Shown: one piece after another, positions 1-64,000 of the stretch
How the letters are laid out: every line of letters starts with the position of its first letter
Position numbering within the stretch: the stretch's first letter is position 1
From: Dissulfurimicrobium hydrothermale
Lineage (GTDB): Bacteria > Desulfobacterota > Dissulfuribacteria > Dissulfuribacterales > Sh68
Direction: 5' to 3'
Assembly (NCBI RefSeq): GCF_022026155.1
Contig: NZ_CP085041.1
Coordinates: 218,306 to 282,305, forward strand
DNA: 64,000 nucleotides
Program-made: the position numbers and the translations under genes
Notes under the pieces: generated by a model
The model's input: the letters and a program-made list of their open reading frames with translations, nothing else
The model's database searches: none
What the model was told of the DNA's origin: nothing

Positions 1-1266
1 GGGAAACTTAAGTACGACGACTTCCAGAAACCCGACTACTGCGCCAGCTGTCACATACAAATACACGAGGAGTGGGCGCAGAGCCTCATGTCCCAGTCCT
101 ATACCCACAAGTGGGATGAGGTTGAATACTTTAAGCTTGCCCTTCCCCACGCCTTGAAACTTGAAAAGGTGTCAGGGGTGAAGGCAGGATGTATCGCCTG
201 CCACGGACCTCTGGCCTTTCTCTCAGGCGACATCCCGCCAAAGCCGGTTGTGGCGAATACCCGCGCAAACGAGGGGGTCTCCTGCGAGATCTGCCACAAT
301 ATAACAGGGAGCACAGAGAAGGCGCCCTACAACTTCAGTTTCACAATTGATCCAAATGGCATAAAGCGCGGACCGAGAAAGGACGCCGAAAGCCCTGCAC
401 ACGGCACGCAATTCTCTGAATTCACCAGGAGCCCAGAGCTCTGCGCCACCTGTCACGACGAACAGAGCCCCTACGGCGCATGGGTAAAAGAGACCTACAG
501 GGAGTGGAAGGCCGGGCCCTATGCAAAAGAGGGGACAAGATGCCAGGACTGCCACATGTATCACTCACCGGGCAAATCGACCGACATGGGCCCTGAGAGA
601 AAAGACATCGCCCATCACGTCTTCCATGGCTCACACTGGCCGAACAAGCTGGCCGGGGTCATTGATCTGGCCCTTTACACAGAAAACGCCACGGTTTCGC
701 CGGGCCAAACGATAAACTTCCGGGCCGAGCTCTTTAACGGCAAGGCCGGTCACTTCGTGCCATCCGGCTCGACAGAGGAGCGCATGCTCTGGCTCGAGGT
801 CTGGGCGGTGGATGCAAAAGGCAGGCGCTATCCCGTGCCTGTAACAAAAAAAGGCTTCAAAGATGAAGGATTCACTATCGCCGACTCAAAGACCCTGGCC
901 TATCAGGACTATGGCGAGATCATGAATATAAAGGGCTTCAAGGGCCTCAAGAGGGATGGAAATGTGCCGGACGGGGCGCGCATCTTTAGAAGACCGTTTT
1001 TCAATCCAAAGGGCGAAATGACCACCTGCCAGTGGTACACGGTAGAAAACACCCGGGTTGACTACAGAATCGGGCCCAGGGAGACGAAGATCGAACACTA
1101 CAGCTTCAACCTCCCCAAAAATCTTCCAAAGGGTGCGCTTACGATCGAGGCCAGGCTCTACTACAGCGAGGTCCCAAGCTCTGTGGGCGATTTTTTTAAA
1201 CTCCCAAAGGAGGAATACGCGCCGATCCTGGTAAACGAAAACAGACTGTTATTCGCGGTCAAATAA
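1..1266 (+). CDS. Multiheme cytochrome c (5' end outside window)
   Basis: The reading frame is open from base 1, so the N-terminus and any signal peptide lie upstream of the window. Five CxxCH heme c motifs are visible (CASCH, CIACH, CEICH, CATCH, CQDCH), all in the first half; the last ~200 residues have none and look like a beta-rich domain. The heme spacing resembles the cytochrome c554 family. It should act in the periplasm as an electron carrier. It ends 13 bp before the octaheme cytochrome gene behind a good ribosome site, so the two probably form one redox module. The exact family and the total heme number cannot be fixed from the visible part. Confidence 0.85.
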   Translation, partial: GKLKYDDFQKPDYCASCHIQIHEEWAQSLMSQSYTHKWDEVEYFKLALPHALKLEKVSGVKAGCIACHGPLAFLSGDIPPKPVVANTRANEGVSCEICHNITGSTEKAPYNFSFTIDPNGIKRGPRKDAESPAHGTQFSEFTRSPELCATCHDEQSPYGAWVKETYREWKAGPYAKEGTRCQDCHMYHSPGKSTDMGPERKDIAHHVFHGSHWPNKLAGVIDLALYTENATVSPGQTINFRAELFNGKAGHFVPSGSTEERMLWLEVWAVDAKGRRYPVPVTKKGFKDEGFTIADSKTLAYQDYGEIMNIKGFKGLKRDGNVPDGARIFRRPFFNPKGEMTTCQWYTVENTRVDYRIGPRETKIEHYSFNLPKNLPKGALTIEARLYYSEVPSSVGDFFKLPKEEYAPILVNENRLLFAVK

Positions 1267-1279
1267 GGAGGATCAACCG

Positions 1280-2809
1280 ATGAAGATTATTAAAAGATAT
1301 CTCACGGGCGCAGCCTTGATCACCGCATTGATGGCGCACGGCACAGGCAGCGCCCTTGCCCAGGGCAAGATAAGCGATGCCACGCAGGCCTGTCTCGGGT
1401 GCCACGAATCCGCAACCCCAGGGATTGTGGCCGACTGGAAGAGCGGGCGCCATTCAAAAATGACCGTCGAAGAAGCCCTCAAGAAGCCGGTTATCGAAAG
1501 ACGCATATCCATAGAAAAGGTCCCTGCGGGCATGTCTGGGATAGTTGTGGGCTGTGCCGAGTGTCACACAATAAATGCAGCCTCTCACAAGGATACCTTT
1601 GAACACAATGGCTTCAAGGTCCATGTGGTTGTGACCCCCCAGGACTGCGCCGAATGCCACCCGGTTGAAAGGGACGAATATGCAAAGAATATCATGTCCC
1701 ATGCCTATGGAAACCTTGTAAATAACCCTGTCTATCACGGCCTTATGGACTCGACAAACGGCATAGCCGCATTTGACGGCAAAAAGGCGACTATCGGCAA
1801 GCCAGATCAGATCACACAGGATGACTCTTGTCTCTACTGCCACGGCACAAAGATAGAGGTAAAGGGCCTGAAGGCGCGCGACACCTCGATGGGGGAGATG
1901 AAATTCCCCGAACTTGCAGGCTGGCCAAGCGTAGGGGTTGGCCGCATAAACCCCGACGGCTCCAAGGGCTCATGCACCTCGTGCCACCCGAGACACGCCT
2001 TCTCCATCGAGGTTGCGCGAAAACCTGCCACATGCTCGGAATGCCACAAGGGCCCTGATGTCCCTGCCTACAAGGTTTACAGTGTGAGCAAACACGGGAA
2101 CATCTACGCCGCCGACAAAGAAAAATGGCATTTCGATGCGGTGCCGTGGAAGCTGGGCGAAGACTTTACCGCGCCCACCTGTGCGACGTGTCATGTGAGC
2201 CTGCTTGTCACCAAGAGCGGTGAAGTAATAGCCAAACGCACGCACCAGATGAGTGACAGGCTTCCCTATAGGCTCTTCGGTCTTATCTATGCTACACCTC
2301 AGCCAAAGTCACCTGATACGAGCATCATCAGGAACAAAGCCGGCCTGCCGCTTCCGTCCGAGCTTACAGGCGAACCGGCGGCCGCTTATCTGATCGATGC
2401 AAAGGAACAGGCCCAAAGGCTTGCAACAATGGAGGCCGTATGTCTCGCCTGCCACACCCAGCCTTGGGTGGACGGACACTTTGCAAGGCTGGATCAGTCC
2501 ATAAAGACCACTAACGAGATGACGCTTACAGCCACAAAGATCGTCCTTGCCGCCTGGGGTAAAGGCCTGGCTAAGGGGCTTGCCCAGCATGACAGCATAT
2601 TTAACGAGGCCATTGAGAAGATGTGGATAGAGGAGTGGCTGTTTTTCGCCAACTCAACCAGATTCGCCTCGGCAATGGGCGGCGCCGACTATGGGGTCTT
2701 TGCAGATGGGCGTTGGGCCATGTCACGCAACATCCAGAAGATGTCCGACTGGCTCAAGTTTCTTGAGGCTGCGCACAAGGGTATAAAGGACAATAAAAAG
2801 AAAAAATAA
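1280..2809 (+). CDS. Octaheme cytochrome c, hydroxylamine oxidoreductase (HAO) family
   Basis: The 509-residue protein starts with a signal peptide (hydrophobic stretch to about residue 28, ending ALA-Q) and has exactly eight CxxCH motifs: CLGCH, CAECH, CAECH, CLYCH, CTSCH, CSECH, CATCH and CLACH. Eight hemes at this length, with two CAECH motifs early and CLACH late, fit the HAO family. Oxidative HAO cross-links a tyrosine C-terminal to the last heme to heme P460; the ~30 residues after CLACH contain no tyrosine, although one occurs later (GADYGVF). It may therefore be a reductive, epsilon-HAO-like enzyme acting on hydroxylamine or nitrite, but that needs an alignment. AAGGAGG precedes the next gene, and the downstream genes all deal with reactive oxygen or nitrogen. 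Confidence 0.85.
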
Positions 2810-2823
2810 AGGAGGAACACAAG

Positions 2824-3198
2824 ATGACAAAGAGGCTACAGATTTACAAGTGCGAGATATGCGGAAACATGGTGGAGATGGTCCATGATGGCGTGGGGCA
2901 GCTCGTCTGCTGCGGACAACCCATGAAGCTCATGGAGGAAAATATCGTAGATGCGTCCAGGGAAAAACACGTCCCTGTGATCGAGAAGGTCGATGGTGGC
3001 TACAAGATCAAGGTGGGCAGCGTTCCTCACCCGATGGAGGAAAAGCACTATATCGAATGGATCGAGCTCATTGCGGACGGCAGGGCCTATAGGGAATTCC
3101 TGAAGCCAGGCGACAAGCCCGAGGCCTTTTTCTGCATCGACGCAACGAACATAACCGCCCGCGAATACTGTAACCTTCACGGGCTATGGAAGGGATAA
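2824..3198 (+). CDS. dfx: Desulfoferrodoxin (superoxide reductase, two-iron type)
   Basis: The 124-residue protein has both iron sites of class I desulfoferrodoxin. The N-terminal desulforedoxin-like centre has CEIC near residue 10 and VCCG near residue 29. The catalytic centre has the histidines in KHVPV, VPHPM and EEKHYIEW, then the C-terminal Cys-Asn-Leu-His in EYCNLHG. It reduces superoxide to peroxide in the cytoplasm without releasing oxygen, using rubredoxin as donor. AGGAGG lies upstream of the ATG. It sits 14 bp after the octaheme gene and overlaps or abuts ferritin, as in oxygen-defence clusters of sulfate reducers. Confidence 0.96.
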
Positions 3199-3203
3199 AG
3201 ACC

Positions 3204-3746
3204 ATGCTCAGCAAAAAGATGCAGGACCTATTGAACGACCAGATAAATTTTGAATTTTATTCGGCCTATATCTATCTGTCCATGGCGGCATATCTCCAGG
3301 CGAATGACCTGCTAGGATGCGCCCATTGGATGAGGGTGCAGACGCAGGAGGAACTCATGCATGCCATGAAAATGTACGACTTCGTCAATGACCGTAGCGG
3401 CAGGGTGGTTCTGAAGGAGATCAAGGGGCCAAAGGCAGAATGGGCGTCACCGCTTGAGGCCTTTGAAGATGCGCTCAAACACGAGCAGACAGTGACAGGC
3501 CGCATAAACCACATGATGGACATCGCCATTGAGGAAAAGGACCACGCCACCCAGATATTCCTCCAGTGGTTTATCTCCGAGCAGGTTGAAGAGGAGGCGT
3601 CGGTAGGCGCGGTAATCCAAAGACTGAAGCTTGCTGGTCAATCTCCGGGCGGGATGTTCATGGTGGACAAGGAGCTTGCTCAAAGGATATTCACGCCGCC
3701 TCCCCAGACATCCCAAGCGCCTCTAGCGCCGCCCCAAAAGGCCTGA
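3204..3746 (+). CDS. ftnA: Bacterial non-heme ferritin
   Basis: This is a four-helix ferritin with ferroxidase-type residues in NFEFYSAYIYLSMAAY near the start and in the EELMHAMKMYDF and SEQVEEE regions. It stores iron as ferric mineral and lowers Fenton chemistry. I start it at 3204 (MLSKKMQDLL, the usual family start) because GGAAGGG lies about 10 bp upstream; an in-frame ATG at 3186 overlaps dfx by 13 bp and is less likely. The C-terminus carries an unusual proline/alanine/glutamine-rich tail of about 15 residues. Confidence 0.93.
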   Translation: MLSKKMQDLLNDQINFEFYSAYIYLSMAAYLQANDLLGCAHWMRVQTQEELMHAMKMYDFVNDRSGRVVLKEIKGPKAEWASPLEAFEDALKHEQTVTGRINHMMDIAIEEKDHATQIFLQWFISEQVEEEASVGAVIQRLKLAGQSPGGMFMVDKELAQRIFTPPPQTSQAPLAPPQKA

Positions 3747-3758
3747 AGGAGCAGAAAT

Positions 3759-3992
3759 ATGTCAAGACCAGAGGATATGTGGCAGTGCCAGACCCTGAAT
3801 TGCGGATACATCTATGACCCAGACAGGGGTGACAGAAAGGGCAAGATACCGAAAGGGGTGAGGTTTAAAGACCTACCCGACGGCTGGAGATGTCCCGTGT
3901 GCGGGGCCACAAAGGCCATGTTTAGGCCCCTTGCGGGCCCTGGATCTGTTATGGAGGAACAGGCCATACCTGGACCTCAAACTGAAGTCTAA
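3759..3992 (+). CDS. Rubredoxin-like protein with widened first metal loop
   Basis: The 77-residue protein has the rubredoxin fold signature: a first cysteine pair followed by GYIYDPDRGD, and a second pair CPVCGA. The first pair is CQTLNC, so four residues separate the cysteines instead of two. Widened loops are known in some Desulfovibrio rubredoxins and shift the redox potential. A tail of about 25 residues follows the core. It probably passes electrons to desulfoferrodoxin or Roo. AAGGAGC precedes the ATG, 12 bp after ferritin. Confidence 0.88.
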   Translation: MSRPEDMWQCQTLNCGYIYDPDRGDRKGKIPKGVRFKDLPDGWRCPVCGATKAMFRPLAGPGSVMEEQAIPGPQTEV

Positions 3993-4015
3993 AAAGATAA
4001 AAGGAGATGACAGAA

Positions 4016-4177
4016 ATGAAAAAATACAAGTGCTCTGTTTGTGGATATGTCTATGACCCTGCAGTCGGAGACGCTGAAAACGGCGTTGAGCCTGGCACCC
4101 CGTTTGAGAAGCTGCCTGAGGACTGGGTCTGCCCGGTATGCGGGGCTGCAAAGGATCAATTTGATCCGATAGATTAA
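4016..4177 (+). CDS. Rubredoxin, canonical
   Basis: This 53-residue protein begins [19 protein letters not shown] and ends with [15 protein letters not shown]. It has the standard CxxC...CxxC iron site at Cys6, Cys9, Cys39 and Cys42 and the normal rubredoxin length. AAGGAGATG precedes the start, 23 bp after the first rubredoxin. It is the likely direct electron donor for the rubredoxin:oxygen oxidoreductase encoded 440 bp downstream. Confidence 0.96.
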
Positions 4178-4232
4178 GGATCGGCCATGTCCAGAGAAGG
4201 ACGGCCTTCCTGACAGGACCCTGGGGGACGGC

Positions 4233-4589
4233 ATGAAAAAGATGAAAAAGATAGTGATCTTTGCATTCAGGGGCGAGGCCATGTGTTTTGTGCATGTCCT
4301 CTTGAATTCCCTCGACCTCAATAAAAAGGATATGGGAGGCAGAATAGTCATTGAAGGCGAGGCGACAAGGCTCATACCAGGGATGGAAAGACCCGACGAC
4401 TTTCTGAACAACTTATATCTCAAGGTTAAAGAAAAGGGCCTCATAGACGCGGTCTGCAAGGCCTGCTCTCAAAAGATGGGCGTGCTGGCCGAGGTGGAAA
4501 GGCTTGGACTCCCGATAGCGTCAGATATGTCGGGTCATGTAGCTATGGCAGGATATATTGAAAGGGGCTTTGAGATAATAACCCTTTGA
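4233..4589 (+). CDS. DsrE-like small cytoplasmic protein
   Basis: The 118-residue protein begins with a beta strand (KKIVIFAFRGEAMCFVHVLLNSLDL) and has an alpha/beta pattern like DsrE/DsrF-type sulfur-handling proteins. Two cysteines in CKACSQ near residue 75 could carry persulfide. The family assignment rests on fold pattern and length only. It is cotranscribed with the rubredoxin and roo genes, with GGGGGA upstream of the ATG. Confidence 0.65.
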   Translation: MKKMKKIVIFAFRGEAMCFVHVLLNSLDLNKKDMGGRIVIEGEATRLIPGMERPDDFLNNLYLKVKEKGLIDAVCKACSQKMGVLAEVERLGLPIASDMSGHVAMAGYIERGFEIITL

Positions 4590-4619
4590 CATGATTATAG
4601 ATCTATAAGGAGGCAAGAA

Positions 4620-5810
4620 ATGACTGCAACAGAGATAAAAAAAGACATCTACTGGGTCGGGGCCGTGGACTGGACTATCCGCGACTTTCATGGCTACTCC
4701 ACCTATAAGGGCACGACCTATAACGCATATCTCATGAAGGATGAAAAGACGGTCCTATTTGACACGGTAAAGAAAGAGAAAAAGGGCGACCTTGTCCATC
4801 ACATCAGGGCCATCATGGACCCTGAAAAGATCGACTACATCGTGGTGAACCATGTAGAGATGGATCACTCAGGCTCTCTGCCCGATATGATCGACCTGAT
4901 AAAGCCCGAGAAGGTCTTCTGCTCAGCCATGGGCAAAAAGGCCCTGATTGAGCATTTTCATCGGGAGGACTGGCCATTGGAGGTGGTTTCGCCAAACCAG
5001 CCGATAAGCACCGGAAAGAGGTCCATCCAGTTCATTGAGACCAGAATGCTCCACTGGCCGGACAGCATGTTCTCTTACATCCCAGAGGAAAAACTCCTGA
5101 TCTCCAGTGACGCCTTCGGCGAACACTGGGCGACCAGCGAACGTTTTGATGACGAGGTGGATTTTGACGAACTCATGCGGCACAACGCCAAGTATTACTC
5201 AAACATCCTGCTCCTGTACTCGCCTCTGGTGCAAAAGCTCCTTGAAAATGTAAGGAAATCGGGGCTGCAGATAGATATGATTGCACCTGACCACGGCCTT
5301 ATAAAACGCTCTCACATAGCAGACATCCTCAAGGCCTATGACGACTGGTCAAGCCACAAGGCAAAGAAAAAGGCGCTGGTGATCTATGACACCATGTGGC
5401 ACAGCACCGAGATGATGGCGAAGGCGGTTGCGGACGGGATCATGGATGAAGGCGTAAGCGTCCAGCTCCTGGACCTGCAGGTAAACCACCGGAGTGACGT
5501 CATAACCGAGGTCCTTGACGCCAAGGCGGTCGTTCTCGGATCCCCCACACTCAACAACGGCATGCTCCCTCGTATGGCGGGCTTTCTTCAGTATATGAAG
5601 GGGCTGAAGCCCGGCAACAAGATCGGCGCGGCATTCGGCTCATACGGCTGGAGCGGCGAGGCGGTAAAGCAGATGAATCAGGCCATGGAAGAGATGAAGT
5701 TTACGGTCACAGAGCCCGGCATCCGCATAAAATACGTCCCGGCGCACCCAGACCTCAAAGAATGTGTGGAGATGGGCAGGAGAATAGGTAAGGCCGTAAA
5801 GGCAGACTAG
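4620..5810 (+). CDS. roo: A-type flavoprotein, rubredoxin:oxygen/NO oxidoreductase
   Basis: The 396-residue protein has the flavodiiron architecture. An N-terminal metallo-beta-lactamase domain carries the diiron ligands His78-x-Glu80-x-Asp82-His83, a later His in ETRMLHWPDS, Asp in SSDAFGEHW and His in APDHGLI. A flavodoxin domain starts near residue 255 (KALVIYDTMWHSTEMMAKAV) and binds FMN. The enzyme reduces oxygen to water or NO to N2O in the cytoplasm with electrons from rubredoxin. It follows two rubredoxin genes and has AAGGAGG upstream. Confidence 0.95.
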   Translation: MTATEIKKDIYWVGAVDWTIRDFHGYSTYKGTTYNAYLMKDEKTVLFDTVKKEKKGDLVHHIRAIMDPEKIDYIVVNHVEMDHSGSLPDMIDLIKPEKVFCSAMGKKALIEHFHREDWPLEVVSPNQPISTGKRSIQFIETRMLHWPDSMFSYIPEEKLLISSDAFGEHWATSERFDDEVDFDELMRHNAKYYSNILLLYSPLVQKLLENVRKSGLQIDMIAPDHGLIKRSHIADILKAYDDWSSHKAKKKALVIYDTMWHSTEMMAKAVADGIMDEGVSVQLLDLQVNHRSDVITEVLDAKAVVLGSPTLNNGMLPRMAGFLQYMKGLKPGNKIGAAFGSYGWSGEAVKQMNQAMEEMKFTVTEPGIRIKYVPAHPDLKECVEMGRRIGKAVKAD

Positions 5811-5812
5811 GC

Positions 5813-6397
5813 ATGGACAGGCGGGCGCTGGGGCAAACCTTGAGGGAAAAAGGACTTGAAGAGGTACTGCGCCAGCTCTCCGGCCTCTCTGCCAAAAAGG
5901 CCATAAACACCCTCATTCCATCTCTTTACTCGCCTGACGAGGTGGTGAGACTCAAAGCCGTCTCTGCCTTTGGTGACATGATGAAAAGACTTGCCGGAGA
6001 AGACATGGAGGCGGCCCGCATTGTAATGCGCCGGCTTATGTGGAGCCTCAATGACGAATCAGGCGGCATCGGCTGGGGTGCGCCGGAGGCGATGGCAGAG
6101 GCCATGGCAAGGCACAAGGGCCTCCTAGAAGAGTATGGACAAATACTGCTTTCTTATATACGGCAAGACGGCAACTATCTTGAATATGCCCCACTAAGGA
6201 AAGGGGCGCTCCGGGGGATCATGAGGATATCTGAGACAAACCCGGACTTTTTAAAAAAATGCAAGGCCATCGTATATATAAAACCATTCCTTGTGTCTCC
6301 TGATCCGCTTGAAAGAATGTACGGCTCACTAATAGCAGATCGCATAGGCGAAAAGGAAGATTACAAGGCGCCTTCAAGCCCGGCAGGCGATAAGTAA
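5813..6397 (+). CDS. DVU0298-like helical repeat protein
   Basis: This 194-residue all-helical protein shows HEAT-like helices (SPDEVVRLKAVSAFGDMMKRLAGED, then NDESGGIGWGAPEAMAEAMARHKG). The IGWGAPEAM segment resembles a conserved protein of sulfate reducers often labelled DVU0298. Its ATG lies 2 bp after the roo stop, so it is translationally coupled to it. It has no catalytic motif; a scaffold or partner role for the flavoprotein is a guess. Confidence 0.7.
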   Translation: MDRRALGQTLREKGLEEVLRQLSGLSAKKAINTLIPSLYSPDEVVRLKAVSAFGDMMKRLAGEDMEAARIVMRRLMWSLNDESGGIGWGAPEAMAEAMARHKGLLEEYGQILLSYIRQDGNYLEYAPLRKGALRGIMRISETNPDFLKKCKAIVYIKPFLVSPDPLERMYGSLIADRIGEKEDYKAPSSPAGDK

Positions 6398-6482
6398 AAA
6401 GGATGCATATATTATTTTGGACGAATGGAATTGATTAGGATACCGTCGCCAAAGATTGCGCCGAGGGGGCAAGAGATGAATT

Positions 6483-7514
6483 ATGCAAGCAAGCCGCAAT
6501 GATCGTTCCCTGCTGTTCGTCGCGGACGGATACCCAATAAAACCTGCAATCGCCGCGGCGGTCGCAAAGACCTTAAAAAATGATGGGCTCGCCATATTAG
6601 TCGGGGGCAGACCTGTGGCGGAGTGGACGCCTTCGGAATCGACGATAATGGCTGAGGCGGGCCTTGGGCTTCCTGAAAGGATAATCCCGATCGACGGGAT
6701 AAATCTCCACCTCTTTGACCTGATCATATGTTTCGGCAATGAGAAATGTCCGGGATACCAGGCGCTCCCAGGAAATCCGATTTTCATCAAATGGGCGGTT
6801 GACGAAGATGTGGAAACCGGTCCACCATACCACGATATCCGCATCTTGCGGGGAATGAGGGACAGGATATCTCAACTGACCCATGATTTTTTTGAACAGG
6901 GCTATTTCAACGCCCTCATTCAGGTAAAAAAGAACGCGGAATTGGTCATGGATAATCTATACGACGGCATAATCGCCCATGACCTAAAAAGGCGCATATT
7001 TTATTTCAACAGGGCGGCGGAAGAGATCACAGGCTACAACCGTCAAGACATACTCGGCAAGGATTGTCACGAGGCGTTTCCTGGCAAATTCTGCGACAGC
7101 AGGTGTTCTTTTTGCGACGGCAAGAGAGATGTATCCGGACTCCCGTGCCATTATCCACTTACGATAAGGAGCAGACAGGGTGATGTGAAGAGGGCCGAGA
7201 TGTCAGTAGTGCCCATGAGGTTTCTTAAAAAGAATAAAACGGACGATTTTATGGAAGATGATAATAAATTAATCGACATGGCCTTAGAAATGGTCCGCGA
7301 TATGATCATACTTGCTGACAGGGCGGACGCTGACTGCCAAAACGACGGCTGTAGACTCTTGTTTGGGGTGATCAGAGACTGCGCTTACCGAATAAGGATG
7401 GAGATAGAACGAGAAAGACAGGCGAGGGCATCCGCTGAATCGTATCTATGCGGCATGGCAAAATCAGACAAACAAAAGGGCATAAAGGCCTTTAAAATCA
7501 AAGACAGGGGGTAG
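6483..7514 (+). CDS. Degenerate low-M phosphatase-fold domain fused to PAS sensor domain
   Basis: Residues 1-135 follow the pattern of low-molecular-weight protein tyrosine phosphatase/arsenate reductase (strand, helix, TIMAEAGLGLPERIIPID, DLIICFGNEKCP, IKWAVDED, IRILRGMRDRISQLT), but the catalytic Cys-x5-Arg loop is replaced by VADGYPIKPA. A PAS domain follows (about 148-225: DGIIAHDLKRRIFYFNRAAEEITGY) with a cysteine-rich insert, FCDSRCSFCDG. The last ~90 residues are helical. No HTH, kinase or GGDEF output domain is present. It ends 4 bp before cydA, suggesting a redox or oxygen signalling role for the bd oxidase operon. Confidence 0.65.
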   Translation: MQASRNDRSLLFVADGYPIKPAIAAAVAKTLKNDGLAILVGGRPVAEWTPSESTIMAEAGLGLPERIIPIDGINLHLFDLIICFGNEKCPGYQALPGNPIFIKWAVDEDVETGPPYHDIRILRGMRDRISQLTHDFFEQGYFNALIQVKKNAELVMDNLYDGIIAHDLKRRIFYFNRAAEEITGYNRQDILGKDCHEAFPGKFCDSRCSFCDGKRDVSGLPCHYPLTIRSRQGDVKRAEMSVVPMRFLKKNKTDDFMEDDNKLIDMALEMVRDMIILADRADADCQNDGCRLLFGVIRDCAYRIRMEIERERQARASAESYLCGMAKSDKQKGIKAFKIKDRG

Positions 7515-7518
7515 GATT

Positions 7519-8829
7519 ATGGATGTATTGATGTTGTCGAGGCTGCAGTTTGCTGCCGCCACTATGTTTCACTTTCTCTTTGTCCCGTTGACCTTAGGGC
7601 TTTCGATTCTGACCGCGGTCTTTGAGACCATGTATGTAAGGACCGAGGATGAAGATTACAAACGGGCTGCCAAGTTTTGGGGCAAACTCTTTCTTATCAA
7701 TTTCGCACTGGGGATCGTGACCGGTATCACGTTGGAGTTTCAATTTGGCACCAACTGGTCGCGCTATTCAAAATATGTAGGCGATATCTTCGGTTCGCTC
7801 CTGGCCATCGAGGCTACGCTGGCCTTCTTCCTGGAATCCACCTTCGCAGGCCTCTGGATATTCACATGGGACAAGGTCTCAAAGAAGACGCATGCGGTCT
7901 TTATCTGGCTGGTGGCCATTGCGTCCAATGTCTCGGCCCTTTGGATACTCATCGCAAACGCATGGATGCAAAGGCCTGTCGGCTATGTGCTAAGAAACGG
8001 CAGGGCTGAACTGGACAATTTTACAACCGTCATCACGAACAAGTTTGCAGTGCTGGAATTCCTGCATACCATAAGCGGCGCCTACATCTTGGCCGGTTTC
8101 TTTGTAATAGGCGTCTCAGCTTATCATATCCTCAGAAAAAACGAGGTCGTCTTTTTTAAAAAATCGTTCAATGCCGCAGTGACCTTCACACTCATATTCG
8201 CCTTATTCGAGGTATTCAACGGCCACTTAAACGGTTCCGAGGTGGCGGAGACACAGCCTACCAAGCTTGCCGCCATGGAATCCCACTGGGAGACGGATTC
8301 TTATGCGCCGATGTACCTATTCCTGATCCCTGATGCAAAGAATGAGAGAAACAGTGTAGAGATCCTGCCAATCCCTGGCGCACTGAGCCTGCTTGCCTTC
8401 CATAGGGCCTCAGCTGAAGTAAAAGGTCTTAAGGACTTTGCGGTCCAAGACCGTCCACCTGTAGGACTTACTTTCTGGTCGTTCAGGATAATGGTGGGTC
8501 TTGGGTTTCTCTTTGCAGTCCTTGCCGTGATAGGCTGGTTTAAACGCAACGACATAGAAGAATATCCAGGGTATTTGAAACTAATGGTCTGCGCCATTCC
8601 CCTTCCATATATAGCAAACGAAGCGGGCTGGATAGTTGCGGAAGTGGGCAGGCAACCTTGGATCGTATACGGGCTCATGCGGACATCCGATGCCGTATCA
8701 GTGCTTGCGGTATCTCAGGTGGCCGTCTCTTTGGCGGCGTTTGTAATACTTTATACGTTTTTGGGTGTTGTGGACTTTTATCTACTTGCAAAATATGCCC
8801 GCAAGGGCCCAAATCCGGCCAAGGCTTAG
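7519..8829 (+). CDS. cydA: Cytochrome bd oxidase subunit I
   Basis: The 436-residue membrane protein has heme ligand His18 in ATMFHFLFVPL, many hydrophobic helices and the signature GWIVAEVGRQPWIVYGLMRT near residue 370. The quinol loop is short, so it belongs to the short-Q-loop type rather than the E. coli long form. With CydB it oxidises quinol and reduces oxygen with high affinity in the inner membrane. In an anaerobe this serves oxygen removal or microaerobic respiration, consistent with the roo/dfx cluster upstream. Confidence 0.96.
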   Translation: MDVLMLSRLQFAAATMFHFLFVPLTLGLSILTAVFETMYVRTEDEDYKRAAKFWGKLFLINFALGIVTGITLEFQFGTNWSRYSKYVGDIFGSLLAIEATLAFFLESTFAGLWIFTWDKVSKKTHAVFIWLVAIASNVSALWILIANAWMQRPVGYVLRNGRAELDNFTTVITNKFAVLEFLHTISGAYILAGFFVIGVSAYHILRKNEVVFFKKSFNAAVTFTLIFALFEVFNGHLNGSEVAETQPTKLAAMESHWETDSYAPMYLFLIPDAKNERNSVEILPIPGALSLLAFHRASAEVKGLKDFAVQDRPPVGLTFWSFRIMVGLGFLFAVLAVIGWFKRNDIEEYPGYLKLMVCAIPLPYIANEAGWIVAEVGRQPWIVYGLMRTSDAVSVLAVSQVAVSLAAFVILYTFLGVVDFYLLAKYARKGPNPAKA

Positions 8830-8860
8830 ACAGATCAAAAAAAATAAAGGAGGCGTCATC

Positions 8861-9886
8861 ATGCTTGAGACTATATGGTTCATACTATGGGGTGTACTCT
8901 GGGCGGTATATTTCATGCTCGACGGTTTTGATCTGGGCCTTGGCTCGCTAATGCCCGTATTGGCCGAAAACGAACAGGAAAGGCGGATTGTCTATAACGC
9001 CATGGGTCCGTTCTGGGACGGAAACGAGGTCTGGCTGATCACTGCGGGCGGCGCTACATTTGCGGCATTCCCGGTGGCATATGCAGTCATGTTCAACGGT
9101 CTATATGCAGCCCTACTCCTGCTCCTGTTCGCCCTTATCTTAAGGGGGATATCGTTCGAATTCCGCAATAAGGTGGACAGCCCGGGTTGGCGCTCAATCT
9201 GGGATGCGTGTCTAGTTATTGGAAGCTTTCTGCCCGCACTCCTTTTGGGCATCGCCTTTGCAAACATATTTCAGGGTATCCCAATAGATGAAAACGGGGT
9301 ATTCCAAGGCGGGCTCCTCACCCTCCTAAACCCCTATGGCATTGCCGGTGGTGTACTCTTTGTGCTCCTATTCATGCTCCACGGCTCTATCTGGCTTGCA
9401 ATAAAATCCGAGGGCGATCTACAGACAAGGGCCGGACGGATGGCATCCAGGCTTTGGCCCATACTACTTGTAGTGGCGATACTGTTCCTTGCCTTTACGT
9501 TCTTCGCCACCCATCTCTTTAACAACTACCTCAAGACACCGGTGCTCATGATCATACCTTTGATCGCGGTAGCGGCACTTTTGATAACAAAAGTCTTCAT
9601 CGGACGGATGAACTGGTGGAAGGCGTGGTTCGCCTCAAGCACCACCATACTCTTTATCACCTTTTTCGGCGTGGCAGGGCTCTTCCCTGATCTCCTGCCA
9701 TCAAGCCTCAATCCTAACTACAGCATAACGGCCTTTAATGCGGCCTCAAGCCAACTTACATTGAAGATCATGCTGGTCGTGGCCCTGGTCATAGTGCCTA
9801 TCGTGATCGCCTATCAAACATGGGTCTATATCTTTTTAAGGGGTAAGGTTACGGAAAAAGACCTGACCTACGAAGAGGCATATTAA
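8861..9886 (+). CDS. cydB: Cytochrome bd oxidase subunit II
   Basis: The 341-residue protein starts MLETIWFILWGVLWAVYFMLDGFDLG, the typical CydB N-terminus with the conserved DGFDLG motif, then GPFWDGNEVWLITAGGA. About eight to nine hydrophobic helices follow. I use the ATG at 8861 (AAGGAGG 8 bp upstream); a longer in-frame reading that starts inside cydA has no family support. It is 31 bp after cydA and is the partner subunit. Confidence 0.95.
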   Translation: MLETIWFILWGVLWAVYFMLDGFDLGLGSLMPVLAENEQERRIVYNAMGPFWDGNEVWLITAGGATFAAFPVAYAVMFNGLYAALLLLLFALILRGISFEFRNKVDSPGWRSIWDACLVIGSFLPALLLGIAFANIFQGIPIDENGVFQGGLLTLLNPYGIAGGVLFVLLFMLHGSIWLAIKSEGDLQTRAGRMASRLWPILLVVAILFLAFTFFATHLFNNYLKTPVLMIIPLIAVAALLITKVFIGRMNWWKAWFASSTTILFITFFGVAGLFPDLLPSSLNPNYSITAFNAASSQLTLKIMLVVALVIVPIVIAYQTWVYIFLRGKVTEKDLTYEEAY

Positions 9887-9941
9887 AAAAGATATAACCG
9901 ACTTCAAAGTCCATCTCTTGTCCGGGTTGTCCAAGACAGTC

Positions 9942-9973
9942 ATTGCAGGGGCATAGGAAACCGCCCCTGCAAT
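9942..9973. other. Perfect inverted repeat after cydAB
   Basis: Two 11-bp arms (ATTGCAGGGGC and its complement) enclose a 10-base loop, about 55 bp after the cydB stop. It would form a stable hairpin in RNA, but is followed by A residues rather than a T run, so it is not a classical intrinsic terminator for cydB. It may be a transcript-end stabiliser. The rest of 9887-10108 shows no gene. Confidence 0.6.
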
Positions 9974-10108
9974 CAAAAAACAATAGTCCAATGCAGCAAA
10001 AATCTTCTTAATCCTGCATGCGACAGGATGGATCTAGCTGCGCCCTATTTCAAGACAAGATCTCGGTCATTGAAGGGTTAAATAAAAAAAACAAAAGGGA
10101 GGGTATCT

Positions 10109-11104
10109 ATGAAAAGTCTTGGTTTATTAAAGATTGGGATTGTAATGCTCATCATGGCTATGGGTATCTTTTATCCTAGTTTCGGCATTTGCAACGATGA
10201 TTTTGACAGATTTATCATGCCGGTGTCCAACCCTATATATCTAGGAGACGCAAGAAACGTCACCATGATAAGACCTATTTATCTCTTTCAAAGGCTCCCC
10301 CAAAAGGTCGATACCATAATAGGCAAGGTCCCGCTTGGCGGCCACATAAACGGCTTCGCAATTCAGGCGAGTTACGCCTTTAACGATAGACTCTCGCTTG
10401 TTGCAGTGAAGGACGGCTATATAGACTGCAGGCCCAACAATACCCTAAATGATCACAACGGCTGGGCCGATATAGCCGCAGGGCTCCAATATTCATTTTT
10501 GTATCACCCACAAGACAACTTTATCATGACCGCCAGGCTTGTTTATGAAATGGCAAGCGGTAGCGATCAAGTCTATCAGGGAAACGGCGACGGCAACTTC
10601 AATCCATCCATCTTGTTCTTGAAGGGGATCGACAGGCTGCAATTCTCAGGGGCGCTCGGCCTTGTAGTGCCGGTTGACAGAAACCAAGAAAACACCCTGT
10701 TTTATGATTCGTGGCACCTTGATTATGCGGTTACAGACTGGTTCAGACCCCTTGTTGAACTCAATCATTTCTATGTCATAGACAGCGGCGACAGGGATCC
10801 ATGGATCAGGAACGCCATAAATAAGCTCGGGGTCGAAAGGGCGTTAAGCGCAACGCTCGGCACAAGCAAGGAAGACGATGTAGTCGCAAGCGTCGCCAAA
10901 TTCAATGGATGCGACATTGTCGACCTCGGCGGCAGGTACAATGACGACCACAGGAATCTCGTCACCCTCGCCTTCGGCTCAAGGTTCAGGGTTACAAACT
11001 GGCTGGACTTCGGTGCAGCCTATGAAATCCCACTCACAAGCAAAGAGGATGGCCTGATACGCGACAGATTGATGCTGGACGCCATAGTGACGCTCAAATT
11101 CTAG
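10109..11104 (+). CDS. Outer-membrane beta-barrel protein, function unknown
   Basis: The 331-residue protein has a signal peptide (hydrophobic core about residues 8-28) and then alternating amphipathic strands rich in aromatic residues (GFAIQASYAFNDRLSLVAVKDGY, AAGLQYSFLY, LVTLAFGSRFRVTNWLDFGAAYEIPL). It ends in VTLKF; a C-terminal Phe is the usual BAM recognition signal. It resembles the broad outer-membrane transporter family near phenol_MetA_deg, but no substrate can be read. GGGAGGG lies upstream of the ATG. It appears monocistronic. Confidence 0.7.
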   Translation: MKSLGLLKIGIVMLIMAMGIFYPSFGICNDDFDRFIMPVSNPIYLGDARNVTMIRPIYLFQRLPQKVDTIIGKVPLGGHINGFAIQASYAFNDRLSLVAVKDGYIDCRPNNTLNDHNGWADIAAGLQYSFLYHPQDNFIMTARLVYEMASGSDQVYQGNGDGNFNPSILFLKGIDRLQFSGALGLVVPVDRNQENTLFYDSWHLDYAVTDWFRPLVELNHFYVIDSGDRDPWIRNAINKLGVERALSATLGTSKEDDVVASVAKFNGCDIVDLGGRYNDDHRNLVTLAFGSRFRVTNWLDFGAAYEIPLTSKEDGLIRDRLMLDAIVTLKF

Positions 11105-11140
11105 GCCACATTCATTTTTATTTTATTTTTTTATGATATA

Positions 11141-11175
11141 ATTCAGACAGGCGATAGCCTATCGCCTGTCTGAAT
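11141..11175. repeat. Perfect 17-bp-arm palindrome
   Basis: The arm ATTCAGACAGGCGATAG is followed, after one C, by its exact reverse complement. T-rich sequence precedes it and no T run follows, so it is not a plus-strand terminator; on the minus strand the sequence after it is A-rich. It sits exactly between the barrel gene and the P-type ATPase pseudogene and could mark a boundary or serve as an operator. Confidence 0.85.
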
Positions 11176-11252
11176 CCTTCTTAAGGATCGGCACGTAAAA
11201 AGCTTCCCGAGCAAGATAACGAACCAGACCATCCCGTCAAGGAGGTGCGCTG

Positions 11253-12447
11253 ATGGTTGAGACCTCGTCAACAAAACCACATGAGGCCCTACATCATGGA
11301 CTGAGTTCCGACGAAGCGGCCCGTCGATTGCAGCAATACGGTCTAAATGCCTTGGAGGAGAAAAAAATCTCCATCCTGCGCCAGCTGCTCGGCTACTTCT
11401 GGGGGCCGATCCCATGGATAATCGAGGCGGCGGCCCTGCTCTCGGCCATCGTCAGGCACTGGGCGGATTTCTGGATCGTCACCGCCCTGCTCATCTTCAA
11501 TGCGGCGGTAGGCTTCTGGCAGGAATACACGGCCGGCAATGCGGTGGAGGCGCTGAAGAAACAGCCCGCCACGCGCGCCAAGGTGTTGTGCGATGGTCGG
11601 TGGCAGGAGATCGACGTCAAGCCGTTGGCGCCAGGCGACATCATCCGCATCCGTTTGGGAGATGTGATCCCGGCTGACGTCAAATTGACGGAGGGGGATT
11701 ATCTGAGCGTGGATCAATCGGCCCTGACCGGCGAATCCCTGCCGGTGACCAAACGCGCCGGTGACGCGGCCTTCTCGGGCGCTGTGGTCAAACAGGGCAA
11801 GGTGGTGGCCGAGGTCACAGCCACCGGCAAGAATACCAGGTTCGGCCAGACCGCATCATGTTCTTTGTGGTGCTGGCGATGATGTTCTTCGACTTCTATC
11901 CGATCACCGCCGTCATGATCATCCTGCTGGCGTTCTTCAACGACGTGCCCATCATGACCATCGCCTATGACCGCACTGGTCTTGAACAGCGCCCCGTGCG
12001 CTGGGACATGCGCCAGGTCATCACTGTGACAACCGCAATGGGGTTCGTTGGCGTAATAGGAAGCTTCGGGATGCTACCGATCGGCCATGGACTGGCTCAA
12101 ACTGGGCGTGTCGCAGATACAGACCTACGTCTTCCTCAAGATGGCAGTGGCTGGTCACCTGGTGCTATTTGCGGCGCGCACCAAGGACCATTTCTGGAAA
12201 CGGCCCTGGTCCGCCCCCATCATGGTCTGGTCGGCGGTTATCACCAAGTTGGAGCACCCTGCTGGCCGCCTACGGCTTTGGGCTCATCATGCCCATCACC
12301 TGGCCGGAAACCGTCCTGATATGGGGATATTTGTTCATCTCCGTCCTTATGACAGATCTCGTAAATGTTCATGTTTACCACCATTTGCGACCTAGACACA
12401 CTAGATCAGAAAGAAAGGAACGCGCCATTACCGTACCATGTATTTAA
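11253..12447 (+). pseudogene. P-type (PMA-like) H+-ATPase, internally deleted and frameshifted
   Basis: The first ~200 codons are a normal plasma-membrane-type P-ATPase N-terminus: GLSSDEAARRLQQYGLNAL, helices M1-M2, then the actuator domain with LTGESLPVTKRAGD. At about 11852 the sequence jumps from FGQT straight to the late membrane region (RIMFFVVLAMMFFDFYPITAVMII, LAFFNDVPIMTIAYD), so the phosphorylation DKTGT motif and the nucleotide-binding domain are missing. Two further frame changes follow near 12085 and 12260. The remnant cannot pump ions. It is visibly more GC-rich than its neighbours, suggesting acquired DNA in decay. AAGGAGG precedes the original ATG. Confidence 0.88.
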
Positions 12448-12477
12448 CCTGCCATTATTTTTTAAGGAGTTGTTGAA

Positions 12478-14751
12478 ATGCCTGATTGGAAAAAAAAGAA
12501 GATATTGCTCATGGGCTCCAGGGTGACGATAACAAATATGCCCATAAAAGAGGTGAACCTTATCGCCCAGGGGAGTCTACCGGCCTACGGCTATGACCCA
12601 GGCGACTTCATAGAACTGATGGCGGGCAAGGTCACGATTGAAGAGGGACGTCTTGAGCAGTGCCTCACCTGGCTCTCCTCCTACCTGACCGCATCGGGGC
12701 TAAATCCGAGGATTAGCACCCTTAATTACGGCGTACGAAGAGACGTCTTTCAGATATTCAAAAAACGCAGCAGCCAAGGCCCTGTCGAAAACGATCACGG
12801 CTGGTTCATGGTCCAACAAATACTCCCTCCCGGGGGAAGAAGTACCGAACCTGACCATATTGAAATAACAAACGACAACAAATCGGCACTGGAGGCAAAC
12901 AACGGCATAGTGATCATTGACGACGGGGGAAATCCGCCGAGACTTGCAGGAGAAATAAAAGAACTCAACCCAGGGGCATGGGCGATAGCCCTCGGCATAA
13001 GCGCGGCCCACTGGCAAGGCTGGGTGGAATCTTTTAAGGAAAATTTCATATTGATATGCAGACTTTCCGATCTCGAAACCACGCGAATGGAGATGGACAG
13101 CTCAATCCTATGGGAATCCACTGTGGCAATGGCCGTAAGGGCGCTGAAGAGCCCAGAGGTGGGGCTTTGGGATGAGAGATCGAACCGCTTCAAATGCCAC
13201 ATAATGGTTGAGATGTTTCCTGACGGCATACTTTACATCGGCCCTGAAACGGCCATGTTCAGGCATTGGGAGGGGGCCCTTCCAGGGGTTGGATCACGCA
13301 ATACATATGGTTCGGTGCCATGCTATGATACACTTCTTCCCGCCATGCTTTCGATAGACTGTCTGCGTATAGGCGGGATACCGCTCGACAGCAACTACTT
13401 TTTTGATTTATCAAAACGCGTCCTCCTGAACTGGCATCAGCTCCACCAGCATGGATATTACTTCACCGACGGCTTGGAATTCCCGAATCTCGACTTTTCA
13501 TCAACATATCCTACCGGGGTCCCATGCTCATTCCTGAATACATACGATGACCCATGTTTCTTTGTACTGCCACCCTTCACCCCACATCTTGAACACATGC
13601 TGGAAATCGTCTCCAGCCAGTCATGGTGCAAAGACAGAAAACAGGCCATAAGGTCGTTTTTCAGGGCCAATACACCGGCCAATCAGTGTGAAACAACCGG
13701 CCCAGCAGCAACCGCAAGAGACCTGGGGTATATAGGTGTTATACTCTCGGTGCTGAAACACCTAAAGGAAGAAGTAAACCGCAAGGCCGGCTTCAAATAT
13801 CTGCGCCTCTTCCAGGTAGGCGCCCTCCGAACAACGGACCCGGTCGAGATCGAACCGGTCATGGCCCTTCAAAGGGTGATGGACAGCTATGTTACAAAGG
13901 AACATGTCAAGCGCCCTTTATGCGTAGGGGTATTCGGTCCACCGGGCTCAGGTAAATCATTTGCCGTGGAAGAGGTTGCAAGGGTCATCTCAAAAAGGTT
14001 CGACAGAAACCCGTTTGAATTCTTTCAATTCAATCTGACGCAGTTTTCAGGTCCTGAAGAGATAAATTCAGCCATCGATCTTGTCAGGGCCTCTGTAGCA
14101 AAGGGAAGGATCCCGATCACCTTTTGGGACGAATTCGACTGCCGCTATGACGGGTTTGAATTCGGATATCTGAGATATTTTCTACCGTCCATGCAAGACG
14201 GCGTCACATACGTAAACGGCATTCCCAGGCACATAGGCCGGTCGATATTCGTCTTTGCAGGCGGGGTAAAAGAGTCATGGGATGACATGACCGCACTCCT
14301 GCAACAACCCAGCGATCAAATAGACAGGATGGTCAAGACCCTCAAAATCCCTGATTTCATGAGCAGGCTCAGGGTGGTCTTGGACATAGAGGGTATAAAG
14401 ATCCCTGAGGAACTACTAAGAGATTCGACGTCTGGCGAGGACCTTGAAACCCTGCGGATGATCCTGCTCAAGAGGGCCTTTATAATAGCGCACCAGATGG
14501 ACAACCACTGGCCGAAGGCCGCCCGAAAGACCTCCGGACTCTTGCTGCGGCTCCTCATAGCCAGATACAAATTCGGCGCACGATCCATTGAGGCGGTGAT
14601 AGAATCGAGCCATGCTGCCGACCGGCTCGTCTACGGACTGCCTGAGCTTATTGCCCCTCCTGCCGCAAGGATACATGCCGAATGGCGGATAGACCTTGAA
14701 AGGAGGGTAGACCAAATCAGAAAAGAATTCGGCCTAAGGGGGGTCTGGTAG
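12478..14751 (+). CDS. Large AAA+ ATPase with unusual N-terminal half
   Basis: The 757-residue protein has an AAA+ module in its C-terminal half: Walker A GPPGSGKS near residue 487, Walker B ITFWDEFD near 550, and a sensor-like IFVFAGGV. The N-terminal ~450 residues contain segments (NNGIVIIDDGGNPP, ILICRLSDLETTRMEMDSS, CHIMVEMFPDGILYIG) faintly like a degenerate PfkB/ribokinase-type fold, at low certainty. No nuclease, HTH or membrane segment is seen. AAGGAGTTGTTGAA lies before the ATG. Its 3' end overlaps the convergent phoR 3' end by 18 bp. I do not recognise a named family. Confidence 0.75.
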   Translation: MPDWKKKKILLMGSRVTITNMPIKEVNLIAQGSLPAYGYDPGDFIELMAGKVTIEEGRLEQCLTWLSSYLTASGLNPRISTLNYGVRRDVFQIFKKRSSQGPVENDHGWFMVQQILPPGGRSTEPDHIEITNDNKSALEANNGIVIIDDGGNPPRLAGEIKELNPGAWAIALGISAAHWQGWVESFKENFILICRLSDLETTRMEMDSSILWESTVAMAVRALKSPEVGLWDERSNRFKCHIMVEMFPDGILYIGPETAMFRHWEGALPGVGSRNTYGSVPCYDTLLPAMLSIDCLRIGGIPLDSNYFFDLSKRVLLNWHQLHQHGYYFTDGLEFPNLDFSSTYPTGVPCSFLNTYDDPCFFVLPPFTPHLEHMLEIVSSQSWCKDRKQAIRSFFRANTPANQCETTGPAATARDLGYIGVILSVLKHLKEEVNRKAGFKYLRLFQVGALRTTDPVEIEPVMALQRVMDSYVTKEHVKRPLCVGVFGPPGSGKSFAVEEVARVISKRFDRNPFEFFQFNLTQFSGPEEINSAIDLVRASVAKGRIPITFWDEFDCRYDGFEFGYLRYFLPSMQDGVTYVNGIPRHIGRSIFVFAGGVKESWDDMTALLQQPSDQIDRMVKTLKIPDFMSRLRVVLDIEGIKIPEELLRDSTSGEDLETLRMILLKRAFIIAHQMDNHWPKAARKTSGLLLRLLIARYKFGARSIEAVIESSHAADRLVYGLPELIAPPAARIHAEWRIDLERRVDQIRKEFGLRGVW

Positions 14752-15987
14752 AGAAACAGGGACGGCAAGATAGAATGTCGATCCATGGCCGAGTCGGCCT
14801 TCCACCCACGTTCTGCCATTATGGATCTGGGCCACCTGCCTGACTATCGAAAGCCCAAGGCCGGCACCTCCGGTCTTGTCGTTTCCAAGCCTGTAGAACC
14901 GCTCAAACACCTTATCAAGGGCATCAGTCGGTATGCCCGGCCCTTCGTCCGATACGGACAAGACGGCCTCTGCCCCCTGCACTTCCATGACGACCGCCAC
15001 GCCCGATCCTTCACTGGAATACTTTACTGCATTGTCAATAAGATTGACGACCGCCTGTTCAATAGCCGAGGGGGAGGCAACAATCAGGACATCCTTCTCA
15101 GGCAGCCTTATATCAAGTCTTATCCCCTTCTCCTCCGAAAACGGCGACATCGCATCAACAGCCTTGAGTACCACCTCCTTGAACGACAACTTTTCGGCAC
15201 CTTTCAGACAGCCCGCGCTTTCAAGCTGGGCCAGCGTCAGTATATTACGGACAATACCGGCGAGCCTGTCCGAATTCTTGAGTATGATCGTCAAAAACCG
15301 CCTGGACATCTCTGGGTCAAGCGACCCTTGGTCGAGAAGTGTCTCGGCATATCCCTTGATAGAGGTAAGCGGCGTCCTCAACTGATGCGCCACATTGGCG
15401 ACCAGATCCTTTGCCACCTGCTCCGAGCGGACAAGCCCTGAGACATCATTAAAAATCATGAGGCACCCGCCACCATCAGAACTGTCAAGCCTCCTGACGG
15501 TTACATCCATCTCCTTGTTATTTTGTACTATCCTGATGTTTCCGGTCTGTTCGAGACAGGTGTCAACATCCTTCAGGGCCCTGATAATCTGCGGCGCCCT
15601 TACAAGCCCCTGAATGTCCCGGCCTATCCAATCATCAGGATGGGCATCGGACTGATTTAGCATCTTCAAGAGCGCATTGTTTACAAGACTAATTCCACCC
15701 CGTCCGTCTGTCAGCAAGACGCCTTCATTGATGTCATAAATGATTGCATTAAGGGCTTTTATCTTCGCATCTTGCTCAATGACAACACCGGCAAGCGCCT
15801 CAACGACGCCGGGCACATCGTCTCCGACCTTCTCCCGGCTTAAGAGACCCTTTTCAAATAGGGCCTGCAGCAGGTCTGAAGGGGGCGCACAGGCCTTTCG
15901 AAACCCACTCCAAGGCCTTGCAAATACGTATCTAAGGATGAAAACGGCTGTAAGCAACGCGGCTGCAAGAACTAAGAGGGCACGCAA
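14734..15987 (-). CDS. phoR: PhoR-type sensor histidine kinase
   Basis: Read from a TTG at 15987 the protein has 417 residues: one N-terminal membrane helix (RALLVLAAALLTAVFILRYVF), a linker, a PAS-like domain (NAIIYDINEGVLLTDGRGG), HisKA with VAHQLRTPLTSIKGYAETLL, and an ATPase domain with NLIDNAVKYS, DEGPGIP and GGAGLGLSIV. Like E. coli PhoR it has no large periplasmic domain. I chose the TTG because GAAAGGG lies upstream and it starts just after the phoB stop; longer readings run into phoB. It should phosphorylate PhoB under phosphate limitation. Confidence 0.88.
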   Translation of the reverse strand: MRALLVLAAALLTAVFILRYVFARPWSGFRKACAPPSDLLQALFEKGLLSREKVGDDVPGVVEALAGVVIEQDAKIKALNAIIYDINEGVLLTDGRGGISLVNNALLKMLNQSDAHPDDWIGRDIQGLVRAPQIIRALKDVDTCLEQTGNIRIVQNNKEMDVTVRRLDSSDGGGCLMIFNDVSGLVRSEQVAKDLVANVAHQLRTPLTSIKGYAETLLDQGSLDPEMSRRFLTIILKNSDRLAGIVRNILTLAQLESAGCLKGAEKLSFKEVVLKAVDAMSPFSEEKGIRLDIRLPEKDVLIVASPSAIEQAVVNLIDNAVKYSSEGSGVAVVMEVQGAEAVLSVSDEGPGIPTDALDKVFERFYRLGNDKTGGAGLGLSIVRQVAQIHNGRTWVEGRLGHGSTFYLAVPVSLPDPP

Positions 15988-15989
15988 TT

Positions 15990-16682
15990 TCAGGCCCTTT
16001 CGTTGAAGCGATAGCCCATGCCCCTTACGGTCTCTATGCAGCCGCTCAAGGCACCGAGCTTTTTTCTGAGCCTTCGTATGTGGGTATCGACGGTCCTTGC
16101 GTATCCATCGAAGGAATAACCCCATACCCTGTCGAGGAGCGTCTCGCGGCTCTTTACGTTGCCAGGGGTCGAGATAAGCTCCTTAAGAAGCCTGAACTCT
16201 GTTGCGGTCAGATCTACAGCCTCTCCGCCAGCCTTGACGGCATATCTCCCTAGATCCATCTCTATACCCCCGGCCTTGAGTATATCCACGGATCTGTCCT
16301 CCTGCGGATAGGTCCTGGCGATTACAGCCTTTATGCGGAGGATCAGCTCCCTTGGACTGAAGGGTTTTACGATGTAATCATCCGCCCCGAGCTCGAGGCC
16401 GACGATCCTGTCTGTTTCAGAGCCCCTGGCCGTCACCATGAGGATAGGAATATGTGAAAGCTTCGGATCCCGCTTGATGCGTTTACACACATCAAGCCCA
16501 TCCACATCTGGAAGCATGAGGTCGAGAAGGATCAGGTCGGGCCTAAACTGCCTCACGTAAGACAAGGCATGGCGTCCCTCCGGGAGCACCATGGACTCAA
16601 ACCCTGCCTGATCCAGATTAAATCTTATGAGATCCGCTATGTCTTTTTCATCCTCGACCAAAAGTATACGTTGTTTAACCAT
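15990..16682 (-). CDS. phoB: PhoB-type response regulator
   Basis: An N-terminal receiver domain (RILLVEDEKDIADLIRFNL, phospho-acceptor Asp in LILLDLMLPDVDG, Lys in YIVKPFSPREL) precedes a winged-helix DNA-binding domain (TATEFRLLKELISTPG, RETLLDRVWGY, TVDTHIRRLRKKLG). The start is uncertain: ATG at 16682 (MVKQRILLVEDE) matches the family boundary, and an in-frame ATG at 16724 lies 14 bp after pstS, but neither has a clear ribosome site at proper spacing. It lies between pstS and phoR in one operon. Confidence 0.92.
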   Translation of the reverse strand: MVKQRILLVEDEKDIADLIRFNLDQAGFESMVLPEGRHALSYVRQFRPDLILLDLMLPDVDGLDVCKRIKRDPKLSHIPILMVTARGSETDRIVGLELGADDYIVKPFSPRELILRIKAVIARTYPQEDRSVDILKAGGIEMDLGRYAVKAGGEAVDLTATEFRLLKELISTPGNVKSRETLLDRVWGYSFDGYARTVDTHIRRLRKKLGALSGCIETVRGMGYRFNERA

Positions 16683-16738
16683 AGCCGATAAATTAGACAG
16701 GGGAAAGGAGACCAACCGCTCCATTCCCCACGAAGGGA

Positions 16739-17824
16739 TCAGTTCGCCGGCCAGACGGCCTTGCCGCCGGACCTTATCTCTTTAGTCCACATATCCTCCA
16801 CCATCTTCACCGCCTCATCGGGCATAGGGATATATATGAGCTCCTTCGCCATATCACCGCCGTTCTTGTAGCACCAGTCAAAAAACTTCAAGACAGACCG
16901 TGCCTTTACAGGATTGGGTTGATCTTTATACATCAAAATGAATGTCGCCCCCGTAATAGGCCATGACCCAGCCCCTGGCCCATTCACCAGCACGACCTTC
17001 ATCCCTACAGGGGCATGTTTCCAGTCCGCGCTTGCCGCAGCCGCACGGAAGGTCTGATCGTCGGCGACCACAAAATGTCCGTCCCTGTTTTTAAGGCTCA
17101 CTGTTATGAGCCTGTTCTGAAGGGCATAGGCATACTCCACATAGCCAATGGCACCATTTACCCTGTTTACATAAGAAGCCACACCCTCATTACCTTTACC
17201 GCCGAGCCCGACCGGCCAGTTGACCGCCTTGTCGGCACCGACCGCCTTGCCCCACTCAGGGCTTACCGCCGCAAGATAATGGGTGAATATCCAGGTGGTG
17301 CCGGAGCCGTCCGCCCTATGGACAACAGTTATTGCGGTCGAAGGGAGATTCACTGTCGGATTCAAGGCCTTTATCCTGGGGTCGTTCCATGTCTTTATCT
17401 CACCCAGATATATCTTTGCAAGGGTCTCCCCGTCGAGTTTGATCTCATTGGCCTTAACCCCCTTGAGATTTACGACCGGCACTATCCCACCCATCACCAT
17501 TGGAAACTGAACAAGACCAGCTGCCTCCAACTCCTGCGGCTCAAGAGGGGCGTCGGATGCCCCGAAGTCCACAGTCCTTGCCTTTATCTGTTGAATGCCG
17601 CCGCCTGAACCGATGGATTGATAGTTGAGCTTAACACCCGAGACCTCTTGGTATGCAGCCGCCCACTTTGAATAGATCGGATAGGGGAAAGTTGCCCCTG
17701 CACCGGTTATGGTTTCTGCAAGGCACTGTGAAAAACCGGCCACGAAAGGCAAAAACACCATCAAAAAACTAATGGATGCCAGTCGTCGGACATACAACCT
17801 CAAAGACCCTGTTGTCATTTTCAT
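16739..17824 (-). CDS. pstS: Phosphate ABC transporter substrate-binding protein
   Basis: The 361-residue protein has a signal peptide of about 36 residues and the PstS phosphate-binding signatures ITGAGATFPYPIYSKW, SIGSGGGIQQI, FGASDAPL and HRADGSGTTWIF. It captures phosphate in the periplasm. pstC, pstA, pstB and phoU are not in the window, so the permease must be encoded elsewhere. AGGAGG lies about 8 bp before the ATG. The Pho-box-like site upstream suggests autoregulation by PhoB encoded in the same operon. Confidence 0.95.
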   Translation of the reverse strand: MKMTTGSLRLYVRRLASISFLMVFLPFVAGFSQCLAETITGAGATFPYPIYSKWAAAYQEVSGVKLNYQSIGSGGGIQQIKARTVDFGASDAPLEPQELEAAGLVQFPMVMGGIVPVVNLKGVKANEIKLDGETLAKIYLGEIKTWNDPRIKALNPTVNLPSTAITVVHRADGSGTTWIFTHYLAAVSPEWGKAVGADKAVNWPVGLGGKGNEGVASYVNRVNGAIGYVEYAYALQNRLITVSLKNRDGHFVVADDQTFRAAAASADWKHAPVGMKVVLVNGPGAGSWPITGATFILMYKDQPNPVKARSVLKFFDWCYKNGGDMAKELIYIPMPDEAVKMVEDMWTKEIRSGGKAVWPAN

Positions 17825-17882
17825 TTCAAACCTCCTTTAGAATATTTGCCTAACTATTTATTTATAATAAAGGCTATCCATT

Positions 17883-17915
17883 GATTGTTACAGAAAAATG
17901 ACAAAATTGTGTCAA
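17883..17915 (-). promoter_or_regulatory. Pho-box-like operator upstream of pstS
   Basis: On the minus strand three 7-base repeats spaced 11 bp apart occur: TTGACAC, TTGTCAT and CTGTAAC. The last two form TTGTCATTTTTCTGTAAC, matching 14 of 18 positions of the E. coli Pho box CTGTCATAWAWCTGTCAY. A TATTATAA stretch about 17 bp downstream could be the -10. The position, 60-90 bp before pstS, fits. Confidence 0.7.
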
Positions 17916-18056
17916 TATTATAAAACAAAACCAACAAACTGCATTCGGATTTGCATCAAGCAAAAAACGGTCGGCTTCAGGGCTTGACTTTGGATTTTAA
18001 ATAATCATAATCCGCTATAAAAATGATCGGTAAGGATCAAATCTAGAGGTGATGTC

Positions 18057-18809
18057 ATGAACAAAAAGACGCCCTTCAAACCGGCCTCTTCAATCCTTGC
18101 AACGTTGATCGCAACCATCTTCCTTGCATCGTGCAGCACCGCCTACAAAAGCCAGGAGGTGTCATTCCGTTACCCGACGTCTTATAATTTCTCACAAGAC
18201 ATCGCAGGGGCGAAGGTTGCGGTAGAGGCCTTCGCCGATAAAAACAGGGCAAAAAGCGCATTTGGCTTCGACATCCTTGGCGCAGGCGTCCTGCCTGTAC
18301 AGATCGTAATCGACAATGAAGGGACCCATGGGCTTGAAGTAGTCCCGGCCCAAACCTTTCTGATCGATTCAAACGGCAGGATGTGGAATATCCTCGACAA
18401 CATACAGGCATATGAACGCCTTGAAAAAAGCTCAGAATTTACAAATATCGCAAAGTCTTCCGGCGCAGGGGCGGCCCTTGGCGCAGCGGGCGGCGCACTG
18501 GTAGGGGCCGCTGTCGGCATACTCTCGGGCAGAGACATCGGAAAAGATATACTTAAAGGCGCAGGCGCAGGGGCGGCAGGCGGCGCACTGGTAGGCGGGG
18601 CCCAGGGCCTCAACACCGACGAGGTCTCTGAGAAGATATCGAACGACCTTGCCAGGAAGCAACTCAAAAACAGACCTGTCGAGCCAGAAAATCTGGCGAG
18701 AGGCTTCATGTTCTTCCCCGCCGAGGCGAGTGGGGCAAGACAACTCCGTCTTCAATTGAAAGAAACCGATACTGGAAAGATACACACGGTCACGCTGATC
18801 GTAAATTAG
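18057..18809 (+). CDS. Glycine-zipper lipoprotein
   Basis: The N-terminal signal ends in the lipobox LASC near residue 26, so the mature 225-residue protein should be lipid-anchored. Residues ~135-185 form two glycine/alanine-rich zipper segments (GAGAALGAAGGALVGAAVG and GAGAGAAGGALVGG) typical of membrane-inserting glycine-zipper lipoproteins. The flanking parts look like a beta-sandwich. The function is unknown. It precedes the kamA operon by 100 bp on the same strand. Confidence 0.75.
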   Translation: MNKKTPFKPASSILATLIATIFLASCSTAYKSQEVSFRYPTSYNFSQDIAGAKVAVEAFADKNRAKSAFGFDILGAGVLPVQIVIDNEGTHGLEVVPAQTFLIDSNGRMWNILDNIQAYERLEKSSEFTNIAKSSGAGAALGAAGGALVGAAVGILSGRDIGKDILKGAGAGAAGGALVGGAQGLNTDEVSEKISNDLARKQLKNRPVEPENLARGFMFFPAEASGARQLRLQLKETDTGKIHTVTLIVN

Positions 18810-18912
18810 GTTGCCTGTCAAATGCCAGAGATGGCAGGATCGTCTCTGTTTTCTGGTCCTTGTTTTGATTTTATGATAAGCGCATATGCATAGGCGCTGA
18901 AAGAGGTAAAAT

Positions 18913-20268
18913 ATGAAAAGATCCCCGACAGTCTTCGCTCGTGAATGCGCTGCGATCGAACCAGCCACCGCCAATGAGCCTCCTTCGCATCAAGACGAAG
19001 AGCCTCCTTCGCCTCCATGCCGGTCGAACATACCGCCAGCGCTCGCCAGTCTCTGGGCTGACATCACGCAAGCACAGTGGAATGATTGGCGGTGGCAGTT
19101 CAAAAACAGACTTCACAGCCTGAAAGACCTCACCCTCCTTCTTGGCCTCAAACCAAAGGTGTTGGATAGATTCAGAAGGCTCCTTGACACATATCGTTTT
19201 TCGGCAACGCCTTATTACCTTTCCCTTATAAACTGGAACGATCCAAATGACCCTATCTTCCGTCAATGCATCCCTGACCTTGCAGAGATTGAATACAACG
19301 GAACCAGTGCAGAGATCAGCTGCATGCAAGAGATCGATACGGAAGACCCCCTCGAAGAGGAAGAAGACAGCCAAGTGCCGGGACTAGTGCACCGCTACCC
19401 CGATCGAGTCCTTGCGGTCGTGACAAACAGGTGTTCCATGTACTGCCGCCACTGTACCAGAAAACGCATATGGCACGAACCAGAGGCGGAAAGGAGCTAC
19501 CAGGACCTCCAGCGCATGATCGACTATGTCGCTGCTACACCAAAGGTAAGGGAGGTGATTGTATCGGGTGGAGATCCCTTGACCATGAACATGGACAAGC
19601 TCGACTGGTTTCTGGGCGCACTTGAGGCCATCCCCCACGTCGAGGTGCTAAGGATCGGCACCCGCATACCCGTTGTACTGCCTATGCGCATAACCGACGA
19701 ACTCTGTGCAATGCTCGGCCGCCACCGCCCCCTTTGGCTCAACACCCAGTTCAACCACCCCAACGAGGTGACACCCGAAGCGGCCCTGGCGTGCGACAGA
19801 CTGTTGAAAACCGGCATTCCTGTCTCGAACCAGACCGTCCTCCTGAGGGGCGTAAACGATTCATTGGAGATCATAAAGGCACTATGTCATGCATTGCAGC
19901 GCATCATGGTAAGGCCATATTATCTGTTTGAGTGCGATCCTGTAAAAGGGGCGGAACACTTCCGCACCAGCATCTGGACTGGCGTCAATATTATCGAAGG
20001 CATGAGGGGACATACAGGCGGCCTCTGTATCCCGACCTTTGTGGTGGATGCAACAGGCGGGGGCGGTAAGATACCCCTTCAACCCTTCTACCTCTTGTCA
20101 GCCAATGATGAAGAGGTGATATTCAGGAACTATGAGGGGTTGATCATAAGATATCCCAATCCGTATCCTGAAAATGACCCTGCAAAGAGACATGCTGCAT
20201 CACCGCCACCCGCTGATGAAGGAGACCGATACAGACGCAGGCATCTAAAGGCCGGAGGTACAATATAA
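18913..20268 (+). CDS. KamA-family radical SAM aminomutase (lysine 2,3-aminomutase type)
   Basis: The 451-residue enzyme has the radical SAM cluster Cys174-x3-Cys178-x2-Cys181 (NRCSMYCRHCTRKR). The PLP lysine lies in the conserved VVDATGGGGK. Both acidic residues known in the clostridial enzyme to bind the lysine side-chain amine are kept: Asp in FECDPVKG and Asp in VVDATGG. This argues for L-lysine to L-beta-lysine rather than glutamate chemistry. The first ~40 residues are an unusual Pro/Ser/Glu-rich extension. GAAAGAGG precedes the ATG. It starts a four-gene operon with two ATP-grasp ligases and an acetyltransferase. Confidence 0.88.
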   Translation: MKRSPTVFARECAAIEPATANEPPSHQDEEPPSPPCRSNIPPALASLWADITQAQWNDWRWQFKNRLHSLKDLTLLLGLKPKVLDRFRRLLDTYRFSATPYYLSLINWNDPNDPIFRQCIPDLAEIEYNGTSAEISCMQEIDTEDPLEEEEDSQVPGLVHRYPDRVLAVVTNRCSMYCRHCTRKRIWHEPEAERSYQDLQRMIDYVAATPKVREVIVSGGDPLTMNMDKLDWFLGALEAIPHVEVLRIGTRIPVVLPMRITDELCAMLGRHRPLWLNTQFNHPNEVTPEAALACDRLLKTGIPVSNQTVLLRGVNDSLEIIKALCHALQRIMVRPYYLFECDPVKGAEHFRTSIWTGVNIIEGMRGHTGGLCIPTFVVDATGGGGKIPLQPFYLLSANDEEVIFRNYEGLIIRYPNPYPENDPAKRHAASPPPADEGDRYRRRHLKAGGTI

Positions 20269-21273
20269 ATGCACCTAGGCCTTACATACGACCTCAAGCA
20301 AGACTACATGGATAGAGGATGGAGGCCCGATGATGCGGCCGAATTCGACTCAGCCGAGACTATAGACGCCATAGCCTCTGCGATAGAAAGGCTTGGACAC
20401 AGGGCAAGCCGTATAGGCAACTGCCTGGACCTTATAACGGCGCTGGCCGCCGGTAAACGCTGGGATCTCGTATTTAACATAGCCGAAGGCACACACGGGA
20501 GAAGCAGGGAGGCCCAGGTGCCTGCTATCCTTGAGTGCCTCTCCATACCCTACACCATGTGCGACCCCCTTACCGCATCCATAACACTTGACAAAGAAAC
20601 GGCTAAACGGATAGTGCGCGACCACGGCCTTGCCACCCCTGATTTCACGGTGATCAAAAGGCCCGGCGACATAAACACCGTCACGCTGCCATTTCCGCTT
20701 TTCTTAAAGCCTGTGGCAGAAGGTACGGGCAAGGGCATATCATCGCGATCCCTTGTAAGAGATCATGACGAACTCGAGTCCGCCGCGCTAGAAATGCTCA
20801 AGACCTATGCCCAACCCGTACTGGTTGAGGCTTATCTCCCTGGACGCGAAGTCACTGTGGGCGTAATAGGCACCGATGACGAGGCCGAGGCAATAGGCGT
20901 TATGGAGATCATATTCAAACCAGGGATAAAAGATGCATTTTATTCCCACCACGTAAAAGACAACTACAAAAAATTCGTAGAATACAGGCTACTTGAGCCA
21001 GGAGATGATGCGCGGAAGGCTGAAGAGCTTGCCGTATCAGCCCACACGGCCCTGGGGTGCAGGGATGTATCAAGGGTGGACCTCAGGGCTGACGGTCATG
21101 GGAAATGGCATTTCCTCGAGGTGAACCCGCTTCCCGGTCTGCACCCAGTTGATTCAGACCTTCCTATACTCTGTCGGCTTAAAGGTATTGAGTATCACAA
21201 GCTGATAGAAAATATCATATCCTCAGCGCTCAAACGAATCCATTCCCCTTATGCGGGTAGCAATAATATATAA
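20269..21273 (+). CDS. ATP-grasp ligase, D-Ala-D-Ala-ligase-like (first copy)
   Basis: The 334-residue protein has the Ddl-type ATP-grasp layout: an N-terminal domain (WDLVFNIAEGTHGRSREAQVP), ATP-binding strand PLFLKPVAEGTGKGI, LVEAYLPGREVTVG, and metal ligands in HFLEVNPLPGLHPVDSDLP. It forms an amide bond through an acyl phosphate. The ATG follows the kamA stop with no gap and GGAGG 10 bp upstream, so translation is coupled. The substrate is unknown; beta-lysine or its product is the obvious guess. It differs clearly from the next ligase. Confidence 0.85.
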   Translation: MHLGLTYDLKQDYMDRGWRPDDAAEFDSAETIDAIASAIERLGHRASRIGNCLDLITALAAGKRWDLVFNIAEGTHGRSREAQVPAILECLSIPYTMCDPLTASITLDKETAKRIVRDHGLATPDFTVIKRPGDINTVTLPFPLFLKPVAEGTGKGISSRSLVRDHDELESAALEMLKTYAQPVLVEAYLPGREVTVGVIGTDDEAEAIGVMEIIFKPGIKDAFYSHHVKDNYKKFVEYRLLEPGDDARKAEELAVSAHTALGCRDVSRVDLRADGHGKWHFLEVNPLPGLHPVDSDLPILCRLKGIEYHKLIENIISSALKRIHSPYAGSNNI

Positions 21274-22327
21274 TGCCGTAGACGGGAACTGCGATCCGTC
21301 CGAACTTGATGTCTTGGATCAGGCACAGACAGTGGGTAAGGCCCTCGATGTACTAGGGGTAACATATGCCGCCTTACCCATAACTAAGATATTCAAGGAT
21401 CTTATGTATGGCATCGAGAGATTCAGGCCTGACATAGTCTTCAATCTCGTTGAATCAGTTAGCGGAAAAGATGAACTCCATCCAAATATCGCAGCGGTGC
21501 TTGAACTGATCGGGCTTCCATTTACCGGATCATCGGCCCGAGGTCTCTGGCTTACCACTGACAAGATCATTGCCAAGGAGATAATGCAGGCGAGGGGCAT
21601 ACCAACCCCTGATTTTTGGACATATCCAGAGGATATGCGGCCCTACCGGGTCTGCCGCACAGGCGAATGGACCGCAGATGATCACCTGCTGGCTTGCGGA
21701 CATGATGTCCGCTGTCGAAAAACCGGGGGTCCGTGGATCGTAAAGCCCGCTGCAAAGGATGCCTCTATCGGCATAGACGAAGATGCCGTCTTTTCCTCCG
21801 CGGATGATCTCATGGCAGGGCTGTCGTCGAGATGGAAGGCGCCTGACGCTAAACCGTTCCTGGTAGAGCGATACATACACGGACGAGAATTCAACATATC
21901 CATGCTTGAAAGACCTGGAGGTGTCGAATGTCTGCCTCCGGCGGAAATCGTGTTCCGCAATCACCCGAAAGGGCGCCCGAAGATACTTGACTGGCAGGCG
22001 AAGTGGGACACATCAGCCCTATCTTATCATAACACGGTGAGATCATTTGACTTTACGCCAGAAGATCTTCCGCTTCTCGAGAAGCTGAAGGCCCTGGCAA
22101 AGGCGTGTTGGAAGGCCTTTGAACTAAACGGCTATGCAAGAGTCGACATGAGAGTAGATGAAAACAAGATGCCCTGGATCCTCGAGATAAATGCAAACCC
22201 ATGCCTGTCCGGTAATGCAGGATTCATGGCTGCGGCCAGGGAGGGCGGACTTTCGAAAGAAGAGGTCATCAAGAGGATACTTGAGGCCGCAATGCGATAT
22301 GAACAGCCTTTATCCCATAAACCTTAG
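21251..22327 (+). CDS. ATP-grasp ligase, D-Ala-D-Ala-ligase-like (second copy)
   Basis: The 358-residue protein begins MRVAIIYNAVDGN and shows the same fold: DIVFNLVESVSGKDELHPN, WIVKPAAKDASIGID, LVERYIHGREFNISML and metal-binding WILEINANPCLSG. It overlaps the first ligase by 23 bp. A cysteine-containing insert near residue 140-160 (CGHDVRCRKTGG) is unusual. Two successive ligases suggest two amide bonds in the product. It could instead act in a side route of cell-wall modification, but there are no murein genes nearby. Confidence 0.85.
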   Translation: MRVAIIYNAVDGNCDPSELDVLDQAQTVGKALDVLGVTYAALPITKIFKDLMYGIERFRPDIVFNLVESVSGKDELHPNIAAVLELIGLPFTGSSARGLWLTTDKIIAKEIMQARGIPTPDFWTYPEDMRPYRVCRTGEWTADDHLLACGHDVRCRKTGGPWIVKPAAKDASIGIDEDAVFSSADDLMAGLSSRWKAPDAKPFLVERYIHGREFNISMLERPGGVECLPPAEIVFRNHPKGRPKILDWQAKWDTSALSYHNTVRSFDFTPEDLPLLEKLKALAKACWKAFELNGYARVDMRVDENKMPWILEINANPCLSGNAGFMAAAREGGLSKEEVIKRILEAAMRYEQPLSHKP

Positions 22328-22823
22328 AACGCATCTAAACGCAACGGACGCGGTCGGAATCAAGGCGCTGCTCGATCGCACAGGCCTCTTCAGGGCCGAT
22401 GAGGTGGTCGTGGCCCTGGAACTGGTAAACGACCGCCTGTTTCTACACGGAGACAAAAGCGATTACCTGTTTGTCGTGGCGGAGACATCTATCGGCGGCG
22501 CTGAAGGTCTCGCAGGTTTTGCATGTTACGGACGCATCCCGTGTACCAAAGCGAGTTTTGACTTATACTGGATAGCCGTAGAACCTGAAATGCAGGGCCT
22601 TGGCATCGGCAAGGTCATCCTCAGTCTCGTCGAATCCATGATAATCAGCTCAGGAGGCCAAAGGCTCTATGCCGAAACCTCGTCACAACCCTCTTATGAA
22701 ACAGCCCGTCTGTTTTATGAAAGATGCGGCTTTAAGCGCCTTGCCTTCTTGGAAAATTTTTATGCCGAAGGTGACGGCAAGATCATATACGGCAAAAAAC
22801 TTACACCTCCAATATCAAACTAA
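22299..22823 (+). CDS. GNAT-family N-acetyltransferase
   Basis: Read from the ATG at 22299, the protein has 174 residues and the acetyl-CoA loop in VEPEMQGLGIGKVILSLVE, followed by the ARLFYERCGFKRL segment. It overlaps the second ligase by 29 bp; a longer in-frame reading from 22191 lies wholly inside that ligase and is not credible. It is shorter than AblB beta-lysine acetyltransferase, so it is not simply the classical N-epsilon-acetyl-beta-lysine pair. It likely acylates an amine of the operon product. Confidence 0.82.
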   Translation: MNSLYPINLRTHLNATDAVGIKALLDRTGLFRADEVVVALELVNDRLFLHGDKSDYLFVVAETSIGGAEGLAGFACYGRIPCTKASFDLYWIAVEPEMQGLGIGKVILSLVESMIISSGGQRLYAETSSQPSYETARLFYERCGFKRLAFLENFYAEGDGKIIYGKKLTPPISN

Positions 22824-22887
22824 GCATGAATATTGCATAAGTTATCTGATAACTAAAAAATCCGCGGATATATGAAATGGAGGCAGG

Positions 22888-23982
22888 ATGATGAGCATCG
22901 CCCCTATCAGGTTCAAGACACCCATTGCAATCGGCACAGCGTCACAAAACAGATACCATATGCAGCTCAATGGGTTCGGCGCTGTCAATTCCTTTAACGC
23001 TGCCCTGGCCAGCGCAAAAGAAAATGCTATGCCGAATGACCATACTGCCACGATGCAGGCAGGTAAAAATTTCCATGCCGAAGACGCGGCGTCGACCAAT
23101 GCGCCGCCGAACGCGCCAGCCGAATCAATGTCGGACAACCTTGCAAAGGTTATGGCAGCACTTGAACAGGAGCGCTTTCTGGCCTTTCTGCTTACTAGAC
23201 TCGGCCAGGTCCCGACAGCTCAGGATCAGGGCGCAGTTATGGATATTGCAGAGGCGCCGCAGGTGATCTCTTTCCAAACACAGGCGATCCATGTACCAGC
23301 CGCACATGACACCGCTGCAAGCAGTATCCATGGCGACACCTTGGAAGATACCGGGCATGGAGAAATAGGAAGGCTTTCGGCTGAATTTGAATCTGGCAAT
23401 CAAGGTCCTGGAACAATAGGTTATGATGAAACAGGCGGAACGTCCTATGGGACATACCAGATTTCAAGCCGCCGAGGTACCTTTAACCGTTTCATCTCAT
23501 TTCTTGAAAAATACGCCCCTGACTATGCAGCAAGACTTAAGGCCGCCGGGAACCCGGATACAGGCGGAAAGTCAGGCAAGGTCCCGCAGGAATGGCAGAG
23601 GATCGCAAAGGAAGATCCAGGGGGCTTTGAGGCCCTGCAGCGACAATTCATCAAAGACACCCACTACGGCCCAGCGCTTCAAAAAATCGCCCAGAACACT
23701 GGTATCGACCTGAGTGAAAGGTCATCCGCACTTAAAGAGGTGCTGTGGAGTACATCTGTCCAACATGGGCCTGACGGGGCCGCCAGGATATTCAAGAAGG
23801 CCATTGAAGGCCTCAGGGCCAAAGGCGATCTCTCCGATCAGGCCATCATAAATGCCGTATATGACATAAGAGGCCGCCAGTTCGGTTCTTCTGCCCAGCA
23901 GGTGCAACAGGCTATAACCAGAAGGTTTTCAGAGGAGAAGGTGGCGGCCCTTGGTATCCTGAAAGACAATATCAGCGTTTAA
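22888..23982 (+). CDS. VgrG3-C-like muramidase/peptidoglycan hydrolase with disordered N-terminus
   Basis: The C-terminal ~200 residues (from about 155) begin LSAEFESGNQGPGTIGYDETGGTSYGTYQIS, the lysozyme-like fold seen in the effector end of VgrG3-type proteins and some phage endolysins, with a likely catalytic Glu in FESG. The first ~150 residues are low-complexity, Ala/Asn/Glu-rich and probably disordered; no signal peptide is visible. No type VI secretion or phage structural genes are near. GGAGGC precedes ATGATG. It may be a phage-derived or flagellum/pilus-associated wall hydrolase. Confidence 0.65.
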   Translation: MMSIAPIRFKTPIAIGTASQNRYHMQLNGFGAVNSFNAALASAKENAMPNDHTATMQAGKNFHAEDAASTNAPPNAPAESMSDNLAKVMAALEQERFLAFLLTRLGQVPTAQDQGAVMDIAEAPQVISFQTQAIHVPAAHDTAASSIHGDTLEDTGHGEIGRLSAEFESGNQGPGTIGYDETGGTSYGTYQISSRRGTFNRFISFLEKYAPDYAARLKAAGNPDTGGKSGKVPQEWQRIAKEDPGGFEALQRQFIKDTHYGPALQKIAQNTGIDLSERSSALKEVLWSTSVQHGPDGAARIFKKAIEGLRAKGDLSDQAIINAVYDIRGRQFGSSAQQVQQAITRRFSEEKVAALGILKDNISV

Positions 23983-24093
23983 AACGAGAGGCTGACTGTG
24001 GCGGTTTATCGCCTGATTTGAAAGTCTCAACCAGATTTATTATTTTCAAACATAATTGAGTTTACATCACCTGCCACTCTGGAGATTACTGCA

Positions 24094-24303
24094 ATGGATT
24101 ACAATATTGAATATGAACAAGAGGAAGACGGCCGCTGGATAGCCGAGGTGCCCGGACTTCCAGGTGTCCTTGCTTACGGCAAAACTGCAAAAGAAGCGAT
24201 GGCCAAGGCAGAAGCCCTGGCCCTTCGCGTTATGGCGGAACGTATTGAAACAAACGAAAGCCAGCCCGTTCCCGTATCCTTCAATTTTGCAGCACCCGCA
24301 TGA
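24094..24303 (+). CDS. HicB-like antitoxin domain protein, orphan
   Basis: The 69-residue protein has the HicB fold signature: YNIEYEQEEDGRWIAEVPGLPGVLAYGKTAKEAMAKAEALALRVMAERIE. No HicA toxin reading frame lies on either side, so this is a solitary HicB-like protein. It has no DNA-binding C-terminal HTH; the HTH encoded just downstream is separate. GGAG lies 9 bp upstream of the ATG. It sits at the left edge of the defence-like helicase cassette. Confidence 0.8.
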   Translation: MDYNIEYEQEEDGRWIAEVPGLPGVLAYGKTAKEAMAKAEALALRVMAERIETNESQPVPVSFNFAAPA

Positions 24304-24352
24304 GAATGAGACAGGATACTGTCGACTATATTTGGTTTGTGTGAATTTAAAA

Positions 24353-24508
24353 ATGAGGCGGGCCAAGCTGTACCGCATGGCCCAAGATGGGGACATTCCG
24401 ACTTCCAAGGTCGGCAACCAATGGCGCTTCGACCGAGATGGAATCGACCAGTGGATGAAAAGTCAGAGGCCAGTGACGGGTAAGGTGCCAACCGGAGGAA
24501 CAGAATGA
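24353..24508 (+). CDS. Truncated excisionase-type helix-turn-helix protein
   Basis: The 51-residue reading (MRRAKLYRMAQDGDIPTSKVGNQWRFDRDGIDQWM) is the C-terminal two-thirds of an HTH_17/excisionase-family domain; the usual first helix (a 'LTVEEVAEYL'-type segment) is missing. Its stop overlaps the ATG of the helicase gene in an ATGA arrangement, so translation is probably coupled. Either it is a decayed regulator or the true start is a non-standard codon upstream in the same frame. Confidence 0.5.
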   Translation: MRRAKLYRMAQDGDIPTSKVGNQWRFDRDGIDQWMKSQRPVTGKVPTGGTE

Positions 24509-27500
24509 ATCCCTCCTCAACTCAAAGCTCGAATGAAAAAGCCGTTCGATTGGTCGATTATCTGCTTCGATTGGCGTCATTACGCACCAAGTTGATCCGC
24601 GACGTTGATGAATACGAGAAAGTGCTTTGGGTGTCGAAGGTTCCGAATGAGCGAGGTTGCTTCACACAGGCTTGGGGGAGCGATGAAGAACATGAACCGG
24701 ACGAATGGCTGGAAGTTCAAAACCGGCATGAGCCGGAATTGCCTGCTGTTCCTGCTCAATGCAAAGACTGGGTGAACCAAGAGGCGCTCCGCAACAAGAA
24801 CGACCTGCCCGGACTCTTCCCGGAAATCCAGCGGCAAATCCAGAATCCTGATTGGCGCGAGGGATCGGATCAGCCGGAAACCATCCCGCATACTGAACGC
24901 CTTGAGGATCATCCCGAGGTTCAACAAGCATGGAATCGCTATGTCGAAGACAAATGGTTGCCCTGGACGGAAGAGCACAATGCATGGGAAAAGGTCCACA
25001 AGGTCTATTCCTCTCTCTTTGCCATCCATCAAGAACAGCTCCGGCTCGGCGAGGAATACGAACTGGTGCTCGGTTTGGGATTGCTGACATGGCAAACACC
25101 CACCGGGCAGCGCGCCCGACGTCATTTGGTTGTCGCCGACGCCATTCTGGAGTTTGAAGCCCGCCTGGGGAAATTCACCGTCCGTCCCCACACCGAGGGT
25201 GCCAAGCTGCGCCTTGAACTCGATATGCTGGACATCGAGGAGCAACCGGCGCGCGCGGAGGAAACCGCAAAGGCGTCACTGGCTGCGGCCGAAGACGATC
25301 CGTGGGAAAAGGGTTGTGTCGAAGGCGTCCTTCAGGCCCTGGTGCATTCGATCAACTCACAGGGCGATTATGAGGGTGCTCTTGAAGCCAAGAACATCCG
25401 CGCCTCGGCAAAGCCCATCGTAGAATACGCCCCCGCCTTGATTCTGCGAAAACGTTCCGCCAAAGGTCTTGCCGAAACCTTGAAACGGATCAAGGAGCAG
25501 ATAGAAAACGGGGAAGACGTTCCCTGTGAATTTGCGGACCTTGCGGAGATTCGCCCGAATAACGATCGCGCAACGGGCGATGGCCCGGAGGAGGCCAACG
25601 TCCCGTTCGATAGTGAAATCTTCTTCCCAAAGCCATCCACGATGAGCAGCGCCTGATTGTTGACAAGATTCGAGCGGCAAGCGGTGTGCTGGTCCAAGGG
25701 CCGCCCGGCACTGGGAAATCTCATACCATCGCCAATCTGATTTGCCATCTGCTTGCCACAGGACAGCGAACGCTGATCACGGCGAAGACGCCTCGCGCTC
25801 TTCAGGTTCTTGAAGGACTTGTGCCTGTTGAGTTACGGCCTCTTTGCATCAATCTGCTTGGTAGCGGACTTGGAGAACGCCGCTCTCTCGAATCCAGCGT
25901 TGGCGGCATTCTCCGCAAGAATGAGGAGTGGAACGAAGATCGCGCCGGGCGAGAGCGCACGGGACTTGAAGAGCGCCTTCAGAATCTCCGTGAAGAGAAG
26001 GCCAAGGTCAACCGCCGGCTCCGCGACATCAGGGAGTCCGAGACTCATACGCAGTCCGTCGCGGAGGGAGCCTATCGAGGGACGGCGGCGAGAATCGCTG
26101 AAGCTGTGAACCAGCATCGCACCGACTACGAATGGTTCGCGGATTCCGTTCCTTTAGACAAGACGTGTCAGATCTCCACAGACACTTTGCGAAGCGTTCT
26201 CTCGGCTTTGCGCCAATTCACGCCAGAGAAGCGCCAGGAATTGGGCCTTGCATGGCCTGAGGAGTTGCCATCCCCTGAGCAATTTGCCAAACTCGTAGGG
26301 AATGAAACCAGCGCGACTGAAGAAGAGCAAAACTCGGCTCGCGGGGCCGATGAACATATCGCCAATCTTTTGGAACGAAACAATCCTCTGGCCATCGAGG
26401 CGATCCTTAACGCTTTCTCAACGTTCCGTGACACTCGCAGGAGACTCCTCGCAATGCCGCATTCATGGATGATCGATGCCTTGCGCGATATTCTGGGCGG
26501 TAATTCGTCCCTGTGGCATGAGCTTTTCCGTGTTACACGAGACGTTATTGCGTCAATCGAAGCACTCGTTGCGGTCGCTGACGAGACCCGAATCGAATTC
26601 CCGGACACTACCGATATCAGATCCTTGTATGAAGACGGCGGGAAACTGAAAGAGCACATGGAGAACGGCGGGAAACTGGGTTGGGGGTTGTTTCGGCCTA
26701 AACCGGTGAAAGAGCGGTTATACGTTATCAAGGCCGTGAAGATTGGCGGCCGCCCATGCTCCACGGTCGAACATTTCTCAACTCTTGCCGAGGCACTGTA
26801 CGTTCGCATTGAATGCGAGAAGGCGTGGGGGTTCTGGAATGGGCGAAGTGAAAAGGTTGAAGGCCGTACACTCTCCAACTGACCGCCCTCAAGTCATTGT
26901 GCGATGCGCTCAAAAACGCCCTGGCGCTTGAGGAACTCATTGCCAAATGCCAAGAAGCGATAAAACAATGTTCAGGCATGGGCGAACCCGTATGGGCCGA
27001 CGAATCCCAGATTGAAAGGGTTATCTCCTCGTGTCGCCTTGCATTGGCCCGTATCCGCAAGCGGCGCGCCATCGAGGAAATTCAGAGTATTGAGACCACG
27101 ATCTCACTCATGGCTGCCAGTGGCGACACGCATCCGGTGACAAACGATTTGCTGAGCGCCGTGCACAGCCGCGACGTGGAAAAGTTCGCACGATGCGTGA
27201 ATACGATTCAAGATTTGACAAATGAGCGTCAGTGCCTTCAGAAAATGGACGATGATCTGTCAGATTTGCGCCGTTTGCTCCCGCAGTTCACAAAATCCTT
27301 GGAACAAACCTGCAACGATCCTTATTGGGAGGAGCGAGTCCAGCATATCAATGACGCCTGGCATTGGGCCCAGGCGCGGTACTGGCTCGAGGATTACATC
27401 CGGCAGGAAGACGTTCCAGCGCTCGCCAAACGCGCCAAACAAATCGAGGACGAGATCAACAACATTATAGCGAAGCTTGCCGCGCTTCACGCCTGGTCGT

Positions 27501-29296
27501 TCTGTTTCTCGCGGCTCAAGAAAGACCATTGCGGTCACATGGCAGCTTGGCAACTGTCCATGCGGAAACTTGGCAAAGGGACGGGAAAGCACGCGCCGCA
27601 TCACCGACGTGAAGCGCAAGAACATTTGAATAAATGCCGTGAGGCGGTTCCGGCATGGGTCATGCCGCTCCATCGCGTTTGGGACACGGTGTCTCCCGCG
27701 CCCGGCATGTTCGATGTGATTATCGTTGACGAGGCTTCGCAATGTGGCTTCGAAGCCCTCCCCTTGTTCTATCTGGGAAAGAAGATAGTGATCGTTGGCG
27801 ATGACAAGCAGATCAGCCCAGACGCTGTGGGTTTGCCCCGCGATCCGGTGCATCGCCTGATGGAAGAATTCCTTCACGATTTCCAGTTCAGGTCGTCGTT
27901 CGATATTGAGAGCAGCCTATTCGATCACGGGAAACTTCGGTATGGAACCAGACGTATAACGCTGCGGGAGCATTTCCGCTGTATGCCGGAGATCATTCGA
28001 TTCAGCAACAATCTGTGCTATTCGGATACTCCGCTGATCCCCTTGCGGCAATATGGCCCGAACCGCCTGCCTCCGCTCGACCATGTCTTTGTGAAAGGCG
28101 GATATCGTGAGGGCTCGAACAACCGTGCGATCAACCGTCCGGAGGCCGAAGCCATCGTTGAGAGAATTGCAGAGATGAGCGGCGACAGTCGTTATGACGG
28201 CAAGACGATGGGCGTGGTAGTGCTTCAAGGTGAGGCGCAAGCGGCTTTGATCGAGAGTCAATTGCTCGAACGATTGGGCGCCGAGGAAATGGAGCGGCGC
28301 CGCTTGATCTGCGGCAATCCCTACAGTTTCCAGGGCGACGAGCGAGACATCATGTTTCTGTCGCTTGTCGCTGCCAGCAACGAAAGAATCGGTCCCCTCA
28401 CAAAAGCGGTGGATGAGCGACGTTTCAATGTCGCGGCCAGCCGCGCCCGTGACATGATGATTCTTTTCCACTCGGTCACTTGTGACGATCTCAGCGCCTT
28501 GTGTCTTCGACGTCAGTTGCTTGAGTTCTTCGAGAACACGAAACCGCAACAGATCGCCGGAATCGAGCGGGACGAATTGGAGCGGCGAGCGGCCCAGGAC
28601 AACCGGCGCGTTGTGAGTCCTCCCGCACCATTCGAAAGTTGGTTCGAGGTTGACATCGCCTTGGAACTTCTTCGCAGGGATTTCACGGTGCTTGCCCAGC
28701 ATGAAGTCGCAGGCAAGCGGATTGATCTCGTGGTCGAGGGCGGACAAGCGCGTCTGGCGGTCGAGTGCGACGGCGACCGTTGGCATGGCGCTGACCGCTA
28801 TGAAGACGACATGCAACGCCAGCGACAATTGGAGCGTTGCGGATGGGAGTTCTTCCATGTCAGGGAATCGGCATTTTACTCAAACAAGGTGGATGCCTTG
28901 AATGGTCTTTGGAATGCACTAGATAAAAGAGATATTTATCCGCAATATGTTGATGTTTCAAAAGAATCAAGTACATACTCATTTTTGAGACGCAAGACGA
29001 AGCGACCGAGCAAGAACCCCCGAGAAAGCGAGCCCGATAGGTCTATTCATGGGTCAGAGATCGATATCAAAGTCGAAGTTGAGGATACCGTAGTTTATGT
29101 AGATATTGAAAATCCTCAGGACGAAAAGCAGGCATTAATAACTTATGAAAGATCAAATCCGGAATGCGGGGCTATCAATATCAACACGCCAATCGCAAGA
29201 GCGCTTTTAGGTAAGCCATTAAACTCCATCGTTGAGGCAAAGTTACCCAAAGGAACGGTCTCGTTACGCATCAAAGACATTAAGAAGCCAGTCTAA
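24505..29296 (+). pseudogene. SF1 helicase fused to MTES_1575-type nuclease and GreA-like C-terminus; two frameshifts
   Basis: Three consecutive open stretches (24505-25656, about 25640-26882, about 26870-29296) make one protein of about 1,590 residues if one base is restored near 25640 and one near 26870. Restoration gives continuous sequence (PKPS then DEQRLIVDKIRAASGVLVQGPPGTGKS). It carries Walker A GPPGTGKS, VIIVDEASQCG, GDDKQISP, and UPF1-like SFQGDERDIMFLSLV and FNVAASRARD. The nuclease domain has KRIDLVV and AVECDGDRWHG, like the MTES_1575 restriction-endonuclease family. The end (VEVEDTVVYVDI to INTPIARALLGK) resembles the GreA/GreB C-terminal domain. It is probably a phage-defence protein, inactive unless the shifts are sequencing errors. 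Confidence 0.82.
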
Positions 29297-29317
29297 ATGC
29301 TTCGTAGTTCCTCGTTG

Positions 29318-30241
29318 TCAATTGCAGGTCGACGAGCTCTCCGATCCCCTGCTAGATGCCGAACTTGAAGGGGTGAGACAATGGCCATCCGCAAAGGCAA
29401 AACGTATCACCCTGAGACTCAGATCAACGGCCCTGGCCGAGTGGGTGAGCGCCCCTGCAGACACGATATCGACCCCGGTTCCGGCCACATCCCTTACGTT
29501 TTCAAGGCAAACGCCGCCCGAGGCCTCGAGCAGGAGGCCTGGCTTTAAACCGCGGGCCATGGCCACGGCCTCTGTCAAGGTCTTGACATCCATGTTGTCC
29601 AAAAGCACTGCATCCGCCCCGGCATCGATGGCCTCCTTTAGTTCATCCAGGGTACTGACCTCGATTTCGATCTTGAGCGTATGTGGACATGAGGCCCTGA
29701 CCTTTGACAAGGCCTCTTTTATGGAACCGCAGGCCGCTATGTGGTTGTCCTTTATGAGGATGCCGTCTGAAAGCCCATAGCGGTGGTTGAAGCCGCCCCC
29801 TGCCCGCACCGCGTATTTTTCAAGCACCCTCAGGCACGGGGTGGTCTTTCTGGTATCAACAAGGCGGCAGGGGAGGCCGCCTATCTTCTCTACAAAGTGC
29901 CTGGTCAGGGTTGCAATGCCGCAGAGCCGCTGCAGGAAATTCAAGGCCGTGCGCTCCGCCTGAAGGATGGCCTGGAGACTGCCCTGTATCTCCATCACCA
30001 CATCGCCGCTGTTGGCCCTTGCGCCCTCATTAAGGGCCATCGGGAAGCTGCAATCCGGGTCGCACTGCAAAAAGGCCTCTTCAGCGACAAATATCCCGGC
30101 AACGACACAGTCTTCCTTGGCAACGACAACGGCACGGCCCTTGACATCCCGCGGCACGCAAAGCGAAGTAGTGATATCCCCGTGCCCGATATCCTCACGG
30201 AGCGCCTGCGCCACTATCCCTTCATAGAAACGCCTGTCCAT
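29318..30241 (-). CDS. nadC: Nicotinate-nucleotide pyrophosphorylase (carboxylating)
   Basis: The 307-residue enzyme makes nicotinate mononucleotide from quinolinate and PRPP in NAD synthesis. Family signatures are EDIGHGDITT, AERTALNFLQRLCGIAT, VDTRKTTPCLRVLEKYAVRAGGG, DGILIKDNHI and the C-terminal LLEASGGV, SAGALTHSA. The last ~25 residues (a serine-rich tail after VDLSLRVIRF) exceed the usual family end and lie only 21 bp from the convergent helicase cassette; the 3' end may have been rewritten by that insertion. The start overlaps the end of valS by 20 bp. Confidence 0.95.
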   Translation of the reverse strand: MDRRFYEGIVAQALREDIGHGDITTSLCVPRDVKGRAVVVAKEDCVVAGIFVAEEAFLQCDPDCSFPMALNEGARANSGDVVMEIQGSLQAILQAERTALNFLQRLCGIATLTRHFVEKIGGLPCRLVDTRKTTPCLRVLEKYAVRAGGGFNHRYGLSDGILIKDNHIAACGSIKEALSKVRASCPHTLKIEIEVSTLDELKEAIDAGADAVLLDNMDVKTLTEAVAMARGLKPGLLLEASGGVCLENVRDVAGTGVDIVSAGALTHSARAVDLSLRVIRFAFADGHCLTPSSSASSRGSESSSTCN

Positions 30242-32960
30242 CTCTATCCCTTGATCCTATGGCGGATTCAAGCATCTTTTTGTGGTTTACGATCTTTTCC
30301 ATCTGCGCCTCGAACCTCTTGAGCTTCTCCCGCTCCTTTTCAATGATCTCACGTGGGGCCTTTGAAAGAAAATCCTCTCTGGCAAGTTTTGTCATGGCCT
30401 TTTCAATCTCGGAGGCGAGTCTTTTCTCTTCCCTTGTGGCCTTCTTGATCTCACCTTCTATGTCAACAAGGCCTTCGACCGGCACGAATAGCTCAAGGTC
30501 TTCAAGGATCACGGTCGCAGCACCCGAAGGTCTCCTCCCGCCCACAGGGAGAAAGACGATTTCTTCAACCCTGGCAAGCGTGGATATGGCAGGCCCATGA
30601 GACTCCATGATGTCCATTGCCCTTTGCGAATGGGCGATCACCATGACCTTCACCCCGGCCCCTGGGTGGATATTCAGTTCGGCCCTGATGTTTCTTATGG
30701 CCGTCACAACCTCGATAAGGCCGTTGACCAGGGCCTCGGCCTCAGGGGAATCGAACTCAGGCGAAGACATAGGAAATGGAGCGGTCATGATATAACCTTG
30801 TCTGCCCGGGAGGCTGTGCCAAAGTTCTTCTGTCACAAAGGGCATGATTGGGTGTAAGAGCCTTAGACTGTTGTCGAGCACTATGAGCGAAACGACCCTC
30901 GCAGTCCGTTTTTTTGCGGCGTCATTGCTTGAAAAGGATGGCTTTGCAAGCTCGAGATACCAATCACAGAATTCATGCCAAAAAAACTGGTACATCTCCC
31001 TTGCCGCCACATCAAAATCAAAGTTGTCGAATGCAGCCCTTACCTTGGCGATGACGGCGCTGAGACGCGAGAGTATCCACTTTTCGTAAAGACAATCGGC
31101 GAGATCGAGACCGGCGAGGGCTGTAAGACCGGACACCCTTGCAGCGTCCAAGGCCTCATGCCTGCCCCCAAGATTCATCAACACAAGCCTTGCGGCATTC
31201 CAGATCTTGTTTACAAAGTGCCTGTAACCCTCAATCCTCTCCTCCGACAACTTGATGTCCCGACCTTGTGCAGCCAATGAACACAAAGTGAAGCGCACCG
31301 CATCCGTGCCATATCTGTCCATAATGGTGATAGGATCTATGACATTCCCCTTGGATTTGCTCATCTTCTGACCCGATCCATCGCGCACCAGCGCATGGAG
31401 ATAGACATGCACGAACGGGACATCCCCCATGAAGTGCAGCCCCATCATCATCATACGGGCCACCCAGAAAAAAAGGATGTCAAAGCTAGTGATGAGCACG
31501 GAAGTCGGATAATAGCGTCTGAGCTCCAGCGTTTCATCAGGCCAGCCCAGGGTCGAAAACGGCCAAAGGGCCGAGCTGAACCACGTATCGAGCACGTCCT
31601 CCTCCTGGATGAGTTCCAAACCGCCGCATCTTGGACATGTCTTAGGTGTCTCCCTCGCCACGATCAGCTCTCCACATGCCTTGCACTCCCAGGCCGGGAT
31701 CCTGTGCCCCCACCAAATCTGGCGCGAGATGCACCAATCGCGGATGTTAGTCATCCATTCCTCATAGGTCTTGATCCATGAAGCCGGCATGATCCTGGTC
31801 TCTCCATTCAAGACCGCCTTTAACGCCGGCCCTGCAAGCGGGGCGACCTTCACGAACCACTGCTTCGACAATCTAGGCTCGACCGTAGTCTTGCAACGGT
31901 AACAACCACCAGCCGCAAGACTGTAAGATTCCTCCTTTTCCAGAAGCCCTTGGGCCTTGAGGTCTTCAATGATCTTCTTTCTCGCCTCGTAGCGGTCGAG
32001 ACCTGAATAAGGGCCGAACCCCGGCTTGATGTGGGCATTCTTGTCAAAGATGTCTATGGCCGGCAGGCCATGGCGTCTCGCCGTCTCAAAGTCATTGAAA
32101 TCATGGGCGGGCGTAACCTTGACCGCGCCTGTACCAAATGCCGGATCGACCGTATCGTCCGCCACCACCGGGATGTCGCGTTCCATCAAAGGAAGGTGGA
32201 GCATCCGCCCGATAACGGCACTGTACCTCACATCGTCTGGATGGACCGCAACAGCCGTATCGCCGAGCATGGTTTCAGGTCTTGTGGTGGCCACCGTCAC
32301 ATGGCCTCCACCGCCAGAGACCGGATATCTTATATACCAGATCCGGCCATCAGCCATCTCGTGCTCGACCTCTATGTCAGCCAAGGCAGTATGACATCTC
32401 GGGCACCAGTTTATGATGCGATCGCCCTTGTAGATGAGCCCTTCTTCAAAGAGCCTCACAAAGACCTCCCGGACAGCGCGCGACAACCCATCATCCATAG
32501 TAAAGCGCTCGCGGCTCCAGTCACATGAACAGCCGAGGCGTTTGAGCTGTTCGATGATATGGCCGCCGCTCTCCTGCCGCCACCTCCAGACCCGCGCGAT
32601 AAACTCGTCCCTGCCCAGATCGTCACGGGTCTTGCCCTCCGCTGCCAGCTGGCGCTCCACCACATTTTGCGTAGCGATGCCCGCGTGATCCGTACCAGGC
32701 ACCCAAAGGACATCGAAGCCGTCCATGCGCTTGTAGCGTACAAGGATGTCTTGAAGCGTGTTGTTCAAGGCATGTCCGATATGCAATACCCCTGTCACGT
32801 TGGGTGGGGGGATGACCATGGAAAACGCAGGCCGGTCCGAACCCGCATCCGCCCTGAAGAGCCCGGCGCTAATCCACTCGCCGTACCAGCGGCGCTCCAC
32901 TGCACTGAAATCATACGCCTTTGGAAGAGGCACGCCTTTCATTGAATACCCTTTACCCAT
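30222..32960 (-). CDS. valS: Valyl-tRNA synthetase
   Basis: The 912-residue class I synthetase has the HIGH motif in PPNVTGVLHIGHALN, the KMSKS motif in GSGQKMSKSKGN, an editing domain with TTRPETMLGDTAVAVHP, a zinc-type cysteine cluster (CKACGEL, CPRCGG), and the ValS-specific C-terminal coiled coil (IKKATREEKRLASEIEK). It charges tRNA-Val. The start at 32960 (MGKGYSM) has TAAGAGG upstream; an ATG six codons later has AAAGGG and is also possible. Confidence 0.97.
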   Translation of the reverse strand: MGKGYSMKGVPLPKAYDFSAVERRWYGEWISAGLFRADAGSDRPAFSMVIPPPNVTGVLHIGHALNNTLQDILVRYKRMDGFDVLWVPGTDHAGIATQNVVERQLAAEGKTRDDLGRDEFIARVWRWRQESGGHIIEQLKRLGCSCDWSRERFTMDDGLSRAVREVFVRLFEEGLIYKGDRIINWCPRCHTALADIEVEHEMADGRIWYIRYPVSGGGGHVTVATTRPETMLGDTAVAVHPDDVRYSAVIGRMLHLPLMERDIPVVADDTVDPAFGTGAVKVTPAHDFNDFETARRHGLPAIDIFDKNAHIKPGFGPYSGLDRYEARKKIIEDLKAQGLLEKEESYSLAAGGCYRCKTTVEPRLSKQWFVKVAPLAGPALKAVLNGETRIMPASWIKTYEEWMTNIRDWCISRQIWWGHRIPAWECKACGELIVARETPKTCPRCGGLELIQEEDVLDTWFSSALWPFSTLGWPDETLELRRYYPTSVLITSFDILFFWVARMMMMGLHFMGDVPFVHVYLHALVRDGSGQKMSKSKGNVIDPITIMDRYGTDAVRFTLCSLAAQGRDIKLSEERIEGYRHFVNKIWNAARLVLMNLGGRHEALDAARVSGLTALAGLDLADCLYEKWILSRLSAVIAKVRAAFDNFDFDVAAREMYQFFWHEFCDWYLELAKPSFSSNDAAKKRTARVVSLIVLDNSLRLLHPIMPFVTEELWHSLPGRQGYIMTAPFPMSSPEFDSPEAEALVNGLIEVVTAIRNIRAELNIHPGAGVKVMVIAHSQRAMDIMESHGPAISTLARVEEIVFLPVGGRRPSGAATVILEDLELFVPVEGLVDIEGEIKKATREEKRLASEIEKAMTKLAREDFLSKAPREIIEKEREKLKRFEAQMEKIVNHKKMLESAIGSRDRDGQAFL

Positions 32961-33043
32961 AAAAACCTCTTACCGATAGAAATTTGCGCGCAATCCAGCT
33001 AATCGAGATTCTAGCCGCAATCATAAAAAAGCGAAAGGGCGAT

Positions 33044-35932
33044 CTATACAGCTGCCCTGCAAAGGCCAGTGCTGTACGGACAGGAGCGACATTGAGCCGG
33101 ATCCGACGGGTCAGGCTCAAACGATGTCTCGGGATCAAGTATCTCTGAAACGATGGACTTAAGGGCAGGTAGATATAGCGAATCCATGAGCGATTCATGA
33201 TCGTCTCCGGTCCCGAACAAGACCTTTCTAACATCATCGGGTCTTGTCGAGGCCCCGATGCCCTTAAGCTCATAAATTGCCGCATTCATTCGGTCCCACC
33301 GGCCCTTGAGATCAAAGATCCGGTCACAAAGAATGAGGTAGATGGGAAGCTGAAAGGAGCCGATGGTCGCCTTCAGGGCCTCCCTCGAAAAGTCCGTCGC
33401 ATACCTACCCTTGGGCATCTTTATATCGCCCCCGGTCTTGTAATCTATAACCCACAAGACGCTGCCTCTGTCCCTTTCAACCCTGTCCACGATACCTTTC
33501 AGTCTCACCTGCACCCCGTCGTCCAGATCGAATCCGGCCTCGAACGGCCTTTCCAGCCCGAGCAAAATATGGCCTTTGACCCAATCCTGCTCCAGCCTAA
33601 GGAGATGCCCCAGCCTATAAAACGCGGCCTCTCGGAACAGATCCACGGCCGCATTGAGCCACTCGTTCCCGCCGAACTCCTCCCTCAACACACAATCCAA
33701 TCGCTCAGCAAGCACAACGGACTCATCCCCACTAAACACCATCTCCTTGTCGAGCCAACGCCCGTACACCTCCTTTAACACCCTGTGGATCAGGCGCCCG
33801 ACGGCATCTGGACCTAAGGCCCGGCCTACGTCTGCAATGCCCTGTCTCAGGCCGAGGCAATAGGCCGCATAAAACCTGAACGGACAAAAAAGATATGTGT
33901 CTATCGAGGTCGAAGAAAAGATAAAGGAAGAAAGCAGGCTGGCTACGCCGTCCTTCGGCATGGAGACCGCCGCCGCGCCGCATTGTTCAAAAAGTCCAGA
34001 TGGCAGTCCAGCACCCCCGGATGAACAAACCGACCGATATCCGACCCCATCGTCATGTCTAACATCATACCCAACAGGGATCAGGCCTGCCTTTTCTTTT
34101 TCCCATAGGATCTCCTCGATAAAACGGCTCTTAACCCTTTCACCCCCTTCAGAAAAGAATAAATGTGCCTCCTGCGCCCTTGAGAGGAGCCTTTGAAGAT
34201 ACCTCCTGCTCAAATCGACCGTTTCCTTGCGGCCCGGCAGGCCTAGACGGCGCCTTAGACCAGGCGGCAGCAAGGGATTTATGTCCTCCTCTGGCGGCAG
34301 TATGCCCTCATTTACATCAAAGACCAGGACCTTCTTGAAATCCAGACACCTTGTCTCCATGAGGCCAAGGACCTGGAGGCCGTCCAACGGCATGCCGACG
34401 AAAGGGATATGGATTTCGCGGGCAAGATGGCGGAAAAGGAATCTAAACCCGTTTGCAGTCAACGGTTCAGCAGCTATCGGACCCTGGATCAGGGTATCGA
34501 GAAACTCATACAGGGCCGACATGAATTCCCCTGCCATGGAATGGGACTGCCAGGTGCTCGAATCAACGATCAAATCAAGGATGGATATCAGGGCCGCTGC
34601 GAAACCGCGCACATCCGCCGCCTCCCCAGGGTCCAGAAAGAGCCTCCTGTGCACTTCGGACAGAAATCTGACCCATACGCCGCCCACCCCTTCGTCATCT
34701 TCAAGATCCTTCAGCACATCCCCACACCTGACAAAGATGGGCCTCTTTTCCGCAACCCAGGCCTCTATCCTGTGGACAATCTTGCGGAAACACTCCTCGG
34801 CCGGCAGGTCTTCGCGGTCCCTGGCATCAAGGGGCCTTAAGCCCTTGACATATGGATGACGCAGCACATCGAGGTATTCCTGCACATGGAAGGCGTCACT
34901 GCGGCGGCCTGTCTGGGCGTCCAAGACGAGACACAACAGTCTAGCAGGAGGCGTATGGGCAAGCGGATACCCCATTGAGATGTTGAAAGGCACGCCTCTG
35001 GCGCTGACCAGCCATTCCAAAACAGGTATAAGGGCGCTTTGATCTGGAAGGACTATGGCCTCTTCATCGGGACCGATGGCGCCCTGATCCGAAAGGCCTG
35101 TAAAGAGTCCGCGTGCCTCGAATATCTGGGAATGAAGGTCAGGCTGCATATGAAGCGTGAGCGATGGATGAGAAGAGAGGTCGTCTTCAGGACCTTCCGC
35201 GACCTCTCTGATGCAATCAAGCCTTGAAAGCGAAGAAAACACCTCTTCTTCGGCCTTTGTAAGCATAGAAAACCCGACCAGCCACACCCGCCGCCGACCT
35301 GGCTCCATCCAGGATGGGAATGGGTATGACCCGCCGCTGGCCAAGGCCCTTGCCGTCTCGGCTGCCAAACGGTACCTCTCGCCGCGCGTCCACAGACCGT
35401 CTGCGGCAAGACGCTCGATCCATGCACGGTAGAGATTGGGGAACCCGCGCCAAAGCCCACAGGCCTCTCCACTTAAACCTGCATCGGCAAGGGCAAGCGG
35501 CACGGCCCTATCCAGCTCTTCAGGCGATACAAGACCGGCCCCGAACTCGTCAAAGGCCTTGATCAGTCTGATTCCCCAAGGGGAAAAGGACTCAAATCCA
35601 CCTGCCGATCCACGCCCATCTGTATGAACGGCTGTACGAAAAAGGAGGTATAGAAGCTCTACAAGAGACGCCTCCCTCCTGCCGACCCCTGTCGGCGCAG
35701 TCGCGGCCAATGCGGTCATGAACCTTTCTATATCAAGGATCTGCGGCGGGACAAACGGTCTTTTCAAAAGTCTGCCCAATTCCCTTCTCAGATAAAACGC
35801 AGGGCGCTTCCCTGGAAAGACTACCGTAAAGGCGGAAAGTCCCACCCCTTCCTCCTCGGCCCTCAACACCAAATCCCAAGCCAACCTGCGGATCAGGGTC
35901 ATGGCCTTGCTTGTCTTGAGACCCTGCATCAT
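33044..35932 (-). CDS. AddB-like PD-(D/E)XK nuclease/inactivated helicase
   Basis: The 962-residue protein has the AddB/RexB pattern: an N-terminal helicase-like domain without a good Walker A motif (FTVVFPGKRPAFYLRREL), and a C-terminal RecB-type nuclease with VIDYKTGGD. Cysteines fitting the AddB iron-sulfur site are Cys in LFCPFRF and CRSCPYSTGLC. It would work with an AddA helicase-nuclease in double-strand break repair; addA is not adjacent in the window. Its ATG overlaps the stop of the coiled-coil gene upstream (ATGA). valS follows 83 bp downstream. Confidence 0.8.
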   Translation of the reverse strand: MMQGLKTSKAMTLIRRLAWDLVLRAEEEGVGLSAFTVVFPGKRPAFYLRRELGRLLKRPFVPPQILDIERFMTALAATAPTGVGRREASLVELLYLLFRTAVHTDGRGSAGGFESFSPWGIRLIKAFDEFGAGLVSPEELDRAVPLALADAGLSGEACGLWRGFPNLYRAWIERLAADGLWTRGERYRLAAETARALASGGSYPFPSWMEPGRRRVWLVGFSMLTKAEEEVFSSLSRLDCIREVAEGPEDDLSSHPSLTLHMQPDLHSQIFEARGLFTGLSDQGAIGPDEEAIVLPDQSALIPVLEWLVSARGVPFNISMGYPLAHTPPARLLCLVLDAQTGRRSDAFHVQEYLDVLRHPYVKGLRPLDARDREDLPAEECFRKIVHRIEAWVAEKRPIFVRCGDVLKDLEDDEGVGGVWVRFLSEVHRRLFLDPGEAADVRGFAAALISILDLIVDSSTWQSHSMAGEFMSALYEFLDTLIQGPIAAEPLTANGFRFLFRHLAREIHIPFVGMPLDGLQVLGLMETRCLDFKKVLVFDVNEGILPPEEDINPLLPPGLRRRLGLPGRKETVDLSRRYLQRLLSRAQEAHLFFSEGGERVKSRFIEEILWEKEKAGLIPVGYDVRHDDGVGYRSVCSSGGAGLPSGLFEQCGAAAVSMPKDGVASLLSSFIFSSTSIDTYLFCPFRFYAAYCLGLRQGIADVGRALGPDAVGRLIHRVLKEVYGRWLDKEMVFSGDESVVLAERLDCVLREEFGGNEWLNAAVDLFREAAFYRLGHLLRLEQDWVKGHILLGLERPFEAGFDLDDGVQVRLKGIVDRVERDRGSVLWVIDYKTGGDIKMPKGRYATDFSREALKATIGSFQLPIYLILCDRIFDLKGRWDRMNAAIYELKGIGASTRPDDVRKVLFGTGDDHESLMDSLYLPALKSIVSEILDPETSFEPDPSDPAQCRSCPYSTGLCRAAV

Positions 35933-36365
35933 GCGGCAAGCCTGACCTTCATCTCAACTACAGTCTTCTCAAGCTCCGTCACCCTCTCTGCTATCTTCAA
36001 ATGCTCCTCCTGCTTGACGACAGCCAGGGCAAGCTGGTCGATACGCTCATTCAACTTGTCGTTCCGCATAATAAGGTCGTTGTGCACCTTGTCAATACGT
36101 TGGATCAGGTCGTTATTGATCTTGTCAATACGCTTATTGGTATCGTCAAGACGCTTGGTAAGATCAGCGTTTACCTTGTCGATGCGCTGCACCAGGTCGT
36201 TGTTGATCTCGTCTATACGCTGGTTGGTCTCGTCTATCCTCCGGCTCTGGTCGGCAGGTGGATATTGACGTCATCGAGCCTCTTCTGGATACCGTCAAGG
36301 GCCACCTTGATCTCCCTGTAACCGGATTCAATGGTTACAAGCTGCAGGAGAAGTATCTCGGCCAT
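35929..36365 (-). pseudogene. Coiled-coil repeat protein, one frameshift
   Basis: The N-terminal part starts at the ATG at 36365 (MAEILLLQLVTIESGYREIK, AAGG upstream) and stops early near 36234; the rest continues in another frame from about 36240 (RRIDETNQRID). One base restored gives about 145 residues, almost all coiled coil built from RID-type units. Units of 7, 11 and 11 residues repeat twice (RIDETNQ, RIDEINNDLVQ, RIDKVNADLTK, then RLDDTNK, RIDKINNDLIQ, RIDKVHNDLIM). It overlaps the AddB-like gene by 4 bp. The function is unknown; the shift may be real or a sequencing error in repetitive DNA. Confidence 0.65.
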
Positions 36366-36509
36366 CGCCTTTTTATGGTCTCCATCTCCATGGCAGGGCA
36401 TCTCCTTTGTCCAATTCAACCTGAAGAAATAATAGCAGAGATTGGGAATTGAGTAAACAAAACAGGTGCGCAATGTGCGCCGGGAAACCTCCATCTCTTC
36501 CCCCTCACT

Positions 36510-36540
36510 CCAACCCTCTCCCGCAAGGGAAGAGGGTTGG
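36510..36540. repeat. REP-like hairpin
   Basis: CCAACCCTCT and its complement AGAGGGTTGG flank an 11-base centre that itself pairs CCC with GGG. This resembles the common extragenic palindromes of proteobacteria. It lies in the 36366-36893 stretch, which holds no gene but several repeats and the IS110 left end. Confidence 0.7.
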
Positions 36541-36649
36541 ATACTGGAAGGCCTATCTGTTCTTTCCCCTCCTTATTAGGGTGTAGTTCAATCCCCATGC
36601 TCTTTCCCTTCCCTTGACGGTTGACGGGGATTAAGGAGAGGGTGATGGA

Positions 36650-36677
36650 GTAGGGGCGCGGCATGCCGCGCCCCTAC
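36650..36677. repeat. GC-rich perfect palindrome, copy 1
   Basis: A 28-bp perfect palindrome centred on GGCATGCC, with arms beginning GTAGGGGCGC. The same core recurs at 38773-38804. Copy 1 lies just left of the IS110-type element, whose family is known to prefer palindromic REP targets. Confidence 0.9.
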
Positions 36678-36718
36678 GGAACTCGGCGCATCCTTGTATT
36701 GTGAACGTGTTGTTGCTT

Positions 36719-36856
36719 TACTCGGGTTTGACCGAGAGAGAAGACCGGACGCCGTGCGCATCCTTGAGCTGAAAGCTCGCCGCGTAGATAATGCGCCGGT
36801 CTTCCCCTTCTTTTTGCGAGAAATCGGACAGTATCTTTGGCCCGGCATAGCCGGAA
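36719..36856 (+). ncRNA. Candidate IS110 bridge-RNA region
   Basis: The gene-free left end of the element holds a row of hairpins: CTCGG/CCGAG (36721-36736), a 9-bp pair GAAGACCGG/CCGGTCTTC (36740-36748 with 36796-36804) enclosing GAGC-TGAAA-GCTC (36766-36778), and CCGGC/GCCGG (36842-36854). IS110-group elements encode a structured bridge RNA in this position that pairs with target and donor DNA. The internal loops would hold the guides. The boundaries are approximate, and there is no direct evidence of transcription. Confidence 0.4.
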
Positions 36857-36893
36857 GCCCGCATTTACAAGGTTGATTGCGCGAGGGATTATT

Positions 36894-37854
<961 letters not shown>

Positions 37855-38098
37855 CTGGCGCCATGTTTCCATCTATAAGCCTTGAAGCCCAAGCACTACG
37901 GCTCAAAAATAGGATAAATCTTTGACTCAACCAACGGTATTATATTACATCATGGCACTTGACATGGATAACAGTATCTACGACTGGCTGTTTTCAAAAA
38001 ATTGTCATGACATGACAAAATTTGTAAGTGCGGCAAATAGGCCGCCACCATATTTAGTGGTTGGATTTTTTGATGGCGCTATATATGGTTGGCTGATG
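37855..38098. other. Gene-free stretch between IS110 element and pilin promoter
   Basis: No convincing gene is seen. A 120-codon open frame (37922-38284) runs through it but covers the sigma-54-like promoter and the inverted repeat downstream, lacks a good ribosome site and resembles nothing known. Part of this stretch may be the right end of the IS110 element; part may hold activator sites for the pilin promoter. Confidence 0.5.
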
Positions 38099-38115
38099 CT
38101 GGCATACAAATTGCT
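38099..38115 (+). promoter_or_regulatory. Sigma-54-type promoter for pilin gene
   Basis: CTGGCATACAAATTGCT matches the -24/-12 consensus (TGGCAC, five bases, TTGCW) with one mismatch in the first box and exact spacing. Transcription would start about 12 bp downstream, giving a leader of about 200 bases before the pilin ATG. PilR/RpoN control of pilA is known in Geobacter and Pseudomonas; here it is inferred from the site alone. Confidence 0.6.
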
Positions 38116-38191
38116 CTATATAATGACAAGGCCTTGGAAAGGGGGTGGGGCAAAAATCAAGGAGGCCGGGGCCATGACCGATAAGACAGAT

Positions 38192-38253
38192 GTAGGGTGC
38201 GCCGACGCATCGCAGACAGGCCCAGCCTTTGTAGGGGCGCACCGTTCGCGGTT
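38192..38253. repeat. Interspersed repeat with GGTGCGC/GCGCACC arms, copy 1
   Basis: Arms GGTGCGC (38196-38202) and GCGCACC (38237-38243) are followed by GTTCGCGGTT. The same arms and tail occur at 39355-39397 with a shorter centre. This copy lies in the presumed leader of the first pilin gene. Confidence 0.65.
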
Positions 38254-38325
38254 AGCCGAAAAGACAAGGGACAGGATCTTTTAGAAAAATAAATAAAATA
38301 AAAAAGTAAGAAGGAGGAACAAAAG

Positions 38326-38745
38326 ATGTTAATTAAAATGGCGGAAATGGCAAAGAGGCCTGTAAACGGTCAAAAGGGTTTCACACTGGTCGAATTGATG
38401 ATCGTCATCGCAATCATTGGGATTCTGGCGGCCATTGCCTTGCCGCAGTATAACGCCTACAGAAGAAAGGCCCAGGCGTCAAAGCTTATAGACGCCGCAA
38501 GGGCGTGCGCCCAGGAATATGCAGCGGCCTGTCAGCAGGATACTGCTGCTGACCCCACGGCCCTTGTTTCATGCGCCACCCCCCCCACCCTTCCTTATTT
38601 AACTGATACAACTTTTACAAGTGGTGGTGGCACCTGCACCGCAATTAACTCCACACTTACAGGCAAAACACAGGATGGGACAACCTATACAGCCGCCTGC
38701 ACCGGTGCATATAATACCAACATCACATGCACATTAACACCATAG
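38326..38745 (+). CDS. pilA: Type IV major pilin-like protein
   Basis: The 139-residue prepilin has the class III leader cut between Gly18 and Phe19 (KG then [24 protein letters not shown]), with Glu at mature position 5. The hydrophobic helix is followed by a short globular part with six cysteines, possibly three disulfides. It is cut by PilD and built into a pilus. AAGGAGGA lies before the ATG. A sigma-54-type promoter lies 210 bp upstream. Confidence 0.93.
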
Positions 38746-38772
38746 ACTAAGATAACCATCTGACATCAAGCC

Positions 38773-38804
38773 CAGTAGGGGCGCGGCATGCCGCGCCCCT
38801 ACTG
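38773..38804. repeat. GC-rich perfect palindrome, copy 2
   Basis: The same 28-bp core as at 36650 is extended here to 32 bp (outer bases CAG/CTG). It lies between the two pilin genes, 27 bp after the first, and could act as a transcript stabiliser or attenuator. Confidence 0.9.
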
Positions 38805-38839
38805 CCCGGTGGGGCGATTTTTAGATAAAGGAGGTAATC

Positions 38840-39298
38840 ATGCCAGCCTGCCCGCATCACCATCACACCAAGGCGCACCAAGGCGGTTTCACCCTGATCG
38901 AACTGATGATCACCCTGGCCCTGATAGGCATACTTGCGGCAGTCATAATGTCTATCTACACGCCATTCGTGGCCTCCGGCTACAACGACCAGGCCAAGGG
39001 CGACATCATGTCGGTCGTTACCTCCCAGGAGCGCTGGTTTGCAGACAACAACACCTATGCACCCGACGTCGCCACCCTCCATTTCACCCCCCACGCCAAC
39101 GTCACAATCCCCCCCTTCGCCGTAAACGGCACATCCTTCAATGCCTGCGCCAAGCACCTCTGGGGCGACAAGATCTACGGCTACGACTCGGACACAAGAC
39201 AATACTACCAGCAGGACAGCGCAAGAAACGTGGCCCTGGCCGCCTGCCCGGCAGCCACTACAGGAGACGACTTTGGCGGCTGGCAGCCCATGAAATAA
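38840..39298 (+). CDS. Type IV pilin-like protein, second
   Basis: The 152-residue prepilin has a short histidine-rich leader (MPACPHHHHTKAHQGG) cut before FTLIELMITLALIGILAAVIMS, with Glu5 conserved. The globular part contains YNDQAKGDIMSVVTSQERWFADNNTYA, like minor pilins of the PilE/PilA type. AAAGGAGG lies 7 bp before the ATG. It could be a minor pilin or a second major pilin. The two copies differ fully outside the helix. Confidence 0.88.
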   Translation: MPACPHHHHTKAHQGGFTLIELMITLALIGILAAVIMSIYTPFVASGYNDQAKGDIMSVVTSQERWFADNNTYAPDVATLHFTPHANVTIPPFAVNGTSFNACAKHLWGDKIYGYDSDTRQYYQQDSARNVALAACPAATTGDDFGGWQPMK

Positions 39299-39354
39299 AC
39301 AGCAGGGCGGCTTCATTATAAAATTGCCATTCCCAAACATAGCGATGCAGTGAT

Positions 39355-39397
39355 GCAGGGTGCGCTGACGCAGGAAGCGCACCGTTCGCGGTTCAAC
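39355..39397. repeat. Interspersed repeat with GGTGCGC/GCGCACC arms, copy 2
   Basis: The arms at 39359-39365 and 39377-39383 form a 7-bp stem with an 11-base loop and are followed by GTTCGCGGTT, as in copy 1. It lies between the second pilin gene and the rplU promoter. Confidence 0.65.
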
Positions 39398-39471
39398 CAA
39401 TCCGATGCGCCTCGTTCCTCGGCACATCGCGAGGTCAGCCCATGGTCCGAGGTGGATCGCGAAATTCAGCC

Positions 39472-39499
39472 TTGACATATGGCGCCCTCATGGTATCTT
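39472..39499 (+). promoter_or_regulatory. Sigma-70-type promoter of rplU-rpmA
   Basis: TTGACA at 39472-39477 and TATCTT at 39494-39499 are 16 bp apart. The start codon of rplU lies 36 bp further on, giving a short leader of about 30 bases. Confidence 0.6.
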
Positions 39500-39535
39500 T
39501 TTGCGTTGTTCGATTTTTGACGATAGCGAGGAAAT

Positions 39536-39847
39536 ATGTACGCGATAATAAAAACCGGCGGGAAACAATACAAAGTATCGACCGGCGAGACCTTGAGGGT
39601 GGAGAGGCTCGACAGAGAAGTGGGAAGTGAATTGGAGATAACTGACGTATTGATGGTCGTGAACGGCTCAGATATAAAGATTGGCAATCCCCTGGTCAAG
39701 GGCGCCACCGTCCTGGCCAACGTGACCGAACACGGTCTCGGCAAAAAGATCTTAATGATGAAAAAGAAAAGACGCAAGGGCTATCAGATCAAAAAGGGGC
39801 ACAGGCAGCCCTATACCACCATTGAAATTAAAGATATAAGGGTCTAA
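39536..39847 (+). CDS. rplU: Ribosomal protein L21
   Basis: The 103-residue protein starts [25 protein letters not shown] and ends [13 protein letters not shown], the complete L21 pattern including the basic [16 protein letters not shown] segment that binds 23S rRNA. AGGAAAT lies before the ATG. It is followed by rpmA, the universal gene order. Confidence 0.98.
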
Positions 39848-39858
39848 GGAGGTCTCTA

Positions 39859-40113
39859 ATGGCACATAAAAAGGCCGGCGGAAGTTCAAGAAACGGGCGT
39901 GACAGTGCAGGACAGCGTAGAGGCGTCAAGCGTTTCGGCGGTCAAATCGTACGCGCCGGCAACATCCTAGTGCGTCAGGTTGGCACAAAGATCCATCCTG
40001 GTCACAACGTGGGAATGGGCAATGACTATACACTCTTTGCAAAGATAGACGGTGAGGTGCGTTTCGAAACCGCCCAAAACAGAAAACGGGTAAGTGTCTA
40101 CCCTGTCCGGTGA
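39859..40113 (+). CDS. rpmA: Ribosomal protein L27
   Basis: The 84-residue protein begins [28 protein letters not shown], the conserved L27 N-terminus that reaches the peptidyl-transferase centre, and contains [20 protein letters not shown] precedes the ATG. It needs no N-terminal processing of the Staphylococcus type. It is cotranscribed with rplU. Confidence 0.98.
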
Positions 40114-40969
40114 AAGATCCAACGAGTCCATCAAAGAGGCCCAACAAGTCCTCTCCATATCCATAGTAACATACGCTGCAGACCTTCATCTCCTTCAAAA
40201 AACAATAAAAAGCCTCTCCAGGGCTGTAAAATACGCCAAGAGACAAGGATTGCTCGATCATGCAGTCCTTGTCCTTGTGGACAACGGACCTGGCGGCGGG
40301 CTGGATGTCTTCTTGAGAGGCGGCCTCCACCGTATCTGGCCGTACAGCTTAAAATCAGTAAGGCCATTTAAAAACGTAGGATTCGGGGTCGGCCACAACA
40401 TGGCGTTAAAGGAGATCGCCAGCAGCTCGACTGACTACCATCTTATCTTGAACCCTGACGTAATCATGGAAGAAAGCGCTTTATCGAACGCCCTGCTCTA
40501 CATGACAAAACACCCTGAGACAGGCTGCCTTACGCCTTATGCCTCTTGGCCGGACGGAAGCCGCCAATATCTGTGCAAGGGATATCCATCGATCTTCACG
40601 CTGTTCCTAAGGGGTTTTGCGCCAAAGCCCTTTGCCGCGCCCTTTGCAAGGCGCCTGGCCGACTATGAACTCCGCGGCGTAACCGAACAAAGTGACATCG
40701 ACACGATCAAAATTGCAAGCGGCTGCTTTATGCTCTGCCGCAGGCGCGCCCTTGACGAGATAGGCGGTTTCTCAAACAGATTTTTTCTTTATTTCGAGGA
40801 CTTTGACCTCTCTCTCAGACTGTCCAGAAACTGGCGGATCGCCTATGTACCTTCCGTCAGGATCATCCATTTTGGTGGACGCTCGTCCCTCAAGGGACTG
40901 CGCTCAATAGTCATGTTTGTCAGGTCAGCCGCTACGTTTTTCAACATGCACGGCTGGAGGTGGTTCTAG
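40094..40969 (+). CDS. Family 2 glycosyltransferase, rhamnosyltransferase-like
   Basis: The 291-residue protein has a GT-A fold: [48 protein letters not shown], the DxD-like region in [11 protein letters not shown], and [22 protein letters not shown] before [11 protein letters not shown]. This matches WbbL-type rhamnosyltransferases for cell-surface polysaccharides. The GTG start at 40094 overlaps rpmA by 20 bp with only a weak ribosome site. Other polysaccharide genes are absent nearby. Confidence 0.85.
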
Positions 40970-40979
40970 CCGAACCGCA

Positions 40980-41945
40980 TCATTTCACCAGATCGCCGTA
41001 ACGGCTAAGTATACCGTCCATAACGATCTTGCCCGAATTAAACGCAGCCATTATCGATCCCTTTTCGACCATCAAATCCCCTGCCAGAAAGATCCTCTTG
41101 ACATTCGTCTCTCCATATTGATCCACTCTCGGCCTTTCGCCGTCGAATTCAACACCGACTGACTCAAGGAATGCCCTCGGCGTCGTACCACCGAGACAAT
41201 AAAACACCATGTCAAAGACCATGTCCCTCCCATCTTTGAAGCGGACACGCACCCCTTCGCCCGCCTGTTCGAGCCCTTCGATATCGCTGGCCATCATGAG
41301 ATTCAATTTACCATTTGCGGCAAGGTCATGGATATTGCAGGCATTCACCTCGTTCAGGCGGAAGAATTCGGGCCGTCTATATGAAAGGCTTACATCATTG
41401 GCATCTGACAAAAAGCAGGCCGTCTCGGCAGCCGAATCGCCCCCTCCAACAACAAGTATCTTTTTGCCTGTCAACGGTGTCTTTGGGACAGCATAAAATA
41501 TCTTGTCCTTGACCTCCTTGGGGATGGGATAACGCGGTTTTACCGGTTTGCCGAATATGCCTATGGCTATCACAAGGATCGGCGCCTTGACCTCAAGCCC
41601 GCCGCTTGTAGTCACATGGAAAAGGCCGTCTTTCTGAACGACGCCCCTGGCCTCGTTTTTATATCTTATGTCGAGCCTGTTTTCTTTTATAGCCTTGTCG
41701 ATCCTCGCCAAAAACTCCTCCCGCGTTTCGGTATCAAAAGAGAGCTTTCCTATGGGCTCTACCTTTATCTTCCGAAATACCGGATCGACCCTTTTGCCTT
41801 CGTGATAAAGGGATACAATGGTGTCACATGCATGATCGGCCTTCTCAAGGACCATAACCGGGGATACGCCCGCCGCACCGGCCTCGACGGCCGTCGCTAT
41901 ACCGGCCGGTCCAGCCCCTATTACGATAATCTTGGCCTCTTCCAT
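40980..41945 (-). CDS. Thioredoxin-reductase-like FAD/NAD(P) oxidoreductase
   Basis: The 321-residue protein has an FAD loop (IIVIGAGPAGIATAVEAG) and an NAD(P) loop (ILVVGGGDSAAETACFL), with FLAGDLMVEKGSI near the end. The redox CxxC pair of thioredoxin reductase is absent, as in YpdA-type disulfide reductases and ferredoxin-NADP reductase relatives. The partner is unknown. AAGGAGGA lies 4-5 bp before the ATG. It is convergent with the glycosyltransferase. Confidence 0.85.
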   Translation of the reverse strand: MEEAKIIVIGAGPAGIATAVEAGAAGVSPVMVLEKADHACDTIVSLYHEGKRVDPVFRKIKVEPIGKLSFDTETREEFLARIDKAIKENRLDIRYKNEARGVVQKDGLFHVTTSGGLEVKAPILVIAIGIFGKPVKPRYPIPKEVKDKIFYAVPKTPLTGKKILVVGGGDSAAETACFLSDANDVSLSYRRPEFFRLNEVNACNIHDLAANGKLNLMMASDIEGLEQAGEGVRVRFKDGRDMVFDMVFYCLGGTTPRAFLESVGVEFDGERPRVDQYGETNVKRIFLAGDLMVEKGSIMAAFNSGKIVMDGILSRYGDLVK

Positions 41946-42030
41946 TCAACATTCCTCCTTGTATAGTAAAATCCTTGATAGATAACAGGTATTAGAGAAA
42001 AAATTCAATAGCCTTTCACGGAGCAAGATT

Positions 42031-42219
42031 ATGACGACTCATGGATTTTGTCAAAAAGACAATCGCGAAGCCGATATCTCGAAGGGATGCCTGCATCCAA
42101 TGGATTATTGTCCTTTCAGACAGGCATGTATAATATATTATCTATCCCGTGAAAAGATGAAAAAAGAGGATGAAACAAATCGCCATATAAATGGCAGCGG
42201 CGAATCGAACAGCGCATAA
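42031..42219 (+). CDS. Small cysteine-containing protein
   Basis: The 62-residue frame has GGAGC 9 bp before its ATG and a central segment GCLHPMDYCPFRQACIIYYL with three closely spaced cysteines, followed by a charged tail. The Cys spacing suggests metal binding. I do not recognise a family with certainty. It lies alone between two divergent units. Confidence 0.45.
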   Translation: MTTHGFCQKDNREADISKGCLHPMDYCPFRQACIIYYLSREKMKKEDETNRHINGSGESNSA

Positions 42220-42317
42220 GTGCAGCATAGACATAAACATATCATGCAATACAAAACAATATATCGAGCTTGAACTCGTATCTTTATGAATAATATAAAA
42301 ACCCTTTTAAAAAAGAC

Positions 42318-42345
42318 TTGACAATTTGCTTTGTGCAAGTAATTT
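42318..42345 (+). promoter_or_regulatory. Promoter of small HTH gene
   Basis: TTGACA (42318-42323) and TAATTT (42340-42345) lie 16 bp apart, about 35 bp before the ATG at 42378. The -10 match is weak, the -35 perfect. Confidence 0.5.
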
Positions 42346-42377
42346 TCTCTTAAAATAAAAGAAAGGAGTATAATATC

Positions 42378-42647
42378 ATGGCAGGAAAAAGAAGCAGGCC
42401 CTATACAGTAGATGATGTAGAGTTTGTATACGACAACTATGCAAAGATGACGGCAAGCGAAATAGCTGACAAGCTTGGCATAAGCAAATTTCAGGTCTCA
42501 AAGATAGTCGGCGAACTCAGAAAACACATGGAACTCCCTAAAAAGACCATCCAAAGACCAAATCCAATCTTTCAATTTCTGGAAAAACGCGGCGTATCAC
42601 CAAAAACAAGCACAAAAGAATCAAAGGCCAGCAAATCCAAAAAATAA
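42378..42647 (+). CDS. Small HTH DNA-binding protein
   Basis: The 89-residue protein has a helix-turn-helix in YAKMTASEIADKLGISKFQVSKIVGELRKHM, like AsnC or sigma-region-4 type helices, then a lysine/serine-rich tail (KESKASKSKK). It probably binds DNA as a small regulator. AAGGAG lies upstream of the ATG. It precedes gatB by 29 bp, but its own promoter and size suggest independent control. Confidence 0.7.
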   Translation: MAGKRSRPYTVDDVEFVYDNYAKMTASEIADKLGISKFQVSKIVGELRKHMELPKKTIQRPNPIFQFLEKRGVSPKTSTKESKASKSKK

Positions 42648-42676
42648 CTGGTATCTCTTAAATTTCAGAGGGTTTT

Positions 42677-44104
42677 ATGGAATTTGAAGCTGTCATAGGT
42701 CTTGAGGTGCATTGTCACCTCAAGACCTCAAGCAAGATATTTTGCGGGTGTTCCACTGCATTCGGTGCTGTCCCTAATACACATACATGCCCGATTTGCC
42801 TCGGTATGCCAGGGGTCCTGCCTGTCCTAAACAGGCAAGTGATAGAATTCGCGATAAAGATGGCTCTCGCCACCAATTGCAAGGTCGCTCCAAGGAGCCG
42901 CTTCGCCAGAAAGCACTATTTTTATCCGGATCTTCCGAAGAATTATCAGATATCTCAATATGAAGCGCCCTTGGCCGAGCATGGCTGGGTGTCTATAGAC
43001 ATAGACGGCAGGATCAAGCGTATAGGTATTACGCGCATACACATGGAAGAAGACGCGGGCAAGCTCATACACAACGAGACGCTCCCAATAAGTTATATAG
43101 ACCTCAACCGTACAGGGGTCCCGCTTATAGAAATCGTCAGCGAACCCGATATAAGAAGCCCAGAAGAAGCGTCTGCTTATCTTAAAAAGATAAGACAGCT
43201 TGTGCGCTATCTCGGTATAAGCGACGGCAATATGGAAGAAGGAAGTCTACGTTGTGATGCAAACATCTCTATCCGACCTGTCGGCTCTAATGAAATGGGG
43301 GTCAAGACCGAGCTCAAAAACATGAATTCCTTCAGAAACGTCCAAAAGGCCCTCGACTACGAGATAAGACGCCAGAGTGCCCTTTTGCTTGACGGAAAGA
43401 CGGTGGCCCAAGAGACCCGACTATGGGATGTATCAAAAGGCATTACTGTGTCGATGCGCAGCAAAGAAGAGGCGCATGACTACCGCTATTTCCCTGAACC
43501 AGACCTGCCGCCCTTAGAAATCAGCAAGGAATGGATAGAATATATTGCGGACGGGTTGCCGGAGCTGCCTGACAAAAAATGCACCAGATTCACCAGACAG
43601 TACGGGCTGCCTGCCTACGATGCCGAAGTCCTTACAGCCTCCAGGGCCACAGCCGATTATTTCGAAGAGTGTGTAAAACTCTTTCCTAACCCAAAGACCG
43701 TAAGCAACTGGATTATGGTAGAGCTTGTACGACTTCTAAAGGAAGATGAGCGCGAGATCGAGTCGTCGCCGATAGGCCCCGACGGCCTTGCAGGACTCCT
43801 AAGACTGATCGATTCAGGTGCCATAAGTGGCAAGATGGCGAAGGATGTCCTGGAGACTGCCTACAAAACAGGAAAAGACCCTGTCAAGATCGTCAAGGCC
43901 CAAGGGCTTTCCCAGGTCAGCGACGAATCTACGCTTAAGGCCGTGATCAAGAAGGTCTTGGATGAAAACCCAAAAGAGGTGGAAAAGTATAGGGCCGGCA
44001 AGACCAAGGTCCTGGCCTTTCTTGTGGGTCAGGTCATGAAAGAGACCAAGGGAAAGGCAAACCCCAAGAAGGTAAATGAACTCTTCCTGGAGGCCCTCCG
44101 TTGA
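42677..44104 (+). CDS. gatB: Asp/Glu-tRNA amidotransferase subunit B
   Basis: The 475-residue protein starts with [24 protein letters not shown] and contains [41 protein letters not shown] and [10 protein letters not shown], all GatB signatures, with the C-terminal YqeY-like tail. With GatC and GatA it converts misacylated Glu-tRNA-Gln or Asp-tRNA-Asn to the amides. gatA and gatC are not in the window. Confidence 0.97.
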
Positions 44105-45213
44105 GACATGGTTCCATCGACCCTATTGATCTCCTTAAAGAAGGTGGCTCATCCATCACGCCGCTCCGCTGGGAGTGCGGCGTCCTGTATCTCCTAGACC
44201 AGAGGCTGCTGCCGCATAATGAAAGGTGGCTTGCCATCACAGGCGCTTCCGGGGCTGCATCAGCCATAAAGGATATGGTGGTGCGCGGCGCACCTGCCAT
44301 AGGCATAGCTGCAGCATTCGGCCTTGCGCTCGAGGCTAGAAGGCTCGAAACAAGGTCTCAAGCCGAATTTCTCAACTTCTGGCTGAAAGCAGCAAATATT
44401 ATGTTAACAGCCAGGCCTACCGCGGTGAATCTTAAATGGGCAGTTAAAAGGCTTAAAGATCTAGTGCTCGCCGACCCTGCCGGCCATCCGTCCGGCATTG
44501 CCGAGGCCGTCGAGAGAGAGGCTATGGCCATCTGGGCCGAAGACATCGAGGCAAATCTTGCAATGGGCCGGTTCGGCGCAGCGCTACTGCCGGATAAGTG
44601 CTGCGTACTTACTCACTGTAATGCAGGCGCCCTTGCGACAGGCGGCTATGGCACGGCGCTTGGTGTCATAAGGGCGGCAACCAAGGCGGGAAAAGACATA
44701 AAGGTCATAGCCGACGAGACAAGGCCATGGCTCCAGGGTACACGCCTTACGGCCTGGGAACTTATAAGAGACGGGATATCCGTGACATTGATCGTAGACT
44801 CAGCCGCAGGTCTGCTTATGCATCGCGGTCTTATAGATGCGGTCATCGTCGGTGCCGACAGGATAGCTGCAAACGGGGACACGGCGAACAAAATAGGGAC
44901 ATACACCCTTTCCGAACTTGCAAGGGCGAACGGCGTGCCGTTTTATGTAGCCGCGCCATGTTCGACAATAGACCCCGAAACGCCGTCCGGTAATGCCATC
45001 CCCATTGAAGAAAGGGACGGTGGTGAGGTCTTGAACCTTGGCCAAAGATACATCGCAACTCAAGGCGCAGAGGCATGGAATCCTGTGTTCGACGTGACGC
45101 CGTCCAGCCTCATCTCAGCCATCATAACGGAACGCGGCGTACTCTTTCCACCATACGGTCCTGCCATCAAGGCATGTCTGTCAGATGATTTCAAAGACGC
45201 CCCCACAATCTGA
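44101..45213 (+). CDS. mtnA: Methylthioribose-1-phosphate isomerase
   Basis: The 370-residue protein has the MtnA/eIF2B-like fold with the catalytic Cys in [19 protein letters not shown] and Asp in [35 protein letters not shown] is also diagnostic. It isomerises 5-methylthioribose-1-phosphate in methionine salvage. The start is TTG at 44101, overlapping the gatB stop as TTGA, with GGAGG 7 bp upstream; no in-frame ATG lies before the conserved core. Other mtn genes are not in view. Confidence 0.92.
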
Positions 45214-45694
45214 CCCTGACCTCAAGCAGCTGGATCACCAGGCCTTTATGGAACTTGCCCTTGCCCTTGCCGGAGAAAGCGCCGAACGCGGCGAGGTGCC
45301 GATAGGGGCTATCCTCGTAAACGGCCAGGGCGAGATACTGGCAAGGGCCAGGAATATGGTCATAGAACTCTGCGACCCCACGGCCCATGCAGAGATACTA
45401 GCCCTGAGGGGCGGGGCGGGAAAGACAGGCAATTATAGGATTGCGAACGCCACACTCTATGTTACGATAGAGCCATGCCCGATGTGTGCAGGGGCCATGG
45501 TGCTCGCCCGTATAGACAGGTTGGTATTCGGAGCGAGGGATGCAAAATCAGGGGCATGTGCAAGCCTTTACAATATTGTTCAGGATAAAAGGCTCAATCA
45601 CCGGATCGAGGTCATCGAGGGCATACTGGAAGGGCGATGCAGGGAGATGATCCAGGGCTTTTTCAGGGCAAGGCGCAAGGGTTTTTGTCACAAC

Positions 45695-45718
<24 letters not shown>
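45185..45718 (+). CDS. tadA: tRNA-specific adenosine deaminase
   Basis: The 177-residue deaminase has the zinc and proton-shuttle motif HAEILAL and the pair PCPMCAGAMV. It converts A34 to inosine in tRNA-Arg(ACG). It overlaps mtnA by 29 bp; an in-frame ATG at 45248 is possible but would lose the N-terminal helix. The last eight codons lie inside the tRNA-Ser gene that starts at 45695, a 24-bp overlap. Confidence 0.92.
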
Positions 45719-45785
<67 letters not shown>

Positions 45786-45796
45786 AGTTTGCAAGC

Positions 45797-45834
45797 GGCT
45801 TTAAAAACAGCGCAGCACTTTTTAAGCCTTTTAA
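45797..45834 (+). terminator. Intrinsic terminator after tRNA-Ser
   Basis: The stem GGCTTTAAAAA pairs with TTTTTAAGCC (one bulged T), with an 11-base loop, and is followed by TTTTAACTGTTTT. Placed 12 bp after the tRNA, it fits a terminator for the gatB-mtnA-tadA-tRNA unit and may also serve the convergent cobB gene. Confidence 0.65.
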
Positions 45835-45845
45835 CTGTTTTAAAA

Positions 45846-47261
45846 TTATTCCTTAAAGACGCCCTTATGAAACCTTTTTGCGGCGTTTATCAGGCCTTCC
45901 GCCCAGCCTTTTTGCCAGAGGGCGTGGACGTGTGTATATGTGCCAAAGCAATTTTTGTAACATATACCGTCCGATGCGCCATCAAAGCCATATCCCCGAA
46001 TGACCTTGCATGTGAATGCGCCGGATGTGCCTGGGTCAGCAATGACCGGTTTTGAATAATGAAATTCATGGCCCTTGATGACCTCAGTCCGCTTATAAAA
46101 CGGGTTTTCACGCATGACCTCAATCGTGCTGTAGCCATGTCCTACAGGCCGTTCATGCACCACAAAATCCCAGCCAAAGACACCTGCCATCGGGTATCTT
46201 TCCCCCTTCCAGACAATCGCGGCTCCCAGATACATGAGCCCTCCACACTCTGCATAGACAGGGAGGCCCTGTTCAATCCGCCTTTTAAGCTCAGAGAGCA
46301 TCTCCTTGTTGGCGGAAAGCGCCCTGGCCTGGGTCTCAGGAAATCCGCCGCCTATGTAGAGGGCGTCAATCTCCGGAATGGATTTGTCGTTTATGGCGTT
46401 TAAGAACACAAGTTCCACGCCAGCGCACTCGATGGCCTCAAGATTCTCCGGGTAATAGAACTGAAACGCCGCATCACGAAATACCCCTATTCTGAGCCCT
46501 TGAGACCTAGTCTTCCTGAAGAGTGGGGCATCCAGGCCTTCTACGTCACACCCGGCCATGTCCCCTGCATCACGAGCCGCCTCCATGAGACCTTGGGTGT
46601 CAACATGATCTTTTACAAGTTGCCCAAGCCCATCAAGGGCCTGCTCCGCCTCAGGGTATTCCTCGCAAGGCGTCACACCAAGATGCCGCATAGGAAGCGG
46701 GTCTTTTTTCAGGCGAGGAAGAGCCCCAAAGACCTTGACCCCAGCCTCCTCTTCTACGGCCCGCCTGAGCACTATTTCATGACGCCTCTGGGCCACCTGA
46801 TTGAGAACTACGCCAGCCAGATTCAACTTGGGCTCAAACACTTTACAACCGAGACAGACCGCGGCCGCAGTCCTGGTCATCTTGGCGCAGTCAAGTGTGA
46901 GAATGGCCGGGGCGCTGAGCGCCATGGCAAGCCCAGCGGTGCTCGCTGAACTCTGTGAGTCAGAGCCATCGAAGAGGCCGCGGTTGCCTTCTATGAGCCC
47001 AATATCAGCGCCACACACCCTGGTCAAGAAAGACCTTTTGATTACATCATGGGACATGAGAAAGGGATCAAGATTATAACAATTGCTTCCGTTTGCAAGG
47101 GCCATCCACCCAGCGTCTATATAGTCAGGCCCTTTCTTAAATGCTGCAATCTTAAACCCCTGCTCACGCCAAAGGCGGATAAGGCCGAGTGTCAAGACTG
47201 TCTTTCCCGATCCGCCCCTTATAGCCGAGATCACAAGGCGTGGTGGACAAGATTTTGACAT
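45846..47261 (-). CDS. cobB/cbiA: Cobyrinate a,c-diamide synthase
   Basis: The 471-residue enzyme has the P-loop in ISAIRGGSGKTVLTLGLIRL, a DTBS-like KKGPDYIDAGWM, GLIEGNRGLFDG, and a C-terminal class I glutamine amidotransferase with nucleophile Cys in YAECGGLMYLG. It amidates side chains a and c of (hydrogeno)cobyrinic acid in B12 synthesis. Which pathway (cob or cbi) cannot be told here. No cobalamin riboswitch was recognised upstream. Confidence 0.92.
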   Translation of the reverse strand: MSKSCPPRLVISAIRGGSGKTVLTLGLIRLWREQGFKIAAFKKGPDYIDAGWMALANGSNCYNLDPFLMSHDVIKRSFLTRVCGADIGLIEGNRGLFDGSDSQSSASTAGLAMALSAPAILTLDCAKMTRTAAAVCLGCKVFEPKLNLAGVVLNQVAQRRHEIVLRRAVEEEAGVKVFGALPRLKKDPLPMRHLGVTPCEEYPEAEQALDGLGQLVKDHVDTQGLMEAARDAGDMAGCDVEGLDAPLFRKTRSQGLRIGVFRDAAFQFYYPENLEAIECAGVELVFLNAINDKSIPEIDALYIGGGFPETQARALSANKEMLSELKRRIEQGLPVYAECGGLMYLGAAIVWKGERYPMAGVFGWDFVVHERPVGHGYSTIEVMRENPFYKRTEVIKGHEFHYSKPVIADPGTSGAFTCKVIRGYGFDGASDGICYKNCFGTYTHVHALWQKGWAEGLINAAKRFHKGVFKE

Positions 47262-47532
47262 GAGAAAATCCCTTCGATCAAATTTATATCATTTTGTATA
47301 ACCCATAGCCCGCTGATGCGCCATGCCTCGTTTCCATAGGATATCCCCGCCACGACCCCTCCTCCTGAATCGGAGAGAATCGCTCAAGATCCCATCTAGC
47401 CCTCGAATGGTCGCCAGCCATAGGCTCCGCTTTATTTGCTTGTCCATTTGATTTTTTTTGTTAAAGTCTCGATAATAAAAATTATTGAGCGGCAGGTATG
47501 GATTTTTATTTGAAAATACAGGGGGAAGGACT

Positions 47533-47904
47533 ATGAGGGCTCTTGTAGTGGACGATTCTCAGTCCATGAGGAACATAGTCAAGTCTGGGCTGAAGAAGAT
47601 GAACCTGTTTGATGAGATCGTCGAGGCTGAAAACGGGCTTCGCGCCCTGGAGAAACTCGAAAACGAAGGCCCCTTCGACCTTGTCCTCCTCGACTGGTAC
47701 ATGCCTGAAATGGAAGGTTTTGACTGCCTTTTGAACATCCGCAAAAGAGAGGAGTGGAACGATACAAAGGTCATGATGGTTACCACTGAAAACCAACAGG
47801 AGAACATCATCCGAGCGGTTATGGCCGGGGCCAACGAGTACCTCATGAAGCCCTTCAACGCCGACATGCTGGAGGAAAAGGTTAGGATGGTGCTCGGTCT
47901 ATGA
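47533..47904 (+). CDS. cheY: CheY-like response regulator
   Basis: A single receiver domain of 124 residues: acidic pair in VVDDSQSMRN, phospho-acceptor in VLLDWYMPEMEG, Thr in MMVTTENQ, Lys in YLMKPFNADM. I start at the ATG at 47533, which has GGGGGAAGGA just upstream, rather than at 47485. It heads the che operon and its stop overlaps the cheB start (ATGA). Confidence 0.93.
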   Translation: MRALVVDDSQSMRNIVKSGLKKMNLFDEIVEAENGLRALEKLENEGPFDLVLLDWYMPEMEGFDCLLNIRKREEWNDTKVMMVTTENQQENIIRAVMAGANEYLMKPFNADMLEEKVRMVLGL

Positions 47905-49073
47905 TGATCAAGGTCCTGGTTGTAGACGACTCACTGGTCTTCCGAAAGATATTGACCGAGGCCCTTGACAAGGATCCAGGCATCAGGATAGTTGGGGCCG
48001 CTGCAAACGGCAAGGAGGCCTTGCAGCTGATAAGGACTCTAAGGCCGCATCTTGTAGTGCTCGACGTCGAGATGCCTGAGATGGACGGCCTTCAGACCCT
48101 GGATGAGATACGCCGTCAGAGGCTCAACGTGGGCGTAATAATGTTTTCAAGCCTTACCATCGAGGGCGCGACAACCACACTTGAGGCCCTGGCAAAGGGT
48201 GCGTTTGATTTCGTGCCCAAACCTACGGGCACAGGGGCGTTTTCAGAGAGCGTAAAGCGCATAAAGGGTGAACTTATACCAAGGATCAGGGCCTATGCCG
48301 AATCCAAGATCAACAGGGTAATACAGAGAGGCCCGATATCATCTCCTCCAACGGCGCCCGTCCCTAAAACACAGAGGCCTACAAGACAGCCGGACCACAC
48401 CCAGATCCCGCCCAAACCGGCGCCAGGGCATTTAAAAGAAACCAGACCTTGCACCACCTCGGCCGCACTGGTCCTGAGACGGCTCTTCAGCCCCGAGGCC
48501 GTAGCGATCGGCGTCTCGACAGGCGGGCCGAACGCGTTGAACGACGTCATTCCGAGACTCCCGGGCAATTTCGGTCTGCCGATATTCCTTGTGCAGCACA
48601 TGCCGCCTGTCTTTACAACCCAACTTGCCAAGAGGCTTAATGACAGATCGACCCTTAAGGTGGTCGAGGCGCAAGACGGTATGCTGGTCGAACCTGCAAC
48701 GGTCTATGTAGCGCCAGGCGATTTCCATATGGAGGTGGACGGTGAAAAAAACAATAGGATAATAAGACTTAACCAGGATCCGCCAGTCAATAGCTGCAGG
48801 CCGGCGGTCGATGTGCTGTTTCAATCTATAGCACGGGTCTATGGGGGCAGGGCCATCGCAGTAGTCATGACCGGCATGGGCCAGGACGGCTTCGCTGGCT
48901 GCCGGGAGTTGAAGGACAAAGGGGCCGTGATCATCGCCCAGGACAAAGAAACCTGCATAGTCTGGGGGATGCCAAGGTTCGTAGCCGAGGCTGGACTTGC
49001 GGACAGGATAGCCCCGCTGGACAAGATAGCGGAATACATACTTGAATTTTCTATGAGAGGGGGCAGGAGATGA
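47901..49073 (+). CDS. cheB: Chemotaxis protein-glutamate methylesterase
   Basis: The 390-residue protein has an N-terminal receiver (VLVVDDSLVFRKILTEAL, VVLDVEMPEMDGLQT), a proline-rich linker about residues 145-185, and a methylesterase domain with catalytic Ser in AIGVSTGGPNAL, His in LVQHMPPVFT and Asp in MTGMGQDG. It demethylates or deamidates MCP glutamates. It overlaps cheY and cheR by 4 bp each. Confidence 0.96.
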   Translation: MMIKVLVVDDSLVFRKILTEALDKDPGIRIVGAAANGKEALQLIRTLRPHLVVLDVEMPEMDGLQTLDEIRRQRLNVGVIMFSSLTIEGATTTLEALAKGAFDFVPKPTGTGAFSESVKRIKGELIPRIRAYAESKINRVIQRGPISSPPTAPVPKTQRPTRQPDHTQIPPKPAPGHLKETRPCTTSAALVLRRLFSPEAVAIGVSTGGPNALNDVIPRLPGNFGLPIFLVQHMPPVFTTQLAKRLNDRSTLKVVEAQDGMLVEPATVYVAPGDFHMEVDGEKNNRIIRLNQDPPVNSCRPAVDVLFQSIARVYGGRAIAVVMTGMGQDGFAGCRELKDKGAVIIAQDKETCIVWGMPRFVAEAGLADRIAPLDKIAEYILEFSMRGGRR

Positions 49074-49891
49074 TCACCCCCGAACAATTCCGCTTCTTTG
49101 CAGACCTAGTAAGATCGGCAAGCGGCATCAGCTTGACAATGGGCAAGGAATACCTAGTCGAGAGCAGACTGAATGAACTCTCAAAACTCTTGAATCTACG
49201 CGATATCGACGAACTTTACCATAAGGCCGTGCGCCAGATGACGCCTCAACTCAAAAATCAGATAATTGAGGCCATGACCACCAATGAGACATATTTTTTC
49301 AGGGATCAGCACCCCTTTGATGCGCTCAAGACCAAGGTCATACCTGAACTCCTTGCAGGAAAGGGTGCCGATGCCAAACTTAAATTCTGGAGCGCTGCCT
49401 GCTCAACAGGCCAGGAGCCTTACAGCATAGCGATGATCATAGCCGAACACTTTAGACACCTTGCAAACGGCAAGGTTGAAATCCTGGCAACCGATATCTC
49501 AAAACAGGCCATCGAAAAAGGGGCGGCCGGGAGATTCACCCAGGTTGAGGCCAACAGGGGCCTACCCATTACCATGCTCATCAAGTATTTCAGGCAACAG
49601 GGGGCGTTTTGGGTGATAAACGATGACATCAAAAATATGGTATATTTTAAAATATTGAATCTTATAGATCCCTTTACAGGGGTCAACGGTTTCGATGTGA
49701 TCTTCTGCCGCTATGTCCTTATATATTTTGATCAAGAGACAAAACAGCAGATAATTCAAAAACTGGAGAAGGCTTTGAACCCGGGCGGATACCTCTTCTT
49801 CGGGGCCACAGAGACGCCGACAGGCCTTTCTCCGGCTATGGAGAGGCTGACCATAGGAAAGACCACCTGTTGGCGTAAAAAGAGACATTGA
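49070..49891 (+). CDS. cheR: MCP methyltransferase
   Basis: The 273-residue protein has an all-helical N-terminal domain (FFADLVRSASGISLTMGKEYLVESRL), the TTNETYFFRD motif, a SAM-binding WSAACSTGQEPYSIAM, and FDVIFCRYVLIYFDQETKQQII. It methylates receptor glutamates with SAM. No C-terminal VAQTTPAT-type or TPR extension is present. Confidence 0.95.
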   Translation: MITPEQFRFFADLVRSASGISLTMGKEYLVESRLNELSKLLNLRDIDELYHKAVRQMTPQLKNQIIEAMTTNETYFFRDQHPFDALKTKVIPELLAGKGADAKLKFWSAACSTGQEPYSIAMIIAEHFRHLANGKVEILATDISKQAIEKGAAGRFTQVEANRGLPITMLIKYFRQQGAFWVINDDIKNMVYFKILNLIDPFTGVNGFDVIFCRYVLIYFDQETKQQIIQKLEKALNPGGYLFFGATETPTGLSPAMERLTIGKTTCWRKKRH

Positions 49892-49967
49892 ATGATGGAT
49901 GAAAGGGTTTTAATTAAACATTTAATTAATATCAAACATTAAAATCAACCATTAGGGGGTAAGAATC

Positions 49968-51878
49968 ATGCCGGACATCTTGAAGACCTCAACCATCAAG
50001 ACGAAACTTCTCATACTCATTACTGTCATCGGGCTTTTTTCCGTCGTCTGCGGCGTAATCTATATGAATTATACCAAAAGCCACCTGACAGACATGACGA
50101 TCAAGAACCAAATCCACAACCTGCGCGCCGAGGTCGACGCCTCTTTAGCAAAAAAGGGCGATTTCGGGCTCTCGGTCATTATAGGCATTGCTGAAAACGG
50201 CACGATCTCAAAGGCCCTGAAGGAAAACGACAGAGACCTTGCGATTGCGCGTCTTGACGGCATGATCGATGCCTACAAACAAAACGGCAAGAATATAAAG
50301 ATACATATCCATACGGCGGACCTGAAGTCCTTTGTGCGGAGCTGGGCTCAGGATAAATTCGGAGATGACATCTCGTTTCGTGATTCACTCAGGAAGGTAA
50401 AGGAAGAGAAAAAGGCCATGAGTTTTATCGAGGTGGGCCGCGACGGGCTTGCCATCAGGGCCATCTCGCCGATAATCAGGGATGGGCAGTATCTGGGGTC
50501 GGTGGAGCTTCTCGATGGCACTGGGGAGATTAGCCGCAAGTTTGCAAAGGAACAAAAGAAATACATCACGCTCTTGAATAAAGATGTCATCAATACGGCC
50601 ACGCTCATAAGCGGGCACACCGATGTTGGGGATGGGTTTTATGTAGCCAACGACAAGTGGTTCGACAAAGATATTATAGATTTCGCCAGAGGTCTCGATT
50701 ATCCTAAACTCCTGAAGGACGGCTATCTCCTGACCGACAAATATTTCATAACATTCAGTCCGCTCAAGGACTTCAAGGGACAGGAGATTGGGATAAATCT
50801 GGTCGGAGAAGATGCATCCGTGTTGAAGGAAAAGATCGGGGGCATGGAGAGCGTAGCCTATACGTTCATCTCTCTGATAATCGCCCTGACCATATTCATG
50901 GCCCTTGCCATAACCTTCTTCAACATGAAGATTATAATCGGCCCGCTCAACAAGACCGTCTCCTTTGCGCAGGCCCTGGCCGAGGGCGATTTCACGACAA
51001 GGCTAGACATAGACAAACACGATGAGATAGGCGCCCTGGCAAAGGCACTCACAGAGGCCAAGGACCAGCTTGCCGACATGATAAAGGGCGTGGACAGGGC
51101 TGCGGGTTATGTGTTTGAGGAATCGAATACGCTCGGCGGCTCCACAGAGGAACTTGCAGGCGTTGCGGCTGAGGTCAGAAACAGATCGGAAGAGATAAAA
51201 CACGGGGCCGAAAGGGCGGGCGCCGGGGTTTCGAGCCTTGCTGCGGCCATGGAAGAAATGACAGCCACCATCTCCGAGATCGCCCAAAATACAAACGGCG
51301 CAAGGAATATCGCGGTACAGGCGAGCGATGAGGCCAAAAACGCCCAAGAGATCATACACAGACTCGCCGAGGCCTCGGCCAAGATAGGCGAGACCAGCAA
51401 GATCATCGGGAGCATCGCGGAACAAACAAACCTCCTGGCGCTCAATGCCACCATCGAGGCGGCCAGGGCGGGTGAGGCAGGCAAGGGCTTTGCCGTAGTA
51501 GCCAACGAGGTCAAGGAGCTCGCCAAACAGACAGGTACATCCGTCGTCGAGATCGACGAGATCGTAAAAGGACTTCAGCAAGGGGCCAGGGAATCCGTGA
51601 GTGTCGTCGAACAGGTCGTTGGGACGATTCAACAGATGACCGAGCATTCCGACAGCATCGCCGCCGCCGTTGAAGAACAGACTGCCACAGTGAGCGAGAT
51701 CAGCCGCCGGGCGCAGGATGTCAACTCAGAGGTCGGCGAAATAATAAATATGATTACAAACGTAGCGTCGGCCGGTGAAAAGACCAGCGAAAGTGCACAG
51801 ACGGTGAAAACGGCCTCGGACAAACTGAAAGACCTCTCTGAAGAACTCAGAGAGCGTCTCGGCGTATTCAGGCTTTAA
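49968..51878 (+). CDS. Methyl-accepting chemotaxis protein
   Basis: The 636-residue receptor has membrane helix 1 (about 14-33: [20 protein letters not shown]), a periplasmic domain of about 260 residues of the single-Cache/double-Cache type, helix 2 near residue 300, a HAMP domain ([24 protein letters not shown]) and the signalling tip [21 protein letters not shown]. The ligand is unknown. It lies inside the che operon and probably is its dedicated receptor. GGGGG precedes the ATG. Confidence 0.94.
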
Positions 51879-51892
51879 ATCGGGAGGCGGCT

Positions 51893-54676
51893 ATGGCCAT
51901 AGAAAACGATATCCTCAAAGACTTTCTGTCGGAATGTAAAGAAAACCTCGAATTGCTCGACCAGCAGTTCGTCGAGCTGGAGCAAAAACCTGAAGACGCC
52001 GAACTCATAAAGAGCATCTTCAGGACTATTCATACCATAAAGGGGACATCCGGCTTCTTCGGCTTCACGACCCTTGAAGCAATCGCCCATTTCGGAGAAG
52101 ATATACTCTCCAAACTCAGGGACGGGACGATCAGAAACAATGAAGACATCACAACGATGCTTTTGAGGGCAGTCGACCACATAAAGGCCATCATTGTCGC
52201 ACTTGAACAGACAGGCAAGGAGCCGGACGACCTGACATACCTGGACTTCATTGTGGAACTGAGGAATTTCGCCGAGAAGGTCATAAAACAGCCGGCGCGG
52301 ACATCCCCGTCCGAAACCGCCCAGACTGAGGTATCGGGTGTGGAGGCTGGGCCCAGCGCATCGACCGCTGCGATAGAACAGGCCGCCGCGACACCAAAGA
52401 TCCCAGAAACAGGTACTGAAATGGGTACTGAATCGGAGACACCGACACCGCTTAGGTCGGAGGCACCGAAGAAAACAACTAACGCCTCCGAATCCGAAAG
52501 GCCCGAATCCAGTCAATCCGTCTCTCCACCGCCGACACAGCAGCACCTCACCGAGACCCATGTACGCGTAGACGTCCAGCTCCTCGACAACCTCATGAAC
52601 CTAGCCGGCGAGTTGGTCCTTTCAAGAAACAGGTTGACGCAGCTCGCCAACCAGATGAACAATATCGATCTGTTGGCTGCAAATCAGCACATGAGCCTGA
52701 TAGTCACTGAGATGCAGACACAGATCATGAAGACCAGGATGCAGCCGATCGGAAACGTCTTCAACAAGTTCCCCAGGATCGTCCGCGACCTTGCAAAAGC
52801 CGCACAGAAACAGATACAGCTCCGGATAGAAGGCGCAGAGACCGAGCTTGACCGCTCGATAATCGAATCCATCAAGGATCCGCTTACTCATATGGTGAGA
52901 AACTCCATAGACCACGGGATAGAACCGGCGGATATCCGTATCCAGAAAGACAAGCCGGCGGTAGGCGTATTGGTCATGCGCGCCTACCATGAAGGCGGCC
53001 AGGTGATCATAGAGATACAGGACGACGGCGCAGGCATAGATCCTAAAAAGATCAGGGCAAAGGCCGTCGAAAAGGGGCTGCTCACCCCTGAAAAGGCGCA
53101 GGCGCTCTCGGACAGAGACGCCCTCATGCTCATATTCCAGCCCGGTTTCTCCACCGCTGAGAAGGTCACCAATATCTCGGGCCGGGGTGTAGGCATGGAT
53201 GTTGTGAAGACAAATATCGAAAAACTGGGCGGTGTGGTCGACCTTCAGAGTGAACCCGGCGTCGGGACAACCGTAAAGATAAAGATCCCCTTGACGCTGG
53301 CCATCATACCGGCGCTCATAGTCAAAACAGCCGGGGAACGCTATGCCATACCCCAGGTAAACCTTGTGGAGCTGGTGCATCTGCAACCCGAGACCATCGC
53401 AAGGGATGTGCAGCTCATAGGGAATGCGGAATTCTATCGTCTTCGCGGCCAGATACTACCCCTTGTAAGACTCAGAGACATCTTCAAGCTTGGGCGGGGT
53501 GCAGACGCGGGTGCCACGACATCATCATCCAAATCCAATGCCGACAATGCCGTGACAGTCGAGGCAGCCGATCATGAAACCATGAACATAGTCGTACTGA
53601 ACTCGGGGGAAAGACAGTTCGGACTCGTAGTCGATAGCATAAACGACTCTGAGGAGATCGTAGTAAAACCCCTCGGTGACCACTTGAAACACATCCCGTG
53701 TTATGCCGGCACCACTCTCATGGGAGACGGTAGGGCCGCATTGATCCTAGATGTGGTTGGCATAGCGTCCACCCTAAACCTCAGGGCCGAGGAGACACTG
53801 AAGCAGACTAAGTTGGTGGCCGAAAGCGGGGTCAAGGAAGAAGATCAGCAATTCTTGCTCCTCTTTACTGTAAATCCGGACGAATTCTTCGCCATCCCCC
53901 TCGCACTCGTAAACCGTCTAGACAAGATAAAGGCAAACCGAATCGAGCACATAAGCGGAAGGGAGGTCATTCAGTACCGCAAAAAGTCCATGCCGGTCAT
54001 TCGACTGGAAAACTATCTCCCCATTTCGCCCTTGCCCGAACAGGATGAATATCACCTGATAGTCTTTAATATGAACGATAAAGACATAGCATTCCTCGTA
54101 TCGAAGATCGAGGACAGTATAAATATCGCCATAAATGTAGATGAAGAGAACTTCAGGCAGGACGGCATCTTGGGCTCTGCCATCATCAGGGACCGAACCA
54201 CCCTGTTTTTAGACGTATATCAAATAATAAATATGTACAACCCCGACTTCTTCATCAGATACAGGCAAGGCAGCGGTTTCCAGGGCGGCAGGATACTGCT
54301 GGCTGAAGACTCCGGTTTCTATAGAAACCTCTTGAGTTCATACCTGTCATCCGCCGGATTCGATGTGATATCCGCCGAAGACGGCCAGGATGCATGGGAA
54401 AAGCTACAGCAGGAATCCTTCGACATAGTCATCACGGACATAGAGATGCCGAGGCTGAGCGGCTTTGAACTCACCAAAAAGATAAGGGAAGACGAACGGC
54501 TGAAGACCATCCCGGTTATTGTGGTGACCTCGCTTTCCGGTGAGGATGACAAGCGACGGGCCTCCCAGGTGGGGGTGGACGCCTTCCATGCAAAACTGGA
54601 GCGGGATATGGTCCTAAAATCGGTCGAGTCGCTTCTGAACGCCCAAAAAGTTCAAAATCTTGAACAGGCCGCATAG
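51893..54676 (+). CDS. cheA: Hybrid CheA kinase with extra CheW-like domain and receiver
   Basis: The 927-residue protein has an HPt domain with the phospho-His in FRTIHTIKGTSGF, a long Pro/Thr/Glu-rich linker (about 145-215), a P3 dimerisation helix, an ATPase domain with HMVRNSIDHGIE, DDGAGID and GRGVGMDVV, and the P5 CheW-like domain. Then comes a second CheW-like domain (about 645-780) and a C-terminal receiver (RILLAEDSGFYRNLL, DIVITDIEMPRLSG). The extra CheW and receiver are typical of alternative (Acf/Tfp-like) pathways rather than the E. coli form. GGGAGGCGG precedes the ATG. Confidence 0.93.
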   Translation: MAIENDILKDFLSECKENLELLDQQFVELEQKPEDAELIKSIFRTIHTIKGTSGFFGFTTLEAIAHFGEDILSKLRDGTIRNNEDITTMLLRAVDHIKAIIVALEQTGKEPDDLTYLDFIVELRNFAEKVIKQPARTSPSETAQTEVSGVEAGPSASTAAIEQAAATPKIPETGTEMGTESETPTPLRSEAPKKTTNASESERPESSQSVSPPPTQQHLTETHVRVDVQLLDNLMNLAGELVLSRNRLTQLANQMNNIDLLAANQHMSLIVTEMQTQIMKTRMQPIGNVFNKFPRIVRDLAKAAQKQIQLRIEGAETELDRSIIESIKDPLTHMVRNSIDHGIEPADIRIQKDKPAVGVLVMRAYHEGGQVIIEIQDDGAGIDPKKIRAKAVEKGLLTPEKAQALSDRDALMLIFQPGFSTAEKVTNISGRGVGMDVVKTNIEKLGGVVDLQSEPGVGTTVKIKIPLTLAIIPALIVKTAGERYAIPQVNLVELVHLQPETIARDVQLIGNAEFYRLRGQILPLVRLRDIFKLGRGADAGATTSSSKSNADNAVTVEAADHETMNIVVLNSGERQFGLVVDSINDSEEIVVKPLGDHLKHIPCYAGTTLMGDGRAALILDVVGIASTLNLRAEETLKQTKLVAESGVKEEDQQFLLLFTVNPDEFFAIPLALVNRLDKIKANRIEHISGREVIQYRKKSMPVIRLENYLPISPLPEQDEYHLIVFNMNDKDIAFLVSKIEDSINIAINVDEENFRQDGILGSAIIRDRTTLFLDVYQIINMYNPDFFIRYRQGSGFQGGRILLAEDSGFYRNLLSSYLSSAGFDVISAEDGQDAWEKLQQESFDIVITDIEMPRLSGFELTKKIREDERLKTIPVIVVTSLSGEDDKRRASQVGVDAFHAKLERDMVLKSVESLLNAQKVQNLEQAA

Positions 54677-54709
54677 CCAAGGTTGGAAAGTCGAAAGGAG
54701 GAAAGACAA

Positions 54710-55264
54710 ATGGAACGGCGATCAGTAAGCGCCATACCGGCGAAGACGAATAATACAGCCCTGGCCGGTACCGACAACGGCATCGACGAAATTATAGCCG
54801 TCGAGCAGACCAGGCAGTTTGTTACATTTTATGCGGGTAAGCACTTCTTTGGCTTACCTATCGACAATGTGATAGAGATCAACCGCTGTCTCAATGTGAC
54901 CCCGGTACCGCTTGCACCCGACTATGTCTCCGGGGTCGTAAACCTGAGGGGGCACATACTCACCGCCATACACCTTGGACGGCGCATAGGACTTGAAAAT
55001 ACAAACGAACCAAAAGAATACAACAACGTAATAGTAGGCAGGCGTGAGGAACCAATAAGTCTGCTTGTAGAACATATCGGAGACGTCATATCGGTACCCA
55101 AGGCCGAGATAGAACCGCCACCCGATCTATTGGCGGGCATCAACGTAAAATTTGTAAAAGAGGTATGTAAGCTGCCTGGCAAACTCCTGGTCATCCTCGA
55201 CTGCAACGCCCTTGAAAGCCAGGGCCTCTCGAGCCGTCGCAGGAGCAGTGCCGGAAACATATAG
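54710..55264 (+). CDS. cheW: CheW coupling protein
   Basis: The 184-residue protein has the CheW beta-barrel: TFYAGKHFFGLPIDNVIEINRCLNVTPVPLAPDYVSGVVNLRGHILTAIHLGRRIG. It links receptor to CheA. I use the ATG at 54710, which has AAAGGAGG 7 bp upstream, rather than the TTG at 54683. It is the last core gene of the che operon. Confidence 0.93.
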   Translation: MERRSVSAIPAKTNNTALAGTDNGIDEIIAVEQTRQFVTFYAGKHFFGLPIDNVIEINRCLNVTPVPLAPDYVSGVVNLRGHILTAIHLGRRIGLENTNEPKEYNNVIVGRREEPISLLVEHIGDVISVPKAEIEPPPDLLAGINVKFVKEVCKLPGKLLVILDCNALESQGLSSRRRSSAGNI

Positions 55265-55295
55265 TCAATGATATTGCTTATGAAAAAAGGAGTTT

Positions 55296-56327
55296 ATGGT
55301 ATTGGCAATCAGCCGACATGATCGTGATGGAGATCCGTGGATGGTGCTCGGTCTTTCTCCTGGCGCGAGCCGCGAGGAGATCAGGCAGGCATACAGAAGG
55401 CTGGTGAGGCTTTGCCATCCTGATATTACAAGGCCTTCCTTGCACGGCATAGACACCTTTTTGCGCATCAGGGCCGCCTATGAGCAACTCATCCAAGGTC
55501 TCACTAACATAACACCCGGACACACAAAGACAACGAACAAGCCAGATCGTAATGAGATCGAAGACGGGGCGTTCTTTTTTTTGAATGTCACCGCCGAAGA
55601 GGCATTTCGTGGGGCTGCAAAAAAGATAACAATTGCCGACAGGGAGGCCATATGCCCTGAATGCAGCGGCTCCGGACGCGCCTATGCGGATCCAGCGGCA
55701 ACAAGAAACGGCATATGCATATGCGCAGACTGCAACGGCACAGGGCGCCGGGCCTTGGTATGGGGCACCGAAAACTTGTTTGTCGTCTGTGCCACATGCT
55801 CCGGAACGGGCTACGTAGGCCAACCGCCATGTAGGCTTTGCCGGGGCAGGGGGTGTATCGTCATAACAAGGGACATAACCGTTCGCCTACCGAAAGGGGT
55901 TAGGAACGGCGAGGTGTTGAGGCTCCAGGGACAGGGTCCATGGCGTGCGGACAAAAATGCAAGGGATCCGGCCTTTGTGGAAATAAGGGTGGAATTCCCT
56001 GAAGGCTGGAGGCTTGACGGCCTTGATATCTATACAAGACTCGACATCGACATCTGGACCGCGCTTATGGGGGGCAAGGTAAGCGTGGCGGCGATCGACA
56101 GCACCTTACTCATAGATATACCTCCAGGGCTTGCGCAGGGAGAAATCATCACCGTAGCCGACAAGGGCTGGACAAACGAGACTGGTGAGAGGGGAAGACT
56201 TTTCCTAGCTGCAAACCTGATCCTTCCCAAGGGTAAACCGCCAAATGAGGCGATGGCGCTAATAAACCTCCTCAAAAACCTCTGGCCAACAGACAATGCC
56301 AGGCGGCAGGCCCTGCCTAGCACCTAG
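55296..56327 (+). CDS. DnaJ-like co-chaperone without G/F region
   Basis: The 343-residue protein has a J domain with HPD (YRRLVRLCHPDITRP, residues ~15-65), a spacer, four CxxCxGxG-type zinc repeats (CPECSGSG, CADCNGTG, CATCSGTG, CRLCRGRG) and a DnaJ C-terminal substrate domain. The glycine/phenylalanine-rich linker of true DnaJ is missing and the zinc region is reached through a charged linker. It stimulates a DnaK-type ATPase. AAAAGGAG precedes the ATG, 31 bp after cheW, so it may be cotranscribed with the che genes. Confidence 0.85.
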   Translation: MVLAISRHDRDGDPWMVLGLSPGASREEIRQAYRRLVRLCHPDITRPSLHGIDTFLRIRAAYEQLIQGLTNITPGHTKTTNKPDRNEIEDGAFFFLNVTAEEAFRGAAKKITIADREAICPECSGSGRAYADPAATRNGICICADCNGTGRRALVWGTENLFVVCATCSGTGYVGQPPCRLCRGRGCIVITRDITVRLPKGVRNGEVLRLQGQGPWRADKNARDPAFVEIRVEFPEGWRLDGLDIYTRLDIDIWTALMGGKVSVAAIDSTLLIDIPPGLAQGEIITVADKGWTNETGERGRLFLAANLILPKGKPPNEAMALINLLKNLWPTDNARRQALPST

Positions 56328-56372
56328 CAAGGCAATGCGCCTATCCAGCCCGACAACTGATTGTCCATTCAG

Positions 56373-56975
56373 TTATACAAGCACTACAGACATTGTCGTT
56401 ACACAGACAGAGGGATGACGATCCGAGGGTCCCGATGTCCATCCTGCGGCAGGCCGGCGGGTAAACAGCCTTGAATCCGGCGCCAGCCTTTGCACCTGGC
56501 GCTCTTTTAGCCTGGACCTGATGTGCTGCACCAAAATCCTTCGCGACCAGCCATGTTTGATGGTCTGGCGGGCATACCAAAGCCGAGTGTTTGGCTCGTC
56601 CAGTTTCTCCAGCAGTGTCAGGTTGTGATACCATGAAATTTGTGCAAGTGTCTCTTGTACGGTTGTCTGATCCGGCCAGGCCGCGGCAAAGGCGCGCATG
56701 TATTTGAGGTTCCGCGGCGATAACCCCTTCATGCCAGGAAAGGCCTCGTGCAGGTCCCTGGCTAGCCGGTCGATGACCTTGGCCCCCCAGCCTGACCGGG
56801 CCTGCCGCACCAGAATCATCCGCCCAACTTCCCAATACAGGAGCACCATGGCCGAATTGGCCGTTGATACATTCCGCATGCGTTCTTCCTGAATAAAGTG
56901 CGCCCAATTATCAAGACAGTAAGACGGCGTTTTTAAGTTACACTTTGAGCCTGCTTTATTAATTGTTCCTGCCAT
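56373..56975 (-). pseudogene. DUF1016 (YhcG-like) protein, C-terminal nuclease lost
   Basis: Residues ~25-165 match the DUF1016 N-terminal domain (NSAMVLLYWEVGRMILVRQARSGWGAKVIDRLARDL, GLSPRNLKYMRAFAAAWP, ISWYHNLTLLEKL, WSRRILVQHIRSRLKERQ). The family normally continues into a PD-(D/E)XK nuclease domain of about 170 residues; here the frame runs into unrelated sequence and ends. It is probably a defunct remnant of mobile or defence DNA. Confidence 0.7.
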
Positions 56976-57022
56976 AACAAATCTCTGCCGGTGTCTGTAT
57001 GCTGCGCCTTATGCTGAAAACA

Positions 57023-57063
57023 ATATAAAATTATAAGGCCTTTGACCTTATTGACCAAAGGCC
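57023..57063 (-). terminator. Intrinsic terminator of split-Soret-like gene
   Basis: Read on the minus strand, GGCCTTTG pairs with CAAAGGCC across an 11-base loop and is followed by a TTATAATTTTATATTGTTTT tract. It lies 28 bp after the stop of the gene at 57091-57894. Confidence 0.75.
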
Positions 57064-57090
57064 CACTCAATACAACACCCTCTTTTTTAA

Positions 57091-57894
57091 TTAAGAGGCT
57101 TTCTCACGCTTTTTGCTTGAAGGCGGTGTTGGAACGTTTGAACCATGACATTCTTCGCAGTTGCCCTGTGCCGTTATGTCATATTCTTCCGGCGGGAATA
57201 GGCCCTTGGTTTCATATTTGCCGTCTTTCCATTCATTCAAAAGCTCTACGACACGGTAGGTTACGCTTGCAGCAACACGGGCGCACCTGTCCTTTCTCTC
57301 TGGGCTTCCAAGCGGTTTATTCGCGGCCTTCATCCATTTACCTACTGAAATATGACAAAGCGGAGAATGGCTTACGGTGTGTGGTAATCCGGCGGTTGTT
57401 TTCGGATTCTTTGGAACAAAGACCGGCATATTCGCATCCGAATACCACTGCATCACCTCGGAACCCATCAGTATGGCGTCCGTGTGGTTTTCCCATACGC
57501 TTGGTTCAAGTTTCTCTGGCCCAACTATCATATTTATGACCATAGTCGCCCCTGCAAGCGAACCGCATATCGTCCCCCAGCCGCAGGTGCCCCCTTCAAG
57601 ATAAATAAAGTGATCAATGGGAAATGCCTTATAAGGCCCGCCCGCCTTTTCCCTGAGCTGGCCAAAGATACTGCTGATTACAGCTCCTCCGCAGTATAGC
57701 CTGTACCACTCCTTGTAGGCTATCTCGGCGCTCGTTGCGGGATCAAGCTTCACATAAGGCCACGGCCACCTTTCAGATGGCTGACCCTTGGCCTCTGCCG
57801 AAGGCAGGCCACTTAACTGGGCATAGGCTGCCCCCACCGCAAGCGCGCTTGCCCCCGCAATAAATCCCCTTCTCGACAACTTGTTGTCAAACAT
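57091..57894 (-). CDS. Tat-exported split-Soret cytochrome-like protein
   Basis: The 267-residue protein has a Tat signal (SRRGFIAGASALAVGAAYA). It shows the C-GCAxxG-C-C pattern of redox proteins related to split-Soret cytochrome c: YCGGAVISSIFG, GGTCGWGTICGSLAGA, LCHIS. One CxxCH heme motif is present near the C-terminus (NCEECHGSN). The Desulfovibrio split-Soret protein binds two hemes per subunit; only one standard motif is seen here. It should sit in the periplasm. A 22-bp palindrome lies just upstream. Confidence 0.75.
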   Translation of the reverse strand: MFDNKLSRRGFIAGASALAVGAAYAQLSGLPSAEAKGQPSERWPWPYVKLDPATSAEIAYKEWYRLYCGGAVISSIFGQLREKAGGPYKAFPIDHFIYLEGGTCGWGTICGSLAGATMVINMIVGPEKLEPSVWENHTDAILMGSEVMQWYSDANMPVFVPKNPKTTAGLPHTVSHSPLCHISVGKWMKAANKPLGSPERKDRCARVAASVTYRVVELLNEWKDGKYETKGLFPPEEYDITAQGNCEECHGSNVPTPPSSKKREKAS

Positions 57895-57913
57895 GCGATC
57901 CTCCCTGGTTAAG

Positions 57914-57935
57914 GTTATATTTATTTAAATATAAC
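57914..57935. promoter_or_regulatory. 22-bp palindrome upstream of split-Soret-like gene
   Basis: The arm GTTATATTTA and its reverse complement are separated by two bases, 20 bp upstream of the ATG at 57894. TTGACA lies further upstream on the minus strand. The position suits an operator. The sequence does not match the FNR consensus. Confidence 0.45.
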
Positions 57936-58074
57936 GATATAGAAACAAAGATTGCTTATTTTGTCAAGACTAAAAATTATCTAAAATTATCTATCTAAAA
58001 ACCCTGTCTGCCCGCGCCGCCCTGAGATCTGTAAGTCGAGCGGAACATACGGAACCTCGTTCAGTTGTGGAATT

Positions 58075-59307
58075 TCAGATGGTCCGCAAATAGTCACAGG
58101 ATTTAAAATGGAATAATATCCCATCAATTTTTTGTCCCATTTTAAATTTACTATTTGCCGGTATCATTGCATATCCATCTGCCTGGCTGACGCTTGATAT
58201 TGCCCCGGAGTGTTTAAATGTGTTTTCAGCGTAAACCTTTCCTTCTGCCTCTTTAAGTTTAAACGGCATTAAAGTATCTCTATCACCTGTTTCAACATCG
58301 TTATCTAAGATTGCAGAAATTCTTTTTTCTTTAAATTTCAGGCGTGATTTTTTAAACAAAATTGGAAGGAATAATGCATCGATTATTATAAATGCTGACG
58401 TAGGGTTGCCGGGTAAACCAATGATAGATTTGTCTTTAACTTTTCCAAAAAATGTTGGTTTCCCTGGTTTAATAAAAAGTTTATGAAATAACATATCACC
58501 TTTTTCTTCAATAATTTTATATGCTATATCTTTATCTCCCATTGATGTCCCGCCAGTCATTATCATTATATCTATTTCATCATCTTGCCAGGCTCTTTCC
58601 AAAATTTTATCTATATCTTCTTTAACATCATTTACAATCCCATAATGTTTTATAGTAAAAAAACCCGCTAACATAGATTTGATGATATAGGAATTAGAAT
58701 CGTAAATTTTCCCGTTTTTCAGTTCTCTTTCGTGTACCCCATTTAGAGGAATAATTTCGTCTCCAGTTATCAAAATTCCGATCTTAAATTTGCCGTATAC
58801 TTCTATTTTTGCATTTCCATTTGCTGCAAGAAGCCCTATTTTTGGCGGAGTTAATATTTCCCCTTTGTTTACAATTTTCTCTCCTTTTTTGACATCGCTT
58901 CCAATATCATCGTAATTTTTGTTATTACTTGTTTTTAATATTACTATTTTATCTTCATTTATAATTTGTGTATCTTCTATCATGATAACCATAGTGCAGT
59001 TTTGTGGTAATTTGCAACCTGTTGCAACCTTTATACATTCGCCTCTTCGCACTGCAATCTCTGAAATTTCTCCAGCATCAATTGCATCCACTATCTTTAA
59101 TCCTTTTTCCATTCCCCCTTTTATATCTTCACTTCGTATGGCAAATCCATCTACTGCACATCTCTTGAAATTTAAAATATTTTCTTTAGCAAAGACATCT
59201 TTAGCACAGACCCTCATCAGTGCTTTATCAAGTTCAATTTCTTCTGTTTTATCTATCATTGGCAAATTCTTATCAATAATGTCTTTTGCATCGTTAAACG
59301 ATATCAT
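58075..59307 (-). CDS. moeA: Molybdopterin molybdenumtransferase
   Basis: The 410-residue protein has MoeA motifs: CAVDGFAIRSEDI, ATGCKLPQN, ILITGDEIIPL, MIMTGGTSMGDKD, IGLPGNPTSAF and a C-terminal domain IV. It inserts molybdate into adenylated molybdopterin for the formate dehydrogenase encoded next door. Its DNA is strikingly A+T-rich and its protein Lys/Ile/Asn-rich compared with genes left of 57 kb, suggesting transfer. Confidence 0.94.
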   Translation of the reverse strand: MISFNDAKDIIDKNLPMIDKTEEIELDKALMRVCAKDVFAKENILNFKRCAVDGFAIRSEDIKGGMEKGLKIVDAIDAGEISEIAVRRGECIKVATGCKLPQNCTMVIMIEDTQIINEDKIVILKTSNNKNYDDIGSDVKKGEKIVNKGEILTPPKIGLLAANGNAKIEVYGKFKIGILITGDEIIPLNGVHERELKNGKIYDSNSYIIKSMLAGFFTIKHYGIVNDVKEDIDKILERAWQDDEIDIMIMTGGTSMGDKDIAYKIIEEKGDMLFHKLFIKPGKPTFFGKVKDKSIIGLPGNPTSAFIIIDALFLPILFKKSRLKFKEKRISAILDNDVETGDRDTLMPFKLKEAEGKVYAENTFKHSGAISSVSQADGYAMIPANSKFKMGQKIDGILFHFKSCDYLRTI

Positions 59308-59340
59308 TTTAGATAGTTATTCTCCTTTTTCAGGTTATGA

Positions 59341-60102
59341 TTATTGAATGATACGCCAAGGAGCATGAAAGATATTGACCCTATCTGGCCTGGCATATCC
59401 AATCAGTGTAATATTTGCCCGCCTTGCGATTTCAAGCGCAAGCGATGATGGGGCAGTCCGTGACATGACAATTGGTATGCCTAACTGCGCACATTTAAGA
59501 ACCATATCCGATGTCAATCGGCCTGTAGTATATATCGCCCCATTGGGCGATAATTTGTTCAAGAGAATAGCACCGATAATTTTGTCCACAGCATTGTGTC
59601 TTCCGATGTCTTCATAACAGAGTTTAGTTTTATCTTCAGACCAAAACCCACATGTGTGAACACAGTGGGTTTCCTGTTGTAAGCTTGAGTAATGGAGTAC
59701 CTCTGTAATAAATTGTCTGATATCCTGAAGTGTTATAGTGTATTCTTGAACTTTATTAAAAATGTCTTTCAGCATCTCTCTCGCAATCCTTCCTGTGCCA
59801 CCACATCCTGAAGTAACAATCATCTCTTTTGGCTCTATGCTTTCTATGTCTGCATAGACAGCTATGCTACCTTCTTGGCATATATATATCTCTTTCACTT
59901 CATCATGAATAGATATATACCCTTGTCCAAATAAAAAACCAACGGCAAACTCTTTAAGTCCGACAGGAAGCAGCATTGAAGAAGCAGTGTATTTATCATT
60001 TAAGAATACTTGATAAGGAACTTCTATGGCTAAATTTTCGTCCCTATATGTTTCTTCCTTTGGTTCAAGAATAAGAGTTTGAGCTTCTATCTTTAGTTCC
60101 AT
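59341..60102 (-). CDS. fdhD: Formate dehydrogenase accessory sulfurtransferase
   Basis: The 253-residue protein has IAVEVPYQVFLNDKYTA, SGCGGTGRIARE and HTCGFWSEDKTKLCYEDIGRHNAVDKIIG, the FdhD signature. It moves sulfur from IscS to the molybdenum cofactor of formate dehydrogenase. Only one cysteine stands in the SGCGGTG loop, where E. coli has CxxC; single-Cys versions are known in other bacteria. It shares the A+T-rich composition of moeA. Confidence 0.94.
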   Translation of the reverse strand: MELKIEAQTLILEPKEETYRDENLAIEVPYQVFLNDKYTASSMLLPVGLKEFAVGFLFGQGYISIHDEVKEIYICQEGSIAVYADIESIEPKEMIVTSGCGGTGRIAREMLKDIFNKVQEYTITLQDIRQFITEVLHYSSLQQETHCVHTCGFWSEDKTKLCYEDIGRHNAVDKIIGAILLNKLSPNGAIYTTGRLTSDMVLKCAQLGIPIVMSRTAPSSLALEIARRANITLIGYARPDRVNIFHAPWRIIQ

Positions 60103-60148
60103 CTGTAATTTATGAGCTTTATTGTAATTTATAATTTTTTAAGACTAT

Positions 60149-63100
60149 TCAATCAGGATATTTTTTAATATTTACAGCGCATACCTTAAATTCTGGTATC
60201 TTAGCCACAGGATCAAGGGCAGAATTGGTTAGCTGATTGGTAGGACTCTCGGCAAAATGGAAGGTCATAAATACTGTCCCTTTTGGCGATCTTTCACTTA
60301 CTTTTGCTTTAGCCTTAATCTCTCCTCTTCTTGAGGATATAGTTACTGTATCACCATCTTCAATTTCTAAATTTTTGGCGTCATAGGGATTGATTTCAAT
60401 TAATTCTTCATTTTGCATTTCATTAAGTATGCTACACTTTCTTGTCATGGTGCCTGTGTGGTAGTGGAAAAGGTTTCGGCCTGTGGAAAGAATGAATGGA
60501 TATTTATGGTCTGGATTTTCAATGGAAGGTTTATACTCAAGCGGAACAAATTTTCCCTTGCCACGTGTGAATCTTTCAGCATGCAAATACCGGGTGCCTG
60601 GATGGGTCACATTTGGACATGGCCATTGCAGGCTGATCTTTTTAAGCCGTTCGTAATTGATACCGGCATATGAAGGGGTAAGCTCTGCAATATGTCTTGC
60701 GTCAGAGTCGCTGAGAACCGGATTCTCACCCATAATATAGACGGCCTTCACCCTTCCTTCGTCGATAGCATCAAAAAGCTCTGTAAGATATAGGCCAGGT
60801 CTGTCGGACAAGGTGCAACCCCAGACCTTTTCGAATTTATTTTTGACTGCCTTGTCATCGACCCGCTGATAACCTGGGTAGGAAGCCGGCAGGGCGCCCA
60901 TATCACAGGCGCCCTGTACATTATTTTGTCCCCTTAAGGGATTTACCCCGGATGATGGTTTGCCTACATTTCCTGTAATCAGGGCGAGATTGGAAACGGC
61001 CATCACATTGTCAGTCCCGTGGGAGTGCTGAGTAATACCCATGGCATAGAGAATGGTTGCGGGACGGTTTTCAGCAAAGGCCTTTGCCGCCCTGACCAAA
61101 TCTGCTATTGTCACACCTGTAATTTCAGATACCCGCTTAAGGTCAAAATTGATAAGCGATGACTTGAATTCATCAAAATTTTCACATCGTTTGTCAATAA
61201 ATTCCCTGTCCAGGAGGCCTTCCTCGAGAATTACTCTGGCCATACCCATTAGTAATGGCACATCTGTCCCAGATTTGTGTCTCAGCCAGATATGAGCAAG
61301 TTTACAAAGACCGATCTCCCTCGGATCGACCACTATGAGTTTCCCGCCATTTTTTATCGCCCTTTTTATTTGAAGAAAGATAACAGGGTGATTCTCCACC
61401 GTATTTGTACCAATCGCCAGGATACAGGCCGCATCTCCTATCTCTTCAATGGAATTTGTCATTGCACCGCTTCCAAGCGTGGCGGCCAGAGCGGATACTG
61501 TAGGGGCGTGACAAAGGCGTGCGCAGTGATCTATGTTGTTTGTACCCATTACCGCCCTAACAAACTTTTGAAACACATAGTTTTCTTCATTGGTGCACTT
61601 GGCAGAGGAGAGGGTGGCAAAGCTGTCTCCTCTGTAATTTGATAATTTTTTGGCTATGAAATCAATAGCATATTCATGGGGCACCTCGGTGAATGGCTCG
61701 GTCAGGCCTTCCCTGATAAGTGGACGCGTAAGTCGATTGGGATGGCGCTGGAACTCAAATCCAAATCTACCCTTTACGCATAGTTCGCCGTAGTTTGGCG
61801 GGGCATCCGGCTGTGCCTTCACCTCAAGTATCACATTATGCTTTGTGTGGACTTCGATGTTACAACCTGTCCCGCAGTAGGTGCAGACACTCTTTGTAAT
61901 ATCGGCCTCACCTGGAAGAAGAGGCAGGAAGACATTCTTTTTTACTAAAGCCCCTGTTGGACAGTTATCAACACAGGCTCCGCAAGAAACACATTGCCTA
62001 TTTATTTCGATTGCCTTTTCTGTAACTGTGTCATCTATTTCTTTATAATTAATTTTGATGGCATCAAATGCGCAAGATCGCTCACACTTATGACAAATTA
62101 TGCACTTATTTGCATCAATTTGAATAGATTTGTGATTATTTATTATGGGATATCTGAGTCGATCAGTCGCATCTTTTGTGCTTATATTGTAATCTCTTGA
62201 GAGTTCTCGATATTTACACTTGGCAAGGCCCAGACAGCCGCACTGAAGACAGCGTCTGGCTTCGCGCACGGCCATTTCCTCTGTATAGCCAAATTCGACA
62301 TCGTCAAAATCTTTTACCCGCCTTTCACCTGGGCGAGCAGGCATTGAGACACGAGGATAAAGTGACATTCCGTCAAAATTTTTCATGTCCACTTCCTCAA
62401 AACGCCTGCCTCTGGTGAAATTGAAGCGACCGTCAAAGGAGATATTGTGTCGACCAGTAAGGTCCTTATGAATGGCCTCCGCCGCTCTCCGTCCTGCATC
62501 AACCGCCTGGGTTGTGGTCCTTGGGCCGGAGGCGACATCACCGGCGGCATAAACCCATGGAAGATTTGTTTTCATGGTGGTGGGGTTGACTTTGATGGTC
62601 CCTGTTGAGCTTATCGACAGCCTTGCCTCAACCTCGCCAAACTCAATAATTCGAGGATCCCCTTGCTGACCGAGGGCTGAGACAACGGTATCCGCTGCCA
62701 ATACAAGACGAGACCCATCCATCGGCTTTGGCTCCCTGTTTCCTCGTTCATCAGGTTCTCCAAGGACAGTCCTTGCAAGCTCCAATTGAAGGCCTTGGTC
62801 GCCGAGCCTTGATATTCTCACAGGCATGGCCATGAGAAATAAACGCACCCCTTCTGCCTCGGCGTCTTTTACATCCCTCAGATGGACCGGCATCTCCTGT
62901 CTCGATCTGGGATAGACCACGGTTACTTCCGCCTTAAGACGCCTTAGCGCTCGGGCCGCTGCCACTGCGGTCCGCCCACCTCCTATGACTATTACACTGC
63001 GGCCTGCGTTGACCGTCTCATTGTCGTTTATTTTTCTAAGGAGCTCCATGCCATCTACTGCAAGGTGCGCCCCCTCTATCTCAAGCGGCTTACTACGTGG

Positions 63101-63964
63101 TTGTCCTGTGGCAATAAGAATGGAGTTATAGCCTTGTTCAAACAATGATTTAAGGTCGAAATCCCTTCCCCACCTGACCTTGGTCTTGAGATGAATGCCC
63201 ATGCGAAGGATGTTATTTATCTCATAATCTACATATTTTCGGGGAAGCATAAATGCTGGTATCCCATAGCGGGCCATCCCGCCCAGATCTTCTTCGGTCT
63301 CGAATATGGTGACCTCATGCCCGTTCTTTCGAAGATAATAGGCAGCGGCAAGTCCTGCTGGTCCGCCTCCTATAATGGCCACCCTGTAGCCGGTTGGAGG
63401 CGCAATACTTACCGGCCTCGGCCCTTCCTTTATGGAGTTATCAACCACAAAACGTTTCAGGTCGTTGATAGCGATAGGCTCATCCACCAAGACCCTGCGG
63501 CAACGGCTTTCACAGAACCTCGGGCAGACGCGGCAGATGATGCCAGGCAGGGCGTTCTTTTCCCGAATCAGCTCAAGGGCGGCCCTGAACAGACGGTTTG
63601 CTATGAGATTTACATAACCCTGGACGTTTATGCCAATAGGACAAGTAAGGTTGCACGGGGCCTTGCAGTCTCCGTAGTGGTGAGAGGCCAGTTTTTGAAG
63701 TCTCTCCCGCCTCCATGCTATAAGGGCATGGGTGTCTGTCGTCACCACCATGCCATCCTTGACCTCGGTGCGGCAAGCCCTGCGATGTTCGCCGTTTATA
63801 TCAACCAGACACAAGAGACAAGGCCGCAGGGCATCATCCTTACCTGGAAGGTGACACAAGTGCGGGATCGGGATACCAGCGCCTTTAGCGGCGTCAAGCA
63901 CTGTGGCGCCCCCAGACACTACTATCTGTCGGGCGTCAATGGTCAGAGTGACCTGTCGCTTCAT
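60149..63964 (-). CDS. Formate dehydrogenase alpha subunit fused to GltD-like flavin module
   Basis: The 1271-residue protein reads in order: [2Fe-2S] domain (Cys37, 49, 52, 64); a GltD-type cysteine region (CKAPCNLTCP, CRVCPRFCESRC); FAD loop VAIIGGGPAGLAAAYYL near 190; NAD(P) loop SVIVIGGGRTAVAAARAL; two 4Fe-4S clusters (CIICHKCERSC, CVSCGACVDNC); the molybdenum-enzyme cluster CTYCGTGC; and a bis-MGD domain with DHCARLCHAPTV. The Cys in ARLCH stands where selenocysteine occurs in many relatives. It should oxidise formate or reduce CO2 in the cytoplasm with NAD(P)H. fdhD and moeA follow on the same strand. Confidence 0.92.
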   Translation of the reverse strand: MKRQVTLTIDARQIVVSGGATVLDAAKGAGIPIPHLCHLPGKDDALRPCLLCLVDINGEHRRACRTEVKDGMVVTTDTHALIAWRRERLQKLASHHYGDCKAPCNLTCPIGINVQGYVNLIANRLFRAALELIREKNALPGIICRVCPRFCESRCRRVLVDEPIAINDLKRFVVDNSIKEGPRPVSIAPPTGYRVAIIGGGPAGLAAAYYLRKNGHEVTIFETEEDLGGMARYGIPAFMLPRKYVDYEINNILRMGIHLKTKVRWGRDFDLKSLFEQGYNSILIATGQPRSKPLEIEGAHLAVDGMELLRKINDNETVNAGRSVIVIGGGRTAVAAARALRRLKAEVTVVYPRSRQEMPVHLRDVKDAEAEGVRLFLMAMPVRISRLGDQGLQLELARTVLGEPDERGNREPKPMDGSRLVLAADTVVSALGQQGDPRIIEFGEVEARLSISSTGTIKVNPTTMKTNLPWVYAAGDVASGPRTTTQAVDAGRRAAEAIHKDLTGRHNISFDGRFNFTRGRRFEEVDMKNFDGMSLYPRVSMPARPGERRVKDFDDVEFGYTEEMAVREARRCLQCGCLGLAKCKYRELSRDYNISTKDATDRLRYPIINNHKSIQIDANKCIICHKCERSCAFDAIKINYKEIDDTVTEKAIEINRQCVSCGACVDNCPTGALVKKNVFLPLLPGEADITKSVCTYCGTGCNIEVHTKHNVILEVKAQPDAPPNYGELCVKGRFGFEFQRHPNRLTRPLIREGLTEPFTEVPHEYAIDFIAKKLSNYRGDSFATLSSAKCTNEENYVFQKFVRAVMGTNNIDHCARLCHAPTVSALAATLGSGAMTNSIEEIGDAACILAIGTNTVENHPVIFLQIKRAIKNGGKLIVVDPREIGLCKLAHIWLRHKSGTDVPLLMGMARVILEEGLLDREFIDKRCENFDEFKSSLINFDLKRVSEITGVTIADLVRAAKAFAENRPATILYAMGITQHSHGTDNVMAVSNLALITGNVGKPSSGVNPLRGQNNVQGACDMGALPASYPGYQRVDDKAVKNKFEKVWGCTLSDRPGLYLTELFDAIDEGRVKAVYIMGENPVLSDSDARHIAELTPSYAGINYERLKKISLQWPCPNVTHPGTRYLHAERFTRGKGKFVPLEYKPSIENPDHKYPFILSTGRNLFHYHTGTMTRKCSILNEMQNEELIEINPYDAKNLEIEDGDTVTISSRRGEIKAKAKVSERSPKGTVFMTFHFAESPTNQLTNSALDPVAKIPEFKVCAVNIKKYPD

Positions 63965-64000
63965 CGTTCATGAAACCATTTCACCATTTACCAAAGCTAA

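Follow-up and report, generated by a model that had tools for sequence, protein, structure and literature searches.

What can be said of a conserved gene whose product is only half recognisable? The gene lies in a 64,000-nucleotide stretch of DNA (the window) from Dissulfurimicrobium hydrothermale, a sulfur-disproportionating bacterium, and is present once in the single 2,025,450-base genome contig. The original prediction took it for an unrecognised AAA+ protein with a large, novel front half, suggested to be on accessory DNA. Its reading frame proved real and intact as claimed, with 757 codons, a single copy and orthologues over nearly its full length:

12464..12469, + strand: ribosome-binding site AAGGAG, 8 bases 5' of the ATG, read from the sequence
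12478..14751, + strand: whole gene of the unnamed PfkB-fold and AAA+ protein, 757 aa, intact, ATG start

Promoter-like and terminator-like sites are about as numerous as in shuffled sequence; Rfam detects no RNA at the gene itself and a single tRNA elsewhere in the window. Hereafter, the 757-aa family denotes those copies of the protein that lack an RyR domain. Alignment A1 holds 36 of the 45 copies, including that of the window (L001). Nine are omitted: L004 together with L027, which duplicates it; L024, a duplicate of L005, and L037, one of L012; L023, treated as a near-copy of L006; L013, which has an internal stop; L040, at a contig edge; and the partial L044 and L045. The tree and alignments A3 and A4 also omit L008. 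Identity to the 757-aa protein ranges from 58 to 80% among the 36 aligned copies.

By sequence, the AAA+ core alone is recognisable, as had been predicted, through sub-threshold AAA models and P-loop matches. The best Pfam name is bpMoxR, at 20.1 bits under a cut-off of 27, so that the curated MoxR model is not reached, and Pfam AAA gives 19.5 bits (cut-off 21.2). No Pfam or NCBIfam model attains its cut-off, and NCBIfam, PADLOC and PHROGs yield weak P-loop matches alone (best E 0.014); the description of an unrecognised AAA+ protein therefore holds. A sequence search among solved structures gave sub-significant or generic P-loop matches and nothing better. No confident match to a well-known housekeeping ATPase emerged from these searches, nor did a literature search of titles and abstract openings return any paper describing a PfkB-fold plus AAA+ architecture.

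The predicted structure of the back half is the simpler to read:

13798..14748, + strand: AAA+ domain with C-terminal lid, residues 441-757 (AlphaFold, Foldseek, VIA)
13936..13959, + strand: Walker A GPPGSGKS, residues 487-494 (sequence, alignment)
14122..14139, + strand: Walker B FWDEFD, residues 549-554 (invariant in 36 rows)
14203..14232, + strand: two short strands, residues 576-579 and 582-585, before the sensor-1 strand (DSSP of the AlphaFold model)
14350..14370, + strand: PDFMSRL, residues 625-631, with candidate arginine finger R630 (role proposed from invariance)
14575..14586, + strand: GARS, residues 700-703, with candidate sensor-2 arginine R702 (role proposed from invariance)

The AlphaFold model of residues 398-757 (41 rows) has a pLDDT of 85.3 and a pTM of 0.82. 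With the AAA+ part, Foldseek finds 376 matches at E <= 0.001, led by ClpX and ClpB NBD2. The fold is thus common to Clp/Hsp100 unfoldases (ClpX, and the D2 domains of ClpB and ClpC), which differ from our protein in their N-domain and share 13-18% identity with it among the Foldseek matches listed. In VIA comparisons, ClpC, ClpB, NtrC-type and RuvB chains score alike (Z 13.7-14.9), so no specific AAA+ clade is favoured. As regards kinship with the Clp/HslU/Lon (HCLR) clade, Clp D2 scores no better in Z than NtrC-type and RuvB chains, and NtrC-type activators equal Clp/Hsp100 in structural score.

Residues K493, D551, E552, R630 and R702 are invariant in the 36 rows, and they remain so in 35 rows joined by six of the RyR-type relatives described below. 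We take the two strands at 576-585 to be a pre-sensor-1 hairpin, as in the clades named for it, and the PDF..R and GAR patterns presumably correspond to the arginine finger and sensor 2 of Clp/Hsp100, a reading made by pattern and not by superposition. The sensor-1 strand ends in FVFAGG, with the usual polar sensor-1 residue not seen. Altogether, the back half is modelled as a Clp/NtrC-like AAA+ domain with conserved candidate ATPase residues.

The front half had been described as about 450 residues that match no family. In the model, a compact fold occupies approximately residues 7-371, and a connector separates it from the AAA+ part that begins near 441 and runs to 757:

12496..13590, + strand: ribokinase/PfkB-like fold, residues 7-371 (AlphaFold model, Foldseek, VIA)
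13309..13329, + strand: GSVPCYD, residues 278-284, at the GAGD place of PfkB kinases (alignment)
13591..13797, + strand: connector, residues 372-440 (conservation, AlphaFold pLDDT)

Conservation is lowest at residues 401-440 (0.52), and pLDDT is low at residues 397-412 of the full-length model. This model, built from the 36-row alignment, is of moderate quality (mean pLDDT 73.4, pTM 0.78). Foldseek places sugar kinases first among its matches to the front half (3kzh, E 1.3e-7), and VIA aligns it with 7c1x_A at Z 16.5 over 273 residues (rmsd 4.5). The VIA matches listed include chains of pseudouridine kinase, of tagatose-6-phosphate kinase and of ribokinase (Z 14.2-16.5), with 246-277 residues aligned.

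Profile comparisons lead to the same fold by an indirect route. The N-half of the 757-aa family matches the N-half of its RyR-type relatives (E 3.5e-7, probability 93), which in turn matches the PfkB proteins of the order (E 7.5e-5, probability 62), each E-value being that of a single pair of profiles. The N-half alignment is shallow (Neff 2.3), and its direct comparison with the PfkB proteins of the order gives no match (probability 0.5); the ribokinase assignment consequently rests on the model together with this sequence bridge. PF00294 is absent from the Pfam matches of the 757-aa protein at E <= 10, and the three places in the genome where it does match (one under cut-off) do not include this gene. 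The absence of a sequence-family match thus stands as originally predicted; the supposed novelty does not, since the AlphaFold model, the very check proposed for it, is a ribokinase fold with which the profile bridge agrees. The faint sugar-kinase-like strands first noticed by eye were a correct hint (VIA Z 16.5, Foldseek E 1.3e-7). The modelled front half is thus a known ribokinase fold and not a new one.

Would this domain still be a kinase? GAGD is the motif of PfkB kinases that joins the anion hole to the catalytic Asp. Here D284 is invariant in the 36 rows, and its invariance counts against a firm loss of catalysis; the GAG part is not retained, GSVPxYD standing in its place. A kinase reading, in which an active ribokinase-family enzyme is fused to an AAA+ motor, would account for the fold match (VIA Z 16.5) and for an invariant Asp on or beside the catalytic position. 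The missing GAG and PF00294 match speak against it, as does the offset of D284, one residue away from the PfkB catalytic position in both sequence alignments, and we hold it to be quite unlikely. We rather infer that the front half, which has the fold of the ribokinase/PfkB family (PF00294) and differs from it by the altered GAGD and the lacking family match, is a ribokinase-shaped domain with a ligand-binding role.

Both halves of the protein recur together in distant relatives (L046-L052 and others), of which the protein of Methylobacterium sp. FF17 plasmid pA (WP_264051538.1, 'RyR domain-containing protein') is an example. They carry the same conserved ATPase motifs and homologous halves, and differ from the 757-aa protein in three ways: a C-terminal RyR domain in most of them, fast divergence and, often, conflict-type neighbours. 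PF02026 matches above cut-off at the C-terminus of all six RyR-type proteins scanned with Pfam. The 757-aa protein, in contrast, stops after the AAA+ lid and has no PF02026 match at E <= 10. Two further relatives, on a viral contig (L107) and a Streptomyces plasmid (L073), appear by eye to end without an RyR domain. L107, at positions 3246-6140 of a 117-kb IMG/VR contig, is the one distant relative found in our second viral scan, the first having yielded none. RyR-type AAA+ genes occur in 8 of the 395 genomes drawn from the phylum, over 7 families.

The neighbourhood survey proposed with the original prediction separates the two groups. A profile search finds TIR, SLOG-like or DUF4062-type genes in 6 of the relatives' 11 loci (143 kb in all) and in none of the other 5; the same profiles find no such gene in 42 loci (674 kb) of the 757-aa family, at most 40 of them distinct in view of the duplicate pairs L005 = L071 and L012 = L064. 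Because the profiles were built from neighbours in the 11 relatives' own loci, it is the contrast of 6/11 with 0/42 alone that counts. TIR genes are found in L110, L111, L113 and L115, all four also above the Pfam cut-off; SLOG-like genes, so labelled by eye, in L108, L109 and L111; and DUF4062-type genes in L109 and L115, the latter above the Pfam cut-off. SLATT matches in L108 and L111 are under Pfam cut-offs; in both loci, the SLOG-like protein has C-terminal SLATT-like membrane segments. The RyR-type relative on the Methylobacterium plasmid has a SIR2-family gene in its vicinity, with two annotated genes in between. PADLOC assigns one weak mad8 match among the six RyR-type proteins and none to the other five; it has no match for the SLOG-like protein of L108 either.

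One genome of the same order (L115, G408:C47) was found to hold a 757-aa-family gene as well as an RyR-type relative, which has close to it a TIR-DUF4384 protein, separated by one ORF, and a DUF4062-NACHT-WD40 protein.

Phage RyDEP proteins, which have PF02026 in common with the RyR-type relatives, are reported to degrade or sequester cyclic ADP-ribose signals (PMC13232231); the 757-aa protein, unlike them, has no RyR domain. These cyclic ADP-ribose findings suggest the kind of signal that RyR tails might sense. MoxR-vWA ternary conflict systems (PMC7159879) likewise present an AAA+ protein in a conflict setting, as the RyR-type relatives do, and the main text of that paper contains neither 'RyR' nor 'ribokinase'. 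Their likeness to the 757-aa protein lies in bpMoxR, its best Pfam name, under cut-off.

Such relatives raise the alternative that the 757-aa protein is itself an ATPase still serving in anti-phage defence or conflict, its partners being encoded at other places in the genome. Both of its halves are indeed homologous to RyR-type proteins, some of them near TIR, SLOG-like or SIR2 genes. It has no RyR domain, however, and conflict-type neighbours are wanting in all 42 loci. The gene is furthermore inherited vertically in the order under strong purifying selection, as detailed below; tblastn finds no match to it in 50,697 phage records and two partial matches, covering the AAA+ part alone, in 72,556 plasmid records. 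We deem an active conflict role unlikely.

The family is distributed much as an ordinary inherited gene would be. A scan of genome contigs gave 22 loci matching nearly the whole protein. In the phylum draw, 35 of 395 genomes have a match. The match belongs to the 757-aa family in 23 of them, being nearly complete in 21 and partial in 2, and covers the AAA+ part alone in the other 12. Within the order, 29 of 46 genomes carry the family gene. Four of these carriers have a second match, which in three is a copy split over two contigs and in the fourth (G408) the additional RyR-type relative mentioned above. All same-order rows fall in one 14-row clade of the tree (support 100/96). Four sister pairs, of six tried, have measurable dS; in these, dN/dS lies between 0.05 and 0.10 over residues 1-440 and between 0.02 and 0.04 over the rest, so that both halves are under purifying selection. 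The gene's GC content is 51.3%, against 51.6% for the window, and its GC3 equals that of cydA (0.587).

RyR-type proteins diverge fast in the tree, while the 757-aa family evolves slowly. The branch between the two is very long and saturated, with long-branch warnings and no outgroup; to call the 757-aa family domesticated rather than ancestral is for this reason an inference.

Upstream of the gene, on the same strand, the window reads as follows:

7519..8829, + strand: cydA, cytochrome bd subunit I (Pfam PF01654, E 2.2e-179)
8852..9886, + strand: cydB, cytochrome bd subunit II (Pfam PF02322, E 1.3e-105)
10109..11104, + strand: unnamed 331-aa protein (no Pfam match at 1e-4)
11253..12395, + strand: decayed P-type ATPase remnant, context only (ORFs, Pfam of the first ORF)

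The remnant opens with an ORF of 209 aa for the N-terminal part (Pfam E1-E2_ATPase, Cation_ATPase_N); behind it come short ORFs in different frames, by eye C-terminal pieces, and the middle is missing. In a Desulfobulbaceae MAG (L013), a family copy at positions 1521-3767 is interrupted into ORFs of 186 and 551 aa. Downstream of it, beyond one intervening ORF, comes an 837-aa protein homologous to the P-type ATPase remnant.

The decaying, transferred neighbour from which accessory DNA had been surmised is thus real, and its GC content of 58.4% exceeds that of its surroundings (51.3% in our gene). The conclusion drawn from it is contradicted: the gene is single-copy here and shared by 29 of the 46 genomes in the order, in a clade supported at 100/96, with native GC3 and under purifying selection, and in L002 (80% identical) and the same-order L063 it stands behind cydA-cydB without any remnant. 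That it is an accessory-island gene of no fixed function, as the adjoining decayed ATPase might suggest, is highly improbable in view of its spread, clade support, selection and composition; it looks like an ordinary vertically inherited gene.

Could it instead be an ATPase dedicated to cytochrome bd oxidase, for its assembly or quality control, in a role that we take to be comparable to that of NorQ/CbbQ-type activators? The arrangement is suggestive: cydA-cydB precede the family gene on its own strand in the window, L002 and L063, which represent two families of the same order, as well as in L065 and L066 (family f103 of another order), and in G376 (also f103) cydA precedes it on that strand by coordinates. 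Between the two orders, cydAB identity is low, about 37% for CydA and 27% for CydB. Counting ORFs within three positions on the same strand, where many Desulfobulbaceae loci have no lineage assigned, only the cydA, cydB and 331-aa clusters among 44 recur upstream in at least two named lineages, and cydAB are the sole ones crossing orders; a homologue of the 331-aa protein also sits between cydB and the family gene in L063. Downstream, none of 38 clusters recurs in at least two named lineages. A CydA match is found in 29 of 29 carriers of the order, against 6 of 17 non-carriers, and in 21 of 23 carriers of the phylum draw, against 197 of 372 other genomes.

Against this, 18 of the 23 strong carriers of the phylum draw have no cydAB linkage, some of these copies lying near contig ends with little upstream sequence; carriers G218 and G240 are missing from the CydA-positive set, and the sole match in G346 is weak. 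Control families in the order are skewed as well, with flagellin in 28 of 29 carriers and 9 of 17 non-carriers, and NiFe hydrogenase in 26 of 29 and 10 of 17, an imbalance that comes mainly from clade f9, where the majority of genomes are missing several things. Since both controls are skewed alike, we dropped the co-occurrence of cydA as specific evidence. The link of the 757-aa family to cytochrome bd oxidase is only suggestive, and a dedicated bd ATPase is a possibility that we consider rather unlikely.

Other neighbours were noticed by eye: a CbbQ/NorQ-type AAA+-like ORF with a partner, some 5-8 ORFs upstream in six loci (L006, L012, L014, L023, L061, L064), and, in five loci (L017-L021), a same-strand ORF that precedes the gene by 1-3 ORFs and resembles an aminoglycoside-phosphotransferase-family kinase.

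We now propose that the 757-aa family is a ligand-gated protein-remodelling ATPase and an RyR-less, probably domesticated branch of a conflict-linked family, a reading to which we give an even chance. The protein would be cytoplasmic and assemble as a ring-forming, Clp-like AAA+ ATPase, whose motor may remodel or unfold a client protein. Having lost the standard kinase motif, its ribokinase-shaped front half more likely binds a small ligand, possibly a sugar, a nucleoside or a nucleotide, and this binding would gate the motor. Slowly evolving and vertically inherited, the RyR-less branch of the wider family was probably recruited from conflict work to cell housekeeping, in some lineages perhaps together with a cytochrome bd operon.

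A bolder version is very doubtful, given here for its consequences: in a domesticated immune-type ATPase, the head would sense a nucleotide or ADP-ribose-like metabolite, upon which the Clp-like ring would license or dismantle cytochrome bd oxidase. If true, such metabolite-gated control of bd would tie the signal logic of TIR/RyR immunity to the oxygen defence of anaerobes.

The analysis provides an unnamed conserved gene, shared by Dissulfurimicrobium and Desulfobulbaceae-like lineages, with an address. It also delineates an architecture composed of an altered ribokinase-fold head, an AAA+ motor and an optional RyR tail, which no single model in the libraries scanned spans. If the RyR-type relatives belong to TIR/SLOG-type immunity, the 757-aa family would show their core ATPase without the immune parts, so that the core mechanism could be tested in isolation.

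What the first reader, a model, noticed from the sequence alone, without database searches (positions are those of the whole stretch)
18913..22823. Four-gene operon: lysine-2,3-aminomutase type enzyme, two ATP-grasp ligases, GNAT
The genes overlap or abut (0, 23 and 29 bp), so they are one translational unit. The KamA-type enzyme keeps both Asp residues known to bind the lysine side chain, so beta-lysine is the likely first product. Two different Ddl-like ligases and a short GNAT then suggest a beta-lysine amide or acetylated small peptide. The classical N-epsilon-acetyl-beta-lysine route uses only ablA and a longer AblB, so this is another pathway, perhaps an osmolyte, a cell-wall tag or a metabolite. 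No export or regulator gene is attached.
Basis: partly seen in the sequence, partly recalled or inferred. Interest (0 to 1): 0.75.

Follow-up and report, generated by a model that had tools for sequence, protein, structure and literature searches.

The report
Conserved operon for a beta-lysine conjugate
Four overlapping genes, found in the same order in dozens of distantly related bacteria, look like an undescribed pathway that turns lysine into beta-lysine, joins it to other small molecules with two peptide-bond-forming enzymes and puts an acetyl group on the product; what the product is and what it does are not known.

Summary
Four + strand genes at 18913-22823 (KamA 451 aa, LigA 334, LigB 358, GNAT 174) abut or overlap by 0, 23 and 29 bp. 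The order KamA-LigA-LigB-GNAT recurs in 28 of 41 relative loci mapped (27 from the window's phylum, one Acidobacteriota). In the phylum sample KamA lies within 6 kb of LigB in at least 69 of 99 LigB genomes, and 98 of those 99 have a KamA against 175 of 296 others. Cluster KamAs are not one clade (AU p = 2.5e-5) while the window's ligases join the main family, so different KamAs were recruited repeatedly: the strongest evidence that the ligases need the KamA product. The ligases have the Ddl fold but miss all Ddl cut-offs, and the genome has its own Ddl. Classical AblB is absent. Some relatives add a GNAT-deacetylase; in a divergent branch arginine decarboxylase replaces KamA at the cluster. 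Best reading: a dedicated pathway for an N-acetylated beta-lysine conjugate with two ligated bonds. Partners, stereochemistry, acetylation site and role (compatible solute favoured weakly) are inference. No description was found in the open-access library searched.

The parts
18913..20268 (+). KamA-type radical SAM/PLP aminomutase (451 aa); likely lysine 2,3-aminomutase. CxxxCxxC at residue 174, Asp pair D316/D342, GGGGK motif at 382; lacks the C-terminal part of LAM_C
   Evidence: LAM_C matched over positions 1-58 of 127 only; TIGR00238 337.8 over cut-off 199.2; AblA 480.6 under cut-off 525.4; 2a5h E 3.7e-127
20269..21273 (+). LigA, ATP-grasp ligase with D-Ala-D-Ala ligase fold (334 aa); keeps the Ddl catalytic pattern (E25, Y225, R269, N286) and the acceptor-carboxylate Ser (S296)
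   Evidence: best Ddl model 166.8 under cut-off 243; pLDDT 94.4; best fold match DdlB 8evy, E 3.7e-25
21251..22327 (+). LigB, second ATP-grasp ligase of Ddl fold (358 aa); keeps R297 and N314 but the Ddl acceptor Ser-Leu is replaced by Ala-Gly (invariant G324)
   Evidence: 113.5 under cut-off 243; pLDDT 88.7; best fold match DdlA 8evx, E 5.8e-23
22299..22823 (+). GNAT N-acetyltransferase (174 aa); closest solved relative 2r7h, deposited as putative D-alanine N-acetyltransferase
   Evidence: 2r7h E 5.5e-32
18826..18848 (+). terminator-like hairpin after the upstream lipoprotein gene, 64 bp before KamA (weak hint that KamA starts a new transcript)
   Evidence: 5 found against 4.3 expected in shuffles, so not significant on its own

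Best explanation
The operon encodes a dedicated pathway for an N-acetylated beta-lysine conjugate. KamA converts L-lysine to beta-lysine (inferred from family and active-site residues). LigA and LigB, two ATP-grasp ligases derived from the D-Ala-D-Ala ligase fold, each spend one ATP to form one amide bond and build a small peptide or amide with beta-lysine (that they are ligases rests on fold and conserved residues; that they use beta-lysine is inferred from repeated gene association). The GNAT caps an amine, probably a side-chain amine, with acetyl. In some relatives an extra GNAT-deacetylase protein may remove or adjust the cap. The product is most likely a soluble primary metabolite; [quoted passage not shown] LigB has lost the pocket that binds the acceptor carboxylate in Ddl, so its acceptor may be an amine or a beta-amino acid.
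For: Order KamA-LigA-LigB-GNAT in 28 of 41 relative loci, LigA-LigB median gap 2 bp. KamA within 6 kb of LigB in at least 69 of 99 LigB genomes. KamA present in 98 of 99 LigB genomes against 175 of 296 others, Fisher p = 9e-18. Linked KamAs rejected as one clade, p-AU 2.5e-5, while window LigA and LigB are sister to the main family: repeated recruitment of KamA to the same ligases. Same association with a rearranged order (LigA-LigB-GNAT-KamA) in Acidobacteriota with a second ligase subfamily. LigB-GNAT fusions tie acetylation to the ligase step. Separate housekeeping Ddl in the genome. GNAT-deacetylase gene inside or next to the cluster in several relatives and fused to the cluster GNAT in some. 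Classical AblB over cut-off in only 1 of 40 cluster genomes and not in the window's.
Against: No activity or product is known for any member. The Asp pair is shared by unlinked KamA paralogues, so lysine specificity is not proven. Five loci of the second ligase subfamily lack an adjacent KamA and sit beside arginine decarboxylase, so the ligases may also or instead use an arginine-derived amine. No osmotic riboswitch or other known RNA element at the cluster and no consistent salt-stress neighbour. The Fisher test ignores shared ancestry.
Confidence: 0.55

Rival explanations
1. Polyamine or agmatine conjugation. The ligases join an amino acid (beta-lysine or another) to an arginine- or lysine-derived amine, and GNAT and deacetylase act on acetylpolyamine-like groups.
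For: All five KamA-less ligase loci in the phylum set that belong to the second ligase subfamily sit beside pyruvoyl arginine decarboxylase; an agmatinase-family gene is next to it in two and a deoxyhypusine-synthase-like gene is nearby in three. The accessory deacetylase belongs to the histone-deacetylase/acetylpolyamine-hydrolase family. LigB lost the acceptor-carboxylate Ser. Those five genomes carry a KamA elsewhere, so beta-lysine could be the second substrate.
Against: The window's genome and 21 others of the 40 cluster genomes tested have no pyruvoyl arginine decarboxylase, though other decarboxylases were not searched. The decarboxylase link is confined to a divergent subfamily.
Confidence: 0.2
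2. Modification of a macromolecule (cell-wall peptide, translation factor or lipid) with a beta-lysyl group rather than a free metabolite.
For: Ddl-fold ligases usually serve the cell wall; beta-lysine is known on elongation factor P in other bacteria (general knowledge).
Against: No cell-wall, EF-P or lipid gene recurs near the cluster; EpmB cut-off not met (236.7 against 369.3); beta-lysylation of EF-P uses an aminoacyl-tRNA-synthetase-like ligase, not ATP-grasp (general knowledge).
Confidence: 0.12
3. A secondary metabolite (antibiotic or metal binder) containing beta-lysine.
For: The negamycin cluster combines beta-lysine formation with ATP-grasp ligases (PMC12154649).
Against: LigB in 99 of 395 phylum genomes at E <= 1e-30 and 85 of 247 of the Acidobacteriota set at E <= 1e-60, though the latter count probably includes more distant relatives; a conserved minimal core without transporter, resistance or tailoring genes.
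Confidence: 0.08
4. Ordinary parts by chance: a KamA and spare Ddl copies that happen to be neighbours.
For: Each protein belongs to a large common family.
Against: Conserved order over two phyla, repeated recruitment of KamA, domain fusions.
Confidence: 0.02

Closest known systems
AblA/AblB N-epsilon-acetyl-beta-lysine osmolyte pathway (methanogens, some bacteria; PMC1224877, PMC3543383)
   Same: KamA-type aminomutase plus a GNAT acetyltransferase in one operon
   Different: Two additional ATP-grasp ligases; AblA equivalog cut-off missed (480.6 against 525.4); GNAT is a 174-aa protein and there is no AblB-family match in the genome; KamA lacks the C-terminal part of LAM_C
N-acetylglutaminylglutamine amide (NAGGN) osmolyte pathway
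   Same: Logic of acetyltransferase plus ATP-grasp ligase making an acetylated charge-masked dipeptide solute (solute in PMC1224877; enzymes from memory)
   Different: No asparagine-synthase-like amidotransferase in the operon; beta-lysine rather than glutamine expected; two separate Ddl-fold ligases
D-alanine-D-alanine ligase (Ddl) and Van ligases
   Same: Fold and most catalytic residues of LigA and LigB
   Different: All listed Ddl and Van model cut-offs missed; genome has a separate Ddl; LigB acceptor Ser-Leu replaced by Ala-Gly
Negamycin-type beta-lysine ATP-grasp natural products (PMC12154649)
   Same: Beta-lysine formation together with ATP-grasp amide ligases
   Different: No N-N bond enzyme, hydroxylase or N-methyltransferase in the operon; very wide conservation of a minimal core

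Membership tests
KamA family radical SAM protein (TIGR00238) | model score over curated cut-off | tested here: met
   337.8 bits against 199.2
KamA family radical SAM protein (TIGR00238) | CxxxCxxC cluster motif and GGGGK | tested here: met
   CSMYCRHC at residue 174, GGGGK at 382
Lysine 2,3-aminomutase AblA (TIGR03820) | equivalog cut-off | tested here: not met
   480.6 against 525.4, still the best of the aminomutase models
Lysine 2,3-aminomutase AblA (TIGR03820) | Asp pair that binds the lysine epsilon-ammonium | tested here: met
   D316 and D342, but shared by unlinked paralogues
Lysine 2,3-aminomutase AblA (TIGR03820) | activity on L-lysine | not testable with these tools
   needs an enzyme assay
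AblA/AblB osmolyte pathway | AblB beta-lysine acetyltransferase (TIGR03827) in the genome | tested here: not met
   no match in G000; over cut-off in 1 of 40 cluster genomes
D-alanine-D-alanine ligase | NCBIfam Ddl cut-offs | tested here: not met
   best LigA 166.8 and LigB 113.5 against 243
D-alanine-D-alanine ligase | Ddl fold | tested here: met
   Foldseek E 3.7e-25 (LigA) and 5.8e-23 (LigB) to Ddl structures
D-alanine-D-alanine ligase | being the housekeeping Ddl of the genome | tested here: not met
   separate Ddl, 196.3 bits to PF07478, at G000:C1:545371
D-alanine-D-alanine ligase | Ser-Leu pair that binds the acceptor carboxylate | tested here: inconclusive
   LigA keeps the Ser; LigB has Ala-Gly; read from alignment only
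NAGGN osmolyte pathway | amidotransferase gene in the cluster | tested here: not met
   no such gene among the four; neighbours are a glycine-zipper protein and a VgrG3-like C-terminal domain
EF-P beta-lysylation enzyme EpmB (TIGR03821) | equivalog cut-off | tested here: not met
   236.7 against 369.3

The most novel reading that the evidence does not exclude
An undescribed primary-metabolite pathway, shared by at least two bacterial phyla, in which a swappable lysine aminomutase feeds two dedicated Ddl-fold ligases that build an acetylated beta-lysine peptide or amide, with a deacetylase in some lineages making the acetylation reversible.
Probability: 0.4. Interest if true: 0.75.

Novelty: new variant of a known kind. 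Interest (0 to 1): 0.6.

Why it matters
If right, about a quarter of the sampled genomes of this phylum, and many Acidobacteriota, make a beta-lysine conjugate that nobody has described in the literature I could search, with genes that look like spare D-Ala-D-Ala ligases. It would widen the small list of beta-amino-acid solutes, supply two ligases with a testable beta-amino-acid substrate, and explain why KamA homologues without AblB are common in these bacteria. The module is small, so expression of four genes in a laboratory strain would test it directly.

Tried and rejected
Literature: ten searches found no paper on this operon; the library is open-access only and several term sets returned zero, so this is weak evidence of absence. 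Rfam: no riboswitch at the cluster in the window or in eight related loci (the c-di-GMP-I hit in L089 at 11988 lies kilobases away). Neighbour genes as a clue to role: Pfam on recurring neighbours gave V-type ATPase, PhoU-like/phosphate transporter, CorA, SIS/CBS and others, no common theme. Plasmid search with LigB: the ten rows listed were all ligases at or below 32% identity, and the two contexts looked at were unrelated. The one genome-contig scan used LigB alone and returned a single Acidobacteriota locus; an alignment query would have been wiser. The Asp pair as proof of lysine specificity was dropped after checking unlinked paralogues. The downstream VgrG3-like gene as a fifth member was rejected: no homologue near the cluster elsewhere.
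Full report
OBSERVATION. The four genes are present exactly as described: KamA 18913-20268, LigA 20269-21273, LigB 21251-22327, GNAT 22299-22823, all on the + strand, with junctions of 0, -23 and -29 bp. Pfam and NCBIfam confirm the families. KamA has the radical-SAM motif CSMYCRHC, matches clostridial lysine 2,3-aminomutase 2a5h over 372 residues (E 3.7e-127) and keeps the two Asp of the lysine pocket (D316, D342). It scores highest with the AblA model but under its cut-off (480.6 against 525.4), and its LAM_C match covers only positions 1-58 of 127. LigA and LigB are Ddl-fold ATP-grasp enzymes (structure models with pLDDT 94.4 and 88.7 whose best fold matches are Ddl) that miss every Ddl or Van cut-off among the models listed. 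The genome is a single 2.03 Mb contig with a separate Ddl. The GNAT's nearest solved relative is 2r7h, deposited as a putative D-alanine N-acetyltransferase, a name that I take to be a guess.

CONSERVATION. A search of 395 genomes of the phylum with LigB gave 99 at E <= 1e-30. I fetched and mapped 40 stretches from the phylum (some from a smaller relatives search) and one Acidobacteriota record, L036. The order KamA-LigA-LigB-GNAT holds in 28 of these 41, and LigA-LigB spacing has a median of 2 bp. Those not matching include contig ends and loci where GNAT or KamA is missing or moved. KamA lies within 6 kb of LigB in at least 69 of the 99 genomes; the list of KamA matches was cut by the tool, so this is a lower bound. 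KamA of any kind at E <= 1e-55 is present in 98 of 99 LigB genomes and 175 of 296 others (Fisher p = 9e-18); this test treats related genomes as independent. In the Acidobacteriota set 85 of 247 genomes had a LigB-profile match at E <= 1e-60, but that profile also reaches more distant relatives. Of 20 loci fetched there, 14 show KamA beside the ligases, some as LigA-LigB-GNAT-KamA with a second ligase subfamily.

REPEATED RECRUITMENT. In a tree of 56 KamAs, the 33 linked to the ligases fall in separate places: a main clade of 28, the window's KamA, L067, L069, and L070 with L102. Holding them as one clade is rejected (p-AU 2.5e-5). The window's KamA groups with unlinked KamAs, among them the second KamA of its own genome, whereas the window's LigA and LigB are sister to the main ligase family. 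So the ligases stayed and the aminomutase was replaced, probably more than once. Some branches are long and the ligase trees carry warnings, so the exact number of events is open, but a functional need for the KamA product is the simplest reading.

VARIANTS. (1) LigB and GNAT are fused in several loci (L073, L087 and L097 by domain scan; L067, L074, L077 and L080 by ORF length and two-part matches). (2) A protein of 570-600 aa with an N-terminal GNAT domain and a C-terminal histone-deacetylase/acetylpolyamine-hydrolase domain (Pfam E 2e-77 in L085) lies in or next to the cluster in several relatives and is fused to the cluster GNAT in others; the one match of this family in the window's genome is a 359-aa frame, too short for this fusion. 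(3) In five loci of a divergent subfamily KamA is replaced at the cluster by pyruvoyl arginine decarboxylase, with agmatinase-like and deoxyhypusine-synthase-like genes near some of them; those genomes carry a KamA elsewhere, in four of the five behind a small, possibly MerR-like gene. The window's genome has no such decarboxylase.

ACTIVE SITES (alignment only). LigA keeps the Ddl Glu, Tyr, Arg, Asn and the Ser that binds the acceptor carboxylate (roles in Ddl from general knowledge). LigB keeps the Arg and Asn but has Ala-Gly where Ddl has Ser-Leu, with Gly invariant over 37 rows. This suggests an acceptor without a carboxylate at the usual place. Both Asp of the lysine pocket are present in most unlinked KamAs too, so they support a lysine-like substrate without proving it.

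MECHANISM. Shown: the gene set, its conservation, the fold and key residues, the repeated association. Inferred: lysine to beta-lysine by KamA; two amide bonds by LigA and LigB at the cost of two ATP; N-acetylation by GNAT; optional deacetylation. Unknown: partner amino acids or amines, stereochemistry, order of steps, role. [quoted passage not shown]

NOVELTY. Classical AblB is over its cut-off in only 1 of 40 cluster genomes. The nearest published parallel I read is the negamycin cluster, which pairs beta-lysine formation with ATP-grasp ligases (PMC12154649). No paper on this operon turned up in ten searches of an open-access library, which leaves most subscription journals unsearched. I file it as a new variant of a known kind: known enzyme families in an undescribed, widely conserved combination.

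Noticed in passing
window 24505-29296: Three consecutive + strand ORFs (383, 398, 799 aa); the last two together look like one large AAA_11/AAA_12 helicase with a C-terminal MTES_1575 nuclease domain and a GreA/GreB C-terminal domain, apparently split; PADLOC matches PDC-S37 and Mokosh MkoA/MkoC.
   Followed up: partly
window 22888-23982: 364-aa protein with a T6SS VgrG3-like C-terminal domain directly after the operon; no homologue near the cluster in other loci.
   Followed up: partly
window 12478-14751: 757-aa protein with only a weak MoxR-like AAA match and no PADLOC match.
   Followed up: no
L118 3944-5104 (window genome, C1 near 1340000): Second KamA of the window's genome (387 aa, Asp pair kept), in the same KamA group as the operon's KamA; role unknown.
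   Followed up: partly
L147-L151: KamA paralogues of about 600 aa that carry Ser/Lys in place of the lysine-pocket Asp pair, so probably another substrate.
   Followed up: no
L113, L114, L116, L117: Stand-alone KamA preceded by a small, possibly MerR-like gene of 91-106 aa in genomes whose ligase cluster lacks KamA; not seen in L115 at the 90-aa limit.
   Followed up: partly
L106 5634-6557: Extra RimK-like ATP-grasp protein between arginine decarboxylase and LigA in one locus.
   Followed up: no
L089 11988-12068: c-di-GMP-I riboswitch aptamer on the - strand, kilobases from the cluster.
   Followed up: no

Follow-up and report, generated by a model that had tools for sequence, protein, structure and literature searches.

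A phage-borne helicase-nuclease with an exchangeable GreA/GreB-type tail: a candidate anti-phage enzyme that may dock on RNA polymerase

Why should an enzyme built from a helicase motor and a nuclease end in a domain resembling that of a transcription factor? The question is raised by a locus in the window (the whole 64,000-nucleotide stretch of Dissulfurimicrobium hydrothermale DNA analysed here), which an earlier note had read as a single gene at 24505-29296 encoding a UPF1-like helicase, an MTES_1575 nuclease and, over the last ~75 residues, the C-terminal domain of GreA/GreB. The domain assignments have stood up: AAA_12 (E = 2.6e-15) and MTES_1575 lie ahead of the tail, and the strings quoted for the tail are found in the ORF at 26897-29296 (plus strand), where the Pfam Gre family is matched (Table 1). 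The single gene has not, as the window copy is split over three reading frames, the first of which shows 79-83% identity to two homologues (L040, L054). It is preceded by a small HTH gene, the stop codon of which overlaps the start of the helicase-nuclease (ATGA); this gene is without its 5' part, the first residues of its HTH_17 domain are missing, and over 53 aa it shares 60% identity with its intact counterpart on a phage contig (L143). Given the three frames and the truncated HTH gene, the window copy is either a pseudogene or carries sequencing errors. The scrap of phage head gene that follows the tail is matched at E<1e-6 by 13 locus entries, representing 10 distinct contigs, whilst 254 pieces of the window used as controls yielded no match at E<=1e-6.

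Table 1. Features of the helicase-nuclease locus (positions in the window)
Feature	Position	Strand	Evidence
HTH_17 (excisionase-type) partner gene, remnant	24347..24508	+	HTH_17 E 5.8e-10, from profile position 11 on
N-terminal part of helicase-nuclease, frame 1	24505..25656 (frame extent about 24499-25716)	+	no Pfam family
Middle part, frame 3, with Walker A (GPPGTGKS) and the beginning of the large Walker A-Walker B insertion	25617..26882 (frame extent about 25617-26864)	+	
C-terminal part, frame 2, with the rest of the insertion, Walker B (DEAS), AAA_12, the nuclease, the linker and the Gre tail	26864..29296 (frame extent about 26864-29290)	+	
MTES_1575 (Vsr-type PD-(D/E)XK) nuclease domain, motif RIDLV...ECDGDRWH	28643..28921	+	Pfam PF18741 E 1.1e-25
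Nuclease-tail linker, predicted to be poorly ordered	28946..29056	+	pLDDT <50 for most of model residues 1-37
GreA/GreB C-terminal domain	29069..29284	+	Pfam PF01272 E 2.2e-10
Scrap of phage minor head gene, 47 bp	29328..29374	-	collinear with phage contig L143; 87% identity, E 5e-10

The tail is Gre-like both in sequence and in predicted fold. PF01272 (GreA_GreB) covers residues 729-800 of the translated frame and scores 40.8 bits (cut-off 26.9), and the last 117 residues taken alone match it at E = 7.1e-12; when a profile of 12 such tails was compared with 177,635 PDB sequences, the only matches at E<=0.01 were E. coli GreA (1.2e-7) and GreB (0.0023). Structure prediction, suggested by the earlier note as a check, agrees: the AlphaFold model of the tail is an ordered domain from residue 41 on (pLDDT about 90-94), the best PDB folds are Gre/Gfh1 proteins (top five Z 12.0-13.2, with ordinary FKBPs at about 7), and on these grounds the absence of a Gre fold was rejected. 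No N-terminal Gre family was found in the window frames (E<=10) or in two intact Gre-tailed homologues (E<=0.1); the domain is preceded by the linker and the nuclease, the N-terminal coiled coil with its acidic tip residues is absent, and for want of that coiled coil a GreA transcript cleavage factor was rejected as the identity of the protein. Residue-level contacts of GreB involve D121 and P123. At the position of the GreA motif I-S-x-x-S-P, TPIA is found in 12/12 tails, the Gre serine being replaced by threonine and the preceding residue being variable (N, D or R); all 19 sampled GreA proteins have SP at this position. The tail is under purifying selection (dN/dS 0.08-0.19 in 10 of 13 pairs and 0.49 in one, two not being computable). 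The globular domain of GreA binds the beta' rim helices (PMC7527559, in excerpt), the Gre N-terminal coiled coil also contributing to binding in GreA, and homology suggests that the tail may likewise dock on RNA polymerase (RNAP). It is very improbable that the Gre-type domain has ceased to bind RNAP and serves only folding, stability or protein contact: the change from serine to threonine in all 12 tails, the missing coiled coil and an FKBP-like fold that is a common frame would fit such a domain, whereas the close alignment to GreA, the P-I-A kept in 12/12 tails and the purifying selection argue against it.

The order of UPF1-like helicase, MTES_1575 nuclease and Gre tail recurs in at least 11 further genes from several phyla, and the Gre tail is thus not a chance join. 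Intact relatives with the same tail, for which the earlier note had advised a search, do exist (L031, L033, L040, L042, L044, L047, L048 and L143, about 1,600 aa each), alongside partial genes (L035, L041, L043, L045). L044, a protein of 1,592 aa, comes from Dethiosulfatarculus sandiegensis SPR; L143 is not independent of L041, to which it is 100% identical over 4,566 bp. The Walker A, DEAS and nuclease motifs are retained in all nine Gre-tailed ORFs that span them, the short ORFs L035 and L045 lacking the Walker A part and hence falling outside this count. Walker A and Walker B lie 677 aa apart in intact L040, L044 and L031 (a DEAS at a gap of 201 in L143 is an earlier occurrence within the insertion and does not give the Walker B distance). 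The nuclease motif, which we take to hold the Vsr active-site residues, is intact in the window copy and in its relatives; the nuclease stretch alone found no relative among PDB sequences (best E 0.74). An artefact or chance join in the window copy, which its break into three frames might suggest, has a negligible probability in view of these further genes, several of them intact and one intact in a phage contig, and was rejected as the homologues keep the tail. The Gre-tailed variant is rare: the seed genome was the sole match in 398 Pseudomonadota genomes. No close copy was found in 60 close relatives of the window genome (best non-self match 37% identity, G252). A REase-plus-Gre query matched none of 50,697 phage records, and of 45 plasmid records none covered 80% of the query.

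Comparison of tails with enzyme cores revealed that the two have separate histories. The Gre tails form one clade (support 100/100), whereas a single clade for the cores of 11 Gre-tailed genes was rejected (AU p 3.8e-62; tree of 36 rows, LG+G4, with L059 reassigned by hand from other to winged-helix), and the tail is therefore an exchangeable module. A broader tree of 78 rows was built by a quick method, and L035 was left out of the trees as too short. Five duplicates (L046, L049, L050, L067 and L082, equal to L035, L031, L033, L032 and L034, respectively) had been removed before counting. The window itself displays the exchange: its core is closest to L054 (dS 0.48), which has a winged-helix tail, whilst its tail is closest to L040 (dS 0.61 in the tail versus 1.27 in the core), and the DNA match to L054 (88.6%) ends at 28889, placing the boundary of exchange at or just before the linker. 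Where motor and nuclease are nearly the same, relatives end in a winged helix, in a GyrA-type propeller (in another group of relatives; GyrA C-terminal domain, E 1e-7) or in nothing recognisable as a tail, the last class being partly an artefact as it includes ORFs that appear frame-broken or cut (e.g. L055, L056, L098). The winged-helix tail has no PDB sequence match at E<=0.001, and its VIA-align Z of about 9-10 to many winged helices shows only the winged-helix class. Such swapping between near-identical enzymes would also be expected of an integrated decoy, in which the Gre tail is bait for phage proteins directed against Gre factors or against the secondary channel of RNAP, their binding switches the enzyme on, and the other tails bait other phage proteins; the flexible linker and the copying of host information-processing proteins (GreA, the GyrA C-terminal domain) accord with it. 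This reading is, in our estimation, unlikely: the winged-helix tail does not evidently mimic a host target, and there is no known trigger protein. Conservation of the TPIA face would be expected under docking too, and so cannot decide between docking and decoy.

The helicase-nuclease is a phage-borne cargo gene. Its close relatives on phage contigs occupy a slot flanked by the minor-head gene on one side and a D12 methyltransferase on the other, and the contig of the intact Gre-tailed copy L143 carries portal, minor head, major head and tail-completion genes; the portal of this phage group matched only phage G (24.5%). The slot is empty in 10 sister contigs, where the methyltransferase follows 110-155 bp after the head gene, and the cargo gene is oriented opposite to the structural genes with an HTH gene of its own. 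In sister phages this slot is filled by a version of the enzyme that ends in a winged helix, by a BsuBI/PstI restriction-modification system (E 3e-61) behind a near-identical HTH gene (80% identity over 66 aa), by AbiE (AbiEii 1.2e-41) or by ParE, making it a place in which to look for further defence cargo. Two distinct tail-variant relatives (L032, L065), with a winged-helix tail or none, and no Gre tail, lie within BREX loci between brxH and pglZ. A BREX component as the general setting was rejected, with 0/12 Gre-tailed loci (window included) inside BREX in the flanks examined. Amongst the neighbours are a type I R-subunit N-terminus, Fic, ParE and an HEC-01-type protein; several Gre-tailed genes are flanked mostly by housekeeping genes, and PADLOC matches at E<=1e-10 were limited to a few of the 66 flank proteins (66 of the 88 listed around Gre-tailed genes were aligned, and 92 of 164 around the others). 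Gene context on the whole suggests a defence role, although the housekeeping flanks and the lack of a Gre tail in both BREX relatives tell against it. The earlier note had supposed a defence enzyme tied to transcription; the defence half is supported by the tail variants in BREX, the restriction-modification/AbiE slot and the neighbours, whilst the tie to transcription would follow from homology. That the gene is phage-borne cargo, and that its tail belongs to a set of exchangeable modules, were points the earlier note had missed.

Several described proteins share parts of this organization. The MTES_1575-type protein combines HEPN, transglutaminase, SF1 helicase, Vsr REase and two wHTH domains (PMC3710099, in excerpt), and the succession of SF1 helicase and Vsr-type REase is shared by it, by Hhe and PDC-S37 and by the present gene; PADLOC models match over the helicase-nuclease part (PDC-S37 E 1.1e-39, Hhe E 1.1e-20). 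In contrast to MTES_1575/Hhe, the present gene has a Gre tail, is phage-borne and is coupled to an HTH gene, and no HEPN or transglutaminase Pfam family was found at E<=0.1 in five proteins (two of them Gre-tailed and intact). CoCoNuT type III-B also fuses a UPF1-like SF1 helicase to a Vsr-like nuclease, with a large insertion after Walker A, but these are McrBC systems with RNA as their presumed target (excerpts of PMC11090510), and neither McrB nor McrC was found here among the matches listed (25 of 33 families for 66 flank proteins; 25 of 51 for 92). Accessory nucleases of BREX are comparable in that two relatives lie inside BREX loci, but an SF1-Vsr protein is not named in the excerpt of PMC12839542. 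A precedent for the tail is the conflict protein TPR-GreA/B-C-PIN, in which GreA/B-C is a predicted RNAP hook of an immune protein with a variable effector part, which can be a REase (PMC8195603, in excerpt); it differs in that an SF1 motor and a Vsr-type nuclease are present here and the tail itself is exchanged. Neither TPR repeats nor a PIN nuclease was found in the window frames and scanned homologues, where the Gre domain ends the protein. The earlier note knew of no system with this order, which holds within the literature searched: nothing was found for the helicase-nuclease-Gre combination, and the available parts of PMC7159879, PMC10853773 and PMC12839542 had no whole-word match to the searched terms. 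What is new is therefore this architecture, a GreA/B-C hook to RNAP having been published in another (PMC8195603, in excerpt). Lastly, HelD is an SF1-type NTPase able to act through the RNAP secondary channel, but it uses a Gre-like coiled coil, whereas the globular part is all that has been recognised of Gre in the present enzyme, and with no nuclease mentioned in the part of PMC7749165 available, the Vsr-type nuclease being present here. HelD offers a precedent for a takeover tool, by which a phage would direct the nuclease at the transcription complexes of its host and so break host DNA, or would clear RNAP from phage DNA in HelD-like recycling. The gene is indeed phage-borne, and the globular region of HelD (6wvk_H) resembles the tail model weakly (Z 7.5, only the globular domain matching), but its orientation opposite to the structural genes with its own HTH gene, the restriction-modification or AbiE cargo in the same slot, the relatives inside BREX operons and the sister phages without the enzyme make this reading decidedly improbable.

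The reading we favour, with moderate confidence in the whole taken jointly, is that what the window preserves is decayed phage cargo, comprising a small HTH regulator and a ~1,600-aa helicase-nuclease with a Gre tail, and that the enzyme is anti-phage, probably inter-phage, with its tail docking on bacterial RNAP. A lysogen would make the intact enzyme; the Gre domain, on its flexible linker, would dock on the beta' rim helices at the secondary channel; the motor would engage strands (DNA, RNA or R-loop) that become exposed when incoming DNA is transcribed; and the nuclease would cut at the engaged strands. The carrier's own DNA would perhaps be spared through the neighbouring D12 methyltransferase, and the tail would serve as an exchangeable address label. 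Were the tail to bind RNAP, this would be a DNA-cutting enzyme that finds its target through transcription and not through sequence or modification. More tentatively, it is possible that restriction is transcription-coupled with a plug-in label, phages trading the helicase-nuclease with swapped docking parts borrowed from hosts and so sending the same cutter to different states of invading DNA; within this extension, the GreA domain would address RNA polymerase, the GyrA propeller wrapped or supercoiled DNA and the winged helix duplex DNA. The natural tail swaps, in which a Gre tail (L143) or a winged-helix tail (L144) is joined to the same motor and nuclease at one locus of sister phages, are ready-made controls that make target choice by the terminal domain testable with two wild-type genes.

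The locus at 24505-29296 encodes one SF1 helicase-nuclease that is split over three frames, the last of which (26897-29296) carries AAA_12, MTES_1575 (E 1.1e-25) and, at its extreme end, GreA_GreB (E 2.2e-10, exceeding the Pfam cut-off). The earlier note had read this end as a GreA/GreB-like C-terminal domain, a reading borne out by Pfam, PDB profiles and AlphaFold fold matches: profile searching of the PDB with 12 such tails returned GreA and GreB as the sole matches at E<=0.01, and the model of the window tail, confident from about residue 41 onward, was matched best by Gre and Gfh1 proteins (first five Z 12.0-13.2), with ordinary FKBPs next at about 7. The architecture of the enzyme and the identity of its tail can be regarded as close to certain. 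An ordinary greA is present elsewhere in the genome, separate from the enzyme gene. When aligned with 19 ordinary GreA C-termini, nearly without gaps, all 12 Gre tails were found to retain P-I-A and to have threonine before the proline in place of the GreA serine. The tails form a single clade against GreA (support 100/100), which suggests that the domain was acquired once. Pairwise dN/dS of the tails was 0.08-0.19 in 10 of 13 pairs and 0.49 in one, and was not computable in two. Passages of earlier papers already describe an SF1 helicase with an MTES_1575 nuclease (PMC3710099), report a helicase-Vsr fusion, shared with the enzyme, in CoCoNuT III-B (PMC11090510), and place a GreA/B-C domain in an immune protein that is predicted to be directed at RNAP and whose build differs from that of the enzyme (PMC8195603); no description of helicase, MTES_1575 and GreA in one protein was found in the open-access papers searched. 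A Gre-type match in a 600-aa open frame of another genome (G235:C11:40810-41007) marks a further Gre fusion.

The Gre-tailed variant is rare. Among 247 genomes of the phylum the tail is kept in two full-length homologues and one fragment (L002, L004, L010), other homologues having different C-terminal ends, and among 398 Pseudomonadota genomes it was detected at E<=1e-15 in the seed genome only. A single scan across 84,980 species yielded 80 loci. Besides the window, 11 distinct Gre-ended genes were counted after removal of duplicates (L031, L033, L035, L040, L041, L042, L043, L044, L045, L047 and L048); their records bear the titles Synergistaceae, Pseudomonadota (with the isolate Stenoxybacter acetivorans among them), Hydrogenedentes, Deltaproteobacteria, Nitrospinota, Planctomycetota, Zixiibacteriota and the isolate Dethiosulfatarculus sandiegensis. 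Phage DNA makes up some of the entries, so that a title does not necessarily name the host.

The C-terminal end of the enzyme is exchangeable. In a quick tree of 78 cores, 11 bear Gre tails, 17 winged-helix tails, 30 other ends and 20 none, the last class being partly an artefact of broken or cut frames; with 36 cores under LG+G4, a tree constrained to unite the 11 Gre-tailed ones in a single clade scores 224 log units lower (p-AU 3.8e-62). The window core shares about 86% protein identity and 88.6% DNA identity with winged-helix-tailed L054, in a DNA match that runs from 24542 to 28889 and stops at the nuclease. The tail of the window copy, instead, is nearest to that of L040, from which it differs at dS 0.61, compared with 1.27 for the core. 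The second common tail of the family is a winged helix preceded by an acidic linker, and the third matches the DNA gyrase A C-terminal domain by PDB profile (E 9.7e-8), with Pfam values of 0.007-0.016, under the cut-off.

Judged by its sequence, the window copy is a relic, to which homologues align as three pieces in frames 1, 3 and 2. Core dN/dS against L054 is 0.14, within the 0.05-0.18 of the other 14 pairs, so that the frame breaks would be recent or else sequencing errors. The HTH_17 gene upstream, whose profile match begins only at position 11, is coupled to the enzyme through an ATGA overlap, as in L040. A scrap of phage minor head gene follows, its order and orientation agreeing with those in phage contig L143; of 254 control pieces taken from elsewhere in the window, none matched that phage set at E<=1e-6. 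The nadC frame (29318-30241) has a 3' end lengthened by reading into this scrap, and nadC relatives align no further than residue 280 of a 282-aa query lacking the added end.

Coordinates of cargo genes, gyrase-type tails and the head-gene scrap
Feature	Locus	Position	Remarks
Slot cargo	L153	1968-4709	HTH gene, then Eco57I-type methylase and BsuBI/PstI restriction endonuclease (E 3e-61), replacing helicase-nuclease
Slot cargo	L212	16038-17060	AbiEii toxin (E 1.2e-41)
Slot cargo	L198	5087-5663	ParE and RHH protein
Slot cargo	L203	6110-7099	Zinc-dependent phospholipase C-like protein
GyrA-type (C-terminal beta-propeller-like) tail	L094	1761-2498	PDB profile
GyrA-type tail	L101	1379-2050	PDB profile
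GyrA-type tail	L096	3680-4156	PDB profile
Phage minor head gene scrap	Window	29328-29374	Directly after enzyme gene; 87% identity, E 5e-10

Seven relatives were found in IMG/VR, including L143, a complete enzyme with a Gre tail, and L144, with a winged-helix tail. Both have a D12 DNA methyltransferase (phrog_27806) on one side and, on the other, a minor head gene and then a portal gene, with the enzyme module oriented opposite to the head genes; the L143 contig additionally encodes major head and tail-completion genes. The same minor head gene adjoins L040 (97%), L041 (100%) and L042 (71%). Across the 75 viral loci that carry this head gene, the helicase-nuclease occurs only in the L143 and L144 contigs (L152 and L175 in that set), and in 10 the methyltransferase comes 110-155 bp after the head gene. 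The HTH genes of L153 and L143 are 80% identical over 66 aa; with the same type of HTH gene, one slot is thus occupied in one phage by a classical restriction system, in others by the enzyme. In sister phage L162 (8002-12687) the minor head protein lies within a 1,561-aa frame, compared with about 280 aa where cargo occupies the slot. The phage that carries the Gre-tailed enzyme is adjoined (L151:200-3745) by genes for an integrase of phage type, a small multidrug-resistance protein and a P-type ATPase, and integrase N-terminal pieces are also close to L031 and L033.

Elsewhere, a 72%-identical winged-helix-tailed relative (L032:11915-16762) has brxH on one side and pglZ on the other within a BREX locus, a placement shared by L065, which has no recognisable tail. 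Gre-tailed genes neighbour a type I R-subunit N-terminus (L047), Fic (L043), ParE with Phd (L031) and an AAA_21 and DUF4276 pair (L033), and PADLOC matches around them include SoFic and HEC-01. Other flanks resemble housekeeping genes, which argues against a strict defence-island pattern. The enzyme probably serves defence.

Helicase motor and nuclease motifs are retained in the ORFs that span them, with 677-678 aa from Walker A to the DEAS motif in L031, L033, L040, L044 and L144, and the linker before the Gre tail has low predicted order in AlphaFold. Parts of two papers place the Gre globular domain on the beta' rim helices of RNAP (PMC7527559; PMC7749165), and one describes HelD as an SF1-type NTPase acting through the same RNAP channel (PMC7749165). 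By homology, the tail would carry the helicase-nuclease to transcribing bacterial polymerase, a docking that we favour with somewhat less assurance than the defence role. The enzyme might then attack nucleic acid exposed at the polymerase, in a lysogen incoming phage DNA; such cutting at transcription complexes is suggested tentatively, and the whole proposal, of defence cargo docked by its tail, is about evenly balanced.

Three further features of the window were observed: a small HicB/UPF0150-like ORF (24094-24303), under Pfam cut-offs; a 364-aa protein (22888-23982) whose C-terminal domain is VgrG3-like (E 9.4e-45); and a region of low GC (58000-60000, 35.8%) with moeA-like and fdhD-like genes, read by eye.
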